Source: Mesobacillus sp. S13 (GTDB lineage: Bacteria > Bacillota > Bacilli > Bacillales > Cytobacillaceae). From it: 64,000 nucleotides of DNA. The notes beneath the pieces are model-generated. The model had not been told where the DNA came from. It ran no database searches and saw nothing but the letters and a program-made list of their open reading frames with translations. Both the position numbers and the translations under genes were made by a program. The DNA is taken from NCBI RefSeq assembly GCF_020422885.1, contig NZ_CP084622.1, positions 1,941,001-2,005,000 on the forward strand. The letters run 5' to 3'. Shown here in pieces: positions 1 to 64,000 of this stretch; positions within the stretch are counted from its first letter, which is position 1; each line of letters starts with the position of its first letter.

Positions 1-1
1 C

Positions 2-142
2 AAAACAGTGACCGATCTTCAAGAAGACAATGTACATCGCTGGAATGTCATTAAACAAGGAATCAAAAAAGCAGTGGGCCAGCATATTTTCCAACAGACT
101 AGAAGAAAGCCGATGATTTTGCCAATCATTATTGAAATTTAA
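2..142 (+). CDS. Ribonuclease J, C-terminal fragment
   Basis: The gene enters from outside the window; only the last 46 codons are present, ending at TAA 140-142. The tail contains TRRKPMILPIIIEI, which resembles the conserved C-terminus of RNase J1/J2 (metallo-beta-lactamase plus beta-CASP nucleases that process and degrade mRNA in the cytoplasm). The nuclease core lies upstream and cannot be checked. A hairpin follows at 151-186. Family assignment rests on the tail motif; J1 versus J2 cannot be told. Confidence 0.7.
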   Translation, partial: KTVTDLQEDNVHRWNVIKQGIKKAVGQHIFQQTRRKPMILPIIIEI

Positions 143-150
143 TCTTCGCT

Positions 151-186
151 GATGGACCGGGTACTATAAAGAGTGCCTGGTCCATC
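151..186 (+). terminator. Hairpin after the RNase J gene
   Basis: GATGGACCGGG (151-161) pairs with CCTGGTCCATC (176-186) with one mismatch, around a short loop. Only a weak T-run follows. It separates the RNase J gene from the promoter of the next operon. Confidence 0.6.
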
Positions 187-189
187 TTA

Positions 190-244
190 TTGACGTGACA
201 CTAAAAGGTGTTATATACTGTAAAAGCGACACCAAATAGTGTTA
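190..244 (+). promoter_or_regulatory. SigA-type promoter with two matching operator palindromes
   Basis: TTGACG (190-195) and TATACT (214-219) are spaced 18 bp. Two near-identical 17-bp sites, GACACTAAAAGGTGTTA (197-213) and GACACCAAATAGTGTTA (228-244), each have inverted ACAC/GTGT ends. One lies between -35 and -10, the other just downstream of the start region; their starts are 31 bp apart, about three helical turns. They are the likely operators of the ArsR-type repressor encoded second in the operon, which would make it self-regulating. Confidence 0.65.
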
Positions 245-266
245 TTAACTGATGGAGGCAAAAAAC

Positions 267-680
267 ATGGAAACACAAAGAGAAATTCGCAAAACCATTA
301 TTTTAAATGCACCGATCGAAAAAGTATGGAAAGCAGTCGCAACATCAGAAGGCATTGCTGCCTGGTGGATGCCGAATACGTTTGAGCCAGAACTTGGCAA
401 AGAGTTCATCCTCCACGCAGGTCCTTTTGGAGATTCACCATGCAAAGTGACAGAATTGGAGCCGCCGAATCGACTCGGTTTTGATTGGGGAAAAGATTGG
501 CATCTTCTATTCGAATTGAAAGAACTTGATGGCCGAACGGAGTTTACTTTAATTCACTCAGGATGGGATCCTGAAAAGGTCACTGAATTCGGACAACCTC
601 ATTCAATTATCCAGGGAATCATGGATAATGGTTGGGATAAAATCGTTAACGAAGCACTTCCAGCCTATATCGAGGGTTAA
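267..680 (+). CDS. SRPBCC / AHSA1-like protein
   Basis: A 137-residue protein of the START-like SRPBCC fold, AHSA1 branch. It has the N-terminal pattern of a beta-strand then APIEKVWKAVATSEGIAAWW and a C-terminal amphipathic helix (NGWDKIVNEALPAY), at normal length. The ATG at 267 is chosen because GGAGG at 254-258 gives good spacing; the ATG at 252 overlaps that site. The gene shares an operon with the ArsR regulator one base downstream, a pairing common in Firmicutes. The ligand is unknown; the fold usually makes a hydrophobic pocket. Confidence 0.85.
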   Translation: METQREIRKTIILNAPIEKVWKAVATSEGIAAWWMPNTFEPELGKEFILHAGPFGDSPCKVTELEPPNRLGFDWGKDWHLLFELKELDGRTEFTLIHSGWDPEKVTEFGQPHSIIQGIMDNGWDKIVNEALPAYIEG

Positions 681-681
681 T

Positions 682-1005
682 ATGACAGCCTTAGAAGCGA
701 GATATGATGTGTTCCAGGCTGTTGCCGATCCAACTCGCCGTAAAATCCTGAAGCTGCTCGCAGACAAGGAGATGCCGATTGCTTCCATAACTGAAAAGTT
801 TCCGATTACAAGGACGGCCGTCAATAAGCACTTATTTGTTTTATCTGAAGCAGGACTGGTATCTAGTAAGAAAATTGGGCGGGAAACTCGCTATGCCCTA
901 CAGCCAGAACCGCTTCAGGAATTGCAAGAATGGCTTTCATTTTTTGAATTATATTGGGATAATAAGCTATCTGCACTTAAACATTTTGTGGAAGATGATG
1001 ATTAG
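682..1005 (+). CDS. ArsR-family transcriptional repressor
   Basis: A 107-residue winged-helix protein. DPTRRKILKLL near the N-terminus, the recognition helix region ITRTAVNKHLFVLSEAGLV and the wing GRETRYAL are hallmarks of the ArsR/SmtB fold. No metal-binding ELCVCDL motif is seen, so metal sensing is not supported. The ATG at 682 lies one base after the previous stop, with GAGGG at 672-676 as ribosome site. It probably binds the two palindromes at 197-244. A CCTTTCGAAAGG hairpin follows at 1011-1022. Confidence 0.85.
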   Translation: MTALEARYDVFQAVADPTRRKILKLLADKEMPIASITEKFPITRTAVNKHLFVLSEAGLVSSKKIGRETRYALQPEPLQELQEWLSFFELYWDNKLSALKHFVEDDD

Positions 1006-1202
1006 ATCAGCCTTTCGAAAGGTTGCCCCTTTTTAGATAGCTCTCAGATGAAAATTAGCCTCGATCATCCATTCCAGGCCGCATATTTAACTTCCAAGCA
1101 TGGAGCAATTCCATGCTTTTTTACATTCCTGCTTAACAAATGAGTACATAAGGTCTACACTAATAATTATTGAGAATTGCATCTTCCAGGAGGGAGCAGT
1201 CC

Positions 1203-4200
1203 ATGGATATCATACTAAGTCAAAAAAACATTAAAGATTTATGCGGAACTGTTTCCTTCAAGCGGGGGGATGCGTTTTACCGAGCGGGAAAAGTTGAGTT
1301 TACTGATGACAATGTGGATCGGGTTAGCGCAACCGTAACGGGAGCGGATATATTCCATGTTATGGTCACGGAAACAGGGGACGGCCGTTTCGCAGCTGAG
1401 TGCACTTGTCCAAAGCTGGCGTCTGTCAAGCATGAGTGCCAGCATGTGGCCGCAGTCTTACTTGCGATCATGGACGAGCAAAAAAAAGGGACTTCACATG
1501 CACATAAAAATGATAAACATAAAGGAAGCGATCTGGCTGAAAGCCTGCTGACTATTTTCAGTGAAGGACCTAGCAGGACAAGCGGCCATCAGCTCCACTT
1601 TGAAACAAGAAAAATCCTGAACACATTATTCAATATTGAACCTGTCAAAATGAGTGACAGGGAAATGCTCCTGGGTATTTCGATGAGCATTGGTCCAATT
1701 GGAATCGTGGATATTCAGGGGTTTTTGTTGAGTATAGCAAATAGGGAGGCAGCACATTTATCTGAAGTATTCACTTACGATCCACAGCTTCATTGCTTTC
1801 AAAATGATATTGATTCAATCATCAACATCCTCATTCAAATCGTCGAGGACGCTGATAATGAGGCGAAAAACGGTACTCTTACCTCAACATTAATTATTCC
1901 GACATCCTTCTGGGTTCGGCTGTTGCCGCTGCTGGAAAATATTCAGGATGTTAAGTTTATTGAGGAAGGCAAGATCACTGGGCCATTTTCAGTTTCAAAA
2001 GAAAAACTTCCACTTTTGTTCAATTTTGAAAAAATGACAGAGAGAGACTATTCTTTAAAAATTGCAGGTATTTCTGAACTCATTGTGATGGATAAATATG
2101 ATCTTGTTTGGTTGGAATCCAGATTGATTCAGCTCAGCACAGAGGATTGCAGCAGATTATTCGAACTGAAAAATATGCTTGCCAAAACCAAAACGGATAG
2201 CATACCAATTTTAGATGATCAGATGGGCTTCTTTGTAGAAAAAGTCGTGCCGGGACTGCGCCGTATTGGAGAAGTTCAAATAGACGGCGATATAACGAAG
2301 CAATTTTTGACGGAGCCATTCAAAGCAAAACTATTTTTGGATCGTGTGAATAACCGTTTACTGGCTGGAATCGAATTCCAATATGGGAAAATCGAGTTTA
2401 ACCCTCTAGAAGACAGGGAACCGAAAGTGAATTCTCTATTGATCAGGGACAGTGTCAAGGAGGATCAGATCCTGGAGCTGTTGGATGAAGCTTCATTTGC
2501 GAAAACAGATGGAGGTTATTTTTTACATAATGAAGAGCTCGAATATGAGTTTCTGTATCATGTTATGCCAAAACTGGAAAAGCTTGTGCAGATTTATGCT
2601 ACAACAGCTGTCAGGACTCGAATATTCCGGGAGCCGGTCCGGCCGCAGATTCGAGTCAAGGTGAAAAAAGAACGGACAAACTGGCTTGAATTCAAATTTG
2701 AAATGGATGGCATTCCTGAAAAACAGATCAGGGATATACTCGAAGCCCTTGAGGAAAAAAGGAAGTATTATCGGTTACGCAACGGCTCACTAATGTCACT
2801 GGAAACAAGGGAATGGGAAGAGATCCAGCGTTTTTTGAATGCAGGGCCTATACAGGATGAGGATCTTGAAAAAGGGTTGAATGTCCCAATTATACGGGGT
2901 ATGCAGTTGATAGAGACATTCGAGGATGGAGCTGTTCTTCAATTAGAGGAATCTTTCCGGAATTTTCTCGAGGAAATTAGTACTCCTGGCAAGGTGAAGT
3001 TTGCTGTCCCTGAATCATTGCAGTCCATATTACGTGAATACCAGAAACAGGGTTATCAATGGATGAAAACGCTCGCTAGCTACGGATTTGGCGGAATTCT
3101 GGCAGACGATATGGGTCTTGGTAAAACGCTGCAAAGCATTACGTATATCTCATCAGAACTTCGCAATGTGAGGGATAGGCAACATCCGATCCTGATAGTC
3201 TGTCCATCATCCCTTGTTTATAACTGGCTTAGTGAATTCATGAAATTCACTCCTGAGATCCAGGCAATCATCATCGACGGCAATAAAGCAGAGCGGTCCA
3301 AGCTTTTAAAGGATATTTCGGGTATTGATGTTGTCATTACCTCCTACATGCTTTTGCGCAAGGATATTCACCTATACGAAAAGATCAATTTTCACACGGT
3401 GTTTTTCGACGAGGCACAGGCTTTCAAAAATCCGCTGACTCAAACGGCAAAAGCGGTGATGAACATTCAGGCTGACCACCGCTTCGCATTGACCGGTACA
3501 CCGATTGAAAACTCGACTGAGGAATTATGGTCTATTTTTCGAGTGGTTTTTCCGGAACTGTTTCAAGGATTGAAGGAATACAGTCATTTGACAAGCAAAA
3601 CCATCGCTCGCAGGATTCGGCCATTTTTATTGCGAAGGGTAAAAGAAGAAGTACTTGGAGAACTGCCAGAAAAAATTGAATCAATCGATAGAGTTGAATT
3701 GCTGCCTGAGCAGAAAAAGCTTTATGCTGCATACCTGGCAAAGCTTAGACATCAAACGCTGAAGCAGCTGGACAAGAATACCATCAGGAAAAACCGGATT
3801 AAAATTTTGGCAGGATTAACGAGATTGAGGCAAATATGCTGCCATCCAGCCTTGTTTGTAGATGGATACAAGGGGAGCTCAGCAAAATTTGAACAGTTGA
3901 AACAAATCATAGAGGAGTCAAGGTTTGCGGGCAGAAGGGTGCTCATTTTTTCACAGTTCACCAAAATGCTCGACTTGATCGGCAGGGAGCTGGCACATGA
4001 AGGAATTCCGTTCTTTTATCTGGACGGTCAAACACCACCTGAAGAGCGAGTGGAAACCTGTGAAAGGTTCAATGAGGGAGAACGGGATTTTTTCCTTATT
4101 TCCCTGAAAGCAGGAGGCACAGGCTTAAACTTAACAGGAGCTGATACAGTCATCCTTTATGATTTATGGTGGAATCCCGCTGTTGAGGAACAGGCGGCTG

Positions 4201-4385
4201 ACCGGGCACACCGAATGGGACAGAAAAACATAGTTCAGGTCATTAAATTAATTGCACGCGGCACAATCGAAGAAAAAATGAACGAGCTGCAGGATAAAAA
4301 GCGGAATATAATAGAAGAAATTATTGAAGAAAAAAAATCCGCTTCACTGACAGAAGAAGATATCCGTGAAATTTTGCAGATTTAG
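1203..4385 (+). CDS. SWIM zinc-finger SNF2-family helicase
   Basis: A 1060-residue SF2 translocase. A SWIM zinc-binding motif, CxCx9CxH (C67, C69, C79, H81), is followed by a long bacterial SNF2-associated region and then the motor: ADDMGLGKT (Walker A, about residue 634), DEAQ (about 736), LTGTPIENS (motif III), and the helicase C domain with GGTGLNL and DRAHRMGQ. Such proteins move on double-stranded DNA and may remodel transcription or repair complexes; the substrate in Bacillus is not known. Start chosen at ATG 1203 because AGGAGG sits at 1189-1194; an upstream in-frame TTG at 1170 has no such site. The gene appears to be transcribed alone. Confidence 0.9.
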   Translation: MDIILSQKNIKDLCGTVSFKRGDAFYRAGKVEFTDDNVDRVSATVTGADIFHVMVTETGDGRFAAECTCPKLASVKHECQHVAAVLLAIMDEQKKGTSHAHKNDKHKGSDLAESLLTIFSEGPSRTSGHQLHFETRKILNTLFNIEPVKMSDREMLLGISMSIGPIGIVDIQGFLLSIANREAAHLSEVFTYDPQLHCFQNDIDSIINILIQIVEDADNEAKNGTLTSTLIIPTSFWVRLLPLLENIQDVKFIEEGKITGPFSVSKEKLPLLFNFEKMTERDYSLKIAGISELIVMDKYDLVWLESRLIQLSTEDCSRLFELKNMLAKTKTDSIPILDDQMGFFVEKVVPGLRRIGEVQIDGDITKQFLTEPFKAKLFLDRVNNRLLAGIEFQYGKIEFNPLEDREPKVNSLLIRDSVKEDQILELLDEASFAKTDGGYFLHNEELEYEFLYHVMPKLEKLVQIYATTAVRTRIFREPVRPQIRVKVKKERTNWLEFKFEMDGIPEKQIRDILEALEEKRKYYRLRNGSLMSLETREWEEIQRFLNAGPIQDEDLEKGLNVPIIRGMQLIETFEDGAVLQLEESFRNFLEEISTPGKVKFAVPESLQSILREYQKQGYQWMKTLASYGFGGILADDMGLGKTLQSITYISSELRNVRDRQHPILIVCPSSLVYNWLSEFMKFTPEIQAIIIDGNKAERSKLLKDISGIDVVITSYMLLRKDIHLYEKINFHTVFFDEAQAFKNPLTQTAKAVMNIQADHRFALTGTPIENSTEELWSIFRVVFPELFQGLKEYSHLTSKTIARRIRPFLLRRVKEEVLGELPEKIESIDRVELLPEQKKLYAAYLAKLRHQTLKQLDKNTIRKNRIKILAGLTRLRQICCHPALFVDGYKGSSAKFEQLKQIIEESRFAGRRVLIFSQFTKMLDLIGRELAHEGIPFFYLDGQTPPEERVETCERFNEGERDFFLISLKAGGTGLNLTGADTVILYDLWWNPAVEEQAADRAHRMGQKNIVQVIKLIARGTIEEKMNELQDKKRNIIEEIIEEKKSASLTEEDIREILQI

Positions 4386-4405
4386 CGGATTAGAGAGTTA
4401 AGTAT

Positions 4406-4432
4406 TTAATATTTTTTTAGATAAGCCGATAA
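4406..4432 (+). promoter_or_regulatory. Sigma-D-like promoter of the redox chemoreceptor
   Basis: TTAA (4406-4409), a 15-bp spacer, then GCCGATAA (4425-4432). The Bacillus sigma-D consensus is TAAA, about 15 bp, GCCGATAT, so the match is 3/4 and 7/8. Sigma-D drives flagellar and chemotaxis genes, which fits the signalling domain encoded downstream. The predicted start is near 4440, leaving a leader of about 30 bases. Confidence 0.6.
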
Positions 4433-4469
4433 TAATCTTTGACACTATGCTGTTAGAGGAGAGATTATT

Positions 4470-5804
4470 TTGGCAAATAGAGGTTTGAACGTAGGCAAGC
4501 CAGCACCTGATTTTGCTTTACCGGGAACGTATAATACAAAATACAGCTTATCAGACTTCGCCGGTCAGCCTATTATTATTGTTTTCTTAAGGGGCACATG
4601 GTGACCTAACTGCCGGAATCAGCTGGTCCAGCTGAATGAACAATATGATTTCTTAAAAGAAAAGGGGATTCAGGTCCTTGGAATTGCCGGGCAAAATATC
4701 ACCGGAATTCAGAATTATGTTGAAAAGGAAGGCATCAAGATTCCGATTCTTTCTGATGAAAAGAGATCAGTGATTAAACAATACGAGGTTTTTGTACCCA
4801 TAAAATGGGACAGTTTCCGGATCGCCATTCCTAGCACATATGTATTGGACGAAAACCATGTGATTCGCTACAGCTATATAGGAGATTCGCAATTTGACCG
4901 TCCAGCTTTGGATGAAATTTTGAATATCGTCCACGAAATCGATGTATCAACTTCTGATGGAGAGGAAGCAGACGAGCGTGGTCAGGCAAATGTATTCGTT
5001 GGTGCTATGAAAGAAACCTTTAATGATATTTTCTTATCCACCCAGACGATTAAACACAGTGTGAATCACAATTTAGTTTCTATTAACGAATTGGAGAACG
5101 AACTAACTGAAAATAAAGAAGCACTAACTCAATTTTTCACCGTGTTTGAACAAATGGAATCAAAGATTAGCAAGTACAGTGGAGCAATTGGAGAGGTAGC
5201 AGAGGGTTCTGTTGCTGTTATTAATGATAATCAGCAGGCTGTCGAGCATATGAATCAAACATCAGAATTGTTAAAGGAACTTGTAAGTCTAACCAAAACC
5301 ATTGGCAGTATCAGCTCTACGATTTCATCGATTTCAGCACAAACGAAAATACTTGCGTTAAATGCTTCCATAGAAGCGGCACGTGCTGGTGAACACGGTA
5401 AGGGATTTTCTGTGGTGGCAAAAGAAGTCGGCAAGCTGGCAGCTGCCTCTGCAGAAGCATCTCAAAATATATCTACACAATTAGAAGGAATAGAGAACAA
5501 AATCAGTTCAAGTTTTTCTTCTTTCACCGACTTTGACGACCTTATGCAGCAGATAGACACGAAGGTGAAATACCAAAATAAAGAGCTCGAAAAGGTTTCA
5601 ACGGGTATCTTATCTATTAGGGCTGATAGTATTTCACTTGCGGAGCGTCTCAGAGAAATCACCGAACAGCAAGAAACCCAGCAACGGAAAATCATTTCAG
5701 TCAAACAACAAGAAATGAATATTTCTTCTGAAATAGATGGAATCCATCACGATATTGATGAAAATAATAGACTGGTGTCTGAGCTCGACAAGAGATATTT
5801 ATAG
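4470..5804 (+). CDS. Peroxiredoxin-like / chemoreceptor fusion, candidate selenoprotein (in-frame TGA at 4602)
   Basis: Read through one TGA, this frame encodes 444 residues from TTG 4470 (AGAGGAGAG at 4455-4463). Residues 1 to about 155 are an AhpC/TSA thioredoxin fold; the catalytic motif reads RGTW-TGA-PNCRNQL, so the stop codon replaces the usual active-site Cys at position 45 and C48 is the second thiol. The rest is the cytoplasmic signalling part of a methyl-accepting chemotaxis protein, with the hairpin tip at about 289-330 (ALNASIEAARAGEHGKGFSVVAKEV). No membrane segment is seen, so it should be soluble. A SECIS-like hairpin follows the TGA and a sigma-D-like promoter precedes the gene. 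Expected role: sensing peroxide or thiol state and signalling to CheA. Alternative: a nonsense mutation, leaving a separate truncated product from about 4770. The frame is otherwise intact. Confidence 0.72.
4602..4635 (+). promoter_or_regulatory. Candidate bacterial SECIS element after TGA
   Basis: TGA is at 4602-4604. TCAGCT (4619-4624) pairs perfectly with AGCTGA (4630-4635) around the loop GGTCC (4625-4629). The loop starts 20 bases after the TGA. The E. coli fdhF element has a GGUCU apical loop at almost the same distance, with the loop G and U contacted by SelB. Hairpin and distance are read directly; function is inferred. Confidence 0.62.
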
Positions 5805-5809
5805 GCAAT

Positions 5810-5843
5810 AGTAAAGCCCCTATATTGTAATAGGGGCTTTACT
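5810..5843. terminator. Bidirectional terminator
   Basis: AGTAAAGCCCCTA (5810-5822) pairs perfectly with TAGGGGCTTTACT (5831-5843), with A/T tracts on both sides. It lies between two convergent genes and can serve both. Confidence 0.85.
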
Positions 5844-5846
5844 TCT

Positions 5847-6686
5847 TTATTTAGCAGCCTCGTTATCCAGATAAGACCTCAATGTTTGCTGTAATGTACC
5901 TTTGGTTTCTGCCTTTTGGTCAAAAGTGATTCCTGTATGAATCATTTTTCTTACAAGTTCAGGGCGCATTCCAGTTATTACTGCGTTCGAACCCATCATG
6001 GAAACACCACTCAATACTTTTTGGAAGTGGGAAATGACATTCATTTCCATGTCCGCAATCCCTGAAAGGTCCATAATCAAGGTTTGGACCTTAAGTCTTG
6101 CAATATCCATTAGGATCTTTTCTTCAATAATATGCATTCTGTAGTCATCAATCATGCCGATTAGTGGCAGAACAGCAACCGTGGCACTGACTGGAATGAT
6201 CGGAACAGATAAATGTTCAACCAATTTCCTTTGCGAGTTAAGCAGTTCGTCTTTGTACTTTGTATAAGTCAGGAAGAAGGTATTCAGGAATTGGTCTACT
6301 TGGTCATTGATCCTCTTTTCAAGGTGGAAAAACTCCTCGCGGTCAGAAAATCTATTATGCAATTGATCATATTTGTTTAGGAAGTGCCATAAAGTTCGAC
6401 GGATGGCCTGAATCCACTCCAGCTTGAAAGCAACAGTCAGTGAATGTTCTGCCCAAGCAATCCCTTCTTGTTCTGCAAAAGCAACCAGGTTCTCTTCCTG
6501 CTGCTCCACTATGTAAACAATTAACTTCTCAGCGTTCTTTAAAAGATCAATATTTCCTTTTTGGAGAATCTCATTGATTTTAGAAGCAACATTCACTGCT
6601 TCCGACAACAAGTGCTGCTCAAAAAGTTCCCTATTGGCTTTAATGAAATCGGTCACTTCATCTCTTTGGTTAAAGGTTGATTCCAT
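5847..6686 (-). CDS. RsbR-type stressosome protein with STAS domain
   Basis: A 279-residue protein. The N-terminal 150 residues are helical, as in the globin-like sensor half of RsbR paralogues. The C-terminal STAS domain (about 165-275) starts with VPIIPVSATVAVLPLIGMID and contains VQTLIMDLSGI and the GMRPELVRKMI segment typical of RsbR/RsbS. In Bacillus such proteins form the stressosome that sequesters RsbT and gates the sigma-B response. No rsbS or rsbT lies nearby, as is usual for stand-alone RsbR paralogues. GGGAGTG precedes the ATG. Confidence 0.85.
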   Translation of the reverse strand: MESTFNQRDEVTDFIKANRELFEQHLLSEAVNVASKINEILQKGNIDLLKNAEKLIVYIVEQQEENLVAFAEQEGIAWAEHSLTVAFKLEWIQAIRRTLWHFLNKYDQLHNRFSDREEFFHLEKRINDQVDQFLNTFFLTYTKYKDELLNSQRKLVEHLSVPIIPVSATVAVLPLIGMIDDYRMHIIEEKILMDIARLKVQTLIMDLSGIADMEMNVISHFQKVLSGVSMMGSNAVITGMRPELVRKMIHTGITFDQKAETKGTLQQTLRSYLDNEAAK

Positions 6687-6876
6687 TTTATGTACACTCC
6701 CTGATTATTTAATTTAATTTTAATTAACAACACGCAGATAGGTGAAACTTAATCTTTACTAAATGTAACAAATTGACGTTTTTTATTCAAATAAATGCAT
6801 ATTTCCTACATCTAAAGAGGATAAAGAATCTAGACAAAGAAGTAATAATAAATAAATTTTATTAGGAGGAAGAAAA

Positions 6877-6987
6877 ATGGGATGGCTGCTCATTGTAATC
6901 ATAGCATACTTGCCTATCTTTTACAGGATTCATAGAAGGCTGGATTTTCTGGAAAAAGAGGTTGAGCGATTGAGTAAGGAAAAGTAA
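6877..6987 (+). CDS. Small single-pass membrane protein, 36 aa
   Basis: A short frame with a strong ribosome site (TAGGAGGAAG at 6863-6872). Residues 2-16 form a hydrophobic helix (GWLLIVIIAYLPIFY), followed by a charged helix RRLDFLEKEVERLSKEK with coiled-coil character. The pattern is that of Bacillus small membrane proteins that bind a partner through the cytoplasmic tail. No family is recognised and no close neighbour shares its strand. Confidence 0.55.
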   Translation: MGWLLIVIIAYLPIFYRIHRRLDFLEKEVERLSKEK

Positions 6988-7123
6988 AGAAGGGTTCCTC
7001 AAATCCATAGGTGGTATGAATAATAATATTTTGTTAAGTAGGAATCCGCTTTTAACCTTGACCTTGATAAGGAAGAACATAGGACAAATTAATAGACTGC
7101 CATTTTACAGGCAGCCTTTAATT

Positions 7124-8575
7124 TTAAAATGCATCTATATAGACTTTTTCTTCAAGTCCCGTTTGGGCAGAAATGAATTTATCTTCCTGGAAGTATTCTA
7201 AATCCGGTTTCATGTAGACTAGTTCGAAATTGCCTGTCAAAGCTGAGTAAATGACTACTTTCTGTTGGTTATCAATATTGCCAGATGAAACTGCGAGGTC
7301 TACTTGATCCATTGTTTCAAAAGAAGGAACATGACGATTGTGATCAAAGCTTTCAAGTTCACCATTCCTGGCATTCAAATGTAAAATGGTCTCTGTTTCT
7401 AAAGGAGTATACAATGTATAACCGTCTAATTTAGGCACAGCTTTGAAGCTGTATACCTTATATCGAGGATCATCTGCAAACGAGTTGAAATTAAAGCCTA
7501 AAGACACAAGTTCGAGGTTGATACCTTTCCCATAAAATCTTTCTAAGTAAAACCTGGCTTTGGTTTCAGCCTCTTTTTGATCAATGATTGAGTCATCACT
7601 TAGTGGTCCGGTATTACCCATATAATTAGTGACTTGGCCGGTAATAGCATCAATATCTCCACCATAGCCATTGCCAATATCAAAATGGTAGACATACATG
7701 TCATTGACCGGGCTTTCCTTTTTCAGCTTGATATCTTTTGGATCAAGATCCAGGACATTGGCAATCCTGCTTTTCAAAGCGGACTCTGCCATCGGCTTCA
7801 CTTGATCTGGCATTTTATGAAATCGAGTATAGCTATAGGTTAATGTATTGACTTTTTGGTAAAACTTATCCATCTTTTTTACATCTAAAATATGCAGGTA
7901 TGAACTGTATCCATGGTGAGTTTTGTTATACTGCTCACCAACGATTTCATGATGTTCACTAAAGTATTCCTTAATCGCATTGAAGGCTTCTTCATCTGTT
8001 TCAGACCATCTGCCCTGATCATAGCGGATTTTCATGACTTCGGCCATTGAGTTCAGTCTTTGGGTGTCAAGCGATAGACTAAACTCAGTAGAGTTCTTGC
8101 TCTTCTGCTCAATATAGTTCATGTGCTCTTCTAGTTTAGCATTGGTTTCAAAAAACTCGTGACTTAGCTGCTGGAACGGATCAAGAGTAATTTGCTCCTT
8201 ATTTTTTATCATTTCAAATGCCCCTGTAAAGTGGTCGATGGAAGCATAGTATTCATCTACTGCCATGAACAATTGTTCACGCTCATTGATGTAATCTGTG
8301 AAAACCATTGTAAAAATAATTGCCGCAAGAACAACAGAAATAATTCTAACTCGATTCAGTTTCATTCTTAGAACAATTTTTTCATCGAGTGATTGTGGTG
8401 CTGCAGGCTCTTCTATTTCGTTGATGGGGAATGACTTCTCTCCTGTTTCGTAAAAGTTCTTGCATGCCTTGCATTCAGTCAAATGTTCATCAACTGCTTT
8501 TTTTACCGAAGGACTTAAGTCATTTTCCACATATAATGGATATAAATCCTGGACAACATCATGCTCCAGCATCAT
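7124..8575 (-). CDS. Anti-sigma factor with zinc-finger domain
   Basis: A 483-residue membrane protein. H31, C35 and C38 (EHLTECKAC) form a ZAS/zf-HC2-type motif that binds ECF sigma factors. A membrane helix spans about 76-95 (VRIISVVLAAIIFTMVF). The outside part of about 390 residues contains repeats resembling PepSY/YcdB-type modules (for example around HFDIGNGYGGDIDAITGQV). Its start overlaps the end of the sigma gene by four bases, so the pair is co-translated. Expected role: holding the sigma factor at the membrane until an envelope signal arrives. The signal is unknown. Confidence 0.85.
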   Translation of the reverse strand: MMLEHDVVQDLYPLYVENDLSPSVKKAVDEHLTECKACKNFYETGEKSFPINEIEEPAAPQSLDEKIVLRMKLNRVRIISVVLAAIIFTMVFTDYINEREQLFMAVDEYYASIDHFTGAFEMIKNKEQITLDPFQQLSHEFFETNAKLEEHMNYIEQKSKNSTEFSLSLDTQRLNSMAEVMKIRYDQGRWSETDEEAFNAIKEYFSEHHEIVGEQYNKTHHGYSSYLHILDVKKMDKFYQKVNTLTYSYTRFHKMPDQVKPMAESALKSRIANVLDLDPKDIKLKKESPVNDMYVYHFDIGNGYGGDIDAITGQVTNYMGNTGPLSDDSIIDQKEAETKARFYLERFYGKGINLELVSLGFNFNSFADDPRYKVYSFKAVPKLDGYTLYTPLETETILHLNARNGELESFDHNRHVPSFETMDQVDLAVSSGNIDNQQKVVIYSALTGNFELVYMKPDLEYFQEDKFISAQTGLEEKVYIDAF

Positions 8576-9069
8576 TCTCTAGCCTCCATTTCACGGTAGA
8601 TTTCCCTGAATTTTTTCCTGGCCCTGTATAGTCCAACCTTCATCTGTCCGATTGATTCGTTTGTTATGGCAGCAACTTCTTCATATGAAAGGCCATTGAC
8701 ATCTCGCAGGATGATATACGTTCTGTAATTTTCCTGCAGCTTCAGTAATGTCAGCTCAATTTGATGTTGATCATCTGAACGTTTGTATGGATCTGGCTGA
8801 TTAAACTTTTGCTGGTCAATCAAATCCGATTGGTATTCCATTTTGTTTTGTTTCTTCTTGCTGAAATTGATATATGTGTTTCTTGCTATTTTAAAAAGCC
8901 AGGTTTTCAATGAGGACTCACTACGAAAGCTTGAAAGTGATTGAAAGGCCTTCAAAAATGTATCCTGGGTAAGATCTTCGGCAATATGCTCATTTAAAGT
9001 TGAGCGATACAGGTACAAGAAAATAGCATTCTTGTAGGTCTCGTATAATTCAATTCTTGGGTCTGACAT
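8572..9069 (-). CDS. ECF RNA polymerase sigma factor
   Basis: A 165-residue sigma-70 family protein of group 4. Region 2 contains AEDLTQDTFLKAFQSLSSFR and LKTWLFKIARNTYIN; region 4 contains YIILRDVNGLSYEEVAAITNESIGQMKVGLYRARKKFRE. Start chosen at 9069 because AGAGGGGGA lies just upstream; a longer frame to 9114 has no such site. It is co-transcribed with its anti-sigma gene and probably self-activated through the site at 9096-9122. Confidence 0.88.
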   Translation of the reverse strand: MSDPRIELYETYKNAIFLYLYRSTLNEHIAEDLTQDTFLKAFQSLSSFRSESSLKTWLFKIARNTYINFSKKKQNKMEYQSDLIDQQKFNQPDPYKRSDDQHQIELTLLKLQENYRTYIILRDVNGLSYEEVAAITNESIGQMKVGLYRARKKFREIYREMEARE

Positions 9070-9095
9070 TCCATCCCCCTCTCTCTGGAAAACAT

Positions 9096-9122
9096 AGACA
9101 GTTAACATCACCAAAAGTTACA
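9096..9122 (-). promoter_or_regulatory. Candidate autoregulatory ECF promoter
   Basis: On the minus strand, TGTAAC (9117-9122) is followed after 15 bases by CTGTCT (9096-9101). ECF promoters usually have an AAC-containing -35 and a CGTC-like -10 at about 16 bp. The site lies about 27 bases before the sigma gene start. The match is moderate. Confidence 0.4.
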
Positions 9123-9245
9123 TATAAATTGATTTATTTATAGAAAACCAGATGGTAAAATTAGCTAAATACTTACATGCAGTCTTTATAATAACATCAT
9201 CGGTTCAGAATGATGATTTTGTAGAAGGGGTAGGGGGATATTTTT

Positions 9246-9704
9246 ATGGAGTTGACTTTACGACTCATCACGAGGGATAACTGGGAAGAGGCCATACAAT
9301 TGAAGGTGAAGGAAAAGCAAAAGGATTTTATCGCCTCCAACCTATATTCCATCGCAGAAGTCCAATTTCTTGATCAGTTCATAGCGTGTGGCATTTATGA
9401 AGGAGACCAAATGGTCGGGTTTACGATGTTTGGAGTAGACCCAGATGACGGTAACTATTGGATTTTTCGCTTGATGATCGATGAAAAGCATCAAGGAAAA
9501 GGGTATGGCTACGCAGCAGTAAAATTAGTAATCGAAGAGATTAAGAGAAGGAACACAGCCCAAATCCCATTGGTCATGATTGGCTATCATATGGAAAATG
9601 GTGGGGCAAGAGCCGTCTATAAGAAAGCCGGATTTTTGGAGACAGAAATAGCACCCTGGGGAGAGCAATTGGCTGCCTACACCCTTAAGGCCGAGGTACA
9701 CTGA
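9246..9704 (+). CDS. GNAT acetyltransferase, spermine/spermidine-type
   Basis: A 152-residue N-acetyltransferase. The acetyl-CoA loop is EKHQGKGYGYAAVK (Q/RxxGxG/A pattern), and the C-terminal ARAVYKKAGFLETE segment is typical. The N-terminal LKVKEKQKDFIASNLYSIAE resembles the polyamine acetyltransferases BltD/PaiA of Bacillus, so a small-amine substrate is likely but not shown. GGGG precedes ATG 9246. Confidence 0.8.
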   Translation: MELTLRLITRDNWEEAIQLKVKEKQKDFIASNLYSIAEVQFLDQFIACGIYEGDQMVGFTMFGVDPDDGNYWIFRLMIDEKHQGKGYGYAAVKLVIEEIKRRNTAQIPLVMIGYHMENGGARAVYKKAGFLETEIAPWGEQLAAYTLKAEVH

Positions 9705-9734
9705 TACTTCGGACAAATATCAGTGTAAGTTCTG

Positions 9735-9958
9735 GGAAAGTGTCCGTCATCAATTCTATGATGGACAGAAATAGAGGGATTACCGGGAAAAGTGTCCGTC
9801 ATCAATGCTCTGACGGACAGAAATAGGAAGAAATCCCGAAAAAGTGTCCGTCATTAAGGCTATGACAGACAGAAATAAGAGGAAGACCCGAAAAAGTGTC
9901 CATCATTAAAGCTATGACGGACAGAAACGAGAGGAAATCCCGAAAAAGTGTCCGTTCT
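9735..9958. repeat. 52-bp tandem hairpin repeats, four and a half copies
   Basis: The unit start GTGTCC occurs at 9740, 9792, 9844, 9896 and 9948, an exact 52-bp period. Each full unit carries TGTCCGTCAT, a short loop with variable bases, then ATGACGGACA, so each copy can fold into a hairpin; a GAAAT-purine-rich-CCC(G)AAAA spacer joins them. Copies differ by scattered substitutions. The array lies between two convergent genes. Confidence 0.9.
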
Positions 9959-9972
9959 AACTGAAGAGGTTG

Positions 9973-10497
9973 TTAGTTGGCTTCAGGTTTGGTCCCGAAT
10001 TTACTGAATGAAATGATACGCGCTGCCACACTTGTCAATGAGCCAAGAATAGCGCTTCCGATGATGTCTAATGGATAGTGGTGACCAACCCATACGCGGG
10101 AGAAGCCGGTTAGCGTTGACATCCACATCATGATTGTACCTAGGGTTCGATGAAACATCATTACAGTGGTAGAAGCAGCGAAAGCGAGCATAGTATGCTT
10201 GCTGGGGAAGGAAGAATCCATTTTTGAAGGAATAAGGATTCCGACACGTCGCTTCATGAAAGGACGAGGTTTAAAATAAAATATATGGATGAAGAAGTGT
10301 AAAATGAAGCTAATGGCTACTGACATGCCTGTTTCAAGTGCAATTTGTTTATTCAATCTGTTTTTAAACAGCATCAATATCAAAATCAAAAGATAAGCAT
10401 AGCGCACACGATTAGAAATAAGGATCATCACTTGATCCACCGGTGATACGCGCCCAGAAAGTCTGTTGATTAGCTGAAAAAGTTTAAGGTCCATCAT
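9973..10497 (-). CDS. PAP2-family phosphatase, BcrC-like
   Basis: About 174 residues with several membrane helices. The three PAP2 phosphatase signatures are visible: KPRPF, PSKHT and SRVWVGHHYPLDI. In Bacillus, BcrC-type proteins dephosphorylate undecaprenyl pyrophosphate outside the membrane, recycling the cell-wall carrier and giving bacitracin tolerance; phosphatidylglycerophosphate is another possible substrate. The start at 10497 is chosen for AGGAGA just upstream; 10494 is a possible second ATG. Confidence 0.85.
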   Translation of the reverse strand: MMDLKLFQLINRLSGRVSPVDQVMILISNRVRYAYLLILILMLFKNRLNKQIALETGMSVAISFILHFFIHIFYFKPRPFMKRRVGILIPSKMDSSFPSKHTMLAFAASTTVMMFHRTLGTIMMWMSTLTGFSRVWVGHHYPLDIIGSAILGSLTSVAARIISFSKFGTKPEAN

Positions 10498-10574
10498 GTT
10501 TCTCCTCATTATTTTTAACCTTACTTTTCCCTGACTGTTCCTAAAAATGTATGAAAAAAAGGAGTGGGTTAGAA

Positions 10575-11036
10575 ATGGAAGCAAAGCTGGTAAAGAAAGA
10601 AGCATTCATGGCTATAGGAGTCAAATGGATTGGCACTTTTGAACAGGCCGCCAAGGGAGAAATTAAAGGCTTTCATAAGGAATTTCTCAAAAGGAGAAAT
10701 GAAATAGAATACGCTGTAAATCCAGAAAACATTCTTGGGCTTTCTTATCACATCAACAAAACTGGATTTACATATTATCTGGCTTTGGAAGTGGAAGATA
10801 CGACGGCTATGCCGGAAGAAATGGAATTAATTACGGTTCCCGCCTATGCTTTTGCCAGTACAGAATATAAGGGGACAGCAGTGCATGAGGCATATACAGG
10901 CTTGTACGCATGGATCAAACAGAATGGCTATTCATTAAAACAGGGTGAAGTAGAGCATCTGGAAGAGTATCCAGGAAGCTTTGATCCTTTAACAGATGAA
11001 CCTGAACTGATAATCAATATTCCGGTTATCGCTTAA
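10575..11036 (+). CDS. GyrI-like effector-binding domain protein
   Basis: A 153-residue stand-alone GyrI/BmrR-type small-molecule-binding domain (AraC_E_bind). The VKKEAFMAIGVKWIGTFEQA start and the YPGSFDPLTDEPELIINIPV end are characteristic. AAAGGAG at 10558-10564 places the start at ATG 10575. The ligand is not predictable. It is divergent from the phosphatase gene. Confidence 0.8.
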   Translation: MEAKLVKKEAFMAIGVKWIGTFEQAAKGEIKGFHKEFLKRRNEIEYAVNPENILGLSYHINKTGFTYYLALEVEDTTAMPEEMELITVPAYAFASTEYKGTAVHEAYTGLYAWIKQNGYSLKQGEVEHLEEYPGSFDPLTDEPELIINIPVIA

Positions 11037-11113
11037 AAAGGGATTTATTTATAGGAAGGGTAATGTTTGAGGGGAAGGAGTTGGTTTATAAGTTTCCCAA
11101 CTTCTTTTTCATC

Positions 11114-11144
11114 AAAAAAAAACAAGCACTCTGGAAGCTGCTTG
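11114..11144 (-). terminator. Terminator of the DUF4257 gene
   Basis: On the minus strand CAAGCA (11144-11139) and TGCTTG (11128-11123) pair around a ten-base loop and run into a T-tract. Confidence 0.65.
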
Positions 11145-11172
11145 ACCAATGTCTTTAGCAAACTTCTTTCTT

Positions 11173-11508
11173 TTAGGCTGAGGTGTTGGTCTTTTCATTC
11201 CCAATATCCTCCCTGACCTGACTACTGTTTCCTATTCGAAATAATTCAAGTCCTCTTAGTAAGGCATCACCCCCGAAGCCAGCCATGATTGACATCAAAA
11301 AAACTCTTAGCAGTGAATCAGCTTCGGATGAGACCACCAAAAGAGCGGCGGCCAATGATCCTGTAAGGATCTCTTCAAAGAAACCTAGGTAAATGAACTT
11401 CTTTGTTCTTCTCGGCATGATGATTTTGCCACGTCTTCTTACATGTGCTGTCAGTCCAACAAATCCACCGATGACCAGTGCGAAAATAATGTTTTCTAAC
11501 ATGTTCAT
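11173..11508 (-). CDS. DUF4257-type membrane protein
   Basis: About 111 residues with three hydrophobic segments and a basic stretch between the first two (RRRGKIIMPRRTKK). It resembles the small Bacillaceae DUF4257 family, which has a holin-like topology but no proven function. The start follows AGGAGAG with an in-frame GTG at 11511 also possible. Confidence 0.6.
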   Translation of the reverse strand: MNMLENIIFALVIGGFVGLTAHVRRRGKIIMPRRTKKFIYLGFFEEILTGSLAAALLVVSSEADSLLRVFLMSIMAGFGGDALLRGLELFRIGNSSQVREDIGNEKTNTSA

Positions 11509-11771
11509 CACTCTCCTAAAGTCCAGATTTTTGTTGGTCGACCTCAGGTAACTCTAGGTGTATTACTATTATACAAGTAGTAATGGTGGAAAAGCATGTG
11601 TAAATTTATCGAATTTTCAGTATATTTTAATGGTAAATACTATGTGTAACTTTTTGGTAAAATTTAATATTTGAGACCTTTGGAAAAAGTTACAGGCCTA
11701 TTGTCATAAAGAATCGGTCTCAATGAATGGAATCAATGTGTGGAAAAGGGCAATTGAACAGGAGGGTAACC

Positions 11772-12209
11772 ATGTTTGTTATCAATGTTGAAGGGGCCAT
11801 TTCCAGAGACGGAAAATGGCTGATCATTGAAAGGAGCTCCAAAGAGGAACATGCTGGAGGCCTTTTGTCACTTATCGGCGGTACGGTGGAAAATGAGGGA
11901 TTCTCAAAAGACTTGCTTGAACGAACTTTGAAGCGGGAGCTCTTTGAGGAGGTAGGGATTACAATTAAGGATGAAGTCACCTATGTTCGCAATACATCTT
12001 TTATTCTTCCAGATGGAAGGGAGGTCCTCGATCTGGTTTTTTATTGTGAGATTGAGACGGGAGAACCGTTTGCCAAAAGTCCAGATGAAGTTACTGCTGT
12101 ATACTGGATGGCAGCGGAAGAAATCTTTGCCCATCCAAATGCTCCTGTTTGGTTAAAGGAAAGCATTGAAGAAGTTGAGAAGATATCGAGTAAAATCCAG
12201 CTTATATGA
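11772..12209 (+). CDS. Nudix hydrolase
   Basis: A 145-residue Nudix fold protein. The Nudix box is visible as GGTVENE ... RELFEEVGI, with an insertion of about five residues between the first Glu and the REL motif compared with the standard spacing. Such enzymes cleave nucleoside diphosphate derivatives with a divalent metal. AGGAGGG at 11760-11766 fixes ATG 11772. It is first in a long same-strand run of small genes. Confidence 0.85.
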   Translation: MFVINVEGAISRDGKWLIIERSSKEEHAGGLLSLIGGTVENEGFSKDLLERTLKRELFEEVGITIKDEVTYVRNTSFILPDGREVLDLVFYCEIETGEPFAKSPDEVTAVYWMAAEEIFAHPNAPVWLKESIEEVEKISSKIQLI

Positions 12210-12238
12210 TGCCGCCGGTACAAGGCGGTATTATTTTT
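12209..12238 (+). terminator. Hairpin after the Nudix gene
   Basis: TGCCGCC pairs with GGCGGTA around a short loop and is followed by TTATTTTT. Confidence 0.6.
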
Positions 12239-12315
12239 GCCTGAAAAAGGAAATGAATGCTGATTTAGCGAATAAGTAAAGATGTTTTGCAAAGTTGAGG
12301 TGTGAGGTTGGTTAG

Positions 12316-12945
12316 ATGGAAGCATTTAATAAATTATTGAAACAAATCAATCTGGATGTTCGTCAAAATAAACGATTTATTTTTGGCATAGATGGTCTCA
12401 GCAGGTCAGGGAAGACAACTTTAACGAATATGCTCCTTTCTATGCTTTCGGAAAGAGAGATTGAAGGCATTGCAATTCATCTGGATGACCACATTGTTGA
12501 AAGATCCAAAAGATACAATACTGGCTGCGAGGAATGGCATGAGTATTACTATTTACAGTGGGATATAGAGAGGCTAAGGAAAACATTGTTTGAAAATCTG
12601 ATTCACTCTGAAGAAATTGAACTGCCCTATTATGATATTGAAAAGGATCAGTATATTGATAAGACCTTGAATTTGGCTGATAAAGAGATCATCATCGTCG
12701 AAGGGATTTTCCTTCAGAGAGAAGAATGGAAATCGTATCTAGATTATACCGTTTTTATAGACTGTCCCCGAGATGTTAGGTTTGGCAGGGAAAACAGTCA
12801 AACTCAGGAGAACATAGAAAAGTTCAGAAACAGATACTGGAAAGCTGAGGATTTTTACATGGAAAAGCTCAGACCTGAAGAAAAGGCCAATTTGGTCATT
12901 TCATATTTTGAATTGTTGAAAGAATCTGCAGGTGATGGGCAATGA
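12316..12945 (+). CDS. Uridine-kinase-like P-loop protein
   Basis: A 209-residue P-loop NTPase. Walker A is GLSRSGKTT (about residues 24-32), IHLDDHIVER follows as the substrate/Mg site, and a later VEGIFLQREEW matches the uridine/phosphoribulokinase pattern. It probably phosphorylates a nucleoside or small metabolite; the exact substrate is unknown. The stop overlaps the next start by four bases (12942-12945). Confidence 0.75.
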   Translation: MEAFNKLLKQINLDVRQNKRFIFGIDGLSRSGKTTLTNMLLSMLSEREIEGIAIHLDDHIVERSKRYNTGCEEWHEYYYLQWDIERLRKTLFENLIHSEEIELPYYDIEKDQYIDKTLNLADKEIIIVEGIFLQREEWKSYLDYTVFIDCPRDVRFGRENSQTQENIEKFRNRYWKAEDFYMEKLRPEEKANLVISYFELLKESAGDGQ

Positions 12946-13547
12946 ATTTGAAGAAGCTATTAAGCTTTGGCAAAAGTAAGGAAGCCGAAATCAAGATAGA
13001 AGAATGCAGTATTTCAGAAGAAGCAATGACAATCGTTAAAAGGTATTCAAACAGTAGGTTGCTTCCTTTTTACAATCAAGATTTGTATTCTGAAAAACCT
13101 GTCAAAATTGCAGGGGTTTGTGTGAAATGCAAACAAGATGAAACGGAACTGTTGGCTTTGGAACTAAGGGAGGAACTTAAGGCAATAAACTATTTGGCCT
13201 TTATATGCGATTCCAATCGAGAAAAAGTCGCCATGATCCCTGGATTAGATCAGTTTGAAATCCTGAAGATCCAGCAGACGAATGGAGATAATTACGATAT
13301 TAGCAACAGTAGTGTTATTTCTGAATTGAAGGAATGGTATAGAAACTATCCTTTCATCATCATCGGCGCTTCCTATGACTGGGTGGAAGTGGAATTTGAA
13401 GTTTTACCTAATGGCAAAGAGCTAAACTCATTTGCCAGAGAAATTGCTGAATTCTGTCCTGACCTTGTAGAACAGGGGACGGGAAGCATCAATGATTTAA
13501 TGGAAGAAATCAAAGGCACAAGAAAATTGTCACTATGGTGGGACTAA
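12942..13547 (+). CDS. DUF4253-like protein
   Basis: A 201-residue protein without membrane segments. The C-terminal third, with FIIIGASYDWVEVEFEVLP and the closing LSLWWD, resembles DUF4253 proteins. No function is known. It is translationally coupled to the kinase-like gene upstream. Confidence 0.65.
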   Translation: MNLKKLLSFGKSKEAEIKIEECSISEEAMTIVKRYSNSRLLPFYNQDLYSEKPVKIAGVCVKCKQDETELLALELREELKAINYLAFICDSNREKVAMIPGLDQFEILKIQQTNGDNYDISNSSVISELKEWYRNYPFIIIGASYDWVEVEFEVLPNGKELNSFAREIAEFCPDLVEQGTGSINDLMEEIKGTRKLSLWWD

Positions 13548-13548
13548 T

Positions 13549-13875
13549 ATGTTAAAACGTAACAGATTATTTGCCATATCTTTTTTGATTGGTTGGATCG
13601 GTATTTCTATAACTCCTTTCTTTGACTCTGTCGTTGTAACCTCTGATTATGACTTGACAAGGCACAGACTGGGACTTCCGCTGCCGATCATTGAACAGAA
13701 CACCTGGTTGACACCTTTGGATGATGCTTTTCCGTTTGAATTAGGATTAGTGAGTCCGCAGGAGAACCCTACGAAGATAATAATAGGTAACTATTTATTC
13801 CTCGTGATGGCAGCTGTGTTGTTTGTTTATATGTTTCTAGTGTGTATCAAGGAGTTGTTTAAAAGGATTAGGTGA
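13549..13875 (+). CDS. Small membrane protein, unknown
   Basis: A 108-residue protein with an N-terminal hydrophobic helix (about 7-27) and a C-terminal one (about 80-100) around an extracellular-type loop rich in Pro and acidic residues. Starts one base after the DUF4253 gene. No family is recognised. Confidence 0.6.
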   Translation: MLKRNRLFAISFLIGWIGISITPFFDSVVVTSDYDLTRHRLGLPLPIIEQNTWLTPLDDAFPFELGLVSPQENPTKIIIGNYLFLVMAAVLFVYMFLVCIKELFKRIR

Positions 13876-14900
13876 TGTTTATGTCTGAAGATATTTCTAT
13901 AAAGTTCAAAAGATTTGCAGTCCTTGAATGCAGGGGGTCCAGTCCGCTATATGAATTCCTTTCTTCTAAAATAGCTGAGGATATTTTAATGCTTGATCTT
14001 GCAGGGAAAACGAGAGAAGGACAACCTGTCCCAAATCTATATTTTGGAGCTGTACACTATCTATTAATGAAAGGATATAATCATCCTCTTGCAGAGTTCT
14101 ATCCAAGCTTGACGGAAAAACCTCTTCCTGCAGAAGAAGCATATCCTTTTTTCATTGATTTTTGCCGGACATATTCTGTTGAGATCATCGAGTTGATAAA
14201 AAGCAAGATTGTCCAGACAAATGAGGTCAGGCGCTGTTCTTACCTCTATCCTATTTTCAGCCGCATTTCTCAATTGACCAAAAAGCCATTGGCATTGATT
14301 GAAATCGGAACGAGTGCGGGCCTGCAGTTATTTGTTGACAAATATAGTTATACATATGGCACAGTTGAGAATTTCGGTAACTCTCTTTCGGAAGTTCATC
14401 TGAATTCAGAAATAAGAGGAGATAAATCGCTCCTGGATACATTGCACCATTTTGATGTTGCAACAAGAACAGGAGTCGACCTGCATATAAATGATGTTAG
14501 AAATCAAGAGGATTATTTATGGCTAAAGGCATTGATCTGGCCAGAACATTTTGAAAGACGGAAGTTATTTGAAAAAGCAGCGATCTATGTGAGCAATCAA
14601 ACATTACGTTTAATAGAAGGTGATGGAGTGGAGATGCTCAGGTCCCTGGCAAGCGAAATTCCGGAAGACCAGGTGATTTGTGTATTCCATACCCATGTTG
14701 CTAATCAAATGTCTGTAAATAAAAAAAGGAAACTTTTGGAGTACATAAAAGAAATTGGACAACGAAGGACAATTTTTCATATATACAATAATATTTATGA
14801 TGCAAAGCTACATCTGGATTATTATCTAGATCGTAAGGAAAGCTTGAACACAATCGGGGAGACCGATGGCCATGGCCGGTGGTTCAGTCTTGTGTTATAG
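13875..14900 (+). CDS. DUF2332-family protein
   Basis: About 341 residues. The segment PLALIEIGTSAGLQLFVDKYSY is the conserved motif of DUF2332 and resembles a Rossmann-type SAM-binding turn; VICVFHTHVANQ lies near the C-terminal end. Function unknown, possibly methyltransferase-related by fold. Its ATG overlaps the stop of the previous gene; ATG 13881 is an alternative. RBS AGGATTAGG. Confidence 0.7.
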   Translation: MFMSEDISIKFKRFAVLECRGSSPLYEFLSSKIAEDILMLDLAGKTREGQPVPNLYFGAVHYLLMKGYNHPLAEFYPSLTEKPLPAEEAYPFFIDFCRTYSVEIIELIKSKIVQTNEVRRCSYLYPIFSRISQLTKKPLALIEIGTSAGLQLFVDKYSYTYGTVENFGNSLSEVHLNSEIRGDKSLLDTLHHFDVATRTGVDLHINDVRNQEDYLWLKALIWPEHFERRKLFEKAAIYVSNQTLRLIEGDGVEMLRSLASEIPEDQVICVFHTHVANQMSVNKKRKLLEYIKEIGQRRTIFHIYNNIYDAKLHLDYYLDRKESLNTIGETDGHGRWFSLVL

Positions 14901-14928
14901 CTATGAAAATGAATGGGTAGGTGGCAGT

Positions 14929-15522
14929 ATGGACGGTTCATTGATTATTTCTTTTGTTTTTATGGCGGGGGCCATTTTATATTCCGTCTATCAATTGTAT
15001 TTTAGTAAAGAGACATTATCGTTGGAGCAGGAAATCATTGATAAAATGGAAGCTCGACCCATTGCGCGTGTTATTCGCTATTTGTTATTCCTTGCGTTTA
15101 ACGGTTATTTTGCCAATATGTTCTTTGACATAGGATTGATGCTATGGATTAGTTTCTTTTCAGTTATAACATTGGGATTATTGCTTATTGAATTGAAATT
15201 TGATAAATCATCGATTATTTCTGTTCTTCTGGTAATCATAGCTTTCCTGGGCAACAGCCTTCCAAACGATTATGACTCTTTCATCGAATACGTCAGCGAG
15301 CAGACAGAATACAAATGTTTAAGAATTGAATGTGTGAAAGTCTCTGAGGTTATAGTAGAGGGTAACCTGGAGACTGAAGTTAAAATATACTCAATACAAG
15401 ACTTTTCATTTGATTGGTATCTGCTTTTTGCCCGAGGAGAGCTGATCCTGAAAGATGAAGACGGCAATGTAAAGGAATTCAGCGGGATTAATATTGGTGG
15501 CCTATGGCTGCTGGACAAGTGA
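14929..15522 (+). CDS. Multi-pass membrane protein, unknown
   Basis: About 197 residues: four hydrophobic segments in the first 115 residues, then a soluble C-terminal domain of about 80 residues (YKCLRIECVKVSEVIVEGNL onward). Start chosen at 14929 after GGTAGGTGG. No family is recognised. Confidence 0.6.
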   Translation: MDGSLIISFVFMAGAILYSVYQLYFSKETLSLEQEIIDKMEARPIARVIRYLLFLAFNGYFANMFFDIGLMLWISFFSVITLGLLLIELKFDKSSIISVLLVIIAFLGNSLPNDYDSFIEYVSEQTEYKCLRIECVKVSEVIVEGNLETEVKIYSIQDFSFDWYLLFARGELILKDEDGNVKEFSGINIGGLWLLDK

Positions 15523-15547
15523 TTATGATGATTTTAGGGGTGGGAAT

Positions 15548-15976
15548 ATGATTAGTCTTGATAAGAGATTAGTGGTTGAAAAATGGTTCAATGAATATTT
15601 TACACAGGGGAATCTTAGTGTGATTGAGGAACTTACTACAGAGGACTTTATTTACCATTCGCGAAATGGCGAAAACACCAGGGACTCTATGATTGATTTC
15701 ATGAAATGGTATCGCTCTGTTTTTCATGATGATGATTGGGTACTTGAGGATTTGATTGAGCAGGGAAATAAGCTGGTGGTGCGCTACACTGGCTGGATGA
15801 CTTATAAAGGTGGCTGGTTTGATATTCCGTCAGAAAACCAACGGGTAAAAGAGACAGGCATCATGATTTTTGTATTTGAAGGCAGTAAGGTTAAAGAAAT
15901 GTGGTGTGAGAATAGCGATGCTGGAATTTTATATGATTTAGGTGCTTTGAAAAAAAACACTCATGAAGTTTTTTAG
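15548..15976 (+). CDS. SnoaL-like / ester-cyclase fold protein
   Basis: A 142-residue NTF2-like protein. VEKWFNEYFTQGNLSVIEEL, DFIYHSR and MIDFMKWYRSVFHDDDW are the usual signs of the SnoaL-like polyketide-cyclase family, whose Bacillus members are mostly uncharacterised. GGGGTGGG precedes ATG 15548. Confidence 0.8.
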   Translation: MISLDKRLVVEKWFNEYFTQGNLSVIEELTTEDFIYHSRNGENTRDSMIDFMKWYRSVFHDDDWVLEDLIEQGNKLVVRYTGWMTYKGGWFDIPSENQRVKETGIMIFVFEGSKVKEMWCENSDAGILYDLGALKKNTHEVF

Positions 15977-15987
15977 GAGGAAGATGC

Positions 15988-16215
15988 ATGGCTGGAACAA
16001 TATTTTGGCTGTTGATAGTAGCGTTTGGCTTCCTGTTAATTGGCGGCTTGATCTATAAATCTTGGAAGCTGCTTCTTATGAGCGGACTTGCTGTTACTCT
16101 TCCATCCCTTTATTTTGGAGGAGCAGAGAATTGGCTCAGGATTATAGCCCTGGTCCCATTGATTCCCTTTGGGATGAGTTACTTTATGGCGAGAAAGCGA
16201 AAGATTAGCAGATAA
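15988..16215 (+). CDS. Small membrane protein, 75 aa
   Basis: Three hydrophobic segments (about 4-22, 28-43, 49-65) and a basic C-terminus (ARKRKISR). AGGAGGAAG sits before ATG 15988. Unknown function; co-directional with its neighbours 11 bases downstream of the SnoaL-like gene. Confidence 0.6.
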   Translation: MAGTIFWLLIVAFGFLLIGGLIYKSWKLLLMSGLAVTLPSLYFGGAENWLRIIALVPLIPFGMSYFMARKRKISR

Positions 16216-16254
16216 AATGGATTGTAATCAGAAAATCCATCAACGGAGGAAGAT

Positions 16255-16725
16255 ATGCAAATTCGATTAGCCAAGAAAACCGATATTGATCAACTAATTA
16301 AAATGAGATGGGATTTCACACTTGAAGATTACCCTGAAATGGGGGAGGGCGTGGAGTATGGTTCCTTTGGAAATGAATGCAGAGAGTTTCTCGAAACTGC
16401 CATACGCAGTGGGAAGTGGTTTGTTTGGGTTGCCGAAAATAACGGAGAAATCGTTTCCCATATCTATATTGAATTGATCCAAAAGGTCCCCCGCCCTGGC
16501 AGAACCACAAATCCGTTTGCTTATATGACAAATGTATATACTATCCCGGGACATAGGGGAAAAGGGATAGGCAGCAAGCTGCTATCATGTATCAATGATT
16601 GGGCTGAGGAAAACAAGTTCGAATTCATCATCGTCTGGCCCAGTGATGCAGGCATTGAGTTTTATAGAAGAAATGGCTACACACATAGTAAGGAGCCGAT
16701 GGAAAGGCATTTTAAGAAGCAATGA
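16255..16725 (+). CDS. GNAT acetyltransferase
   Basis: A 156-residue N-acetyltransferase with the acetyl-CoA loop GHRGKGIGSKLL and the late strand IEFYRRNGYTHSKEPMERH. GGAGG precedes ATG 16255. Substrate unknown. Confidence 0.8.
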   Translation: MQIRLAKKTDIDQLIKMRWDFTLEDYPEMGEGVEYGSFGNECREFLETAIRSGKWFVWVAENNGEIVSHIYIELIQKVPRPGRTTNPFAYMTNVYTIPGHRGKGIGSKLLSCINDWAEENKFEFIIVWPSDAGIEFYRRNGYTHSKEPMERHFKKQ

Positions 16726-16812
16726 ACGTTTGGATGTAAATTGTCAGATTATTTGAAACCTTCTCTCCTAACTTGCGTAGTACTTAATATAAAGCAAAAA
16801 GGGGGAAAAGTT

Positions 16813-17412
16813 ATGTCGCGTTCAAGTTTCAATTCAGAGAATACATCGAATCTTATCCTCGTATCAGCGATTATAATAATCATCAGCAGTTTGTTCATGC
16901 CACTCGTTTTCGTTTATTTTATACAGGATTATCTTTATCTGTCAGGTGATAAATGGTTTTACGTTACGCCACCTTCTGCTTATATACTTTTCATGTTCGG
17001 GATGCTTTGGGTCGCGGTAACTTTATTGCTGCATTTATTTTTACGGTGGAAGTTTGATTGGAAAGGGCTAAAGTGGGTCTCACTTCTCCTTATCTTAGGC
17101 AGCATTCCATTTTTCCTGTTTGGTGTGTCTAACTATTACTACCTTGATGATAAGGGTATGCATTTTAATGACCATAAAACGTTCAACACAATTGACTCAT
17201 ACTATTGGAACGATATCAAAGAAGCCAAAGAGATCTTTGTGAAGAGCAACGGAGTAACAGTTCTTGACCATCTGACTTTGATCACTAAATCTGGAGAAGT
17301 AGTCGAACTGCCCTATAACACCAAGGTACAGAACAATAAATTTAAAATCATGGAAAAACTCCAGGAAAACAATGTGACCTTAACCAACAATATGGGAGAT
17401 TTATATGATTGA
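16813..17412 (+). CDS. Three-pass membrane protein with soluble C-terminal domain
   Basis: About 199 residues: hydrophobic helices at about 14-36, 57-77 and 88-107, then a soluble region (HFNDHKTFNTIDSYYWNDIK onward) that resembles a small beta-rich domain. Start at ATG 16813 follows GGGGGA. No family is recognised. Confidence 0.6.
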   Translation: MSRSSFNSENTSNLILVSAIIIIISSLFMPLVFVYFIQDYLYLSGDKWFYVTPPSAYILFMFGMLWVAVTLLLHLFLRWKFDWKGLKWVSLLLILGSIPFFLFGVSNYYYLDDKGMHFNDHKTFNTIDSYYWNDIKEAKEIFVKSNGVTVLDHLTLITKSGEVVELPYNTKVQNNKFKIMEKLQENNVTLTNNMGDLYD

Positions 17413-17477
17413 TGTAAAGGGATGCTGTGCTATTGGATTCGTCTTCAACTAAGTAAATAAAGATAGAAGGTAGGAAC

Positions 17478-17792
17478 ATGTTTGTAAAAATATTTAGATA
17501 CCGCTTAAAGCCGGGTAAGGAGCAGGAATACCTCGAAATACAAAATGAAGCCGAACGAATGTATTCAAGTTTTATCCAGAAACAGACTTTGTATTTGCAA
17601 TGCAAGGACGATAAGGAAATCTGGCAGGAAATACATTTTTATCAGGATAAGAAGAGCTATACTGACACTGTTTCTTCAGTAGACCAACAGCCTGAAATCC
17701 AGGTTTTGTACAATCGGTTTCTTGAAGTGATTACTTCCCTTGAAGAAATGTCTGAAGAAAACTATCAACTGATTGATTTCCAGAAAAAGTAG
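17478..17792 (+). CDS. ABM-like small protein
   Basis: A 104-residue protein with the ferredoxin-like pattern of antibiotic-biosynthesis-monooxygenase/YdhR domains: FVKIFRYRLKPGKEQEYLEI, a middle strand and EIWQEIHFYQDKKSYTDTV. These domains usually form dimers; catalytic residues are not conserved, so the reaction is unknown. Confidence 0.55.
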   Translation: MFVKIFRYRLKPGKEQEYLEIQNEAERMYSSFIQKQTLYLQCKDDKEIWQEIHFYQDKKSYTDTVSSVDQQPEIQVLYNRFLEVITSLEEMSEENYQLIDFQKK

Positions 17793-17818
17793 TTATATGA
17801 ATAGAATTGGAGATTGAG

Positions 17819-18232
17819 ATGAGAAAATTTATTATTGGCTTATTTGTTCTTATTCTTTTTGGAGCAGGCTGTGCTAATTTTGAGCCTGAGTTGACCAGAA
17901 TCGATGTGCAAATACTGACTGAAGAAGGCATAAATGGTGGGGAAGAAAAAATCATTGCCTCAAAGGAAAGGCTGATGAAAATCCAGAAAGCCTTTGATGA
18001 AGTCAAATGGTCACCAAGAACAGAAGCTGAAATGTCCAGGAAAGAGGATATACTAGCGTCATTCTTCATCAGAGAAGATAAGAATATGCCGGAAAGATTG
18101 TACCAATATCGGATTTGGTTTGAAGGCGAAACGGCCGCGATTATAAGTGAAAAAGAAAATGAGGGTTATGGAAGGTTAAAAGATGAAGAGCAGGTTGATC
18201 TTCTTGAATCTGTATTGCTTTCCGCGGAATAG
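17819..18232 (+). CDS. Putative lipoprotein
   Basis: A 137-residue protein with a signal peptide MRKFIIGLFVLILFGAGC; the Cys at position 18 could be the lipidated residue, although G at -3 is less usual. The rest is acidic and soluble. GGAG precedes ATG 17819. Unknown function. Confidence 0.6.
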   Translation: MRKFIIGLFVLILFGAGCANFEPELTRIDVQILTEEGINGGEEKIIASKERLMKIQKAFDEVKWSPRTEAEMSRKEDILASFFIREDKNMPERLYQYRIWFEGETAAIISEKENEGYGRLKDEEQVDLLESVLLSAE

Positions 18233-18242
18233 GGGAATTGCA

Positions 18243-18620
18243 TTGAACACTAAAAAACAAAAGTGGATTACAATCACTCTTTATCTTATGTTCCTGATAG
18301 GCCTGATTGTTACGATGTACATCATATTAACAGATAAAGATACGCCATATTCCTTTGGATTTGTAATCGGGTTTGTTTTATTCTTGCTTTTATTTACGCT
18401 CTTTCAAATGTTTAACGTCATTATGAACATTAAGAGATTGCCTTTAACCGATATAAAAAAACGGTTATTGATATTCGTGGGGACGTTTGCATTCTTATTG
18501 GTGGTAACATGGACTCTTAACTATATTTTTAGACCAGAAAGGCTATATATTCTGGACTTTGGAATACCCTTAGGATTGGCTATTGGTATGACCTTTTATG
18601 ATCTAATGCAAAAAAAGTGA
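18243..18620 (+). CDS. Four-pass small membrane protein
   Basis: A 125-residue protein beginning at TTG 18243, 11 bases after the lipoprotein gene, with GGGGA as ribosome site. Four hydrophobic helices span most of the length. No family is recognised. Confidence 0.6.
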   Translation: MNTKKQKWITITLYLMFLIGLIVTMYIILTDKDTPYSFGFVIGFVLFLLLFTLFQMFNVIMNIKRLPLTDIKKRLLIFVGTFAFLLVVTWTLNYIFRPERLYILDFGIPLGLAIGMTFYDLMQKK

Positions 18621-18658
18621 GGAGAAAAGGAATTAATCCATTTCTCCTTACTTTTTAA
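18611..18658. terminator. Bidirectional terminator
   Basis: AAAAAGTGAGGAGAAA pairs with TTTCTCCTTACTTTTT with one mismatch. It overlaps the stop codon of the plus-strand gene and lies just before the convergent acetyltransferase gene. Confidence 0.75.
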
Positions 18659-18668
18659 TACAAAACAA

Positions 18669-19208
18669 TTAACTCACTGCATTGAAAGCTGGCGGATACT
18701 CAATTTTTCCCTTTAATCCAGTTAATGAGCCTTTCTTTAGCTCAAGAGCCATAAATACTTCGTCAGGCACAGGGAAAGGGGCTTTTATTCCAAATTGGCT
18801 GGATGGTGAAAATCCAAAGCGAGGGTAAAAGTTCGGATGACCAAGAACAAATACATGATCATATCCAAAAGCCTTGCATGCTTTGATTCCTTCTTTGACA
18901 AGGGAGGAACCAATTCCGCTATTCTGGTAACCTGGGTTCACCGCCATTGGTGCAAGACCTAAAGTAGGAACAATTCCTTGGTCGGTAACAAGATGGATGA
19001 TGCTAAAAAGTATATGTCCGATTATTTCACCATCACCATTAGCCGCTACGAGGCTTAAGTCAGGGATAAAGTTCTCCGAATTACGAATAAGTTCAATTAA
19101 ATTAGCTTCATTTTCTCCATTCCCAAAAGCCTGTAGATTGATTTCTCTAATCCCAGTGAAATCAACTGTTTCTTCTTTGCGAATGACGTAATCAATCTTC
19201 TCTTTCAT
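18669..19208 (-). CDS. YhbS-like GNAT acetyltransferase
   Basis: About 179 residues. GYQNSGIGSSLVKEGIKAC is the acetyl-CoA loop and LGHPNFYPRFGFSPSSQFGI is the signature of the YhbS branch. Start chosen at ATG 19208 after GGAGGGAG; it then overlaps the upstream gene by 17 bases, so the two are probably one transcript. Substrate unknown. Confidence 0.8.
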   Translation of the reverse strand: MKEKIDYVIRKEETVDFTGIREINLQAFGNGENEANLIELIRNSENFIPDLSLVAANGDGEIIGHILFSIIHLVTDQGIVPTLGLAPMAVNPGYQNSGIGSSLVKEGIKACKAFGYDHVFVLGHPNFYPRFGFSPSSQFGIKAPFPVPDEVFMALELKKGSLTGLKGKIEYPPAFNAVS

Positions 19209-19728
19209 ATTTCTTGTACTCCCTCCACACAAGGTTTGACGTTTTAGATTCCGAGTCAGTGAATTCTTTATAATATTTTCTTTCGTTTTCACCGGATATT
19301 GAGTCTACTTTATTTAATAATGGAATGAGAAAGTCTTTTTTGCGATTAACTTCTTCTTTGTTCTGAGAGTAATCCACATTATTTTCTTTATTTACAGCTA
19401 GTTGATGGTATTCATCAGCCAGGGAATCTAGCATTACTCCAATCATTGATATTTTCCCATTCATCATATGGTATTGTCTGCTTAGACGAGTTAATTCTCC
19501 AATGTGAGAAGCTAATGCAAATTCCCCATTTTTTTCTTGCAAGTTTTTGACCCAAATATTTGGATCGCCATCATATTCCAGCAGAAATAGGGTATCCCTC
19601 ACAGTCCGTTGAAAAGTGTAACCTAACTCACTTTTAAAATCTGTAATTCTATTGTACTGAAAAATAGTAATTAGAATCAGTAAAGTAATGACAGCAAATT
19701 GAATGTAGATGACTTGTTTTGCTTTCAT
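19192..19728 (-). CDS. Membrane-anchored protein, unknown
   Basis: A 178-residue protein with one N-terminal hydrophobic helix (VIYIQFAVITLLILITIF) and a largely helical, charged remainder. No family is recognised. It precedes and overlaps the YhbS-like gene. Confidence 0.6.
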   Translation of the reverse strand: MKAKQVIYIQFAVITLLILITIFQYNRITDFKSELGYTFQRTVRDTLFLLEYDGDPNIWVKNLQEKNGEFALASHIGELTRLSRQYHMMNGKISMIGVMLDSLADEYHQLAVNKENNVDYSQNKEEVNRKKDFLIPLLNKVDSISGENERKYYKEFTDSESKTSNLVWREYKKYERED

Positions 19729-19898
19729 TAGAACGCCCCTTCACTAGAATTAGGATTATTTTAACAGTTAATTCCTGAAAATGGAATTATTATTTTTACC
19801 TATATTTTATATTTCAATTCTTTCACTAAATGACTGATTATCTGTTATGATAAAAGCTGGCTTTTTTGCCAGAACTAATATTCTCGAGGAGAACTTTA

Positions 19899-21827
19899 AT
19901 GAAAAATAACCTTCCATTTACCATTACCAAGAATGATACCTTCTTTGATTTGTTAGGGGATTATATTGGTGATGTCTTTTATGATATATTGCCTGAAAAA
20001 GGCTATGAACTGCGTGATGAACAGATTTATATGGCCTTCCAGGTGGAGCAGGCCTTTAAGAATAAAGGGATTGTTTTCGCAGAAGCGGGTGTAGGAACCG
20101 GTAAAACATTCGTCTATCTTATTTATGCCATTCTATACGCAAGATACATGGGAAAGCCAGCGATTGTCTCCTGTTCAGATGAGACGCTGATCGAGCAGCT
20201 CGTTAAAGAAGGCGGCGATATTGAGAAACTTGAAAAGGCGCTGGGACTGAAGGTCGATGTCCGTCTGGCAAAGGCAAGAGAGCAGTATGTTTGTGTAAAG
20301 AAGCTTGATGATCTATCAAATACATCAAGCGACAAGGAAATCCTTGATGTCCATGACCGGCTTCCGGATTTCATCTTTGATGAAGGAATTTCAATGAATG
20401 CTTTTTCTCGCTATGGAGACCGAAAGGAATACCCATGGGTCACGAATGAAAAATGGTCATCAATGGCTTGGGACCCGCTTCAGCAATGCTCTACATGCAG
20501 CTGGCGCCATCGCTGCGGCCAAACCTTGAACCGTGATTATTACCGCCATGCAGGGGATTTGATCATTTGTTCGCATGATTTTTATATGGAGCATGTATGG
20601 ACGAAAGAATCCCGTAAACGGGAAGGGCAGATGCCTTTGCTTCCAGATGCTAGTACGGTGATTTTTGATGAGGGCCATTTGCTTGAATTCGCAGCGCAAA
20701 AGGGATTAACATACAGATTCAACTCACAAACCTTGACCACTGTCCTGACGGGGTATATGCACCAGGACGTCCGAGAGGAGTCTCTTTATTTAATAGAAGA
20801 TATCTTGGAGCTGCATGATGCATGGTTTGACCTTTTAGTTGAGAATTCATCTGCGGTAGAAGGTTCAAATCGAAAAGAAGTTCCAATGCTCTCAAGTATC
20901 AGGAGAGCCGCAGAAACTCTGGAGAAAAAGGTTAGCGATTTAATGGACCAATTAGTTTTTGATGCAGAAATGTTCCTGATTGATGAGTACCATTTAAAAA
21001 TCATGGAAGAATATCTTGAGTTTTTCGCATATGGTCTTTCAATTTTCTTGAAGAATGACGAAGGTATTTTCTGGCTTGAAGAAAATGAAGTGCAAACTTC
21101 ACTCGTTATCATGCCACGACTGGTTGAGGATATATTGAAAAAAGAAGTATTTTCTCAAAACATCCCGTTCGTGTTTTCTTCTGCAACCCTGTCACAGGCT
21201 GGAGATTTCAGCTATATCGCGAATAGCCTGGGAATCGAGAAATACTCCTCATTTACTGTAGCGTCCCCATTTGATTACGAAGACCAAATGGAACTGGTCG
21301 CACATGTTGAGGACGATGAAATGAAGAAGTGGGAAAAGATAGGGGATGACCTAAGAAGCAGTAATGGCAGCTCGCTTATCTTATTCTCTACTATGCAGGA
21401 AATGGAACGATTCCGGGCTTGGACTGAAAAACAAAAGTGGAGCTTCCCTATTTTGTTTGAGGGTGACCGTGAAATCAGTGAAACGGTAAAGGAATTCCAG
21501 ACTGACACTGTGACCGTTTTATGTTCCTACAATCTTTGGGAAGGACTGGATGTGCCAGGAGAGTCATTGATTCAGGTTATCATTTCTTCCTTGCCATTCC
21601 CGCCTCATGACCCGGTCTTCCAGGCGAAAAGAAAGCATGCACAAAATCCCGCTCAAGAGGTAGATCTTCCATATATGCTCCTTCGCCTAAGACAAGGGAT
21701 GGGAAGGTTGATCAGAACGAATCAAGACAGCGGTACCGTGCATATTTGGATCACACAAAATCAAAAAACTGCACACATAGAAGAATTAAAAGGTGTATTG
21801 CCTGTTCAACAGATACACTGGAGATAG
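19899..21827 (+). CDS. DinG/XPD-family ATP-dependent helicase (YpvA-like)
   Basis: A 642-residue SF2 helicase. Walker A AEAGVGTGKT is at 61-70 and the DEGH box follows at about 258. One Cys (EQYVCVKK) and the cluster CSTCSWRHRC supply the four Cys expected of the XPD/DinG iron-sulfur domain. The C-terminal half has SSATLS, ILFSTMQEM and RLRQGMGRLIR. It probably unwinds DNA 5' to 3' in repair. AGGAGA precedes ATG 19899. It resembles B. subtilis YpvA rather than DinG with a nuclease domain. Confidence 0.88.
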   Translation: MKNNLPFTITKNDTFFDLLGDYIGDVFYDILPEKGYELRDEQIYMAFQVEQAFKNKGIVFAEAGVGTGKTFVYLIYAILYARYMGKPAIVSCSDETLIEQLVKEGGDIEKLEKALGLKVDVRLAKAREQYVCVKKLDDLSNTSSDKEILDVHDRLPDFIFDEGISMNAFSRYGDRKEYPWVTNEKWSSMAWDPLQQCSTCSWRHRCGQTLNRDYYRHAGDLIICSHDFYMEHVWTKESRKREGQMPLLPDASTVIFDEGHLLEFAAQKGLTYRFNSQTLTTVLTGYMHQDVREESLYLIEDILELHDAWFDLLVENSSAVEGSNRKEVPMLSSIRRAAETLEKKVSDLMDQLVFDAEMFLIDEYHLKIMEEYLEFFAYGLSIFLKNDEGIFWLEENEVQTSLVIMPRLVEDILKKEVFSQNIPFVFSSATLSQAGDFSYIANSLGIEKYSSFTVASPFDYEDQMELVAHVEDDEMKKWEKIGDDLRSSNGSSLILFSTMQEMERFRAWTEKQKWSFPILFEGDREISETVKEFQTDTVTVLCSYNLWEGLDVPGESLIQVIISSLPFPPHDPVFQAKRKHAQNPAQEVDLPYMLLRLRQGMGRLIRTNQDSGTVHIWITQNQKTAHIEELKGVLPVQQIHWR

Positions 21828-21830
21828 AAA

Positions 21831-21866
21831 AATCCCGAAAGGAAGAATCCTTTCGGGATTTTTTAT
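21831..21866 (+). terminator. Intrinsic terminator of the helicase gene
   Basis: AATCCCGAAAGGA pairs perfectly with TCCTTTCGGGATT around a three-base loop, followed by a T-run. Confidence 0.9.
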
Positions 21867-21867
21867 G

Positions 21868-22071
21868 CTAGTTTCTGCAACCGCACTTCCTGTGGCGGCG
21901 GTCACGATCGTCATCCCGGTCATCCCGAGCACCAGCTACTAAATCCTCGATCAAACAACGGCGCACAGCACGGCAAAGGTCATCAAAATCAACAGTTGCC
22001 CTGACTCTGTCCCTGTCACGGTTAGGGTAAAATACACCTGCAACATCATTGTCATTACGATTGTATCCCAT
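21868..22071 (-). CDS. Arg/Asp-rich small protein, possibly spore-coat
   Basis: A 67-residue protein: a Tyr/Asn-rich start (MGYNRNDNDVAGVFYPN), a helix with DDLCRAVRRCLIEDLV, then an Arg-Asp repeat tail ending in a Cys-rich CGC. Such composition is common in Bacillus spore-coat proteins, but no family is recognised. AAAGGAG fixes the start at 22071. Confidence 0.55.
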   Translation of the reverse strand: MGYNRNDNDVAGVFYPNRDRDRVRATVDFDDLCRAVRRCLIEDLVAGARDDRDDDRDRRHRKCGCRN

Positions 22072-22214
22072 CAGAAACTCAACTCCTTTCCAACATGAAA
22101 GATACTTACACAATATCTTATGTGGAGAGGGACAAGTTGTTAGGGTTTGTACCTAGTTTTTTTATAAATGTGCTAGTTTAATAAATTAGCAGCTTAAAAG
22201 GTTCATAGATAATG

Positions 22215-22244
22215 AAAAAAGCAAGCGAAGACGCTTGCTTTTTT
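22215..22244. terminator. lexA terminator
   Basis: AAAAAAGCAAGCG (22215-22227) pairs with CGCTTGCTTTTTT (22232-22244) around a four-base loop. The arms are symmetrical, so it can act in both directions. Confidence 0.9.
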
Positions 22245-22866
22245 AATGCATATGGCGGTAGACACCGATAACCTTACCAAGAATGGATACATTACGAAGG
22301 ATAATTGGATCCATAGTTGGGTTTTCCGGCTGCAGCCTGAAATAATCCTTTTCCTTAAAGAAGCGCTTTACTGTTGCTTCATCGTCCTCTGTCATCGCTA
22401 CTACAATATCTCCATTATTAGCAGTCTTTTGCTGCTTGACAATCACATAGTCCCCATCAAGGATTCCCGCTTCGATCATACTGTCACCCATGATTTCAAG
22501 CATGAAAACCTGCTCATCATGCGGAACAAGGCGATCTGGGAGAGGGAAGTACTCTTCAACATTTTCAATGGCGGTAATCGGCATACCCGCTGTTACTTTA
22601 CCAACAACAGGAACATTAACGACATTATACTTTGGAATACGTGCATCATCTTCTATTTCGAGAATTTCTATTGCACGCGGCTTAGTAGGATCGCGTCGAA
22701 TCAAGCCTTTGCTCTCAAGTCTGGCAAGGTGTCCATGGACAGTGGAGCTAGAGGCAAGTCCAACTGCTTCGCCTATTTCACGTACGGATGGCGGATACCC
22801 TTTTTTCTTGACTTCGCCTTTTATGAATTCAAATATATCTTGTTGCCGCTTAGATAACTTTGTCAT
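22243..22866 (-). CDS. lexA: LexA repressor
   Basis: A 207-residue SOS repressor. The winged helix-turn-helix covers the first 65 residues ([20 protein letters not shown]). The self-cleavage site is A93-G94 (VTAGMP), with S129 (GDSM) and K167 as catalytic pair, two residues shifted from B. subtilis. It binds the boxes at 22925-23005, thus controlling itself and yneA. The start at 22866 matches the family; GAGGTG lies upstream, and a GTG at 22872 is a weaker option. Confidence 0.97.
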
Positions 22867-22924
22867 ATTCACGCACCTCGTATATTTTTCTTGTCCTAAT
22901 TATACCATGTCTTTTCCACAGATA

Positions 22925-23005
22925 CAAACATAAGTTCGAATTTTTGAGTTGACACAAAACAAACGTTCGATTTATAATGAAATCAATAAACCGAACATAC
23001 ATTCG
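22925..23005. promoter_or_regulatory. lexA-yneA control region: three LexA boxes and yneA promoter
   Basis: Against the consensus CGAAC-N4-GTTCG: CAAACATAAGTTCG (22925-22938, one mismatch), AAAACAAACGTTCG (22956-22969, two mismatches) and CGAACATACATTCG (22992-23005, one mismatch). The yneA promoter is TTGACA (22949-22954), 18 bp, TATAAT (22973-22978); the middle box lies inside it and the third just downstream of the start point. The first box can control lexA. Confidence 0.85.
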
Positions 23006-23020
23006 TTAAGAGGTGTCGAA

Positions 23021-23335
23021 ATGAAAAAACTATGGGAAAACTATTCATATGGAATGATCTTGCTTGCTGTCAGCTTAGTCTTCACATTCGTGGCTAAAGC
23101 TCAATTAAATAACGAAGAGGCTTACATAACTGTTACTATAGAAGAAGGACAAACATTATGGAAGATTGCTGAATCATTTGCCAACGAACACAATTTATCT
23201 GAAAATGAATTTGTAAGCTGGGTAGAAAAAGAAAATGGAATTGTCGGTGAAATGGTCTATCCGGGTGACGAGCTGGTAATCCCTGTTGTGGCTGAACAGA
23301 TTGAACCTACTCAGATTGCCGGAGCAGGAAAGTAG
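23021..23335 (+). CDS. yneA: Cell division suppressor YneA
   Basis: A 104-residue protein: a membrane helix at about 10-28 and an outside LysM domain (ITVTIEEGQTLWKIAESF ... YPGDELVIPV). In B. subtilis, YneA delays division after DNA damage until proteases remove it. Start at ATG 23021 follows AGAGGTG. SOS control is direct from the boxes upstream, and position next to lexA is conserved. Confidence 0.95.
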   Translation: MKKLWENYSYGMILLAVSLVFTFVAKAQLNNEEAYITVTIEEGQTLWKIAESFANEHNLSENEFVSWVEKENGIVGEMVYPGDELVIPVVAEQIEPTQIAGAGK

Positions 23336-23350
23336 ATTGGAACAGAATAA

Positions 23351-24004
<654 letters not shown>

Positions 24005-24080
24005 AAGCTCTATTCTTGTAAAATCTCAATAATTTTAGTAAGATGACATTTGACGTAATTTTTTACAAAGGAGCTTTACA

Positions 24081-24314
24081 ATGCTATCAAGTGATAAAAT
24101 TGCTAGAATCAATGAACTGGCAAGGAAAGCAAAATCATCTAAGTTGACAGAAGAAGAAGCAAAAGAACAAACGAAGCTTCGAGCAGAATATTTACAGTCT
24201 TTCCGGTCTTCTATGCTTAATACACTTAAAGGTGTTACCATAGTGGATCCAGAAGGCAATGATGTTACACCTGAAAAACTTAAAGACGAAAAAGCGAAGA
24301 ACAAGCTTCATTAA
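24081..24314 (+). CDS. ynzC: YnzC, DUF896 protein
   Basis: A 77-residue two-helix protein of the DUF896 family ([18 protein letters not shown] ... [19 protein letters not shown]). Third gene of the SOS operon in B. subtilis; function unknown. AAAGGAG precedes ATG 24081. Confidence 0.93.
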
Positions 24315-24328
24315 ATATATGCAGATTT

Positions 24329-24361
24329 GGAATACATGCCGAATGTATTCCATTTTTATTT
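24329..24361 (+). terminator. ynzC operon terminator; rest of the tkt leader region
   Basis: GGAATACAT pairs perfectly with ATGTATTCC (24343-24351), followed by a T-rich run. The remaining gene-free bases to 24668 hold TATAAT-like elements near 24609 but no convincing -35 box. Confidence 0.85.
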
Positions 24362-24668
24362 TGCTTATTTTCTTATTACAATAGAAAAAATGAAAAAAGG
24401 GCGTTACCTGCTCGTTTCATCTACTGATTTAATGGAAATTAGACTAAGTAGGATAGAGAATGCGATGTCTTCAATCTGTAAAAGCGTACCTTAGCATCTG
24501 TTTTTTTAAATTGAAGAGCCATGCATTTTACATATCATTTGCGATATTGTGTCAAAATATATAACAATACGGCCATTTCTGTCTCTTTCAGGCACAATTT
24601 GTTGTATAATGATTGCTCTCGCTATAATATTAAGAATGTAGCTAGTACCTATAGAAAGGATGTATATT

Positions 24669-26678
24669 ATGTTTAAAGAAATTGATATGCTTTCAATTGA
24701 TTCCATTCGTACCTTATCAATTGATGCAATTGAAAAGGCTAATTCCGGCCACCCTGGCATGCCGATGGGGGCTGCTCCGATGGCTTACACACTGTGGACT
24801 CGTTACATGAACATTAACCCTAAAAACCCAGAATGGTTCAACCGCGACCGCTTTGTATTATCTGCTGGGCATGGTTCCATGCTGTTATACAGCTTGCTGC
24901 ATCTTGCAGGATATGACTTAACGATGGATGATATTAAGCAGTTCCGCCAGTGGGGAAGCAAGACTCCAGGTCATCCTGAGTTCGGCCACACTGCCGGTGT
25001 AGACGCAACAACCGGACCACTTGGACAGGGGGTTGCTATGGCAGTCGGTATGGCAATGGCTGAGCGCCATCTTGCAGCTGTCTACAACAAGGATAACTAT
25101 AATCTCGTTGATCACTATACATACACCATTTGCGGTGACGGCGATCTAATGGAAGGTGTATCTGCTGAAGCAGCATCTCTTGCAGCCCATCTGAAATTAG
25201 GCAAAATGATCGTTCTTTATGATTCAAACGATATTTCTCTGGATGGCGACCTTGATAAGTCGTTCTCAGAAAGTGTTGAAGGTCGTTTCAAAGCTTATGG
25301 CTGGCAATATGTCCGAGTTGAAGATGGTAACAACCTTGAGGAAATCGCTAAAGCGATCGAGGAAGCGAAATCAGATTCAGATCGTCCAACAATGATTGAA
25401 GTGAAGACGGTCATTGGATATGGTTCACCTAACCTTTCAGGTAAGTCAGATGTACATGGTGCTCCACTTGGTGCAGATGAATTGAAGCTTACAAAGGAAG
25501 CTTATAAGTGGACTTTTGAAGAAGACTTCCATGTGCCAAGCGAAGTATATGATCACTTCAAACAGCAAATCGCTGATAAAGGTGAACAGACAGAACAAGC
25601 TTGGAACGAACTTTTTGCAAAATATAAGAGTGAATATCCTGAACTGGGAGCCCAACTCGAAAAAGCGATGAAGGGTGAGTTACTAGAAGGATGGGATAAA
25701 GACATTCCAGTATACGAAGAAGGCAAGAGCCTTGCGAGCCGTGCTTCTTCTGGTGAAGCACTTAACGGCATTGCGAAAAACCTGCCTTACTTGATCGGCG
25801 GATCCGCTGACCTTGCTGGCTCAAACAAAACCATGATCAAGGGAACTGGTGACTTCTTCCCAGGTTCATTTGAAGGCCGCAACATCTGGTTTGGTGTTCG
25901 TGAGTTCGCAATGGGTGCTGCAATGAATGGTATGGCTCTACACGGTGGATTGAAGATATTTGGCGGAACATTCTTCGTGTTCTCTGATTATCTCAAGCCA
26001 GCAATCAGATTGGCTGCATTAATGGGCTTGCCTGTAACATACGTCTTCACTCATGACAGCATTGCAGTAGGAGAAGATGGACCGACGCACGAACCAGTTG
26101 AACAGCTCGCTGGACTTCGTGCTATGCCAAATCTGTCTGTGATCCGACCTGCAGATGGCAATGAAACAGCCGCTGCTTGGAAGCTTTCAATTGAGTCTAC
26201 AAAGACACCAACCGCACTTGTGTTGACACGCCAAAACTTGCCGACGATCAAAGATACTGATAAGAACGCATATGAAGGCGTATCGAAAGGTGCTTACGTC
26301 ATTTCTCCAGCTGGAAAAGATACTGCTGATGCATTGATTCTTGCAGCAGGATCAGAAGTTGGCTTAGCTGTTAAGGCACAAGAAGCGTTGGCTTCTGAGG
26401 GTATTGATGCAGCTGTTGTTAGTATGCCTTCATGGGATCGCTTCGAACAACAGTCTAAGGAATACAAGGAAAGCGTAATTCCTAAGTCTGTCAAGAAGCG
26501 TCTCGGAATTGAGATGGGATCTTCACTTGGTTGGCACCGTTATGTTGGTGACGAAGGGGAAGTTCTTGCAATTGATACATTCGGCGCATCAGCTCCAGGT
26601 GAGAAGATCATGGAAGAGTATGGATTCTCAGTAAACAATGTTGTCGCACGTGTAAAAGCATTACTTGAGCAAAACTAA
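24669..26678 (+). CDS. tkt: Transketolase
   Basis: A 669-residue thiamine-diphosphate enzyme of the pentose phosphate pathway. SGHPGMPMG, the ThDP motif GDGDLMEG and the second-half [12 protein letters not shown] are all present, and the length is normal. It moves two-carbon units between sugar phosphates in the cytoplasm. ATG 24669 is preferred to 24660 because AAAGG at 24656-24660 overlaps the latter. Same place as in B. subtilis, downstream of ynzC. Confidence 0.97.
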
Positions 26679-26690
26679 ATAATTGCATGT

Positions 26691-26730
26691 AAAAGAGTAC
26701 AGAGCCAGTAATGGTTTTGTGCTCTTTTTT
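26691..26730 (+). terminator. tkt terminator
   Basis: AAAGAGTACA pairs with TGTGCTCTTT with one wobble pair, then a T-run. Confidence 0.85.
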
Positions 26731-26817
26731 GTGTGTGGAATAAATATTGGAAATTCATGTTAAAATCAACTAGGACTTATCTGAATGTAAATATTTAAAT
26801 ATTTTTTCCGTCTTCAT

Positions 26818-26845
26818 GCAACCGGAAGGTGGTTGACTTCGCCTA
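26818..26845 (+). promoter_or_regulatory. Candidate ECF promoter of the second sigma operon
   Basis: GCAACC (26818-26823), a 16-bp spacer and CGCCTA (26840-26845) resemble the ECF pattern (AAC at -35, CGTC-like at -10). It suggests self-activation. Confidence 0.45.
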
Positions 26846-26877
26846 AAGATTAGGAGCAAAAAAGGAGGTGCTGGTTT

Positions 26878-27432
26878 TTGGAACAGAAAGACCTAATGCT
26901 GAGAATTCATAATGGAGATGAGTCAGCATTTGCTGAATTATTGAATCCCTTGATTGAAAAGGCATATAAAACGAGCTATAGTATTGTCCGGTCAAAGGAA
27001 GAAGCAGAAGAAGTCGTCCAAAACGCGATGCTAGAGGCATATAGGAACATCATGGCTGGAAAGGAAATTATCTATTTCAACACCTGGTTCTACAAGCTGG
27101 TTTCGCATCGGTCCATTGATAACGTTAGGAAGAAATCAAGGTTGATGGAGACTGTAATCGAAATCGATACGTTAAAAGACCAGCGAGAGGTAGTCGATGA
27201 AGTGCTCCAGGATGAAATGCAAATGGAAATCAATCAAGGGATACAGTCTATTAAGAACAGAGATTATCGGAATGTTTTGCTCTTGTACTATTATCAAGAT
27301 TACTCCATACAAGAGGTCTCAGAAATGCTTGGCATGAAAACGTCAACAGTCAAATCCCATCTCCATAGAGCGAGAAAAGCATTGAAGGCAAGGTTAATGG
27401 AAAATCAAATCATAGGGGTGAGCACACAATGA
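26878..27432 (+). CDS. ECF RNA polymerase sigma factor (second)
   Basis: A 184-residue group 4 sigma factor. Region 2 has SKEEAEEVVQNAMLEAYRNI and NTWFYKLVSHRSIDNVRKK; region 4 has LLYYYQDYSIQEVSEMLGMK and STVKSHLHRARKALK. Starts at TTG 26878 after AAAGGAGGTG. Stop overlaps the anti-sigma start by four bases. Confidence 0.9.
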   Translation: MEQKDLMLRIHNGDESAFAELLNPLIEKAYKTSYSIVRSKEEAEEVVQNAMLEAYRNIMAGKEIIYFNTWFYKLVSHRSIDNVRKKSRLMETVIEIDTLKDQREVVDEVLQDEMQMEINQGIQSIKNRDYRNVLLLYYYQDYSIQEVSEMLGMKTSTVKSHLHRARKALKARLMENQIIGVSTQ

Positions 27433-28442
27433 GTACCGAAGACAAGTTGATCAAAAGGGAGTTAGAGGAAGAAATGAAAAAGATTGAGGTGCCATCTTCA
27501 CTTTATGATTTTGCCAAAAACATTAAGAAGGAAGAAAGACAAAGGAAATCAACAGGGAAAATTAGCAGAAAAAGAACTTTTCAGGTCGCCGCAGCAGCAG
27601 TGATTGCTCTTGGAGTAACGGCTGGTTCGGCATTCTTTAATCCTGCTGTAGCAGAAATGGCTTCTAAAATTCCTTACCTGGGACAGGTTTTCCAGACGAA
27701 GCCTGTTAATACCATGATTCAGGATTCGCTGGAGAAAGAAGGGTATAAAAATTTCTCCTTCGGGATGACTCCCGGTGAAGTGACCAGTTTTGAAATTAGG
27801 ATTCAGGGTACTGAAAAGGATGCTGACCGGGAGCGGGATAAGATAACAGCAATCGCAGATAAGGTTCTAAAAAGTAAAGGATATGATAAGTATAAAATTT
27901 ATGTTAGCTATATTCCTCAAGTTACACTTACAAAGGAGGAAAAGGAATTAACCAAGCTGGGTGAAAACCTAGAAGCTACCCTAAAGAAATTAGGGTATGA
28001 CATTGTATATGTAAGTCCATTCAATAGCCAGATTGTAGTCGGTATACCAAAAACAGAAACCAGTTTAGAAGAAATAAAAAAAGCAACGATCCAAGCAGCC
28101 AAAAATAATGGGTACGATAAAGTAGTTTCCATTGAAATTGTCGAAGAACCAAATAACCGCGAAGACATTTGGCTGCGATATATGAGAACCATATATGAAG
28201 GAATGGCTCTGAAAAAAGAGTATCATGTGACAGGGTATGGATATTCCTACAAAAAAAATAAAATGAAAATGATCATCAAGACCAATTTAAAACCATCTGA
28301 TGAGGTAGCTGAAGAAACGGCCATCAAAATCCGTGAGGAAATCGGCAAGTTTGTTGAAAGTGAAAAACCGAATTCAAGGGTTAAGGAAGATGAATATGAG
28401 ATTATAATCCGAGATAAAAATGGTGATGACTTGCCATTTTAA
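27429..28442 (+). CDS. Anti-sigma factor, DUF4030-like
   Basis: A 337-residue membrane protein coupled to the sigma gene. About 50 cytoplasmic residues are followed by a membrane helix (FQVAAAAVIALGVTAGSAFF) and a large outside part starting NPAVAEMASKIPYLGQVF, which resembles DUF4030 proteins found beside Bacillus ECF sigma genes. It should keep the sigma factor inactive until an envelope signal arrives. Confidence 0.8.
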   Translation: MSTEDKLIKRELEEEMKKIEVPSSLYDFAKNIKKEERQRKSTGKISRKRTFQVAAAAVIALGVTAGSAFFNPAVAEMASKIPYLGQVFQTKPVNTMIQDSLEKEGYKNFSFGMTPGEVTSFEIRIQGTEKDADRERDKITAIADKVLKSKGYDKYKIYVSYIPQVTLTKEEKELTKLGENLEATLKKLGYDIVYVSPFNSQIVVGIPKTETSLEEIKKATIQAAKNNGYDKVVSIEIVEEPNNREDIWLRYMRTIYEGMALKKEYHVTGYGYSYKKNKMKMIIKTNLKPSDEVAEETAIKIREEIGKFVESEKPNSRVKEDEYEIIIRDKNGDDLPF

Positions 28443-28450
28443 CGGTTTGT

Positions 28451-28480
28451 AAAAAAAGCGGAGCTTCCGCTTTTTTTTTT
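28451..28480 (+). terminator. Terminator of the second sigma operon
   Basis: AAAGCGGA and TCCGCTTT pair around GCT, followed by a long T-run. Confidence 0.92.
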
Positions 28481-28566
28481 ATACCTGAATAAAATTGAAC
28501 TCAATAACAGATAATGTTAAAATAGTTACGAACTGATGTTCTTTAATTTTCGAAAGAGGTGCTGAA

Positions 28567-28992
28567 ATGATTACAGGAATTGTCCCTTATCTGGTGACGG
28601 ATGGAAATGGCCAGGAAGCAGTGAAGTTTTATCAGGAGGCTTTAGGAGCTGAAGTTGTTAGCCTCCAAACATTTGGAGATGTGCCTCCAAATCCTGAGTA
28701 TCCACTTCCTGAAGAAGCAAAAAATCGAGTGCTGAATGCTCAAATGAACATTGGTGATGCGAAACTGATGTTATCTGATACATTTCCTGGACATCCATTT
28801 CAGCTCGGATCTCAGGTAACAATTGCACTCATGGTGGATAACGCTTCTGAAGCAAAAGAAATTTTCGAAAAGCTCCAGGAAGATGGAAAAGTATCAATGC
28901 CACTTCAGGAAACATTCTGGAGCCCGGCTTACGGCCAGGTGACAGATAAATTTGGTGTCGAGTGGCAAGTTTCAACAGAAGTAAAGAAATAA
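28567..28992 (+). CDS. VOC / glyoxalase-like protein (PhnB-like)
   Basis: A 141-residue vicinal-oxygen-chelate fold protein of the PhnB/YjdN type: YLVTDGNGQEAVKFYQEALGAE, LMLSDTFPG and WSPAYGQVTDKFGVEW. The reaction is not predictable. A near-palindromic hairpin at 28999-29024 followed by T-rich sequence ends the unit. Confidence 0.85.
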   Translation: MITGIVPYLVTDGNGQEAVKFYQEALGAEVVSLQTFGDVPPNPEYPLPEEAKNRVLNAQMNIGDAKLMLSDTFPGHPFQLGSQVTIALMVDNASEAKEIFEKLQEDGKVSMPLQETFWSPAYGQVTDKFGVEWQVSTEVKK

Positions 28993-29105
28993 TTCCCGAG
29001 CTGGGCTGTTAAGACAGTCTGGCTTATTTTTATTACAAGGATTGAAATCATATTGGATGTTGAATCAATGATAATATTACTTTGGTTAAATAGGAGGTCT
29101 GTACC

Positions 29106-29852
29106 ATGCCAGGCAAGTTTGAAGGAAAGACGGTCATCATTACCGGTGGATCAAATGGGATTGGAAAAGGAATTGCTAAAGCTTTTGCAAAAGAATATGC
29201 TAATGTGTGCATCGCGGATCTAGATGAGATAAAGGGGAAGGAACTGATTTCAACCTTAGAGAAATTCGGTGGAAAAGCCGCTTTTTACAAAACCGATGTG
29301 AGAAAAGAAGACGATCTTCTCTCCCTGATGGGTCGCGCTATCAATGACTTTGGTAAAATTGATATATTGGTCAATAATGCCGGAGTGTCAAGGTTCAAGC
29401 CCTTATTTGAGCTTACAACTGAGGAATGGGAGGATGTGGTTTTTACCAATCTCAGAAGTGTATTCATTGGATCCCGTGAGGCTGCCAGAAGAATGGATAA
29501 AGGTGGACGGATCATCAATATAGCATCGACAAGGGCAACCATGTCTGAACCGAATTCCGAGGCTTATGCTTCTTCTAAAGGAGGAATTGTTGCCTTGACA
29601 CATGCCCTTGCTGCTTCGCTTCAAGAGAAAGGAATCACAGTCAATTCTATAAGCCCTGGCTGGATCCAGACAGATGATTATGAGGAATTACGTGAAAAGG
29701 ACCATCTACAGCACTGGTCCAACCGAGTCGGAAGACCGGAGGATATAGCAAAAGCATGCCTCTATTTAACCGACCCGGAGAACGATTTTATTAATGGACA
29801 AGATCTTGTTATTGATGGTGGAATGACACGGAAAATGATTTATGAAGATTAA
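29106..29852 (+). CDS. Short-chain dehydrogenase/reductase
   Basis: A 248-residue classical SDR. TGGSNGIGKGIA binds the cofactor, NNAG is present, and the catalytic Ser/Tyr/Lys appear in IASTRAT and YASSK. The glucose/ribitol dehydrogenase-like subgroup fits best; the substrate is unknown. GGAGG precedes ATG 29106. Confidence 0.88.
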   Translation: MPGKFEGKTVIITGGSNGIGKGIAKAFAKEYANVCIADLDEIKGKELISTLEKFGGKAAFYKTDVRKEDDLLSLMGRAINDFGKIDILVNNAGVSRFKPLFELTTEEWEDVVFTNLRSVFIGSREAARRMDKGGRIINIASTRATMSEPNSEAYASSKGGIVALTHALAASLQEKGITVNSISPGWIQTDDYEELREKDHLQHWSNRVGRPEDIAKACLYLTDPENDFINGQDLVIDGGMTRKMIYED

Positions 29853-29860
29853 ACTAAGTG

Positions 29861-29895
29861 AGGGAGTCGGCATATTGATTGCCGCTCCCTTTTAA
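29861..29895 (+). terminator. SDR gene terminator
   Basis: AGGGAG-CGGCA and TGCCG-CTCCCT pair with one mismatch and are followed by TTTT. Confidence 0.8.
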
Positions 29896-29954
29896 AATTA
29901 CTGTATTTTTTATATTATAGGAGGATAGAGAACGAATTTGGGAGAGAAATATCA

Positions 29955-30650
29955 ATGAAATATACAAATAAGAAACCCAAAAAGAAAAAACAAGTGCAGA
30001 GAAATTTCAATCTGGTCATCTTACTTTTTATGAGTTTTATTGGCTTTCTTTTACTTGATAGATTCCTGGAATTATACAATGAAAGTTTCAAAAAAATGAA
30101 TGTTAGTGTAAATAGTTCGATAGGAGAAGTTGCCAAGTATACGCCGATGATAGAAGACGAATTGAAAAAGTTTGGGATGGAAGACCACACCGTAACGGTG
30201 GCTGCATTGATGATGCAGGAAAGCAGGGGGAAGGGTGGAGACCCTATGCAAGCGTCTGAGTCATTGGGATTAGCTCCTAACAGCATCCAGGATCCCCAGC
30301 AAAGCATCCAGCAAGGTGTAAAGTACTATCAGCGTGTTGTGGACCATGGCAAAAAAATGCAAGTTGATTTCCCGACAGTCATCCAGTCTTACAATATGGG
30401 AATAGGCTATATTGATTTTGTAGCCAAAAACGGCGGGAAGCACAGCGAGGAGCTGGCAAAGAAGTTCTCCATGATCCAGGTTGAAAAAAGTCCGCAAACC
30501 TATGATTGCGGCGGTGATAAAAACAATTTCCGCTATCCCTATTGCTATGGTGACTTCACCTATAGCACCAAGGTTGCAAAACATATGGAATCCATTACAG
30601 TCAGTGTTCCAGAAGATTTAAGCGAGGGTTTAACTAAACGTTCATTTTAG
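29955..30650 (+). CDS. Membrane-anchored lysozyme-like protein
   Basis: A 231-residue protein: basic N-terminus, membrane helix (about 18-37), then a lysozyme-like domain. ALMMQESRGKGGDPMQASES contains the catalytic Glu region, and QSYNMG is the family motif also found in CwlT-type muramidases. It should cleave peptidoglycan outside the membrane. No conjugation genes lie nearby. Confidence 0.82.
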   Translation: MKYTNKKPKKKKQVQRNFNLVILLFMSFIGFLLLDRFLELYNESFKKMNVSVNSSIGEVAKYTPMIEDELKKFGMEDHTVTVAALMMQESRGKGGDPMQASESLGLAPNSIQDPQQSIQQGVKYYQRVVDHGKKMQVDFPTVIQSYNMGIGYIDFVAKNGGKHSEELAKKFSMIQVEKSPQTYDCGGDKNNFRYPYCYGDFTYSTKVAKHMESITVSVPEDLSEGLTKRSF

Positions 30651-30658
30651 TAATTTGG

Positions 30659-30837
30659 TTGACTTTACCAAAAATGTAATATAAAATAAGTTTACTAATA
30701 TCGAAGGGAGTGAGACGGCATATGTTTGACCTTTTAAGAATAACCTCGGGAATTAAATGTTTGCCACTCACTTATACGGATGTAAGATAGTAGAGAGATG
30801 GACCGCGAGGGAAGAACTAAACTCGTGGTCTTTTTTT
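30659..30837 (+). ncRNA. Short transcription unit: small RNA or tiny peptide mRNA
   Basis: Promoter TTGACT (30659-30664), 17 bp, TAAAAT (30682-30687). A terminator follows where GACCGCGAG (30801-30809) pairs with CTCGTGGTC (30822-30830) before seven T. The predicted transcript is about 140 bases. It contains one possible frame at 30722-30790 (22 codons, MFDLLRITSGIKCLPLTY...) with GGGAG upstream. Promoter and terminator are strong; whether the product is RNA or peptide is open. Confidence 0.6.
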
Positions 30838-30947
30838 GTGCTAATCAGTCCAATTGTCTGTCAGGAATGATCGAGGGCAGGCGTTATTGGGTTGGCTTCA
30901 TTGATTCCAGTGGTTGTTATTAAACAAAACTGGAGGGATTAGTAGTG

Positions 30948-31931
30948 ATGAATCTTGTTTCAATGGCAAAAGTAGTTAGAACTGTAGACGGGGAATGGAA
31001 AAGCACTCTGGCAGAAAAAATCCTGGAGAGATGGGGGTATGACAAAGGGACTGTCTTTTACTATCGTGCAAGTTCAAACTTTTTGTTTGTTTTTAAAAAA
31101 GCAGGGAAAAAATATTTTTTACGGTTCAGTGATGTCAACGAAAAAGCATATTCGCAAATTGAAAGTGAAATGAAGATACTTGAGTATCTAAGAGATCAGC
31201 CTATTTGCGTGGCACTTCCTGTAAGATCAAATAATGGTAATCTCATTGAGTGTATCGAAGCGGATATTGGCACTTATTATGCAGTTGTTTTCGAAGCGCT
31301 TCCTGGTAAACAACTTGAAACAGAGAATCTTGAAGAAGAGGAGTTTCATACATGGGGAAGCCACCTTGGAAGGCTGCATAAGATTTTCAAGGAAATGCCA
31401 GCAGAATATCGTTCAGCTAGAAAAGATGTGCAAGACCAGCTGGATGATGTCTTTAAAAATATACCAGACTATGAAACTGCAGCTTTAAAGGAGTTTGATG
31501 CAATTAAGCATTGGGCTAAAGCTTTGGGCCGTTCTAATGAAAACTTCGGTTTGATTCATTATGATTTCGAATTGGACAATTTAATCTGGCAAGATGGAGA
31601 GATCGGCATCTTGGATTTTGATGATTGTATGAACAACTGGTTTGTTGCCGATATTGCCTATGCTTTAAGAGACATATTAAAAACACGTGATGACATGGAG
31701 AATCCATTTGTGAATGCATTCATTGCTGGGTATCAATCAGAAACAAAGCTTGACCAGATGCTAGTAAAAGAACTACCAATGTTCATTCGGATGCATAACC
31801 TCTTAACCTTTGTCAGTTTGCTCAAAGTAGTTGATGTTCCAGAGAGCATGGAATTGAAAGAGGGACTGATCAATCTAAAAGAAAAATTAAAGCAATATAT
31901 AGAGAAGTATCGTAATTCTTTTTCAAGCTGA
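30948..31931 (+). CDS. APH-family phosphotransferase (kinase-like)
   Basis: A 327-residue aminoglycoside-phosphotransferase-fold protein. The catalytic loop is GLIHYDFELDN (HxDxxxxN) and the metal site is GILDFDD. Members act on aminoglycosides, choline, homoserine or related small molecules; the substrate cannot be given. GGAGGG precedes it; a GTG at 30945 is an alternative start. An ACATCCGA/TCGGGTGT terminator follows at 31931-31956. Confidence 0.85.
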   Translation: MNLVSMAKVVRTVDGEWKSTLAEKILERWGYDKGTVFYYRASSNFLFVFKKAGKKYFLRFSDVNEKAYSQIESEMKILEYLRDQPICVALPVRSNNGNLIECIEADIGTYYAVVFEALPGKQLETENLEEEEFHTWGSHLGRLHKIFKEMPAEYRSARKDVQDQLDDVFKNIPDYETAALKEFDAIKHWAKALGRSNENFGLIHYDFELDNLIWQDGEIGILDFDDCMNNWFVADIAYALRDILKTRDDMENPFVNAFIAGYQSETKLDQMLVKELPMFIRMHNLLTFVSLLKVVDVPESMELKEGLINLKEKLKQYIEKYRNSFSS

Positions 31932-31956
31932 CATCCGATTTTTTCGGGTGTTTTTT
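31931..31956 (+). terminator. Terminator of the phosphotransferase gene
   Basis: ACATCCGA pairs with TCGGGTGT (one wobble) before a T-run. Confidence 0.85.
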
Positions 31957-32053
31957 ATTTTTAAAATTTCTTGTCCTAGGCAGGAAAAAAGAATGAGCAC
32001 GGTAAATATATTAGTAATAAATACCCATACTAATAATCAGGAGGTGTGTACAA

Positions 32054-32203
32054 ATGTTTGAATATGGTAAGGAGATTCCACTGGACGGTGCAGCTGTAAA
32101 ACAGGGAGTTCAGCAAGGAAACAATGAGGAACAGGAAATCTCGGAAGGCGCTGTTTTCAGCTTCGATCACCGCATGGATATTCCCTTGGACGGTGTGAAA
32201 TAA
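32054..32203 (+). CDS. 49-residue protein with two IPLDG motifs
   Basis: A short frame with a strong ribosome site (AGGAGGTGTG at 32039-32048). The sequence has EIPLDGAAV near the start and DIPLDGVK at the very end, separated by a Gln/Glu-rich linker; no Cys, no membrane segment. A terminator follows six bases after the stop. The repeated motif suggests a binding or processing signal. No family is recognised. Confidence 0.65.
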   Translation: MFEYGKEIPLDGAAVKQGVQQGNNEEQEISEGAVFSFDHRMDIPLDGVK

Positions 32204-32208
32204 GCAGT

Positions 32209-32237
32209 AAAAAAAGCCTGAATAACAGGCTTTTTTT
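32209..32237. terminator. Terminator between the small protein gene and azoR
   Basis: AAAAAAAGCCTG pairs with CAGGCTTTTTTT around a five-base loop. Symmetrical, serving both convergent genes. Confidence 0.92.
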
Positions 32238-32243
32238 GCTGTG

Positions 32244-32879
32244 TTAAAATTGTTTGGCAAGCTCGTTTGCACGCTGGATGGCTTGTTGCTTAATTTCCTG
32301 GGCTTTATCCGGCATAGCCGCCATGCCTTCGATTGCCAGAGTTTCAGCATCAGTGATTCCCATGAATGCGAGAACAGCTTGAAGATATCGGTCACCGAAC
32401 TCCAGTTCCTTGGCTGGACCTTCTGAGTAGATTCCGCCACGTGCCTGGATATGAAGAGCCTTTTTACCACCAAGTAATCCGACGGGACCTTCTGCCGTAT
32501 ACTTGAATGTTTTCCCTGCAATCGCAATGTTATCAATATAAGCTTTCATTTTTGGCGGAAAGCTAAAGTTCCAAAATGGTGTGACAAAAATATACTTATC
32601 TCCGGCAATAAATTGATCCGTCAGTTTATTGATTGCGCTCACTTTTTGTTTTTCATCATCGCTAAGCTGGTCAAAAGCAGATCCTTGCTGTAATTTGCCC
32701 CAGCCGCTGAAGACATCTGTATCGATAAATGGAACATCCATTTTATATAGATCCAGTCTAATTACCTCATCGTCAGGATTGTTTTCACGGTAAGCTTTAA
32801 TGAACTCCTCGCCAACCGATAAACTGAAAGATTCCTCAACTGGTTTGGGGTTTGCTGTAATGTAAAGTACGGTAGCCAT
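32244..32879 (-). CDS. azoR: FMN-dependent NADH-azoreductase
   Basis: A 211-residue flavodoxin-like enzyme. [20 protein letters not shown] binds the FMN phosphate, and [20 protein letters not shown] and ARGGIYSEG are azoreductase signatures. It reduces quinones and azo compounds with NADH and has a role in thiol or quinone stress. Length is typical. Confidence 0.93.
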
Positions 32880-33029
32880 GCATAGTCATCCTTTCTTTTT
32901 CTAATCAACATTGATATATTCCCCCCATTACAGCCCGATATTCCTTACATGGCAAAATTTTAAATAAACCTCTCATTTCGTGACAACTGAAAAATAGAAT
33001 TTTATAATAAAAAGTAAGAAAGTTTTGAA

Positions 33030-33096
33030 TTCGACATAATTAGTGGATTTTCTCGGCATCTTTAGACAAACGCAGACCCAACGTTTTCCTATAATA
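33030..33096 (+). promoter_or_regulatory. Candidate Spo0A-controlled promoter of sirA
   Basis: TTCGACA at 33030-33036 is a 0A box on the minus strand (TGTCGAA). Downstream, TAGACA near 33063-33068 and TATAAT near 33090-33095 are about 21 bp apart, a spacing wider than normal and similar to that of Spo0A-activated sigma-A promoters such as spoIIG. sirA is Spo0A-induced in B. subtilis. Confidence 0.5.
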
Positions 33097-33130
33097 AAGA
33101 CAAAAGCTTGTCTGCAGAGGAGGGGATCAG

Positions 33131-33571
33131 GTGAGATCCTACCAGCTATATCTAATAGAAGATGAATTTGCCTCCCATTATTTCGGAAGAGAACGGATGT
33201 TTTATCAATTGTTTTTGGAATATAGTCAAGCAAACCATGATCTTAAATCCATCATCGCCAAGCAAGTCAAATTCGTCACGAAATCCATACCTGCACTTCG
33301 CATCCATCAGCTCCTTCATCAACAGCTTTCCAAGGTAAAGGGATTCCATGTTGAGAACGGCATATATATTTATGAAAATAAATCAAATAATAGCTCTGCC
33401 ACACTTAAAGTGCATGAAAGATGGCTGGAGTTACAATCCCACGGACAAGTAGACGCAGAAACGGTCTTTTTTGAGATCCTTCGTAAATGTGAATCATCCT
33501 TCCTGGCTATTGACCTTGAATCAAATAAATATGGCTGGTTGAAGCCGATAAAAGAACGAAAATATGTCTAG
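33131..33571 (+). CDS. sirA: Sporulation inhibitor of replication SirA (YneE)
   Basis: A 146-residue protein with the SirA pattern (MRSYQLYLIEDEFASHYFGRE at the N-terminus, conserved WLELQ and YGWLKP). In B. subtilis SirA binds domain I of DnaA and blocks new rounds of replication in cells entering sporulation. Starts at GTG 33131 after GAGGAGGGG. It lies directly upstream of yneF, as in B. subtilis, but is separated from tkt by about 6.5 kb of inserted genes. Confidence 0.92.
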   Translation: MRSYQLYLIEDEFASHYFGRERMFYQLFLEYSQANHDLKSIIAKQVKFVTKSIPALRIHQLLHQQLSKVKGFHVENGIYIYENKSNNSSATLKVHERWLELQSHGQVDAETVFFEILRKCESSFLAIDLESNKYGWLKPIKERKYV

Positions 33572-33731
33572 GTATCGCAAATAATATGATTGATGACAAT
33601 CATTAAAGGCTGATCAATACAAAAAGTTTTGAAATTGAATTGTTTTACTAGAGAAAAAAACCTGCAGATATTGTATAATAACTGTTGGTTTAGTACACTG
33701 TATGTTAGACAACATGAAGGAGGAAGTTTTT

Positions 33732-33947
33732 ATGTGGACGTATATTCTAGTTGGTATACTGGCACTAATTGTCGGTGTAGCGCTAGGATTTTTCATTGCT
33801 CGTAAATACATGGAGAGCTACTTGAAGAAAAATCCGCCAATCAACGAACAAATGCTTAAAATGATGATGATGCAAATGGGAATGAAACCATCCCAGAAGA
33901 AAATCAATCAGATGATGTCAGCAATGAACAAGCAGACAGGAAAATAA
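33732..33947 (+). CDS. yneF: YneF, UPF0154 membrane protein
   Basis: A 71-residue protein with an N-terminal membrane helix ([20 protein letters not shown]) and the family segment [25 protein letters not shown] lies just before ATG 33732. Function unknown; it is the last host gene before the phage-like element. Confidence 0.93.
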
Positions 33948-34033
33948 AAACCTGTTAGTACGTTGCTATAACAAGGTTTCACAAGGGTTACTATCAATTT
34001 AGAATAACAAAATTCACAAACTTTGAATGTGAA

Positions 34034-34082
34034 AAGGTGAATCCTTCACCCAAATTTGTTACCTAAAAAGGTGTAACCTTCA
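34034..34082. repeat. Direct repeat before the integrase gene
   Basis: AAGGTGAATCCTTCA (34034-34048) and AAGGTGTAACCTTCA (34068-34082) share 12 of 15 bases, differ only in the middle triplet and start 34 bp apart. Each also has an inverted AAGG/CCTT core. They may be integrase or excisionase arm sites. Confidence 0.55.
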
Positions 34083-34142
34083 TATTTTAACCAAAAACCA
34101 CTTTTTTCTGTTAGAAACTTAACCAGAGAAAGGTGGTTTTTT

Positions 34143-35075
34143 GTGTTATTAGAAGATGTTTTAAAAGAGTATTTGTACTATTGTCAGGCAAAAGGTTTCA
34201 CGCCTAAGACAATGAAAAACAAGAATCAAGAGTTGAAGCAACTGAGGTATTTCCTCATCGAAAAGAGAGGGATTACAGAATTAGAGAGTATTTCAGCCTT
34301 TGATTTAAACGCATATGTAAGACTTAAGCAGAAAGATGGTCTGCAGCCTCAATCTATAGTTTCAATGTTCAAAATGATCAAAGCATTTTTCAACTGGTGT
34401 GAAAGGGAAGGTTACATAAAGGATAACTTTGCACAAAAAATAATCCTTCCTAAAATACCTAAGAAAATTTTAAAAGGATTCACAACAAAAGAAATTCAAT
34501 TAATGATCGATGTTTTTACTTATGGTGATTATTTTGAGGCAAGAAACAAGGCGATTATTGCAATTTTAGCTGATACAGGAATTCGAGCAATGGAGTTAAG
34601 AGGCCTATTAAGTATTAATGTAAAAGAGACTTCAATTTTAGTTTATGGAAAAGGAAATAAAGAGAGGTATGTGTTTATATCTCCTGCATTAAAACGAATT
34701 CTAATTAAATATGAAAGGATAAAAAAACATTATTTTAAAGATAAAGATACATCAGATCACTACTTTTTATCTTATAGAGGTACAGATATATCTCATGTTG
34801 GCCTAGATAATATTATTAAAATGGCAGGAAAGCGAGCAGGAATAGAGGGGAAAAGGGTATCTCCTCACAGTTTCAGACACTTCTTCTCGGTTCAATGTTT
34901 GCTGAATGGAATAGATATTTACACGCTCAGTAAGCTTCTGGGCCATTCTGAAATACAAACTACTCAAAGGTATTTACAATCACTAGAGGACTTTGAATTG
35001 ATAAATAATGCAATGCCATCTTCCCCACTAATGAATATCAACAAGAACAACAGGCTAAGTACTATAAATTCATAA
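34143..35075 (+). CDS. Tyrosine integrase
   Basis: A 310-residue XerC/D-like recombinase: N-terminal SAM-like core-binding domain, then the catalytic domain with R (TGIRAMELRG, about 148), HxxR (SPHSFRHFF, about 240), H (LLGHSEIQTT) and the nucleophile Tyr in TTQRYLQ (about 278). Starts at GTG 34143 after AAAGGTGG. It should integrate and excise the element next to yneF. No Cys or stop interrupts it. Confidence 0.92.
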   Translation: MLLEDVLKEYLYYCQAKGFTPKTMKNKNQELKQLRYFLIEKRGITELESISAFDLNAYVRLKQKDGLQPQSIVSMFKMIKAFFNWCEREGYIKDNFAQKIILPKIPKKILKGFTTKEIQLMIDVFTYGDYFEARNKAIIAILADTGIRAMELRGLLSINVKETSILVYGKGNKERYVFISPALKRILIKYERIKKHYFKDKDTSDHYFLSYRGTDISHVGLDNIIKMAGKRAGIEGKRVSPHSFRHFFSVQCLLNGIDIYTLSKLLGHSEIQTTQRYLQSLEDFELINNAMPSSPLMNINKNNRLSTINS

Positions 35076-35088
35076 GGGAGTGTATAAC

Positions 35089-35232
35089 ATGCAACCAGAA
35101 TCAACTGAAAAGGCACTGAATAGCGTTATAAAGTTTTGTGAATCGATCATCATGTTAGAGGAAAGGCAGTCAGATGAGACAATAGAGACTGCTGAGAAGG
35201 TATTAAAAATTATCAGAAAGGAACTAAATTAA
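35089..35232 (+). CDS. Small acidic protein, 47 aa
   Basis: A helical protein (STEKALNSVIKFCESIIM ... ETAEKVLKIIRKELN) starting at ATG 35089, 14 bases after the integrase, with GGGAG upstream. It may be a recombination directionality factor by position, but no helix-turn-helix is evident. An imperfect hairpin (GAACCAGTG/CACTGATTC, 35248-35272) follows. Confidence 0.5.
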   Translation: MQPESTEKALNSVIKFCESIIMLEERQSDETIETAEKVLKIIRKELN

Positions 35233-35394
35233 GCACAAAAAAAGAGAACCAGTGCTACCAACACTGATTCCCTAAACGCTCTTTATCCATAGTCAACTCG
35301 CTAAAACTGAATACGGATTTATCATGCCTTCATTTTACTAAAAAAAATATGTAAATGCAAGGTCTAGTTTCCTATTGTCTTTTTTGGTAAATCC

Positions 35395-35780
35395 AGTGTG
35401 AGAAGCCGTTAAGCACACTATAATAAATCACGTCAGGTATTGATCCAGCCATAGCGTAAACTGGAGATAGGTAAGCAGTCAGTTCCCTATTACTGACCTT
35501 ATCGAATGGAGAAAGCTGCCATTAAGTGCTGTCGAAGGAAGGTCATTCGCAGATATGCGAGCAAGACAAGCTACAAGTACCAATATGGGAAACTGTCAGG
35601 GATGATTGAAACAGTAGGCTTGTTAGGATGAATAATCCACGACTAATAGGGTTGAATACATACGGATACAAACACTATACAATTCAAGTCGCTTGCCTAT
35701 GTTCATTTGATTTTTTGTCATTTGAACATAGGCAACAACTTTGATCCAGCCGTTTCAAACCTCTGCCAATTCAAGCAAAA
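35395..35780 (+). ncRNA. Candidate large structured non-coding RNA
   Basis: No credible frame lies between 35233 and 35867. The segment holds many local stems: AGTGTG/CACACT, TCCAG/CTGGA, GTCAGT/ACTGAC, TCGCA/TGCGA, ACAAGC-TAC/GTAGGCTTGT, GGAT/ATCC and a perfect 12-bp stem TTGCCTATGTTC/GAACATAGGCAA (35693-35734). TTGATCCAGCC occurs at 35440 and again at 35741. A TATAAT lies at 35419-35424. Length and place, after the integrase, would suit a phage ornate RNA or an origin; no known class is recognised. Confidence 0.45.
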
Positions 35781-35867
35781 CCCAAAAAACAAAAGCAAGG
35801 TGAAAAGTACAAAATAAAAGGAAATAACTTCCTGATGTCGAAATAAGTAGACGAAGGGGGTGATTTA

Positions 35868-36182
35868 ATGAAACAGAAGGAAATTGAAGAATTAAAAAAT
35901 TGGAGAGAAGAGTTAGATAGTGAAATCAACGAATTAGAAGACGAACTAAAAAATATTGAAGAAGAACTGGAAAGAATAAAAGTAAGACACAGTCTAGCAA
36001 ATAAAGCTTATAGAAGAAGCAATGATGAATTCTTAAATGAAGAGTATCTAAAACCTCTTTATCAGGAATTACAGGATTTACAACAGAAATTAGATAGGAA
36101 GACAGTTGAAAACCGGAAAAAAGTCTATGCTTTAAATTCGTTAATTGACAATATAGATACAAAAATTAAAGTCAATTTATAA
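35868..36182 (+). CDS. Coiled-coil protein, 104 aa
   Basis: Almost entirely charged heptad-like sequence (KEIEELKNWREELDSEINEL ... LQDLQQKLDRKTVENRKKV). AAGGGGGTG precedes ATG 35868. Probably dimeric; no function can be given. Confidence 0.65.
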   Translation: MKQKEIEELKNWREELDSEINELEDELKNIEEELERIKVRHSLANKAYRRSNDEFLNEEYLKPLYQELQDLQQKLDRKTVENRKKVYALNSLIDNIDTKIKVNL

Positions 36183-36187
36183 GGATG

Positions 36188-36219
36188 AAACCCACTGGTT
36201 ATTGATCAGTGGGTTTTTC
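36188..36219. terminator. Bidirectional terminator
   Basis: AAACCCACTG (36188-36197) pairs with CAGTGGGTTT (36207-36216). It separates the coiled-coil gene from the convergent XRE gene, overlapping the end of the latter. Confidence 0.85.
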
Positions 36220-36429
36220 GTTGTCTTCAACTATTTCAAGTATTTCATTAAAGTCTTCAATCTTAAGTGTATCCATTGCTTTGAGTAAATTTGATAATTG
36301 TATTCGATCATACTTATTGTTTACCAACTGACTTACTGTAGCTTCTCTAAGGCCTGATTCAATTGCAAACTGTTTTTGACTCTTATCCTTAATGTGCTTA
36401 TCAAGTTTCACTACAATTTTTCTAGTCAT
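36199..36429 (-). CDS. XRE-family regulator
   Basis: A 76-residue helix-turn-helix protein (KQFAIESGLREATVSQLVNNK), of the small HTH type without an effector domain. It is divergent from the early operon and probably controls it through the palindrome at 36474-36487. Candidate lysogeny or copy-control repressor. Confidence 0.82.
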   Translation of the reverse strand: MTRKIVVKLDKHIKDKSQKQFAIESGLREATVSQLVNNKYDRIQLSNLLKAMDTLKIEDFNEILEIVEDNEKPTDQ

Positions 36430-36473
36430 GTTTTTACCCCTAATTTATCTTTTTTTATATTATAACATAAAAT

Positions 36474-36516
36474 TACACATTTGTGTATTGACCATTATTA
36501 CACGTTACAGTAATAT
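36474..36516 (+). promoter_or_regulatory. Early promoter with adjacent operator palindrome
   Basis: TACACA-TT-TGTGTA (36474-36487) directly abuts TTGACC (36488-36493), followed by a 17-bp spacer and TAATAT (36511-36516). On the minus strand a TATAAT near 36459 would place the same palindrome at the -35 of the XRE gene, so both directions could be repressed. Confidence 0.65.
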
Positions 36517-36559
36517 GTAATTAAGAAAGTTATTACGGATTGAGGGGAGGACAGTTCAA

Positions 36560-36739
36560 GTGAAAACTCTTCCAGATAGAATTGCATACTACCTTCGAAA
36601 AGTAGCAGATAAAGGTTCGATACACCCAGCCAAGAAACAACCTGCAGCTTACAAATTCAGACATCAACGATTAATGCTTTATAAGAAGTTAATGCATGAA
36701 GAAATTGAAAGGAGTGGTTATCGTGGATCACGCAATTAA
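36560..36739 (+). CDS. Small basic protein, 59 aa
   Basis: Starts at GTG 36560 after AGGGGAGG. Basic and helical (LPDRIAYYLRKVADKGSIHP ... KFRHQRLMLYKKLMHEEIER). First gene of the early operon; overlaps the next by 17 bases. No family is recognised. Confidence 0.55.
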   Translation: MKTLPDRIAYYLRKVADKGSIHPAKKQPAAYKFRHQRLMLYKKLMHEEIERSGYRGSRN

Positions 36740-36962
36740 CAGCCTTCGGATTTATTACGACATTGCCTTGGATGAGTTATATGAAGAATGGAAGTCAGGC
36801 AAATACCTAAAGTTAACTGATTGTCCATCCTTTAAAGAAGCTAATGCTTATCGTTCAGCTATGAATGTGTTGATTAAGGCCTGTTATTTACCTGAATATG
36901 TGAAAGATTACTTAGTCGCTCCATTATCAAAAGAAATGAAGTTTAAATCAGGGGAGTATTGA
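36723..36962 (+). CDS. Phage early protein, 79 aa
   Basis: Starts at GTG 36723 after AAAGGAGTGG (an ATG at 36696 is possible but its ribosome site is worse). Soluble, with DELYEEWKSGKYLKLTDCPS. No family is recognised. Confidence 0.6.
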   Translation: MDHAINSLRIYYDIALDELYEEWKSGKYLKLTDCPSFKEANAYRSAMNVLIKACYLPEYVKDYLVAPLSKEMKFKSGEY

Positions 36963-37082
36963 AAATGACACTCGCATGGATTTTCAATTTACTTTCATTG
37001 TCGGTTTGTTTGTCGGTTTGGATTCAAGTGGGGCTTTGACTGATAAAAAAATAATAATCTACATAAAAGGGAGATCGAGAAA

Positions 37083-37310
37083 ATGAGAAACTTAATGGTA
37101 AACAAAATGGGGCAAGTTGTTTTAAATGTTAGCACGAAATCTGATGCCAGCTTAGACCAGTCATTAATCATCGGTGGAAAATTAATCCTAGCACTGCCAA
37201 CAGGGGAACAAATCGAAATGTGCGTTGATGAAGTACTAGAAATGGATTTACAGGCCTACGACATCGAAACTGGATTACCTATATACAACGAAACGGATAT
37301 AAACCTTTAA
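37083..37310 (+). CDS. Phage early protein, 75 aa
   Basis: Beta-rich short protein with LIIGGKLILALPTGEQIEM. GGGAG precedes ATG 37083. No family is recognised. Confidence 0.55.
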   Translation: MRNLMVNKMGQVVLNVSTKSDASLDQSLIIGGKLILALPTGEQIEMCVDEVLEMDLQAYDIETGLPIYNETDINL

Positions 37311-37340
37311 TCACTTAATCAGACCTGGGAGGTAAATAAA

Positions 37341-37592
37341 ATGTTAGTAAAGGAAGCATCACAAGAACGCTACATCTTCAATGATCCAGCAGAGAACATG
37401 AGAAGGTTAATAGTGGTCATGGAGTATGTACTACAGGGAAACCTTGAGGATTTTATTTACTTCCTGCAAGACTTAATCGATGTGGATGAGTTTTTAGAGT
37501 TCAAGGAAACGATTTTAAAAATGATTGATGAGTTAGAGGTCAAGGAAGAAGAAATACAGAGTCTATTAGCAGTAAAATTACCAGCTTCATAA
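37341..37592 (+). CDS. Phage early protein, 83 aa
   Basis: Acidic helical protein (MRRLIVVMEYVLQGNLEDFI). GGGAGG precedes ATG 37341. Unknown function. Confidence 0.55.
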   Translation: MLVKEASQERYIFNDPAENMRRLIVVMEYVLQGNLEDFIYFLQDLIDVDEFLEFKETILKMIDELEVKEEEIQSLLAVKLPAS

Positions 37593-37608
37593 CTTGGGGG
37601 AATACAAA

Positions 37609-37902
37609 TTGAACAATGTACTTAAATTTAACCTACACAAGCCAAAACAAAGCGATATTAAGCCGATAGAAGGTTTAGTAGACTCTACCATTAAAAATAA
37701 TATCGAGCCTCTAACGGCTATTCTGAGCGTTCTAAAAGAGGATGAAAAAATTTATGCAGTCCAGAGTTTTGTATATCGTATATTGACTGCAATGATGAAT
37801 GAGAAGGATAAGGATTCAATTGGGGAATGGATCAGCAGTGGTACTATATTTTTACTCCAAGCTAAACTGGAGGAAGGATTCAAAAAATCTCTGAATATCT
37901 GA
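37609..37902 (+). CDS. Phage early protein, 97 aa
   Basis: Starts at TTG 37609 after GGGGGA. Mainly helical (IEPLTAILSVLKEDEKIYAVQ). No family is recognised. Confidence 0.5.
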   Translation: MNNVLKFNLHKPKQSDIKPIEGLVDSTIKNNIEPLTAILSVLKEDEKIYAVQSFVYRILTAMMNEKDKDSIGEWISSGTIFLLQAKLEEGFKKSLNI

Positions 37903-37921
37903 ATTTATTTTCCAGATTTTG

Positions 37922-38021
37922 TTGACCACACTTTAAAAACTTAATATAATAGATAATGTATACCTATCTAAACGACTAATAACCCTCCTTTTGCTCTTTT
38001 TTCTTGGAGCAAGAGGGTTTA
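37922..38021 (+). promoter_or_regulatory. Strong promoter followed by a leader hairpin
   Basis: TTGACC (37922-37927), 17 bp, TATAAT (37945-37950). About 30 bases after the start lies a stem pairing AACCCTC-TTGCTC with GAGCAA-GAGGGTT (about 37981-38021) with a three-base bulge. The long leader to the helicase operon may be attenuated here, or the unit may encode a short RNA. Confidence 0.6.
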
Positions 38022-38146
38022 CTTTAGTATTCAATTTCCAACGTATGTATAGACCTATCCATTATTAATCCTTGTATACATATTATCATGGCTAAAATAG
38101 TCCGTCAACACTTTTTAAGGGCATAAGAAAATTATACCCCCAATAA

Positions 38147-38261
38147 ATTTGAAAGGGGGTGATTCTGGGAAATAATACATTCTAATAAAATACTAATTTT
38201 ATCGTAAATTATCTATGCATATTCCGATAAAAACAAAATTTTATCAGGAATTGAAAGGGGG
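38147..38261. repeat. Repeats in the helicase leader
   Basis: The string TTGAAAGGGGGTGAT occurs twice, at about 38147 and 38247; only the second precedes a good frame. Between them TTTTATCG (38197-38204) and CGATAAAA (38225-38232) form an inverted repeat with 20 bases between. It could bind a regulator; nothing else is seen in 38022-38263. Confidence 0.5.
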
Positions 38262-38263
38262 TG

Positions 38264-38458
38264 ATGAAAATGAATTTAACACGTAACCATTTCTTTTACT
38301 GTTACAGCAAATTTGTCTCGGATTATCTTACTGGTCAAGGAATTTTCTATATTCATATCGGTATGGAGCCAAAGAGTGGAAAACTTTACTCACTATATTA
38401 CATAAATGATGAATTGCAAGAAGCTCTAAAACAATACAAATTATCTAAGCAAGTGTAA
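38264..38458 (+). CDS. DUF5659-like small protein
   Basis: About 62-64 residues (ATG 38264 or 38270; AAAGGGGGTG favours the latter). FFYCYSKFVSDYLTGQGIFY ... YYINDELQEALKQYK resembles the DUF5659-type phage/plasmid proteins. Function unknown. Confidence 0.55.
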   Translation: MKMNLTRNHFFYCYSKFVSDYLTGQGIFYIHIGMEPKSGKLYSLYYINDELQEALKQYKLSKQV

Positions 38459-38505
38459 ATAATTCAATATTAAAGAATCTATAGAAATAATCGGAGGAAA
38501 AATTT

Positions 38506-40125
38506 ATGGGAGCACTAAATTTACAATGGGTGTCAGACTCCATTGGTTATGATTATAAAAGATGGAAACAAGGCGATACAGTTTTAATATCAGCTCAAAC
38601 TGGAACTGGAAAGACATACTTTATAAAAGAGGTATTGCTAGATCATATGGATTCAGGCCAAAGGTTGCTATTTGTTTGTAACAGAACAAATTTAAAGAGG
38701 CAACTTAAAAAGGACTTGCTGAAAAAGTATAAGCAACCAATTCCTGAAACATTAAATGAGTTGGACGATGTAACAACAATTGCAGATAAAGTCACCATTA
38801 CATCATATCACGCAATTAGCAATGCGATTCAGCAAGAAATATATGATCCTAATGCAAGTAAGAGTGATTTTAACTTATACGATTACATAGTTTTTGATGA
38901 ATGTCATTTCATATTTTCAGATGGGAACTTTAACAATAAAACAAGGTTTGCATATAAGAAAGTAGTCCATGATTATTACCCACATATTGTGAAAATATTC
39001 ATATCTGCTACCATGCATGAGATAAAAGAACCAATAATCAGGAGTGTAGAAAAAATAAAGAATAATGGATTTGGCTTAGACGTTCCTACAGTCCACGAAT
39101 ATAGTACGGGGAATGATTATAGTTACGTTAAACCATTATACTTCAGCAATATCGATTCTATTATCAATCTTATTAAGAATGATTCTTCCAATGAAAAATG
39201 GCTAGTATTCATCAGTGATATTAATAGGGATGGAAACAAGTTGCTTGAAGAATTAGGTGAAGATAGATGCTCGCTTATTAAGTCAGGGACTAAAAGTGAT
39301 GAATTAAACTACATAATAAACAACAGCAAATTCACTAAAAAAGTATTGGTTAGCACTAAAGCGATGGATAACGGTATCAATATAAAAGACAGTAAACTAA
39401 AGAATATAGTAATCATGACTTGGGATCGAATAACTTTTATTCAAATGCTTGGACGAAAAAGAATAGATATTGATAATCCTGAAGAAGTTAACCTTTATAT
39501 CCCTACAAGATTCAAAAAGAGTTTTTTGTCTAAACTAAAAACCTACCGACAAAAGCAGGTTGAAGTTGAATTATTAGATTCAAACAAGATGGAATTCTAT
39601 AAAAAATATGATAATGATTTAAAGGATTTCAATGGAATGAATGATGTATTTTATAGAGATGTTACCACAGGGGAAATAAAACATAACTTGGTAGGATGTA
39701 AAAGGTTGTATGAGGATATAAAATTTGCAGAACACATGATCAATGCTTTCGATATAGATAAGAAGTTTGCCTATATCCATGAGCAACTTAGCTGGTTAGG
39801 TATAAGTGATGATGAACCAGAAGAAAATTTAATTGAAGATGTGGTGATTAAAGAAGAAGTGATTTCTTTGGAAATGTATCTTGATACTATAGCTGGTCAA
39901 AAACTATTTGATGAGGAGCAGCATAAACTAAGTGACCTTATAATCAAAGAATTAATAACATTATCATCACAAACGGATTATAGGACTAAGAAATTAAAAC
40001 CTTCAACACTTGAATCTATAGTCAGAAATCAACTGGAGTTACCATTTGCGGTAAGTAAACCAAAGCAAGAAACATCAGGAGTAATGAGAAAAAAGCGATA
40101 CATAATTATTACCCGAATTAAATAA
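38506..40125 (+). CDS. SF2 DEAD/DEAH-box helicase
   Basis: A 539-residue protein. Walker A SAQTGTGKT at about 27-36, DECH at about 136, SAT motif III (FISATMHE), STKAMDNGINIKD and MLGRKRID (motif VI-like). The C-terminal 150 residues match nothing known. It is the only clear replication-type enzyme in the element; no primase, polymerase or helicase loader is seen. GGAGG precedes ATG 38506. Confidence 0.82.
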   Translation: MGALNLQWVSDSIGYDYKRWKQGDTVLISAQTGTGKTYFIKEVLLDHMDSGQRLLFVCNRTNLKRQLKKDLLKKYKQPIPETLNELDDVTTIADKVTITSYHAISNAIQQEIYDPNASKSDFNLYDYIVFDECHFIFSDGNFNNKTRFAYKKVVHDYYPHIVKIFISATMHEIKEPIIRSVEKIKNNGFGLDVPTVHEYSTGNDYSYVKPLYFSNIDSIINLIKNDSSNEKWLVFISDINRDGNKLLEELGEDRCSLIKSGTKSDELNYIINNSKFTKKVLVSTKAMDNGINIKDSKLKNIVIMTWDRITFIQMLGRKRIDIDNPEEVNLYIPTRFKKSFLSKLKTYRQKQVEVELLDSNKMEFYKKYDNDLKDFNGMNDVFYRDVTTGEIKHNLVGCKRLYEDIKFAEHMINAFDIDKKFAYIHEQLSWLGISDDEPEENLIEDVVIKEEVISLEMYLDTIAGQKLFDEEQHKLSDLIIKELITLSSQTDYRTKKLKPSTLESIVRNQLELPFAVSKPKQETSGVMRKKRYIIITRIK

Positions 40126-40128
40126 AAT

Positions 40129-40577
40129 GCCCCACTTTTACTAAATATCTATATATATAAATAAAAAGTAAAACTGGGACAAATACATAATATTTAAGTA
40201 GTCTATTCCATAAAAATTAGTATCAAGTGGATAAATGTAGTGACCGTTAGGGAACGAAATTTATACGCTTGGCGGGTGAACTTTCAAAGCGTAGCGAAGA
40301 AAGTGAGGGCGAGCTAGCCCTGATTCTTTAAAAACATCGCCCCTAGGAAAATACATTGTTCGCAAAGAGAGCTCACAAAGTATTTCCTTTCCCCCCGGGG
40401 AATTAAAAAATTTTTGAATTTGAAAGGAGTGATTAAATTGTAGTAATCAATCAGCAGTTAAATGTAAATATCCCAATATCACATCATAGATTTTGCCATG
40501 TATCCAACAGGAGTAGGGATCAAGTGCAATATACATCGAGTAGACGACTAAAACGGAATTAAAAGGAGAGTTCTAAA
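40129..40577 (+). other. GC-rich structured non-coding segment: candidate origin or RNA
   Basis: No frame fits here. A long hairpin CCCACTTTTACT/AGTAAAACTGGG (one mismatch) opens it, followed by ATAAAT/ATTTAT, AGGGC/GCCCT, GGGCGA/TCGCCC and GGAAA-ATAC/GTATTTCC pairs and CCCCCGGGG. It is markedly more GC-rich than the surrounding element. Placed between the helicase and the unknown 555-residue protein, it could be the replication origin or a structured RNA. Confidence 0.45.
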
Positions 40578-40679
40578 ATGAATTACTCAATCAATCTATT
40601 AAAAAATAATTATATTAATATTAATTGGAGGATTAATAATGACATATTTAAAGGGAAGAGATATTGCAAAATGGAATAA
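40578..40679 (+). CDS. Possible leader peptide, 33 aa
   Basis: ATG 40578 has AAAAGGAGAG just upstream. The frame ends at 40679, inside the next gene in another frame, whose GGAGG lies within it. Translational coupling is likely; the Asn/Ile-rich peptide itself has no recognisable function. Confidence 0.4.
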   Translation: MNYSINLLKNNYININWRINNDIFKGKRYCKME

Positions 40680-42306
40680 TGATCAGTTGGAAATGAGAAA
40701 GGATTTACCTAACTTATACATTTCAATGAAACAGGCCGCAAATGGCAATCCATATAATTTGGAATTGCAATTCATGATGAAACGGAAGCTTGAAGTATGG
40801 AAGATTGATGGAAGGCCACAGAATGCTGTCCATGAGTATATTGTGTTTATGGATAAAAAGTTAAATCACTTACTGATCACACTTAAACAAAAGTATTGTG
40901 AATCAAAAGGTAATACAATGAGTGCTCATTATAATGGATCAAAGCTAGGAGTTAAAGCATCGATGAAAATTTTTGATGCCTGGGAGATTGAAAGCTGGTT
41001 AACCAATTACATAATGTCATTTCCAAATGGATTTGTTGATGTAAATGAAAGTATCTCTGTTAGTCTCCCCACCCTTGAAAAGTTTGTTGGTGAAACAGAG
41101 TCACATACATATAATAAATTAATTAATTACATAAATTCATCTTTTGAAAAGCAAATCATCATTCCTAAGTTGAATCAGGATAAGCATGTAAAGAGATTGG
41201 TTAAGGATGGTAGGGTTCATAATATAAAAAATGACATAGAGTTGGTATCTTTTGAGGATATTATTACACCTCAGAAGAATGATTCATCTGGTGAGGACAC
41301 TGAAATTTCCTTTTATGAGTTGATGAGAAATGAACCAAGTAAGCATACATATGGCAGACAAGAAACCAGTAACTTTGTGTTCGAGAACTACAAAGATATT
41401 ATGACTCAGGATCAATTGGATAAGTTTAATACCATTCTCAAAGCAGTGGAGATGGGTGAAGTTAATATTAATGAATTATTCCATTCGGTAATTGAAAATA
41501 AGCTTAAATTAGAGGCAATAGGCGAAATATTATTTCCTGGGAAGAGTAATAACTACTGGCAACCAGCAGTCCGTAATATGCTTAAATCAATGAGAAGTAG
41601 GATGGATAAAGAGTTGGGCAGAAGAGGACTTACTAAGGTTGAGTTGAGAAGTGATTATGCTCCATTTCCTAACCTACCTGCCAGCGAGAATAGGAAGTAT
41701 AGAGAGTATCAGATTGATAAAAAGTATCTCATTAAGGATTTCGATTTTGAGTTGAATGAGTTGTATGCAGATGTGCCTACATATAAGAATGAGCAGGTAA
41801 TAAACATTGAGAATATTGAGAAAGTACATAATGGTGAATTAACGGTTAGTGATTTGATTAAAAAGTATGAAATACATAAGCTAGTTGCAGTATCAAAGAA
41901 TGGAGCATTATCCTTTTATAAACCTTCTGCAGATGGCAATGTGATTATTGATCCAGATGAAAAGGTTAAGTTGTTTGATTGTCACTGCAAGGGATTATTG
42001 GAACGAGTCTTTAATGGTTACATAAAGTTTAATGAAGTTGATGGGTGGATGATTCCGGTCAATACAGATAAGTTAAATCCATTAACTGTTAAAGAATACA
42101 ACATACTTAAACATGGTTCATTGATGTTTCTTTATCAGGATAATCAAAAGGTTGTAATGGATATTATTAAGAAGAGAATTAACTTAATAAAATTCAACAT
42201 CGGCAGCCATCATGAATTATTGGATCATACATATTTAGTATCAAATGATAGGGAATATAAATACATAAACCAAACAAATGTAAAATCTATACTTAATATT
42301 AAGTGA
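40639..42306 (+). CDS. Unrecognised 555-residue protein
   Basis: GGAGG precedes ATG 40639. A soluble protein with N-terminal AKWNNDQLEMRKDLPNLYIS and no clear nucleotide-binding, zinc or nuclease motif. By size and place beside the helicase and the structured segment it is the best candidate for a replication initiator, but that is inference from context only. Confidence 0.7.
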   Translation: MTYLKGRDIAKWNNDQLEMRKDLPNLYISMKQAANGNPYNLELQFMMKRKLEVWKIDGRPQNAVHEYIVFMDKKLNHLLITLKQKYCESKGNTMSAHYNGSKLGVKASMKIFDAWEIESWLTNYIMSFPNGFVDVNESISVSLPTLEKFVGETESHTYNKLINYINSSFEKQIIIPKLNQDKHVKRLVKDGRVHNIKNDIELVSFEDIITPQKNDSSGEDTEISFYELMRNEPSKHTYGRQETSNFVFENYKDIMTQDQLDKFNTILKAVEMGEVNINELFHSVIENKLKLEAIGEILFPGKSNNYWQPAVRNMLKSMRSRMDKELGRRGLTKVELRSDYAPFPNLPASENRKYREYQIDKKYLIKDFDFELNELYADVPTYKNEQVINIENIEKVHNGELTVSDLIKKYEIHKLVAVSKNGALSFYKPSADGNVIIDPDEKVKLFDCHCKGLLERVFNGYIKFNEVDGWMIPVNTDKLNPLTVKEYNILKHGSLMFLYQDNQKVVMDIIKKRINLIKFNIGSHHELLDHTYLVSNDREYKYINQTNVKSILNIK

Positions 42307-42336
42307 AAATTATTATTAAATAGTTATATATATTAA

Positions 42337-42446
42337 GGGAAGGGGTAATCCTCTTCCCACTTCCATTTTGTTGTTGTGTACACGAGCACAACTTCAATAC
42401 TGACTATGTAACTAGTTGAGGCAGTCCTTTGTGGCTGTCTCTTATT
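42337..42446 (+). terminator. Hairpin cluster after the 555-residue protein
   Basis: GGGAAG/CTTCCC (42337-42358), GTTGT/ACAAC (about 42370-42392) and GAGGCAG/CTGTCTC before a T-rich run (about 42418-42446). The last one looks like a terminator. Confidence 0.5.
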
Positions 42447-42513
42447 TTTGTCTAATTCTAAATTTATTTAATAAACATTTTTACTGAATTAATTTATAGA
42501 AAGTGAGGGAGTG

Positions 42514-42729
42514 ATGATGACTCGAAACGAACGATTAGAACTGATACTTGAAATTAAAAAGAAGGAATTGCGAGTTAAGGATATTGCACAGCAAATGGGA
42601 GTATCTCCAAGTTTGCTAAGTCAGTTCCTAAATTCACGATGCAATATGTCTCATGATAAGGAGATAAAGTTAAAACAAATTGTAAATCAGGCCAAGGAAT
42701 TTGAATGGCAGAAGGTTTATATAGAATAA
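42514..42729 (+). CDS. XRE-family regulator
   Basis: About 71 residues: LRVKDIAQQMGVSPSLLSQFLNSR is a helix-turn-helix. Starts at ATG 42514 or 42517 (GAGGGAGTG upstream). It probably regulates the following run of small genes. Confidence 0.75.
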   Translation: MMTRNERLELILEIKKKELRVKDIAQQMGVSPSLLSQFLNSRCNMSHDKEIKLKQIVNQAKEFEWQKVYIE

Positions 42730-42986
42730 AATCACGTCCGTATCGCTCACCATGTGATGAGTGCCAATGCGTTATCTCGGACTTTAAAAATAAGGTAATG
42801 CGGTTAATATCAAGTTGTTCAGACTTAATATTGATCCTCCTTTTGAATATGTATGATTATAACCTTCATGAGGGGCTGGATGATTTACTCGAACGGAACG
42901 AGTTCCAGCCTTTGATCGTGAGGGAAATTAGAATAGGGTGTGTTGTATGTGCAAAAAGAGAATCAAATGGTAGTACAAATGACTGA
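42705..42986 (+). CDS. Cys-rich small protein, 93 aa
   Basis: Overlaps the XRE gene by 25 bases. Two Cys pairs, CDEC near residue 17 and CVVC near residue 79, could bind zinc. Middle part hydrophobic (LISSCSDLILILLLNMY). No family is recognised; a weak ribosome site lowers confidence. Confidence 0.45.
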   Translation: MAEGLYRIKSRPYRSPCDECQCVISDFKNKVMRLISSCSDLILILLLNMYDYNLHEGLDDLLERNEFQPLIVREIRIGCVVCAKRESNGSTND

Positions 42987-43182
42987 GAGCGATTTAGATG
43001 ATTTAATTTACTATACATCGTTAAGGGCAACAAAACGTGCATTAGACAGGCACTTTAATGGCTTACTTCCTTTCCTTACAAAAATGAATGACGACTTAGA
43101 ATTAATTATTAAAGAGCAGGAATACATAAAGACTTTCTTAAAGATGCAGCTTGAGCAAAAGAAAGATGGAACCCATGATTAA
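42940..43182 (+). CDS. Small helical protein, 80 aa
   Basis: Overlaps both neighbours. TTG 42940, GTG 42946 and ATG 42967 are possible starts, none with a strong ribosome site. Contains a long helix (LELIIKEQEYIKTFLKMQLEQKK). Unknown function. Confidence 0.45.
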   Translation: MLYVQKENQMVVQMTESDLDDLIYYTSLRATKRALDRHFNGLLPFLTKMNDDLELIIKEQEYIKTFLKMQLEQKKDGTHD

Positions 43183-43972
43183 AAAGTATTGTCCAAGATG
43201 CTTGGTTATACATAAACAAATTGATATTTGTCCGAGTTGTTTGGTTGACCTAAAAGAGATCCAAATAAATAATCAAAAAGGGGTAAAGTGTTTGAGGTTA
43301 TTCAAATGTTATGACAAGTATGCTATTGATTGTCCTGATCAAGTGATTGTTGTATTTGCAGAAAATGAAAAAAAGGCACTGAGGAAAGTTGCTGACATAC
43401 ATAAAAAACTAGATGTATATGAAACACCAGTAAAGACGGTTTTAAATAATTTTAAAGTTGAAGAGATATTTGCACCAAAGGAATGTAATGCTTATGTTGC
43501 TTATTCTAGAGACATGTCTAGCGTTGATGATGTTCAGATTGTATTTGTTCCATTTGAAGTGCAGGATATTGAGTCTTATATAATGGATCAGTTGATTGAA
43601 GCAGAAAGCCAGGAAGAGTTATTTAGGGAGTTTGTTATTGATAAGGGAATCAATATGAGTTTTAATGAGATGTTTTATTGTGATGATAAAGGCTGGATAT
43701 TCAGTTATGAGCCTCCATTACGGTTAAGAGAAGACATTGAAGCTAAGTTAATGTTTGAGGACATAAGTGAAGGTGAATTTATAGATGAATTTTGGCTTAC
43801 AAGTGTTAGTAAATTCTTTGAGGATAAATATTATTTTAAACAATTCTTCGAATACATAACTACAAATTCTGAAGCTGACTTTGATGAAGGCTTCTTTTTT
43901 TACGTCTGTAAAAAGTTAATGAAGCAAGGTGACTGGACTGTATATGAGGATTTAAGAGAGGTGGAATATTAA
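43166..43972 (+). CDS. Zinc-ribbon protein, 268 aa
   Basis: The N-terminus has a zinc ribbon of the type CPRC-x12-CPSC, followed by an acidic, helical protein without other motifs. ATG 43175 is an alternative start. Overlaps the previous gene. No family is recognised. Confidence 0.6.
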   Translation: MEPMIKKYCPRCLVIHKQIDICPSCLVDLKEIQINNQKGVKCLRLFKCYDKYAIDCPDQVIVVFAENEKKALRKVADIHKKLDVYETPVKTVLNNFKVEEIFAPKECNAYVAYSRDMSSVDDVQIVFVPFEVQDIESYIMDQLIEAESQEELFREFVIDKGINMSFNEMFYCDDKGWIFSYEPPLRLREDIEAKLMFEDISEGEFIDEFWLTSVSKFFEDKYYFKQFFEYITTNSEADFDEGFFFYVCKKLMKQGDWTVYEDLREVEY

Positions 43973-43974
43973 AA

Positions 43975-44202
43975 ATGATTAATGACAAAGTTTTTGATTG
44001 TTGCAAAGAGATTTATCTAAGAATGGCAAATGGTGACTCAATGGATGAAGCTAAGATGAATACAATTTATCTTGAAGACTTAACTAAAGATGAAAAGAAG
44101 AATATCGAAGATACAGTGTTCATGTTGAGGAAAACGTTTGGTTTAAGTGATATCCAAGCTTATAGATTAATTTTTATTGGTTACGGTAAGGGGTTGAATT
44201 GA
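43975..44202 (+). CDS. Small protein, 75 aa
   Basis: GAGGTGG precedes ATG 43975. Helical, soluble (EDLTKDEKKNIEDTVFMLRK). Its stop TGA shares bases with the next ATG (ATGA). Confidence 0.55.
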   Translation: MINDKVFDCCKEIYLRMANGDSMDEAKMNTIYLEDLTKDEKKNIEDTVFMLRKTFGLSDIQAYRLIFIGYGKGLN

Positions 44203-44345
44203 TGGAGAAGGTGCTTGATACAGGGATTTATTGTTCAAGATGTAAATTATATTTGAATGAAGAAAAGTTAATTGATTGGGAATGCTGGTGTGCTGCTGAA
44301 GAATGGAAACAAGCGAAGGTTAAAATAGAAATTGATGAAGAATGA
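44202..44345 (+). CDS. Cys-rich zinc-ribbon-like protein, 47 aa
   Basis: Starts at ATG 44202 overlapping the previous stop. Two Cys pairs (CSRC and CWC) and a charged C-terminus (KVKIEIDEE) suggest a metal-binding micro-protein of the early phage region. Confidence 0.5.
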   Translation: MEKVLDTGIYCSRCKLYLNEEKLIDWECWCAAEEWKQAKVKIEIDEE

Positions 44346-44359
44346 GGAAGTGAATAGGG

Positions 44360-44518
44360 ATGTATGAGATATCGATAGATAGAATGATAGAGTTTAAACA
44401 ATGTGAAAGAGATATTGTTAAACTGGAACATTACATCAATGCAAAGTTTGCAAATCAAATTAACGGAGAAAGTGCTGTTGATACTGCGATAAGATTGTTA
44501 AATTCATTAAGTGACTAA
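44360..44518 (+). CDS. Small protein, 52 aa
   Basis: ATG 44360 lies within TAGGGATG. Helical (IEFKQCERDIVKLEHYINAK). Last gene before the tRNA-like element. Unknown function. Confidence 0.45.
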   Translation: MYEISIDRMIEFKQCERDIVKLEHYINAKFANQINGESAVDTAIRLLNSLSD

Positions 44519-44539
44519 CTAAGTGCCTATTTTAATTTT

Positions 44540-44616
44540 CAGGCTGTAGCTCAATAGTAGAGCAACCTATTATCCCATGATAGTGTTTGTTACTGGTGCA
44601 AATCCAGTCAGCCTGA
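44540..44616 (+). tRNA. Degenerate tRNA, Gly-like (anticodon CCC)
   Basis: A cloverleaf can be drawn over 77 bases: acceptor CAGGCTG/CAGCCTG (7 bp, perfect), D stem GCTC/GAGC with a 7-base loop AATAGTA, anticodon stem CTATT/GATAG with loop ATCCCAT (T33, CCC, A37), T stem ACTGG/CCAGT (perfect) with loop TGCAAAT. Deviations: no GG in the D loop, G instead of T at the second T-loop position, three bases between D and anticodon stems, an eight-base variable region, and no encoded CCA. The D-arm resembles Gly tRNAs. It may be a decayed phage tRNA or a tRNA-like structure. Confidence 0.55.
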
Positions 44617-44699
44617 CTAAAATGTTACAAATTTCTTAATACTTTCCTCCTGCAAATCTCACAATATGGTATAATATGGTGAAGATTGGAGATGGGAAA

Positions 44700-45482
44700 A
44701 TGAAAAATAGAGCTGGGGTTTTTATTGATCATGAGAATATAAGGATTCGCTTAGAGAAATTGTCACCAAAAAAAGACATATATGATAATGATTTTATAGA
44801 CAAATTACGAGAAAATCTAAAATCAAAGGGGTATATAAATCAATCCATATATGCATATGACGATTATTTGAATTCTTATTTTAATAAAAAACAGGTTCTT
44901 CACCATTATAAGGTTATTGGAATTAATCCAGTACATACTCTAAATATTAAAGATTCTGCAGATTTGGAGTTATCTCTGGATGCCCTTGAGAAATGTATAA
45001 ATGATGAGTTTGATATCTTTTTCATAGTTTCTTGTGACAAAGATATGTTGCCATTAATTAAAAAACTAAAGGAAAAATCTAAAAAGGTCATACTGGTGGG
45101 ACTTACATTTAATTCATCTAATCATGTAATAAATCTTGTGGATGAATTCATACCTATTGAAGAAATAATGGGCTTACCTTTTGACGAACATCACCTTATT
45201 AAGAATGATATAATTCGTGGATTAAGAAGATGTAAGGATTTGTTTGACTGGAGTACGAATAAGGGTAAAGATTTAGGGAAGGAATTCCTTATTCAGAAAA
45301 TTAAAGAGACACTTTATTGCTCAAATGAACATTCTTTAGTTATAATAGAAAAATTAATAACAAATGGAATACTCACCGAATATCAATATACTTATAGTGG
45401 TAAGACCGTAGACGGAATAAAATATGTTGAAAATGCTACTTCTACTGCAATTATCAACGGAGGAATTCCTAATTTCAATTAG
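44700..45482 (+). CDS. NYN-domain (PIN-like) protein
   Basis: A 260-residue protein. AGVFIDHENIRIRLEKL, SADLELSLDALEKC, FFIVSCDKDMLPLIKKLKEK and VILVGL match the NYN/LabA nuclease-like fold with its acidic residues (D, D, D). The C-terminal 100 residues are helical and may form a winged helix (LIKNDIIRGLRRCKDLFDW). Probably an RNA-cleaving or RNA-binding protein. ATG 44700 follows GGAG. Confidence 0.78.
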   Translation: MKNRAGVFIDHENIRIRLEKLSPKKDIYDNDFIDKLRENLKSKGYINQSIYAYDDYLNSYFNKKQVLHHYKVIGINPVHTLNIKDSADLELSLDALEKCINDEFDIFFIVSCDKDMLPLIKKLKEKSKKVILVGLTFNSSNHVINLVDEFIPIEEIMGLPFDEHHLIKNDIIRGLRRCKDLFDWSTNKGKDLGKEFLIQKIKETLYCSNEHSLVIIEKLITNGILTEYQYTYSGKTVDGIKYVENATSTAIINGGIPNFN

Positions 45483-45485
45483 GTT

Positions 45486-45752
45486 TTGACAAAAGGCTAA
45501 TCCTCTTGTATAATGAGAATAATGATTATTATCCCTAATGTTTTCAGCCTAACAAATCACACTTCTAATTTAAACTTACAAATTTTAATTAGGAGCAACA
45601 ATGTATAAGGTGAACATCTAGGGAGGAACATAAAAGCGATTACCTTCAAATCAAACTGTAGTAACAACAATTCTAAATAGTTGCTACAGCAAACAACTAT
45701 AAAAGGTAATCATACGTAATGAAACTCCACTCTTTATTGAGTGGGGTTTTTT
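45486..45752 (+). ncRNA. Strong candidate structured non-coding RNA
   Basis: Promoter TTGACA (45486-45491), 17 bp, TATAAT (45509-45514). An intrinsic terminator ends it: AAACTCCACTC (45722-45732) pairs with GAGTGGGGTTT (45739-45749) before a T-run. Between them lie nested stems: outer GATTACCTT/AAGGTAATC (45638-45646 with 45703-45711) and inner CTGTAGTAAC/GTTGCTACAG (45656-45665 with 45680-45689, one G-U). Near the start point AATAATGATTATT (about 45520) is a 6-1-6 palindrome that a repressor could bind. A six-codon frame at 45601 is the only coding hint. Predicted RNA about 230 bases. Confidence 0.7.
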
Positions 45753-45867
45753 ATGTTCTCCAAATATTAATTTTTGTTCCTTCTTTTCTGTCGAAACATC
45801 TTAATATGTAAATACCTTCCACAAGAACGATTGTTTGTATTATAATAGTTTTTGGGAGGCGATACCA

Positions 45868-46362
45868 ATGGATGTAAAATTAATAAGCGTTTTAATTTCT
45901 GGATCAGTAGCATTATTTATAGCTGTTTTAAATCATTTTATTATTACTCCCTACAAAGAGCGAAAAAATAGAAAAAGAGAACAATTGAAACATTTGTATG
46001 CTCCTTTGTATGGGATTATTAATGTTAGAGTTAAATTAGTAATTGAAATGTCTATGAGAGCTAAGAAGTTAATGTTAGGCAATGTTGATAACAAGGAGTA
46101 TCAATCTGGTGTATTTATGGAGAAATTTATCATAGAAAAGTCTGGATATTGCTCTGACGAATTATTAGAAGCTTGGATAGAGTATTCTTCTCAGTTTGGA
46201 GAATTTAAAAAAGAAACTACCGAACGATTAGTTGTAGCTGTTGTAAAGGAATATAATCAATTAAAAAAGGATTTGAATCTTCCATACAACAAAGAAGAAT
46301 TAAAGACAGGTATTCCAGAGAGTATAAAACAATATAGGGAAATTTTAATTAAGCACTCGTAA
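45868..46362 (+). CDS. Membrane-anchored helical protein, 164 aa
   Basis: An N-terminal membrane helix (LISVLISGSVALFIAVL) and a charged helical remainder. GGGAGG precedes ATG 45868. AGAACGATTGTTTG (45824-45837) just before TATAAT (45841-45846) is a weak LexA-like box. Unknown function; superinfection exclusion is possible by topology only. Confidence 0.6.
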   Translation: MDVKLISVLISGSVALFIAVLNHFIITPYKERKNRKREQLKHLYAPLYGIINVRVKLVIEMSMRAKKLMLGNVDNKEYQSGVFMEKFIIEKSGYCSDELLEAWIEYSSQFGEFKKETTERLVVAVVKEYNQLKKDLNLPYNKEELKTGIPESIKQYREILIKHS

Positions 46363-46392
46363 CTGGGTGTTTTTTATTATAGAGTTGATTAA

Positions 46393-46557
46393 TTGGAAAC
46401 AGTACACGAACTTGAAAGAAAAGAAAAAACACTTTATTCAGATGATAAGAACTTAGTTGTCGCTCATTATTATAGAGTAAAAGGTACAGAAGAATGGGTT
46501 CATGCTGGCACATTACAATACAGTGTATATGGTGATATTGAATTGGAGGATTATTGA
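46393..46557 (+). CDS. Possible small protein, 54 aa
   Basis: TTG 46393 without a clear ribosome site; ends at 46557 just before the next gene. Moderately charged (LERKEKTLYSDDKNLVVAHY). Weakly supported. Confidence 0.35.
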   Translation: METVHELERKEKTLYSDDKNLVVAHYYRVKGTEEWVHAGTLQYSVYGDIELEDY

Positions 46558-46560
46558 TTT

Positions 46561-46713
46561 ATGTTGATGGTATTTCAGATACTTTTACTTCTGCTTATTC
46601 TGTTATTTGGATTAGGTATTATGAGTATTGATACAAAAGATAATAAATTAAATTATACTTTGGTAACTATTGCAGCAATCATTGCTATGATGGTTACTTT
46701 TTTTGTCGTTTAA
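46561..46713 (+). CDS. Two-pass membrane protein, 50 aa
   Basis: ATG 46561 with GGAGG at about 46546. Two hydrophobic helices (VFQILLLLLILLFGLGIM and VTIAAIIAMMVTFFVV) around a polar turn. Holin-like in size and topology, but placed in the early/middle region without an endolysin. Confidence 0.55.
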   Translation: MLMVFQILLLLLILLFGLGIMSIDTKDNKLNYTLVTIAAIIAMMVTFFVV

Positions 46714-46716
46714 ATT

Positions 46717-47034
46717 ATGGCTTACAATTTAACCAAGTGTGATTATTGTGTTTGCCGTTTTAAGGTCAAAAGAGTATTCAAACCTTGGATAGGTTACTAC
46801 AAAGGTAAACCAACTTATCATTGGCATTATGTTTGTCCTAGGTGCGTTAAAGTAAATACCATTCGTTACTGGAATGATCATATTAATCCTGTGTATGACA
46901 AGTGGGTTGATTTAGGTATTAAGGTAAGTTTGAATAAGCGAGATCCTAATTATGATCAGATTGTTAAAGAGTTTGTGAGTACAAGGGTTGAGTTGGATAA
47001 AATTTATGAGGATTTAGAAACACAGTTATTATAA
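46717..47034 (+). CDS. Zinc-binding phage protein, 105 aa
   Basis: Two Cys pairs, CDYC near the start and CPRC near residue 41, with a His/Trp-rich stretch between. Soluble helical C-terminus. No family is recognised. Confidence 0.6.
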   Translation: MAYNLTKCDYCVCRFKVKRVFKPWIGYYKGKPTYHWHYVCPRCVKVNTIRYWNDHINPVYDKWVDLGIKVSLNKRDPNYDQIVKEFVSTRVELDKIYEDLETQLL

Positions 47035-47057
47035 AAAATAAATGGAGGTAAGGAAAA

Positions 47058-47318
47058 ATGGCAAAAGAGAGAATTGAGATATTGAGTGAGTTGTACTTAA
47101 AGGTAGTAAGTGAGAGGAATATTGGTGCAATTGTTAATGTGGAACCTTCAGTATTAGAGGAAAATAACTTGCATTATCAATATCTAGAGGCCAAGGGCCA
47201 CATTAAAGTTTATCCAGAACAATCTGACGGTACTACAGCTGTTGGTATTACAGTTGATGGTATTGATTTTTATGAGGATATTAAGGATATAGCTGCTGAT
47301 TACTGGAGACAGAAGTAA
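47058..47318 (+). CDS. YjcQ-like small protein, 86 aa
   Basis: Resembles the winged-helix YjcQ/phage family (LEENNLHYQYLEAKGHIKVY ... AVGITVDGIDFYEDI). GGAGGTAAGG precedes ATG 47058. Role unknown; a DNA-binding role is possible by fold. Confidence 0.55.
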   Translation: MAKERIEILSELYLKVVSERNIGAIVNVEPSVLEENNLHYQYLEAKGHIKVYPEQSDGTTAVGITVDGIDFYEDIKDIAADYWRQK

Positions 47319-47383
47319 TTATAAAGGTTTTTATAAGTGTGAATTTTAACACCTATATAATTGACAAAGTGTTTAATAAAAAA

Positions 47384-47402
47384 AGCACTTCTATGAAGTG
47401 CT
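47384..47402 (-). terminator. Terminator of the HEPN-protein gene
   Basis: On the minus strand AGCACTTC pairs with GAAGTGCT around a short loop and runs into a T-tract. Confidence 0.75.
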
Positions 47403-48063
47403 AATAAAAGTCTATTGTTTCTAATGCTTCATGTAACTTATTGAAAAATTGCTGGATTTTTTCTAGATATATCCTATTGAAATCTGAGGTTATTTTATCT
47501 ATGTAAAATTTATCATCATGTATAGGGGAGTCATCAATTTTAACTCCTTTAATAAGCTTTACTGTTTGGTATTTTTTCTTGTTAACAGGGAATCTGTCAT
47601 TGTGTACAAAATGATTCCTTAGGATGTTGTAACCCAGGAATTGTTTTCTTAAATCTTTAGATATATCAATTTGAATATTATGGACGGTTTCAATAAAGAA
47701 AAGATATTGAGGAATTCCACTATGACTGATATCATTTAACTTTATTTTGGTGAGTTCCTTTTTTTCTAGTTTAATTGCGATTGATTTTAGTTGTGTTTCT
47801 ACAAATGAGTACAATGATAAAAATAACGACTTCCTTAATATTTGCTTATATGTATCAGCGTGATATTGATCATCATACAAATATTCAAAAAGTGCTTGTT
47901 GTTCTTCAGGATCAGTTAAGTTTAATTCTTTAACTTTTTCCTCGAACTCATCTTCGATATTCTTTTTGTGTCTTAAGATGTTTTCTTCCATGAACTCAAT
48001 ATAATTTTGGAAGTCTTGTATATTCATATCCAAAAATAGAGTGTTGAAATTAAATGACTTCAT
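47401..48063 (-). CDS. HEPN-superfamily protein (RiboL-PSP-HEPN-like)
   Basis: A 220-residue all-helical protein with the HEPN ribonuclease motif RNHFVH (Rx4H, about residues 152-157) and RKSLFLSLYSFVETQLKSIA upstream. It lies alone on the minus strand between the early/middle block and the small terminase gene, with its own terminator. HEPN proteins of this kind often cut RNA in abortive infection or toxin systems. No antitoxin is adjacent. Confidence 0.72.
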   Translation of the reverse strand: MKSFNFNTLFLDMNIQDFQNYIEFMEENILRHKKNIEDEFEEKVKELNLTDPEEQQALFEYLYDDQYHADTYKQILRKSLFLSLYSFVETQLKSIAIKLEKKELTKIKLNDISHSGIPQYLFFIETVHNIQIDISKDLRKQFLGYNILRNHFVHNDRFPVNKKKYQTVKLIKGVKIDDSPIHDDKFYIDKITSDFNRIYLEKIQQFFNKLHEALETIDFY

Positions 48064-48145
48064 TGAATTCTCTCCCTTTTAATTCTTATTAGATTATACA
48101 ATAAATGTGAATATTGGTGTTCATTGTAAAGTCGGTGATAAGAAA

Positions 48146-48301
48146 ATGTTAAACGAAAAATTAACTCAACAACAAATAGTTGCAGCTCAATTGTTAGCTA
48201 GTGGAAGTATGGATAAACAATAAAGTGCAAAGAGTCTTGGGATTAGCAGAACAACATTAGTGAAAGTGGGCAACAGTGTTACACAGATAGGGGGTGAGAG
48301 T
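48146..48301 (+). pseudogene. Degenerate HTH copy before the small terminase gene
   Basis: ATG 48146 starts 25 codons (LTQQQIVAAQLLASGSMDKQ) stopped by TAA 48221-48223. The same frame continues AKSLGISRTTLVKV and joins the small terminase frame without another stop. The pair looks like two related helix-turn-helix repeats, the first broken by a nonsense change (CAA to TAA would restore it). Confidence 0.5.
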
Positions 48302-48718
48302 ATGTTAACAGAAAGAGAAATGAAGGCTATTAAACTCTACTTTGAAGGCAGAATGACTGTTGATCAAATTGCTAAAGAGTGTGGATGGGAAAACAGATCA
48401 TCAGTATATAAGTTGTTAAACCGAGAAGAAGCTCAAAATTATAAGAATATGTTAGAGGCTGAAACAGTAAAGGAAGCTTTGACTATGCTTAGAATGAATT
48501 CGAAACGCTTAACTAAGAAGCTTATAGATATAGCTGATGGGAATATTGAAAATGTTAAAACTGTCTATGCAGAGTTAAATGCAACGAATTCAGGTCTAGA
48601 AAAGGCAGGGCTTACAGCTAAAAATACAATCGTATTAGAGGATGGTAAAAAGTCCAGCGATGAAGATTACAATGAATTAGTGGATATGTTGAAGCAGCAG
48701 AAGGAAGAAAACTCCTGA
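48302..48718 (+). CDS. Phage terminase small subunit (HTH type)
   Basis: A 138-residue protein. The N-terminal helix-turn-helix MTVDQIAKECGWENRSSVYK recognises DNA; the C-terminal helical part should oligomerise. The layout resembles phBC6A51-type small terminases. GGGGGTGAG precedes ATG 48302. It is separated from the large subunit by a recombinase gene. Confidence 0.72.
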   Translation: MLTEREMKAIKLYFEGRMTVDQIAKECGWENRSSVYKLLNREEAQNYKNMLEAETVKEALTMLRMNSKRLTKKLIDIADGNIENVKTVYAELNATNSGLEKAGLTAKNTIVLEDGKKSSDEDYNELVDMLKQQKEENS

Positions 48719-48739
48719 TATTATATTTTTTTGGTTTTA

Positions 48740-48822
48740 ATGTATCATTTGACTACACCCTATTGACACATTTTGGCACTATTGATATCATTGACTTAAC
48801 AATGTATCAAATACATGTATCA
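48740..48822 (+). promoter_or_regulatory. Recombinase promoter with ATGTATCA repeats
   Basis: TTGACA (48763-48768), 17 bp, TATCAT (48786-48791). ATGTATCA occurs at 48740, 48802 and 48815; the last two form ATGTAT-CAA-ATACAT with flanks. These may be recombination or autoregulation sites of the serine recombinase. Confidence 0.6.
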
Positions 48823-48841
48823 TAAATGGAGGGTGTGTTTA

Positions 48842-49438
48842 TTGACAACATACGGTTATGGAAGGGTTTCTTCAAAAGGTCAAAACTTATCGGCGCAGTT
48901 AAATCAGTTATCAGAATATGGAGTCAGCAAAGAGAACATATTCAAAGAAAAGGTAAGCGGTAGAAAGAAAGACAATCGTGAAGAATTCAATAAACTGCTT
49001 AATAAAGTTGTTGCTGGTGATTTAATTGTAGTAACTAAGTTGGATCGTTTCGCTAGGAGTACAAAGGATGCTTTAAATACTATTGAGTTACTGAAAGATA
49101 AAGGAGTAGGTCTTGTTGTCCTTAATGTAAGTGGTGAAAAGTTAGATACGACTACAGCAACAGGAAAGTTGATGGTTACAGTGTTATCAGCAGTAGCAGA
49201 ATTCGAAGCAGATATGATTAGAGAAAGACAGCTAGAAGGTATTGCCGAGGCTAAGGAAAGAGGAGTCTATAAAGGTAGACCAAAGAAGTATACTGAAAAG
49301 AATAAAGGTTTACAGTATGCACTAGAATTGTTTAATAACCGTGATAAGAATAAAATGACAGTCAATGAGATTGAACAGATTACCAAGATAAGTAGAGCAA
49401 CATTATATAGAGAATCAAAAAGAATAAGCAACAATTAG
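48842..49438 (+). CDS. Small serine recombinase (resolvase/invertase)
   Basis: A 198-residue protein: GYGRVSSKGQNLSAQLNQL carries the catalytic Ser, then the E-helix and a C-terminal helix-turn-helix (MTVNEIEQITKISRATLYRES). Starts at TTG 48842 after GGAGGGTG. It sits between the two terminase genes, with its own promoter, and is probably a later insertion rather than part of packaging. A weak hairpin follows at 49442-49473. Confidence 0.85.
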   Translation: MTTYGYGRVSSKGQNLSAQLNQLSEYGVSKENIFKEKVSGRKKDNREEFNKLLNKVVAGDLIVVTKLDRFARSTKDALNTIELLKDKGVGLVVLNVSGEKLDTTTATGKLMVTVLSAVAEFEADMIRERQLEGIAEAKERGVYKGRPKKYTEKNKGLQYALELFNNRDKNKMTVNEIEQITKISRATLYRESKRISNN

Positions 49439-49505
49439 AAGGCGATCACTAAAAATTGTGATGGTCTTTTTTATTTTCCGTTAAAGGGGTGGGTCATTCT
49501 AAATA

Positions 49506-51179
49506 GTGTCCCAAATACCCTACAATACCTGTTTCAAAAAAAATTGTCGTAAATATCGACCTTTAAAAAGTGTGGTGAGAACAATAGATAAAAAAGAAAA
49601 AGAGTTGCTCCTTAAATATCTCAAAAGACATTTCTCTGCTGACCAGATTGAACAGTTACTGAAGTTACATAAAAATAAACTCACTGGTAAAGAGGGTTTG
49701 AGAAAAAAGTTAGCTGAGATTGATAAGGAGTATTTTGCATTAGCCTATTTCCCTAAAATATTCTGGCGTGAATTTGGTGATTTTCAGCGTTCGTTTCTTC
49801 AGGATTTAGATTCAATATTAAATCAAGAGGGAAAACGCTTAGTTTATGGAGTAGCACGAAATCACGGGAAATCAACAATCGGTACTTTTCTTGAACCAAT
49901 GCATTCTTTATTGTATAAAATTATTCGATTCATTCTAATATTGTCTGCTTCTGATGATTTAGCAGTTGCCTTAATGAATGATATCAAAGCGGAAATTACG
50001 TCAAACGAAGCGATTATTGAGGACTTTGGTGAATTAAAGTCTTCTGAGAAATGGTCTGCTCAAGAGATTTGGCTAAATAATGACTCTTGTATTATGGCTA
50101 GAGGTATATTAGGAACACTTCGGGGTATTAAGTGGAAGGGTTTGCGTCCACAATTAATTCTTTGTGATGACTTACTTACTGACTCAATGGTTGAATCTGA
50201 GTCTAAAAATGAAAAGGTGAAAAATTTATTTAGAGAATCTGTACTAAACCTAGGTGATTCCTACACGAACTATGTAGTTGTAGGAACTACTCTCTCTGAA
50301 AATGATTTAATTTCTGATTTATTTAAACCAGAGACAACTGGTTGGAAAAAGGTTATAAAACCTGCCGTCATTAAATTTAGTGAAGCATTAGATTTATGGG
50401 AAAAATGGGAAAAAATTTATACAGATAGACAAGACGAGGATAGAGAAAATACAGCTCTATCTTTTTTTAATGCTCATAAAACAGAGATGCTTAGAGGAAC
50501 AGAAGTACTTTGGCCTGAAAGATGGTCTTATTATGAATTAATGAAAAAGAAAATAGATGATGGAGATATTGCATTTTGGAAAGAGCAAATGCTTAATCCT
50601 AAAAATGCTGGTGAGTTAATCTTTCAAAAACTTCAGTATTGGGAGTCTCTTCCTGACTTTAATGAACTGGAGATTGTCATGTATATAGATCCAGCGATTA
50701 AAGCAGGAAAAAGAAATGACTTTTCAGCAATCACTATTCTTGCTCAACATTATAAGACAAAACAAAAATATGTTCTGGATGGTTCAGTGCACAAAGTACT
50801 ACCAGATGAATTATTTAAAATTGCTGCTAAGAAAATTAAGGATTTCCCTCTTGATCGAATTGGATTTGAAACAATTCAAGCTCAGTCTTACATGAAACAG
50901 AAATTTGAGGAAGCATTATATAAAAATCAGATTTATGTTCATGTAACAGGAGTTAACACTCGTGGGAATAAACATGCTCGTATTGAATCACTGCAGCCTG
51001 AAGTTAATTCAGGTGTTATTTTATTTAACCGAGACAACCTTACATATAATGCTCAAATTAAGGATTACTCAATAAATGCCAAAAATGATGACTGTGCTGA
51101 TAGTTTATTCGGTGCTGTCCAGTTATTAGGAAACCATAAAAGAATCCAGTCACTAGACCGGAAATTACTTGGGATATAG
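49506..51179 (+). CDS. Phage terminase large subunit
   Basis: A 557-residue packaging motor and nuclease. ARNHGKSTIGTF is the Walker A region (about 117), ILCDDLLTD the Walker B region, and MYIDPAIKAGKRNDFSAITIL with DDCADSLFGA the metal-binding nuclease half. Starts at GTG 49506. It cuts and pumps phage DNA into the prohead through the portal encoded next. Confidence 0.9.
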   Translation: MSQIPYNTCFKKNCRKYRPLKSVVRTIDKKEKELLLKYLKRHFSADQIEQLLKLHKNKLTGKEGLRKKLAEIDKEYFALAYFPKIFWREFGDFQRSFLQDLDSILNQEGKRLVYGVARNHGKSTIGTFLEPMHSLLYKIIRFILILSASDDLAVALMNDIKAEITSNEAIIEDFGELKSSEKWSAQEIWLNNDSCIMARGILGTLRGIKWKGLRPQLILCDDLLTDSMVESESKNEKVKNLFRESVLNLGDSYTNYVVVGTTLSENDLISDLFKPETTGWKKVIKPAVIKFSEALDLWEKWEKIYTDRQDEDRENTALSFFNAHKTEMLRGTEVLWPERWSYYELMKKKIDDGDIAFWKEQMLNPKNAGELIFQKLQYWESLPDFNELEIVMYIDPAIKAGKRNDFSAITILAQHYKTKQKYVLDGSVHKVLPDELFKIAAKKIKDFPLDRIGFETIQAQSYMKQKFEEALYKNQIYVHVTGVNTRGNKHARIESLQPEVNSGVILFNRDNLTYNAQIKDYSINAKNDDCADSLFGAVQLLGNHKRIQSLDRKLLGI

Positions 51180-51190
51180 GAGGTGTAGAA

Positions 51191-52489
51191 TTGGTTACTA
51201 GTGAACAAATAAAAGAGGGTATTAAAAAACATAAAGCAGAATTACCAAGGTATCGAAAGTTATATGATTACTATACTGGCAAACACAAAATATTAAACAG
51301 AGTACTTCCTGATCCAGATAAACCAAACAATAAGATTGTTTCGGATTATGCTGGCATTGTGATTGATACTTTACTAGGATATTTTGCTGCAAAGCCGATT
51401 ACACTATTAAGTCAAAGTGGAAATGAAAAATACCTCAATGATATTAAAGATGTTTATTACATAAACGATGAAGAAGATACCAATGCTGAAACGGTTAAAG
51501 ACTTTTCGGTGTTCGGAAAAAGTTATGAAGTAATGTGGATTGATCCAGAAGGTCACATTCGTTTTACGGAGTTCTCACCGATTGAAATGTATGTTGAAAA
51601 GGATAGGAAAGATAACATTAAGTTTGCATTCCGTTATTGGGATGAAAAAATCGGCAATGACAAAGTTACTAAAGTGGAATTGTACGATGCTGAAGGTATT
51701 CATTACTTTGTCTCAAGTGGAAATGATTATATCCCTGATCCAGTTGAAGTATCAAAACCTCATTACTTTGGCGAAACACCAGTTATCATTTACAAAAATA
51801 ACGATGAAGAAATCGGGGATTTTGAAAAGTTTATTCCAATGATTGACGGGGTTGACGTATTGTTGAGCGACTCGTTGAATGAGTTGGAGTCTTTTGCCAA
51901 TGCATTCTTAAAAATCAAAGGTTATCAAGGTTCAACCAAAGAAGATATTCTGAAGTTAAAGCAGGAAGGAGTTATTCTTCTTGATGAGAATGGTGAAGCG
52001 GATTGGATGATTAAGAATATCAATAACCAATTCCAACAAAATTTCTTTGAAACAGTTGATAAATTGCTTCATCAGCAAACTTCAACTCCTAAATTAACAT
52101 CAGAAGAGTTTGCTTCAAATCTCAGTTCTGTGGCAATACGTTACAAACTTTTTGGACTTGAATCCAAGTGTGCTGTCAAAGAAAGAAAGATGACTAAGGC
52201 TTTGAGAAAGCGCCTCAGACTGATTACAAATATCCTGAATAAAAAAGGAAATGATTACATGGCGTCAGATATTCGCTTTCAATTTAGTAGAAATCTTCCT
52301 CAAAATGAATCAGAAATTACTGACCAAATTGTTAAATTGACTGGCACAGTTGATCAAGAGTCCTTATTGTCTTGGCATCCTAGAGTTGAGAATGTATCAC
52401 AGGTGATTAAGAAAGTAAAAGAGGAGAAAGATGCAATGGGTCTAGCTTCACTTGATTCTCTTTTACAATCTGGTGGTTTAAATGAGTGA
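51191..52489 (+). CDS. Phage portal protein, SPP1 gp6-like
   Basis: A 432-residue portal. YRKLYDYYTGKHKILNR and the middle PVIIYKNNDEEIGDFEKFIP/DVLLSDSLNELESFANAF match SPP1-type portals. Starts at TTG 51191 after GGAGGTG. Its end overlaps the MuF-like gene. Confidence 0.9.
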   Translation: MVTSEQIKEGIKKHKAELPRYRKLYDYYTGKHKILNRVLPDPDKPNNKIVSDYAGIVIDTLLGYFAAKPITLLSQSGNEKYLNDIKDVYYINDEEDTNAETVKDFSVFGKSYEVMWIDPEGHIRFTEFSPIEMYVEKDRKDNIKFAFRYWDEKIGNDKVTKVELYDAEGIHYFVSSGNDYIPDPVEVSKPHYFGETPVIIYKNNDEEIGDFEKFIPMIDGVDVLLSDSLNELESFANAFLKIKGYQGSTKEDILKLKQEGVILLDENGEADWMIKNINNQFQQNFFETVDKLLHQQTSTPKLTSEEFASNLSSVAIRYKLFGLESKCAVKERKMTKALRKRLRLITNILNKKGNDYMASDIRFQFSRNLPQNESEITDQIVKLTGTVDQESLLSWHPRVENVSQVIKKVKEEKDAMGLASLDSLLQSGGLNE

Positions 52490-53354
52490 CCTTGAAAAAG
52501 AATTGCTCAAAATGGTTGATGATATTTTTAATGTGACTGAGAAGGATCATAAAAAAATATTGAAACTATATAAACAATCAGAAGAAAATATAATCAGTTT
52601 CTTTAATTCCCTATTTTCGGAGTATGGTACGGATGGGCAATTAGAATTAACTGAAATCCAAAAGTACAATAGAGCGAAAAAGATTGAAGAGTTCCTACAG
52701 AACGAAGCTAAAAGTCTTATTAAGGCTGAAATTGCATTGACAACATCTATTTTGTTTGCTGCTTATACTGCTACATATTATAAATCAACATACTATATGG
52801 AATCTAACTTAGGTATTGCAATCAATTTTAAACTTTTAAACAAAGAGATTATTAGTGAAGTAGTAAATTTTGATTGGAGCGGAATACCTTTTTCGACTCG
52901 TATTTACAACAACCATCAGAATTTAATTAATACACTTAGGACAGAACTATTCAATGGTATAAGACAGGGTGAATCAGTTGATAAAATTGCCAGACGTGTA
53001 AGAAAGCAAATGGGAATACGTTATCATCATTCACAAGTTTTAATTCGTACGGAATCAGCAAGGGTTATCTCTTCTGCACAGGAAAGGATTTACCAAGATA
53101 GCGGAGCTGTAGAGGGCATAATATTTACAGCAACTTTAGACTCAAAAACTACGGATTACTGCCAAAAGAACGATTCAAAACGCTGGAAAATAGATGATCC
53201 AAAAAGGCCAAAACTTCCAGCTCATATTTCCTGTAGATCATGTTGGATTCCTGCAGCCAAGAATTATCAACCCAAGAAGCGGAAAGATAATGAAACAAAG
53301 GGAATTATTCAATATAAGAGTTATGAAGAATGGGCAAAAGCAAAAAAAATATAA
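52482..53354 (+). CDS. Minor head protein, SPP1 gp7 / MuF-like
   Basis: A 290-residue protein. The C-terminal half (RTESARVISSAQERIYQD ... CQKNDSKRW ... PAHISCRSCW) is the Mu gpF-like domain. It goes into the procapsid with the portal. Overlaps the portal gene by eight bases. Confidence 0.88.
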   Translation: MSDLEKELLKMVDDIFNVTEKDHKKILKLYKQSEENIISFFNSLFSEYGTDGQLELTEIQKYNRAKKIEEFLQNEAKSLIKAEIALTTSILFAAYTATYYKSTYYMESNLGIAINFKLLNKEIISEVVNFDWSGIPFSTRIYNNHQNLINTLRTELFNGIRQGESVDKIARRVRKQMGIRYHHSQVLIRTESARVISSAQERIYQDSGAVEGIIFTATLDSKTTDYCQKNDSKRWKIDDPKRPKLPAHISCRSCWIPAAKNYQPKKRKDNETKGIIQYKSYEEWAKAKKI

Positions 53355-53491
53355 GTTTAGTTAGTCATTTTCTTATGAGAATGGCTTTTTGTATTGTCTT
53401 TTTTCAGGTTTGTAGACGTTAAAGAGCAACTTGAAAAACCAAAATTTGAACACATTAAGGCTCGTACTTAGTGGGTTAGGAGGCTATAAAA

Positions 53492-54115
53492 ATGGAAGTA
53501 ACATTAGAGCACGTGCAATCGTTTCTAGAAACAAATAAGGAAAATGGTGATGTCCAGGCTTATCTAGGGAAACTTTCTACACCAACATTTGATGGGGTAA
53601 GAGGGTTCTTGGAAAGTAATGAGGATGGAAAAAAACTTCTTCAGTCATTATCAGATTCCAAAGTAACTCAAGGGATTGAATCATTTAAAAAGAACAACCT
53701 TCAAAAGTTATTAGATGAAGAGGTTAAAAAGCGTTTTCCTGAAAAGGATGAAAAGGATATTGAGTTAGAAAATATAAAAGCTGAATTGGCTAGGATTCAA
53801 TCGGAGAAGGTGAGAGAATCTTTGGCCAATAAAGCAATTAAATATGCTAATGATCAAAAGTTACCACTAGATTTAGTGGACTTTTTTATTGGGGAAGATG
53901 AGGGTAAAACAACCTCAAATTTAACTAAGTTAAAAGAGGTTTTTGATAAGCATATTCAAGCAATGGTAGAAGAAAAATTGAAGGAATCTGGTACTAATCT
54001 TAAAGATGGAACAAACAAAACTTCTTTAACACTTGAAGCCATTAACAGTATGTCTGAAGAAGAAATGTTGAAAAATTGGGAGGCAGTCCAATCATTCCTA
54101 AAAAATAATAAGTAA
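53492..54115 (+). CDS. Capsid scaffolding protein (DUF4355-like)
   Basis: A 207-residue acidic helical protein with a central coiled region (DEVKKRFPEKDEKDIELENI-like) just before the capsid gene, the usual place of SPP1/P22-type scaffolds. GGAGG precedes ATG 53492. Confidence 0.78.
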   Translation: MEVTLEHVQSFLETNKENGDVQAYLGKLSTPTFDGVRGFLESNEDGKKLLQSLSDSKVTQGIESFKKNNLQKLLDEEVKKRFPEKDEKDIELENIKAELARIQSEKVRESLANKAIKYANDQKLPLDLVDFFIGEDEGKTTSNLTKLKEVFDKHIQAMVEEKLKESGTNLKDGTNKTSLTLEAINSMSEEEMLKNWEAVQSFLKNNK

Positions 54116-54187
54116 TAATTTTGTCTTTCGGACTAGACGTAAAAGAAGCACTATACATAACAAAGAAAAGGTAAAGGTGATTATATA

Positions 54188-55015
54188 ATGTCAGTACAAA
54201 ATTTCATTCCTACAGTTTGGTCAGCAAAATTAAACGAGTCTCTTAAAAAATCTTTGGTATTTGGTAATGTTGTAAACAATGATTATCAAGGAGATGCTAA
54301 ATTTGGTAACACTGTAAAAATTAATTCTATTGGTGCTATCACTATTGGTGACTATGATAAAGCTAATGGAACTGGTGAGCCTGAAGAACTTAATTCTGCT
54401 CAAACAACTTTGCTTATCGACCAACAAAAATTCTTTAACTTTAAAGTTGAGGATATTGATAAGGCTCAAAGCAATGTTGACCTTCTTGAAGGAGCAATGA
54501 AAGAAGCGGGGTATGGTCTTGCAGATGTAGCCGATCAATATATTGCTAGTTTCTATACTGAAGTTGCTGCAGGAAACACTATTGGTAATGATACTACTCC
54601 CATTGTTCCTACAAAGGACAATGCCTATGATTACCTGGTCGACCTCGGTGTTAAACTTTCTGAAGCCAACGTTCCAAAATCTGATCGTTTTGTAGTTGTT
54701 CCTGAATTCTTCTATGGTCTTCTTCAAAAGGATGCTCGTTTTGTTAAAGATCCTGCTGTTCTTGCAACTGGATATATTGGGTCAGTTAACGGAATGACTG
54801 TTTATACTTCCAACAATGTTGCTAATACTGCTGGATCGAAATACAAAGTAATGGCTGGTCATAAGTCAGCGATTGCATTTGCTTCTCAAATTGATTCAGT
54901 TGAAGCATATCGCCCAGAGAAATCTTTCTCTGATGCAATGAAGGGTCTTCAAGTATACGGTGCAAAGGTTATTAAACCATCAGCTCTAGCGGTTTTAACA
55001 GTGAATAAAGCCTAA
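54188..55015 (+). CDS. Major capsid protein
   Basis: A 275-residue HK97-fold, P22-coat-like subunit (FIPTVWSAKLNESLKKSLVF, GYIGSVNGMTVYTSNNV, LQVYGAKVIKPSALAVL). Length and position after the scaffold gene fit. A terminator hairpin follows. Confidence 0.88.
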   Translation: MSVQNFIPTVWSAKLNESLKKSLVFGNVVNNDYQGDAKFGNTVKINSIGAITIGDYDKANGTGEPEELNSAQTTLLIDQQKFFNFKVEDIDKAQSNVDLLEGAMKEAGYGLADVADQYIASFYTEVAAGNTIGNDTTPIVPTKDNAYDYLVDLGVKLSEANVPKSDRFVVVPEFFYGLLQKDARFVKDPAVLATGYIGSVNGMTVYTSNNVANTAGSKYKVMAGHKSAIAFASQIDSVEAYRPEKSFSDAMKGLQVYGAKVIKPSALAVLTVNKA

Positions 55016-55027
55016 TATTAAATGGTT

Positions 55028-55054
55028 AAGGGGAGGAGAAATCTTCCCCTTTTT
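55028..55054 (+). terminator. Terminator after the capsid gene
   Basis: AAGGGGA pairs with TCCCCTT, followed by TTTTA. Such a partial terminator after the capsid gene can lower downstream expression. Confidence 0.65.
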
Positions 55055-55084
55055 ATATTGAATTTTAATTAGGTGGTGAAGTTA

Positions 55085-55231
55085 ATGTATGTATTAAATA
55101 AGAAAACTGGTCTGAAGTGGGATGTTGAAGGAGAGCTTCTAGAAAGACTATTGAAGAGTGATGACTATGAAAAAGTTAAAGAAGTAACCAAAACAAAAAC
55201 ACCTAAATCCGGTGTCAAAAAAAGTAGGTGA
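55085..55231 (+). CDS. Small head-region protein, 48 aa
   Basis: ATG 55085 after GGTGG. Basic C-terminus (KTKTPKSGVKKSR). Short proteins between capsid and connector genes are common in SPP1-like phages; function unknown. Confidence 0.55.
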   Translation: MYVLNKKTGLKWDVEGELLERLLKSDDYEKVKEVTKTKTPKSGVKKSR

Positions 55232-55235
55232 TTAA

Positions 55236-55577
55236 GTGGCTTATTTAGATGAAGATATATTGAGCGATGTCTCGGACAAAATCATTACCACTTCGATTAA
55301 AATTCTTGGGCTTGAGGGAAATACTTCCAGTCATTATTTGTTGGAACACTATTCTCACAGTGCACAGGATTTTATTTTTGATTTCTGTAAACTAAATGAG
55401 ATTCCTCCATCTTTGTATACTGTTATCACTGAGATGATTGTTTTCCAGTACAAACAAAAAGGAGTAGAAAATGTTGCGAGTGAAGGGAAGGGTTCTGTTA
55501 GTGAATCTTATCTTACTGAGTACCCACCAAACATTATGAATAGGCTAAAGTCACATAGAAAGATTGTGATTCTATGA
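55236..55577 (+). CDS. Head-tail connector (gp15-like)
   Basis: A 113-residue all-helical adaptor protein (YSHSAQDFIFDFCKLNEIPP, ITEMIVFQYKQKGVENVASE, GSVSES). It should bind below the portal. Starts at GTG 55236; overlaps the next gene by four bases. Confidence 0.8.
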   Translation: MAYLDEDILSDVSDKIITTSIKILGLEGNTSSHYLLEHYSHSAQDFIFDFCKLNEIPPSLYTVITEMIVFQYKQKGVENVASEGKGSVSESYLTEYPPNIMNRLKSHRKIVIL

Positions 55578-55891
55578 GACTAACTAAAACTTTATATGTC
55601 ATAAATAAAACAGAGAGTGATGAGCCATCAAGCATTGATGAGTTTGGCAGGGGTAAATATGATTTAATTGAGACAAAAACACCACTTTTAGGAGAAGTTG
55701 AGCCATTTAGCAACAGACTTGCCGAAACTAGATATGGTGTATTTGTTGATGTAACCAATCGTGCCTTTTGTATGCCAAACGATTTGATCAAAATTAATGG
55801 TGAAATTGAATATGACAATCAAAATTTTATTGTAACTGAATGTATGAAATATGATCGCCATTACGAAGTGCTTTTAAAGAAGGTGTTTTAG
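55574..55891 (+). CDS. Head completion / stopper protein (gp16-like)
   Basis: A 105-residue beta-rich protein in the gp16 position, which closes the head after packaging. Sequence signs are weak (NRLAETRYGVFVDVTNRAFC); the call rests mainly on order and length. Confidence 0.65.
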   Translation: MRLTKTLYVINKTESDEPSSIDEFGRGKYDLIETKTPLLGEVEPFSNRLAETRYGVFVDVTNRAFCMPNDLIKINGEIEYDNQNFIVTECMKYDRHYEVLLKKVF

Positions 55892-56305
55892 ATGGCTAAC
55901 AATAGATTCAGAGAAGCAATAGAAGATATGAAAAGAAAAAGGGAAAGAACTGCAGAGGAGATTGCAATCTTTGTTGAAGCCGAGGCAAAGCAAAGAGTAG
56001 CGGTTAAGACTGGTACACTGCGAAGAGAAATTACTCATGTAACTAAACATGAAGATGAAGTCAGCACGTTAAAAGTTGGTACTAATTTAGATTATGCTCA
56101 GGCAGTTGAAGAAGGTTCGAATCCTCATAAAATCAAGCGAAAAGACGGAAAACCATTGAAATTAAAAATAGATGGTAAATGGGTTACGGTAGATGAAGTT
56201 AATCACCCTGGCTCTAGTCCTCAACCGTATTTGCGTCCTTCTGTCGAAGAGAATACCGGAGAAATTCAAGATAGGATTAAAAGGGGGATGAGTGTAGGTG
56301 ATTAA
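55892..56305 (+). CDS. HK97 gp10-family protein
   Basis: A 137-residue protein with the family pattern AKQRVAVKTGTLRREITHV and LDYAQAVEEGSNPHKI. Takes part in head-tail joining or tail completion. Confidence 0.85.
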   Translation: MANNRFREAIEDMKRKRERTAEEIAIFVEAEAKQRVAVKTGTLRREITHVTKHEDEVSTLKVGTNLDYAQAVEEGSNPHKIKRKDGKPLKLKIDGKWVTVDEVNHPGSSPQPYLRPSVEENTGEIQDRIKRGMSVGD

Positions 56306-56684
56306 AACAGTATTAAACTATCTGCTAATGGATCAAGAATTACTTAATTTAATTGGCTATACTCACAAAAATAAAAGAATTAATCCCTATGAGCCATTCA
56401 ATAAAGAAGATTATCCGTACATTGTTTATGAGGTTTCACCTTTATTAGCTGGTGAAGGTACTACTCAGTATCGGCTGGATATACGAGTAACAACTCAAGA
56501 TGTATTGCTGTTGGAGTCTATTGCAAATAGGCTTCTTTTTTTATTTCATAAAAAAAATACAGGTGTAAAACTCTTTGATAAAACTATTTACTCCTCAAAA
56601 CATGCGGGTGGAAGTGGTATTGTTTTTTACCCTGATTATAGGGTTTTCGAACAGACTCTAACTTTTAATATTAAAGGAAATTAG
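56298..56684 (+). CDS. Tail completion protein (gp17 / DUF3168-like)
   Basis: A 128-residue protein overlapping the previous gene by eight bases, in the gp17 position before the tube gene. Signs: INPYEPFNKEDYPYIVYEVS and LLESIANRLLFLFHKK. Confidence 0.68.
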   Translation: MIKTVLNYLLMDQELLNLIGYTHKNKRINPYEPFNKEDYPYIVYEVSPLLAGEGTTQYRLDIRVTTQDVLLLESIANRLLFLFHKKNTGVKLFDKTIYSSKHAGGSGIVFYPDYRVFEQTLTFNIKGN

Positions 56685-56699
56685 AAAGGGTGTTTATTA

Positions 56700-57515
56700 A
56701 TGACAGTAGCAGAAGATACATATTTGCTAGGTAGTGGTGATTTATATTTAGGAGTTGTGACAAATCCCTCTACAGCAACAGAAGAAGAAATTCAGGCAGC
56801 GTTGAAGAATGTAGGTGCAATTTCAGGTGGAGCAGCATTAGCTTATAAACCAACTTTTTATGAAATTGAATCAGCGAATAGAGGTACAATTGCAAGTTTT
56901 AAAACGAAAGAAGAAGTTACTTTTAAATCAGGTATTCTAACCTGGGATTTAAAGAATCTCGAAAGTCTTAGTTCTGCATACTATTCAGAGACTAGTGGTT
57001 CTAGGAGAGTTGGTATTGGTGGATTAAAGAATGTACCAGTTAACTATGTACGTTTTGTTCATATAAAACCAGATGGATTAAAATTAACTGTCAACCTATT
57101 TAAGGCACAAGCACAATCAGGTTTTGAATTGACATTTGATAAAGAGAAAGAAACAGTTATTGATGCTGAATTTAAAGCATTGGCAGTTGTAAATAAAAAT
57201 GATGGAAACTTGGTAGAAATTATTGAGGAAATTGGTGTTCAACCTTTACCGACAGTTAACTCTCTAAGTGTGACATCATTAAGCACTGCTGAATTGCCAT
57301 ATATGATTAAGGTGACTGGTACGAACTTCAAACAGGATAGCATTGTAATTGCTGAGCAGTTTGATGGTGAACATGAATTGAAGACACTCTATGACAGTTC
57401 AACAGGATTGTATGCGGAGTTAGATGGACTTACTGCATCCACTTATTCTATTAAGGTCAAGAATGGATCACAGATTTCTACTGTATATCAATCGCTTACT
57501 ATTACTTCTCCCTGA
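56700..57515 (+). CDS. Major tail (tube) protein with C-terminal Ig-like domain
   Basis: A 271-residue protein. The N-terminal 190 residues form the tube domain (LGSGDLYLGVVTNPSTATEE ... FELTFDKEKETVIDAEFKAL). The last 80 (LPTVNSLSVTSLSTAELPYM ... ASTYSIKVKNGSQISTVYQS) look like an IPT/Ig-like decoration domain. GGGTG lies before ATG 56700. Confidence 0.85.
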   Translation: MTVAEDTYLLGSGDLYLGVVTNPSTATEEEIQAALKNVGAISGGAALAYKPTFYEIESANRGTIASFKTKEEVTFKSGILTWDLKNLESLSSAYYSETSGSRRVGIGGLKNVPVNYVRFVHIKPDGLKLTVNLFKAQAQSGFELTFDKEKETVIDAEFKALAVVNKNDGNLVEIIEEIGVQPLPTVNSLSVTSLSTAELPYMIKVTGTNFKQDSIVIAEQFDGEHELKTLYDSSTGLYAELDGLTASTYSIKVKNGSQISTVYQSLTITSP

Positions 57516-57576
57516 TTCAGGAGGCTATTTTATTAGTCCCTATCAATGGGTAGAGGGTTAATTGAGAATTTTGAGT

Positions 57577-57607
57577 TGGGAAGGTTAACCCCTTCCTAGA
57601 CTTTTTA
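57577..57607 (+). terminator. Partial terminator after the tube gene
   Basis: GGGAAGG pairs with CCCTTCC (the second arm has an extra C), followed by a short T-run. Confidence 0.5.
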
Positions 57608-57632
57608 AAAACTAAAACGAGGTGAAAATAAA

Positions 57633-57947
57633 ATGGCAGAAATTATTGATTTAGATATTATTGTACCGGAAGGAATTCCGTTTAAAATTGGGGGAGAAAT
57701 TTTTGAAGTACCCACTTCTTTAAAAACCGAAACTGTAATTCATCTAATGCAAATAGAACAAAAGATTAGAAAAACAAAAGATGTAGAAAAAATCCTAGGG
57801 TTCCAAGATGATATGATTTTACTTTTGTTCAGTCAATCGAATGAAGTTGACCAGGCTTGGGTTAGGAAATTACATCAGACTCAAAAATCTGCAATTCTTC
57901 AACATTATAAAAAACGTATGAATGAAATTAATTCAAACCCAAACTAA
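57633..57947 (+). CDS. Tail assembly chaperone G
   Basis: A 104-residue protein just before the tape measure region, with a helical C-terminal half ending NSNPN. It is the short product of the G/GT pair; the -1 frameshift site is in its last codons (57938-57944). The long G-T product would be made from 57633 to 58243. Confidence 0.85.
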   Translation: MAEIIDLDIIVPEGIPFKIGGEIFEVPTSLKTETVIHLMQIEQKIRKTKDVEKILGFQDDMILLLFSQSNEVDQAWVRKLHQTQKSAILQHYKKRMNEINSNPN

Positions 57948-57984
57948 GAATCCCTTCCCTGCCAGAAGTAGAGAAAGGGAAGGG
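57938..57984 (+). promoter_or_regulatory. Programmed -1 frameshift site
   Basis: Slippery heptamer C-CCA-AAC (57938-57944) is in phase with the zero frame and directly precedes the stop TAA. After a 7-base spacer, CCCTTCCCT (57952-57960) pairs perfectly with AGGGAAGGG (57976-57984). The -1 frame is open from here into the frame that begins at 58013. Confidence 0.88.
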
Positions 57985-58012
57985 AAACGCAAGTCAAGAT
58001 GAGGTAAGAATT

Positions 58013-58243
58013 ATGCCTAATATTGCTTACTTAAATAGGAAAACCAAGATGGGATATGATGAGTTACTAAACTTACCATATCCCATTTTTTTGTCTTTGT
58101 TGAGGGAAAATCAAATCTTGGATTTGAAAGAAACTAGCGAAGGCAGAGAGTATCTAGAAAAAATAGAACGATTAAATGTAACTACTCCTGACTTTGGAAA
58201 ATTGAGTGGCTTAAGCAGGTTTAATAAGGCAGGTGAGAAGTAA
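58013..58243 (+). CDS. Tail assembly chaperone T domain (frameshift product)
   Basis: A 76-residue frame, MPNIAYLNRKTKMGYDELLN. It lies in the -1 frame of gene G and has a poor ribosome site of its own, so it is probably made only as the C-terminal part of the G-T fusion, as in lambda and SPP1-like phages. The T part recruits the tape measure protein. Confidence 0.8.
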   Translation: MPNIAYLNRKTKMGYDELLNLPYPIFLSLLRENQILDLKETSEGREYLEKIERLNVTTPDFGKLSGLSRFNKAGEK

Positions 58244-60411
58244 TGAGTAATGCAGCTTTTGATTTGGGTTCTTATGGTGCCGAGATTGTTTTATCAACAA
58301 CTACCTTTGATCAAGGTATGCAAAATGCAGAAAATCAAATGAATAATGTTGATAAAAAGGCTAAAGGGTTTGGTTCTAATCTAGGTACTTTGGCTGCTGG
58401 GGCTGTTGCAGGTCTAGGAGCAGCATTAGCAGGTGCGGCGATAGCAGGGGTTAAAATGGCTGATGATTTGGATAAAGCCTTAAATGGATTGCAGTCTGCC
58501 ACTGGTACAACTGATGAAGAAATGCAAGGCATGGAAGAAAGTTTAAAACGAATTTATCAAAATAACTTCGGTGAGTCTTTTCAAGATATTGCTGATTCGA
58601 TGGCACTTGTTCAACAGAATACCGGATTAACTGGAGAAGCTTTGGAAGAAACAACAACACATGCGCTTATGCTTCGTGATACATTTGGGAAAGACATTGC
58701 AGAATCAACTCTAACTGCAAATGGATTGATGAATCAATTTGGTTTAACCTCAGAGGAAGCTTTTAACCTGATGGCTCAAGGTATTCAAAATGGAGCAGAT
58801 AAGAATGGAGATTTTTTAGAAGGACTAAATGAGTATGGGGTTCATTTTGAGCAATTAGGATTTGATGCCTCCGAATTTACTAACATTCTTATTGACGGGG
58901 CTCAGAGCGGCGCATTTTCTGTAGATAAAATTGGTGATGCAATGAAGGAGTTCGGTATAAGAAGTAAAGATGGTTCAAAAGCTTCTGCAGAAGGATTTGC
59001 ATTATTAGGTCTTAATGCTGAGGATATGACAGCCTCATTTGCTGCTGGTGGAGATACAGCTCAAACAGCATTCCAACAGGTAATGGATTCTTTATTAGCT
59101 ATAGAAGATCCTGTGGCACAAAATGCAGCAGGTGTAGCACTATTCGGAACTCAATTTGAAGACCTAGGGGTTCGTGGAATAGAAGCATTTGCTAATATTG
59201 GAGATAATGCTTCATTAACAAAAGATTCACTTGGTAAGATTAATGAAGTCAAATATGATTCTTTTGGAGAAGCAATGTCTGGAATTGGACGTAATTTGCA
59301 GATGGGACTAATTGAACCTGTTCAAAAATATGTACTCCCTTTGCTTTCCGATTTTGCTAATTGGATAACTGCACATATGCCTCAAATACAAGAGACAATA
59401 TCCACCATTTTCAGTGCAATTGGAACTGTAATAGGTGGATTTATTACTGTTGTCAGAAGTGTTATTTCAACTTTCAATGAGACAGAAACCTCAACAAATT
59501 CTTCATTTGACAACATTAAAGACACAATCGACACAATCTTAACAACCATAAAAGGTATTATTACTGATATTACATCGGGTATAAAAGTTATTTGGAAAAA
59601 ATACGGTGATGACATTGTGAAATATGCTAAATCATCAATGGAAAATATCTCAAATATTATATCAGGCGTTTTAAAGGTCATCCGTGGGATTGTAAAGACT
59701 GTGATGGGATTATTGACAGGTGACTGGGATAAAGCATTTTTGGGACTTAAAATGATTGTCTCAGGTGCATTTCAAGCAATTGAGGGGGTAATAAAGCAAT
59801 CGATAAATGCTTCGAGAGTTGTAATTGATACTACTCTTAAAGTAATAAAAAATGTCTTTTCGGCTGGATTAAATGGTGTATTATCTATCGCATCAAGTAT
59901 TTTTAACAAGGTAAAGTCAGCATTAACCAGTCCAATTGAATCGGCCAAAAACACAATTGTAGGAATCATTGAGAAAATTAAAGGTGCTTTTAATTTTACT
60001 TGGAAACTTCCAAAATTAAAAATGCCTCATGTTTCAGTTACAATGAAGGAAAATGGCTGGGGAATTCCTTACCCTGATTTTGATGTTTCTTGGTGGGCTA
60101 GAGGTGGAATTGCTGATAAAACTCTTTTATACGGAGTAGGTGAAGCAGGGAAAGAAGCTATTATTCCATTGGATAACCCTTTGTATATGGCTCCTTTTGC
60201 GGATGCTGTATTTGATAGGATAATGAATAGATTAAAACCTAATAACCCACCTTTATCCAATAAAACTATGAATGAACTTGTTGTACATAATAACTTAACT
60301 TTTAATGTAACTAATAAAATCGATGATAGTGAAATTAAAAAGATTGCTAATAAGGTGTTTAGCGTTACCAATGATACCTTTAGAGCTAGAGGTGGCTTGG
60401 GGTTAATTTAA
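58243..60411 (+). CDS. Tail tape measure protein
   Basis: A 722-residue protein. Coiled N-terminus (FDQGMQNAENQMNNVDKKAK), hydrophobic Ala/Gly segment (LGTLAAGAVAGLGAALAGAA), TP901-type core around QGIQNGADKNGDFLEGLNEY and more hydrophobic stretches near 370-420. The ATG overlaps the previous stop (TAATG). It sets tail length; 722 residues would suit a tail of roughly 100 nm by the usual rule. A terminator follows directly. Confidence 0.9.
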   Translation: MSNAAFDLGSYGAEIVLSTTTFDQGMQNAENQMNNVDKKAKGFGSNLGTLAAGAVAGLGAALAGAAIAGVKMADDLDKALNGLQSATGTTDEEMQGMEESLKRIYQNNFGESFQDIADSMALVQQNTGLTGEALEETTTHALMLRDTFGKDIAESTLTANGLMNQFGLTSEEAFNLMAQGIQNGADKNGDFLEGLNEYGVHFEQLGFDASEFTNILIDGAQSGAFSVDKIGDAMKEFGIRSKDGSKASAEGFALLGLNAEDMTASFAAGGDTAQTAFQQVMDSLLAIEDPVAQNAAGVALFGTQFEDLGVRGIEAFANIGDNASLTKDSLGKINEVKYDSFGEAMSGIGRNLQMGLIEPVQKYVLPLLSDFANWITAHMPQIQETISTIFSAIGTVIGGFITVVRSVISTFNETETSTNSSFDNIKDTIDTILTTIKGIITDITSGIKVIWKKYGDDIVKYAKSSMENISNIISGVLKVIRGIVKTVMGLLTGDWDKAFLGLKMIVSGAFQAIEGVIKQSINASRVVIDTTLKVIKNVFSAGLNGVLSIASSIFNKVKSALTSPIESAKNTIVGIIEKIKGAFNFTWKLPKLKMPHVSVTMKENGWGIPYPDFDVSWWARGGIADKTLLYGVGEAGKEAIIPLDNPLYMAPFADAVFDRIMNRLKPNNPPLSNKTMNELVVHNNLTFNVTNKIDDSEIKKIANKVFSVTNDTFRARGGLGLI

Positions 60412-60441
60412 ATAAAGCTCTCCAATTGGAGAGCTATTTAT
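60411..60441 (+). terminator. Terminator of the late operon
   Basis: AATA-AAGCTCTCC pairs with GGAGAGCTATTTATT around AATT. It ends the morphogenesis operon immediately after the tape measure gene. Confidence 0.75.
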
Positions 60442-60499
60442 TTTCTTTAGCACTATCAAAAATTTCATCAATTAACTCATCAGATTCTTTCTTTTCCAT
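60434..60499 (-). CDS. Possible micro-protein, 21 aa
   Basis: A minus-strand frame MEKKESDELIDEIFDSAKEN with GAGGAGTGAT before its ATG at 60499. Very short and acidic; the ribosome site is the main support. Confidence 0.35.
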   Translation of the reverse strand: MEKKESDELIDEIFDSAKENK

Positions 60500-60537
60500 A
60501 AATATCACTCCTCATTTAATTCTTATTCAAAAAATAA

Positions 60538-60565
60538 AAAAACCTTCCTACAATGAGGAAGGGAC
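60538..60565 (-). terminator. Terminator of the first SOS-box gene
   Basis: On the minus strand CCTTCCT and AGGAAGG pair and run into seven T. Confidence 0.8.
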
Positions 60566-60576
60566 TTAATTTATGG

Positions 60577-60966
60577 TTAAGCATCAAAGACTGCGTCAAT
60601 TTCTTGTTTATAACGCTCATATACATTGTTTGTAATTGCATCTATTTGAGCCTCTAAGTCCTGATAACGTTGACTTTCTGTAAGTCCGTCCAACCTCATT
60701 TGATAATATTCATCCAGTAAGGCCTGCAGTTCCACTTCCTCGGCATCAATTTTGACTCCAATTTCTTGTACGATCTTCACATTAATATCAGCATCAGAAT
60801 TGGCAATCAGTTCAGTTTTTTTGTCAAATCCAGCTTTTCCAATAGTTGAATTCGCAGTATTGACTGCATTTGAAAACCAGTCAGTAGTTGCCCCTGTGAA
60901 TGTTCCTGCAGCAAATACAATTCCTACCCCTAATATCACTCCAGCTATTTTTCCTGTCTTTTTCAC
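60577..60966 (-). CDS. Secreted or membrane-anchored helical protein with SOS-type promoter
   Basis: A 129-residue protein beginning at GTG 60966 after GGAGGT. N-terminal hydrophobic segment (IAGVILGVGIVFAAGTFTGA), then a charged helical region with LQALLDEYYQMRLDGLTESQ. A LexA-like box at 61038-61051 overlaps its promoter. No family is recognised. Possible roles: antirepressor-like, lysis-related or stress protein; not decidable. Confidence 0.62.
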   Translation of the reverse strand: MKKTGKIAGVILGVGIVFAAGTFTGATTDWFSNAVNTANSTIGKAGFDKKTELIANSDADINVKIVQEIGVKIDAEEVELQALLDEYYQMRLDGLTESQRYQDLEAQIDAITNNVYERYKQEIDAVFDA

Positions 60967-61015
60967 ATCTTTTACCTCCAACAGTAGAGTAGATGTTAAT
61001 CTGAGGTGAGTTACC

Positions 61016-61051
61016 AAAATAAGTATATCACAAACAGAACGTACGTTTCTA
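61016..61051 (-). promoter_or_regulatory. LexA-like box and extended -10 promoter
   Basis: AGAACGTACGTTTC (read on the plus strand, about 61038-61051) matches the Bacillus DinR/LexA consensus CGAACRNRYGTTYC at 13 of 14 positions. On the minus strand an extended -10, TGA-TATACT, lies nine bases past the core of the box. Confidence 0.68.
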
Positions 61052-61083
61052 AAGAACATTCTTTATTCGATGCTAATTCAAAT

Positions 61084-61107
61084 AAAAAACCTTCTCAAAT
61101 GAGAAGG
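61084..61107 (-). terminator. Terminator of the second SOS-box gene
   Basis: CCTTCTC/GAGAAGG (61090-61107) followed by a T-run on the minus strand. Confidence 0.8.
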
Positions 61108-61128
61108 AGAAATAGAAAATTTTATATT

Positions 61129-61512
61129 TTAACTCTTATTTTTATTTCTTGTTTTAAAACTAGTAATATCATAGAAACTTACTTTTGTGCCATTTTCTAG
61201 AAGATCTTGAATAGAAAAAATTTTCCTGTCTGCATGTTTTAAGTCACTAATTTGCCCGTTAAGTCCTTCGACCATTGGCTCTCCTAAATGACTATACTTA
61301 TACTCTTTTTGCCAATCATCTTGAATAAATAACCAAGAAAAAGCTATATTATATATTTCATGGCAAAGGACTACCTCGGTTAATTTCATTCCTACAGTTG
61401 TTGTTGTGTAAGGAGTATAATAATTACCATATTCATCAATAACTAGGTCGATTTGCCCCTGAATTAAATTGATATTATCGTTTGCTTCCCAACGTTTTAA
61501 TTTATCCATCAT
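61129..61512 (-). CDS. Phage-region protein, 127 aa, with SOS-type promoter
   Basis: Starts at ATG 61512 (or 61509) after GGAGGG. Soluble, aromatic-rich (YTTTTVGMKLTEVVLCHEIY, WLFIQDDWQKEYKYSHLGEP). A LexA-like box lies upstream at 61587-61600. No family is recognised. Confidence 0.6.
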   Translation of the reverse strand: MMDKLKRWEANDNINLIQGQIDLVIDEYGNYYTPYTTTTVGMKLTEVVLCHEIYNIAFSWLFIQDDWQKEYKYSHLGEPMVEGLNGQISDLKHADRKIFSIQDLLENGTKVSFYDITSFKTRNKNKS

Positions 61513-61571
61513 CTTTCCCTCCAATACTAAAGATAGATGTAAATCCCAGGTTGAGTTCGTCTAATTTCATA

Positions 61572-61600
61572 TTATCATAAAAAGAACGTCCGTTCTAATA
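61572..61600 (-). promoter_or_regulatory. LexA-like box and -10 promoter
   Basis: AGAACGTCCGTTCT contains GAAC-N4-GTTC. On the minus strand TGA-TAATAT lies nine bases past the box, the same layout as at 61016-61051. Confidence 0.62.
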
Positions 61601-61638
61601 AAATAGCTAACTCTATTTTTGAGGGTGATATGTATTAG

Positions 61639-61836
61639 CTAATAGTCTATTTTAAAGTAGTCACATAATTTCTTAATAGTAGACTTATGGTGTTTACCTT
61701 TATTATTCTCTATCCGACTTAAAGTATCTACTTTCATTCCAATTTCCTTGCACACTGCAGTTTGAGTCATGTTCTTTTTAAATCGTTCTAATCGAAGTCT
61801 TGTTCCTATACTTTCTTTGTACACAGGAATCACCAA
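61639..61836 (-). CDS. XRE-family regulator
   Basis: A 65-residue Cro/CI-type helix-turn-helix (TQTAVCKEIGMKVDTLSRIE). Overlaps the gene upstream by seven bases, so it is part of the minus-strand operon. Confidence 0.8.
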   Translation of the reverse strand: MVIPVYKESIGTRLRLERFKKNMTQTAVCKEIGMKVDTLSRIENNKGKHHKSTIKKLCDYFKIDY

Positions 61837-62045
61837 TTTGTTTTTTGATATCTATCGAACTTCTCAGTAATATCCTCACCATCAGCAAATACCTCTAATA
61901 CATCCTCAACATTCATTTCCTTCTTTATTTCTTTGATCCAATCTAAGGCAACTTGTTCAGGTTGCCTTCTCCTTAAAGGGAAGGTTCCACCTTTAGCAAT
62001 TCTAATACCGTTAACCGATAACATTAGTTTGATCGTTACATTCAA
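61830..62045 (-). CDS. Small protein, 71 aa
   Basis: Soluble mixed alpha/beta protein (IKLMLSVNGIRIAKGGTFPL, VALDWIKEIKKEMNVEDVLE). Overlaps both neighbours by a few bases. Unknown function. Confidence 0.55.
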   Translation of the reverse strand: MNVTIKLMLSVNGIRIAKGGTFPLRRRQPEQVALDWIKEIKKEMNVEDVLEVFADGEDITEKFDRYQKTNW

Positions 62046-62299
62046 ACTTTAGCTTCTCCTTTTATAAAAGTTACAGTTTTGCGGAGATCAACATTTTTTG
62101 TTTTCCAGCCAGCCATTAACCAAGATTTTGCTTGAGTATGATTTCCTATGTCGTTAGCCCACCAAGCATTGTGTATATAAGCGGATTTAGGCAAAGGAAA
62201 ACCAAGTAATTCCTCAATTTCCTTGAAAGACAATGTTGTTTCCTTCTTTTTTATGGAACAAAGGTAATTATAAATTGGCAGGTATTTTCCGTTATACAT
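62042..62299 (-). CDS. DUF7662-like protein, 85 aa
   Basis: YLPIYNYLCSIKKKETTLSF, EIEELLGFPLPKSAYIHNAW, WANDIGNHTQAKSWLMAGWK: this pattern of short domain occurs in many bacterial and phage proteins and is listed as DUF7662. Function unknown. Four-base overlap with the next gene. Confidence 0.68.
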   Translation of the reverse strand: MYNGKYLPIYNYLCSIKKKETTLSFKEIEELLGFPLPKSAYIHNAWWANDIGNHTQAKSWLMAGWKTKNVDLRKTVTFIKGEAKV

Positions 62300-62304
62300 A
62301 ACAA

Positions 62305-62469
62305 TTACTCCTTTTTGTTCTTTTCATTTTCTTTCAAAAATTCCTGTAATTCTTCATTAAATCTGTCAAGTTCTTCACGAGTTTTGAAATCGTTAAAATC
62401 GAAAGTTTTTCCTTTTGTAACAACATTTATAAAATGGTCACTATGTTTTCGTTCTTTTTTATTATCCAC
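62305..62469 (-). CDS. Small acidic protein, 54 aa
   Basis: GTG 62469 with GGAGGG upstream. Charged helical protein ending NEELQEFLKENEKNKKE. Its stop lies six bases before the DUF7662-like start. Confidence 0.55.
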   Translation of the reverse strand: MDNKKERKHSDHFINVVTKGKTFDFNDFKTREELDRFNEELQEFLKENEKNKKE

Positions 62470-62493
62470 TTTAGTGTATCCCTCCTGCTTAAC

Positions 62494-62673
62494 TTATAAA
62501 TATCTAATAATCTGAATATTATCTATCCCAACATTGTTCTCCTTAGATTCATTTAGCTCTATTTTTATTATATGTTCAATATTTTTAGTGTAAAATGTAT
62601 CAACCCATATACTTTCAGTTTTTTCTGCTCCATTATTGACCCTATATGTAACTGTATATTTTTTTTGATTCAT
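62494..62673 (-). CDS. Small protein, 59 aa
   Basis: ATG 62673 after GAGGAGAA. Beta-rich start (KYTVTYRVNNGAEKTESIWV). Same operon as its neighbours. Unknown function. Confidence 0.5.
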   Translation of the reverse strand: MNQKKYTVTYRVNNGAEKTESIWVDTFYTKNIEHIIKIELNESKENNVGIDNIQIIRYL

Positions 62674-62686
62674 TTAATATTCTCCT

Positions 62687-62899
62687 CTATTCTTTTCTCC
62701 AAATGTCTCCTAACTTTAAGTCAGGGTTCCTTTTAGTTAATTCCTCAACAATCGTGTATAAAGTTTCGAAACTAGGTAAAGATTTATTATTTACGATTGA
62801 ACTGAAAGAAGATTTATCAATGCCTATCTGCTCAGCAAATTCTCCATGTTTAATTTCCATTTCAGCTAAGATCAGTTTTAATCTGCATTTGTAAGCCAT
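62687..62899 (-). CDS. XRE-family regulator
   Basis: A 70-residue helix-turn-helix protein (HGEFAEQIGIDKSSFSSIVN) of the YozG/HTH_26 type. First gene of the minus-strand operon and divergent from the FtsK-type gene; likely repressor of the 62900-63171 region, in which no exact operator was identified. Confidence 0.8.
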   Translation of the reverse strand: MAYKCRLKLILAEMEIKHGEFAEQIGIDKSSFSSIVNNKSLPSFETLYTIVEELTKRNPDLKLGDIWRKE

Positions 62900-63171
62900 A
62901 TTCCCACCTCAATTACTTATTCTGCAAGGAAGTTTTTAATACCTTTTAAAAAGGATAGGCTATGCAGAAACTTTTTTGCGAGGACAAGATAACTAGACAG
63001 GCATTCGCCCATACACTCTACTATACGCAATAACAAATACTCAAAAACACACTAAACCGAACCAAAGAATTCAACTATTTTTACTAAGAAACATAGATAC
63101 TTCTTATTAACATTCGCATTCGTTTTTCAAGGGACTATATCTATCGATATATTGAAAAGGAGCGTGGTTGG

Positions 63172-64000
63172 ATGCTATTTGAATTGGTATCAACTGGAAG
63201 TATGCTAGGTGTTTTGGGAGCAAGTTATTATTTTAAAACGAATCAAAAAGATGATACAGACAAAATTTTAAAAATTGCTGATAACTGTGGTTTGTACACA
63301 GATGATGATGAGCTAAGACTTTATCGTAAGAATCGCAGCAAAGATGGAAAGTTCACTGAGTATGTTTTCAAGATTCCTTTAGGCCTAGAATTAGATGACT
63401 TTGTAAGTAAATATGGAAAATTTAAGGACGGTTTAAATAATACAAGTGTCAGAAGTATTGATCTAAAGCAAATAAAAAAACTGAAATTAGATAAGTCATT
63501 ACCCAAACAACTAGAAAGTATCATTTTTAATCGTGTGCAGTTAAATAAGGAAATTGAGTTTGAGTACGATGGAATGTTGAAAATAAGAGTTTATGATGAA
63601 GGATTGACAAAGGATTTGCCATTTAATAATGAGATGCTTTTAAAGGTTAAGAATTGGGAAGTGCCTATTGGTGTCAGTTACAAAGAGTTTATAAAACATG
63701 ATTTTGAGAAGTTGCAAATGCTTGTAGTTGCTGGAACAACGAGATATGGAAAAACTGTGTTTCTAAAGAATTTAATTACTACTCTTATCAACAATCAACC
63801 TGACAATCTTAAATTAACTCTTATTGATCTAAAAGGCGGTCTTGCTTTTAGTCGATATGTTAATTGTAAGCAAGTAAATAAAGTAGCAAAGAACGCTGAG
63901 GAAACAATAGAAGCACTTGAATTTATCCATGATGAAATGCAGCAAAGGCAAGAGCTATTTTTAACAAATGGTTGGGAGGACATTAAAGAAGCTGGATGGA
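63172..64000 (+). CDS. FtsK/SpoIIIE-type DNA translocase, cut by the window end
   Basis: The first 276 codons are present. Walker A GTTRYGKT (about residue 188) and Walker B LTLIDLKGG identify the FtsK/SpoIIIE motor; the N-terminus has one hydrophobic stretch (STGSMLGVLGASYYF). Such proteins are found in Bacillus phages of the Wbeta type and as conjugative coupling proteins (ConQ/TcpA). AAAAGGAG precedes ATG 63172. The partner genes lie outside the window, so phage versus conjugative use is open. Confidence 0.82.
   Translation, partial: MLFELVSTGSMLGVLGASYYFKTNQKDDTDKILKIADNCGLYTDDDELRLYRKNRSKDGKFTEYVFKIPLGLELDDFVSKYGKFKDGLNNTSVRSIDLKQIKKLKLDKSLPKQLESIIFNRVQLNKEIEFEYDGMLKIRVYDEGLTKDLPFNNEMLLKVKNWEVPIGVSYKEFIKHDFEKLQMLVVAGTTRYGKTVFLKNLITTLINNQPDNLKLTLIDLKGGLAFSRYVNCKQVNKVAKNAEETIEALEFIHDEMQQRQELFLTNGWEDIKEAGW

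Follow-up and report, generated by a model that had tools for sequence, protein, structure and literature searches.

A gene of Mesobacillus sp. S13 is predicted to encode a soluble chemoreceptor that is also a selenoprotein, and that would report the oxidation of a selenocysteine-cysteine pair (U45 and C48) to CheA and CheW; we place the probability of this reading at about three in four. We read the gene as a selenoprotein because its UGA stands at the first Cys of the CxxC motif of its homologues, the Sec machinery is present in the genome, a hairpin following the codon is conserved, and the sequences on both flanks of the codon are selected as one protein. All coordinates are positions within the window, the whole 64,000-nt stretch of contig NZ_CP084622.1 that was analysed.

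An in-frame TGA codon shared across families

A single frame extends from TTG 4470 to TAG 5804, and its sole in-frame stop is the TGA at 4602-4604, which is codon 45 (Table 1). The first-pass annotation had described one frame interrupted only by a TGA in an RGTW-x-PNC motif, a description that proved exact on re-reading. With the TGA translated as Sec the motif becomes FLRGTW-U-PNCRNQ and the product has 444 residues, among which U45 and C48 are the only Cys or Sec residues.

Table 1. Features of the Sec-redoxin/MCP gene and its surroundings, in window coordinates.
Feature	Position	Strand	Basis
Sigma-D-like promoter TTAA-N15-GCCGATAA	4406..4432	+	Only exact match in window
Shine-Dalgarno AGGAG, 8 nt 5' of TTG 4470	4457..4461	+	AGAGGAGAG kept in most aligned Mesobacillus relatives
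Predicted Sec-redoxin/MCP gene, 444 residues	4470..5804	+	TGA common to 15 genomes, Cys in homologues
AhpC/TSA (redoxin) domain, residues 8-134	4491..4871	+	PF00578 E 2.6e-31, 108.6 bits; Bcp and ResA folds
TGA codon 45, proposed Sec of U45-P-N-C48	4602..4604	+	Same codon in 15 genomes; Cys in P0028-P0038, L091, L092, L097-L100
Candidate SECIS hairpin TCAGCT-GGTCC-AGCTGA	4619..4635	+	CAGCT-N5-AGCTG in 15/15 TGA genes and L089 redoxin of same genome
MCP signalling hairpin, about residues 168-443	4971..5798	+	PF00015 E 9.9e-26 at residues 253-408; AlphaFold2 helix 168-443
Perfect inverted repeat 3' of stop, likely terminator	5811..5842	+	GTAAAGCCCCTAT / ATAGGGGCTTTAC, read directly from sequence

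Codon 45 is TGA in 15 genomes (a pseudogene in one case) from four families (f1, f33, f30 and f80): 11 of the 21 genomes of the genus, G163 in the same family, G224 and G294 (the pseudogene) in other families of the order, and G742 elsewhere in the class. Within the genus these 11 genomes are the ones that match at E<=1e-50, all with the TGA at codon 45; nine of their copies are full-length, the copy in G009 is without most of the MCP half, and that in G011 is a solo redoxin. The remaining 10 of the 21 genomes have no match at this threshold, and the gene is therefore accessory. The named strains close to the window's genome are Bacillus sp. ISL-37, Bacillus sp. ISL-55 and Mesobacillus selenatarsenatis SF-1, and the last of these also has the gene. 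Across the family 13 of 193 genomes match, those outside the genus being G163, whose copy is full-length with the TGA, and G161, where only the MCP part is present, at a contig end. An even draw from the order yielded nine matches among 397 genomes at E<=1e-45; G224 (with TGA) and G294 were new, the latter with a decayed copy that contains several stops and frame breaks and has kept the TGA. In an even draw from the class, for which the Paenibacillus Cys protein P0033 served as the query, 10 of 398 genomes matched at E<=1e-45, and the new ones contributed a TGA fusion (G742), two Cys fusions (G666 and G683) and four Cys solo redoxins. The G742 protein (L093) is 45% identical to P0033 and 40% identical to the window's protein. 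The retention of the TGA goes beyond chance, because the same codon is kept in relatives down to 40% protein identity.

The homologues that lack the TGA have cysteine in its place. A database search gave 7,417 matches, of which the best 120 are listed; scoring covered the 7,985 candidates with the most words in common. Among the matches listed are full-length fusions of 441-448 aa (P0028-P0038), 41-45% identical to the window's protein over 97-100%; they come from hosts that include Paenibacillus, Brevibacillus, Tumebacillus and Fictibacillus, and in 11 of these 11 listed fusions residue 45 is Cys. The alignment of homologues that the first-pass annotation had proposed as a check gave Cys at the TGA position in these fusions and in L091, L092 and L097-L100. 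The Cys fusions, some of them named 'redoxin domain-containing protein', have the same architecture as the window's protein and differ from it in having Cys at residue 45; no account of them was found in the literature searched. The Cys solo homologues occur in four genomes from one genus of another family. In a tree of the redoxin domain (30 rows, with L068 as a pseudogene, L031 from G006 and the shortened database proteins left out) the Sec rows and the Cys rows would each need one change, but the dividing branch has a support of 45/54.

Other proteins among the matches listed (P0002-P0027 and P0040-P0042) are only 313-384 aa long, and P0002, P0004, P0013, P0016, P0017, P0025 and P0040-P0042 start downstream of residue 45, at varying starts, as would be expected of genes cut at the TGA. 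One of the short proteins, P0005, comes from Bacillus sp. ISL-55, and in the DNA of that strain (L022) the complete read-through protein is encoded.

Short proteins of this kind are what one would see if the TGA were a true stop, which would leave a 44-residue peptide and an MCP-only protein of 344 aa from GTG 4770, as in some public records. Database proteins of 344 aa do exist (e.g., P0003 and P0005), and codon 101 of the window's gene is indeed GTG. However, codon 101 is GTA, GTC or GTT, hence no start, in five of the 14 TGA genes listed (L029-L032 and L035), and the annotated starts vary between records (P0002, P0004, P0013 and P0016); on these two grounds we rejected a true stop with a downstream GTG start, which we regard as very unlikely. 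A true stop would also split the redoxin domain at its active site, and it is at odds with the selection acting on the gene. Compared with seven Mesobacillus relatives, the window's gene has dN/dS values of 0.06-0.15 for codons 1-44 and of 0.10-0.18 for codons 46-100; being well below 1, these values indicate purifying selection before as well as after the TGA. The same values speak against a nonsense pseudogene or a sequencing error. The decayed copy in G294 and the loss of most of the MCP half in G009 are in line with decay, but the identical TGA is present in 15 genomes, no TAA or TAG occurs at that position among them, and the frame is otherwise open in 12 full-length copies. Given the 15 genomes and the low dN/dS, we rejected a pseudogene or lone nonsense change and give it next to no credence. 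The first-pass annotation had named a lone lineage-specific nonsense change without a conserved hairpin as the finding that would speak against Sec; the TGA in 15 genomes, the Cys in homologues and the invariant hairpin indicate otherwise.

Reading of the UGA as some other residue, for example Trp, through read-through or reassignment is extremely unlikely: the Sec machinery is complete in the window's genome, the homologous residue is Cys and not Trp, and TGA terminates four of the 20 window ORFs of at least 250 aa, for which reason a genome-wide reassignment of TGA was rejected. Recoding of the TGA at 4602-4604 as Sec is, from these comparisons, very likely.

Selenocysteine machinery and the candidate SECIS hairpin

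The genome search for selA, selB, selC and selD that had been suggested as a check found all four in the window's genome (G000), which is a single contig of 4.8 Mb. The scores are 562 bits for selA (cut-off 267.9), 364.5 bits for selB (cut-off 242.25), 400.9 bits for selD (cut-off 125) and 67.1 bits for tRNA-Sec (cut-off 47; anticodon TCA according to ARAGORN), where the Rfam tRNA-Sec model also exceeds its cut-off in five of 14 control genomes. The selA and selD genes lie back to back at L087:7968-10920, and selD contains an in-frame TGA of its own (KAG-U-GC). Further in-frame TGA codons were noted in two other redoxin-like genes of this genome. One, at L089:755-1276 on the minus strand (G000 2371254-2371775), encodes a redoxin (GVG-U-DFC) that looks lipoprotein-like by eye and matches PF00578 with 72.3 bits, with no NCBIfam match at E<=1e-10. 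The other, at L088:1170-1798 on the minus strand (G000 423169-423797), encodes a SelL-related/AhpC-TSA_2 protein (HLG-U-PIC) that scores 95.9 bits against NF040769, under the cut-off of 120.

SelB is present in 14 of the 15 TGA genomes, the exception being the 66%-complete G009, where selA was matched. Sec use is widespread in the window's family, where 170 of 193 genomes have SelB, and SelB therefore does not discriminate within the family. Among the six Cys genomes SelB is clear in G683, is represented by a marginal partial match in G666 (23.3 bits, cut-off 23.2), and was found in none of the other four; outside the window's family the contrast between TGA and Cys genomes in SelB is thus suggestive. 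The tRNA-Sec model scored over its cut-off in four of seven genomes tested (G000, G011, G163 and G294) and under it in G009 (66% complete), G161 (85%) and G224. The G224 assembly is scored as 100% complete, consists of 200 contigs and has selA and selB; no tRNA-Sec was found among the 150 of its 166 candidates that were scored, the two best ones examined are tRNA-Ser according to ARAGORN, and none of the candidates lies on its 6.1-kb selA/selB contig.

Bacterial SECIS elements are hairpins located just 3' of the UGA with a G/U-bearing apical loop. In the window's gene the stem is formed by CAGCT (4620-4624) and AGCTG (4630-4634), with T4619-A4635 as an extra pair, and encloses the loop GGTCC (4625-4629); the stem begins 15 nt after the UGA and the loop 20 nt after it, so that the perfect stem with a GGTCC loop noted in the first pass was recovered on re-reading. 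The place and sequence of the loop are presumably close to those of the fdhF SECIS loop. The loops among the 15 TGA genes read GGTCC, GGTTC, AGTTC, AGTTG or CGGTG. All five Watson-Crick pairs are formed in 14 of 14 TGA genes tested (L068 left out), and an alignment of 13 TGA genes with the L089 redoxin, whose own hairpin, GCAGCT-GGTCG-AGCTGC, lies at the same distance from its TGA, shows no variation in any of the ten stem columns; with every stem column invariant, no compensatory change was found in the stem. The six Cys genes have four, three, one, one, one and one of the Watson-Crick pairs, none of them having all five; in L091, the gene with four, counting a single G-U wobble as a pair makes the stem complete.

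In folding energy the hairpin does not stand out: its z value in the window is -1.43, with 16 of 200 shuffles as stable, and z lies at about -1.0 to -1.5 for three TGA genes. Under synonymous shuffling a five-pair stem arises with P of 0.08-0.23 per gene (about 0.08 for the window's gene), a chance raised by the codons for QLx(Q/E)L, which lend themselves to this stem. Over ten loci the six-codon windows from codons 54-56 reach a synonymous-codon identity of 1.0 versus a mean of 0.61 for codons 1-150; windows above 0.8 are also seen at codons 7-16 and 22-27, so that the hairpin is not the only strongly conserved part. The evidential weight of the hairpin, whose role as a SECIS element is a prediction, lies in its conservation across divergent lineages.

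Domains, promoter and locus

Judged by its sequence, the protein is a soluble MCP-type receptor with an N-terminal redoxin domain. The match to PF00578 is far above the cut-off of 26 bits, and the matching domain bears the UxxC motif (U-P-N-C); PF08534 (Redoxin) is also matched over the Pfam cut-off, with 96 bits. The signalling half matches PF00015 with 91 bits (cut-off 34.6), and its tip is invariant in 20 sequences at T292, K293, L295, L297-N298-A299-S300-I301-E302, R305, G307, E308, G310, G312 and F313. The highest mean Kyte-Doolittle hydropathy over 19 residues is 0.99, and therefore no segment looks transmembrane. No NCBIfam model scored above its cut-off for the fusion among 25 of 30 matches listed. 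The AlphaFold2 model, computed from a 20-sequence alignment (mean pLDDT 80), has a thioredoxin-like fold to residue 157 followed by a helix over residues 168-443; its overall arrangement is unreliable because pTM is 0.36.

The first-pass annotation had called the N-terminal half a peroxiredoxin, which holds at the level of the fold and the Pfam family. The motif PxxxTxx(C/U), which a passage in PMC13188914 gives as the peroxiredoxin active site, is absent, the active site reading FLRGTWU, and the redoxin part matches structures of ResA-type thiol-disulfide oxidoreductases and Bcp-type peroxiredoxins about equally.

The sigma-D consensus consists of a TAAA-like -35 element and GCCGATAA at -10, about 15 nt apart. 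Upstream of the window's gene TTAA (4406-4409) is followed after 15 nt by GCCGATAA (4425-4432); with up to one mismatch, two such sites occur in the window versus 0.42 expected. We searched for TTAA/TAAA-N14-16-GCCGATA(A/T) within 140 nt upstream of the genes and aligned 13 upstream regions. The site precedes 11 of the 15 TGA genes, namely 10 of the 11 in the genus and the one in G163; within 140 nt upstream it is absent in G011, G224, G294, G742 and all six Cys genes. The sigma-D-like promoter reported in the first pass was confirmed, and within the window's family it is kept before 11 of 12 TGA genes, with G011 as the exception. In Mesobacillus the gene probably shares its transcription with the motility regulon through this sigma-D-type promoter.

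Around the solo Sec redoxin of G011 the neighbours of the window's locus are kept on both sides, with SRPBCC-like, ArsR-like and SNF2-like genes (by eye) before it and a gene for a STAS-domain protein of 279 aa after it; neither the MCP half nor the sigma-D-like site is present there. The G009 copy (L033) has only the tail of the MCP hairpin left and keeps the sigma-D-like site, therefore the link between the MCP half and the site is not strict. In the window the 279-aa STAS-domain protein is encoded at 5847-6686 on the minus strand, convergent with the Sec-redoxin/MCP gene. Elsewhere in the window, positions 34143-44000 look like an integrated mobile element, with a tyrosine-recombinase-like gene (34143-35075, by eye) followed by helicase-like and unknown genes, and a tRNA-like sequence (Rfam tRNA, 46 bits, without an ARAGORN call) is located at 44540-44616 on the plus strand.

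Proposed function and its implications

Under the proposed mechanism, SelB with Sec-tRNA(Sec) would bind the hairpin and insert Sec45, and synthesis of the full-length receptor would require available selenium. Peroxide, some other oxidant, or a disulfide or persulfide partner would oxidise Sec45, and Cys48 would resolve the oxidised Sec45 to a selenenylsulfide, a redox pair suggested by the motif. The resulting change in the redoxin domain would be passed into the helical hairpin of the MCP half, which together with CheW and CheA would alter swimming. Peroxide sensing and the steering of motility are thus proposed roles; because the PxxxTxxU motif is missing, disulfide or persulfide partners are as possible as peroxide. 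CheW domains were found in eight of eight genomes tested. The window's genome has four CheW-domain matches, one of them in a frame of 697 aa that is followed directly by a CheW frame of 162 aa, which we infer to be a cheA-cheW arrangement.

Alternatively, the gene may encode a selenoprotein in which the redoxin half does not sense the stimulus: it would be an enzyme brought into chemoreceptor arrays to reduce peroxide or disulfides, or a quality-control partner. Such a role would fit the solo Sec redoxin of G011 at this locus and the solo Cys homologues in four genomes, all from a single genus in a different family; the promoter evidence is mixed, since G011 is without the sigma-D-like site and G009, with most of its MCP half gone, has it. 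However, an N-terminal input followed by a C-terminal MCP hairpin is the order that sensory receptors have, and the fusion has been conserved as a single protein; both arguments are indirect, and we regard the enzyme reading as unlikely. We favour the chemoreceptor that reports the oxidation of U45 and C48.

Soluble chemoreceptors with a single N-terminal sensor and an MCP hairpin, as here, are known from the globin-coupled HemAT type, whose sensor is a haem globin and which contains no Sec. Oxidant receptors of the CZB-domain or TlpD type resemble our proposal in being soluble and in sensing oxidants through thiols; they differ in their zinc-Cys switch and their fold. The ResA and Bcp-type proteins use Cys. 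Their structures (PDB 4nmu and 2h1b; 3hjp) have a Trx fold and are among the best sequence and fold matches, although this likeness extends to the redoxin part only, and they are not chemoreceptors. PMC8262984 concerns a HOCl sensor and bears on the CZB-domain/TlpD-type comparison. Table 1 of PMC13188914 (2026) gives 119 selenoprotein families and subfamilies, with no chemotaxis receptor among those in the table. It includes Prx-like UxxC/UxxU thiol:disulfide oxidoreductases (PF00578) and a redoxin with UxxC (PF08534). The Prx-like selenoproteins share the Pfam domain and UxxC with the window's protein but are entered in that table under PF00578 alone, whereas in the present gene this domain forms the N-terminal half of a chemoreceptor; the PF08534 selenoprotein has the same domain and motif class, and the table has no chemoreceptor fusion for it. 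By titles and the openings of abstracts, we found no report of a selenoprotein or redoxin chemoreceptor in the literature searched, which covers only a minority of subscription papers and bioRxiv preprints. What we propose is a known domain chemistry and a known receptor type in an architecture that we did not find described, with Sec as the proposed input residue.

A broader reading, which we offer as a tentative possibility and consider rather doubtful in its entirety, is that Bacilli possess redoxin-coupled chemoreceptors as a class, with Sec and Cys versions, and that in the Sec version the U45-C48 selenenylsulfide is itself the stimulus switch. The receptor would then gate taxis by the selenium supply, because its translation needs selenium, and Mesobacillus may be steered by the redox effect of metalloid oxyanions. 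M. selenatarsenatis respires selenate.

The gene is an example of one cut short by annotation. The natural Sec and Cys versions, together with the solo redoxin of G011, make it possible to compare directly what a sensor gains from Sec. For most prokaryotic selenoproteins the presumed role is in redox chemistry; a chemoreceptor with Sec, if our reading is true, would place selenium chemistry directly in bacterial behaviour.
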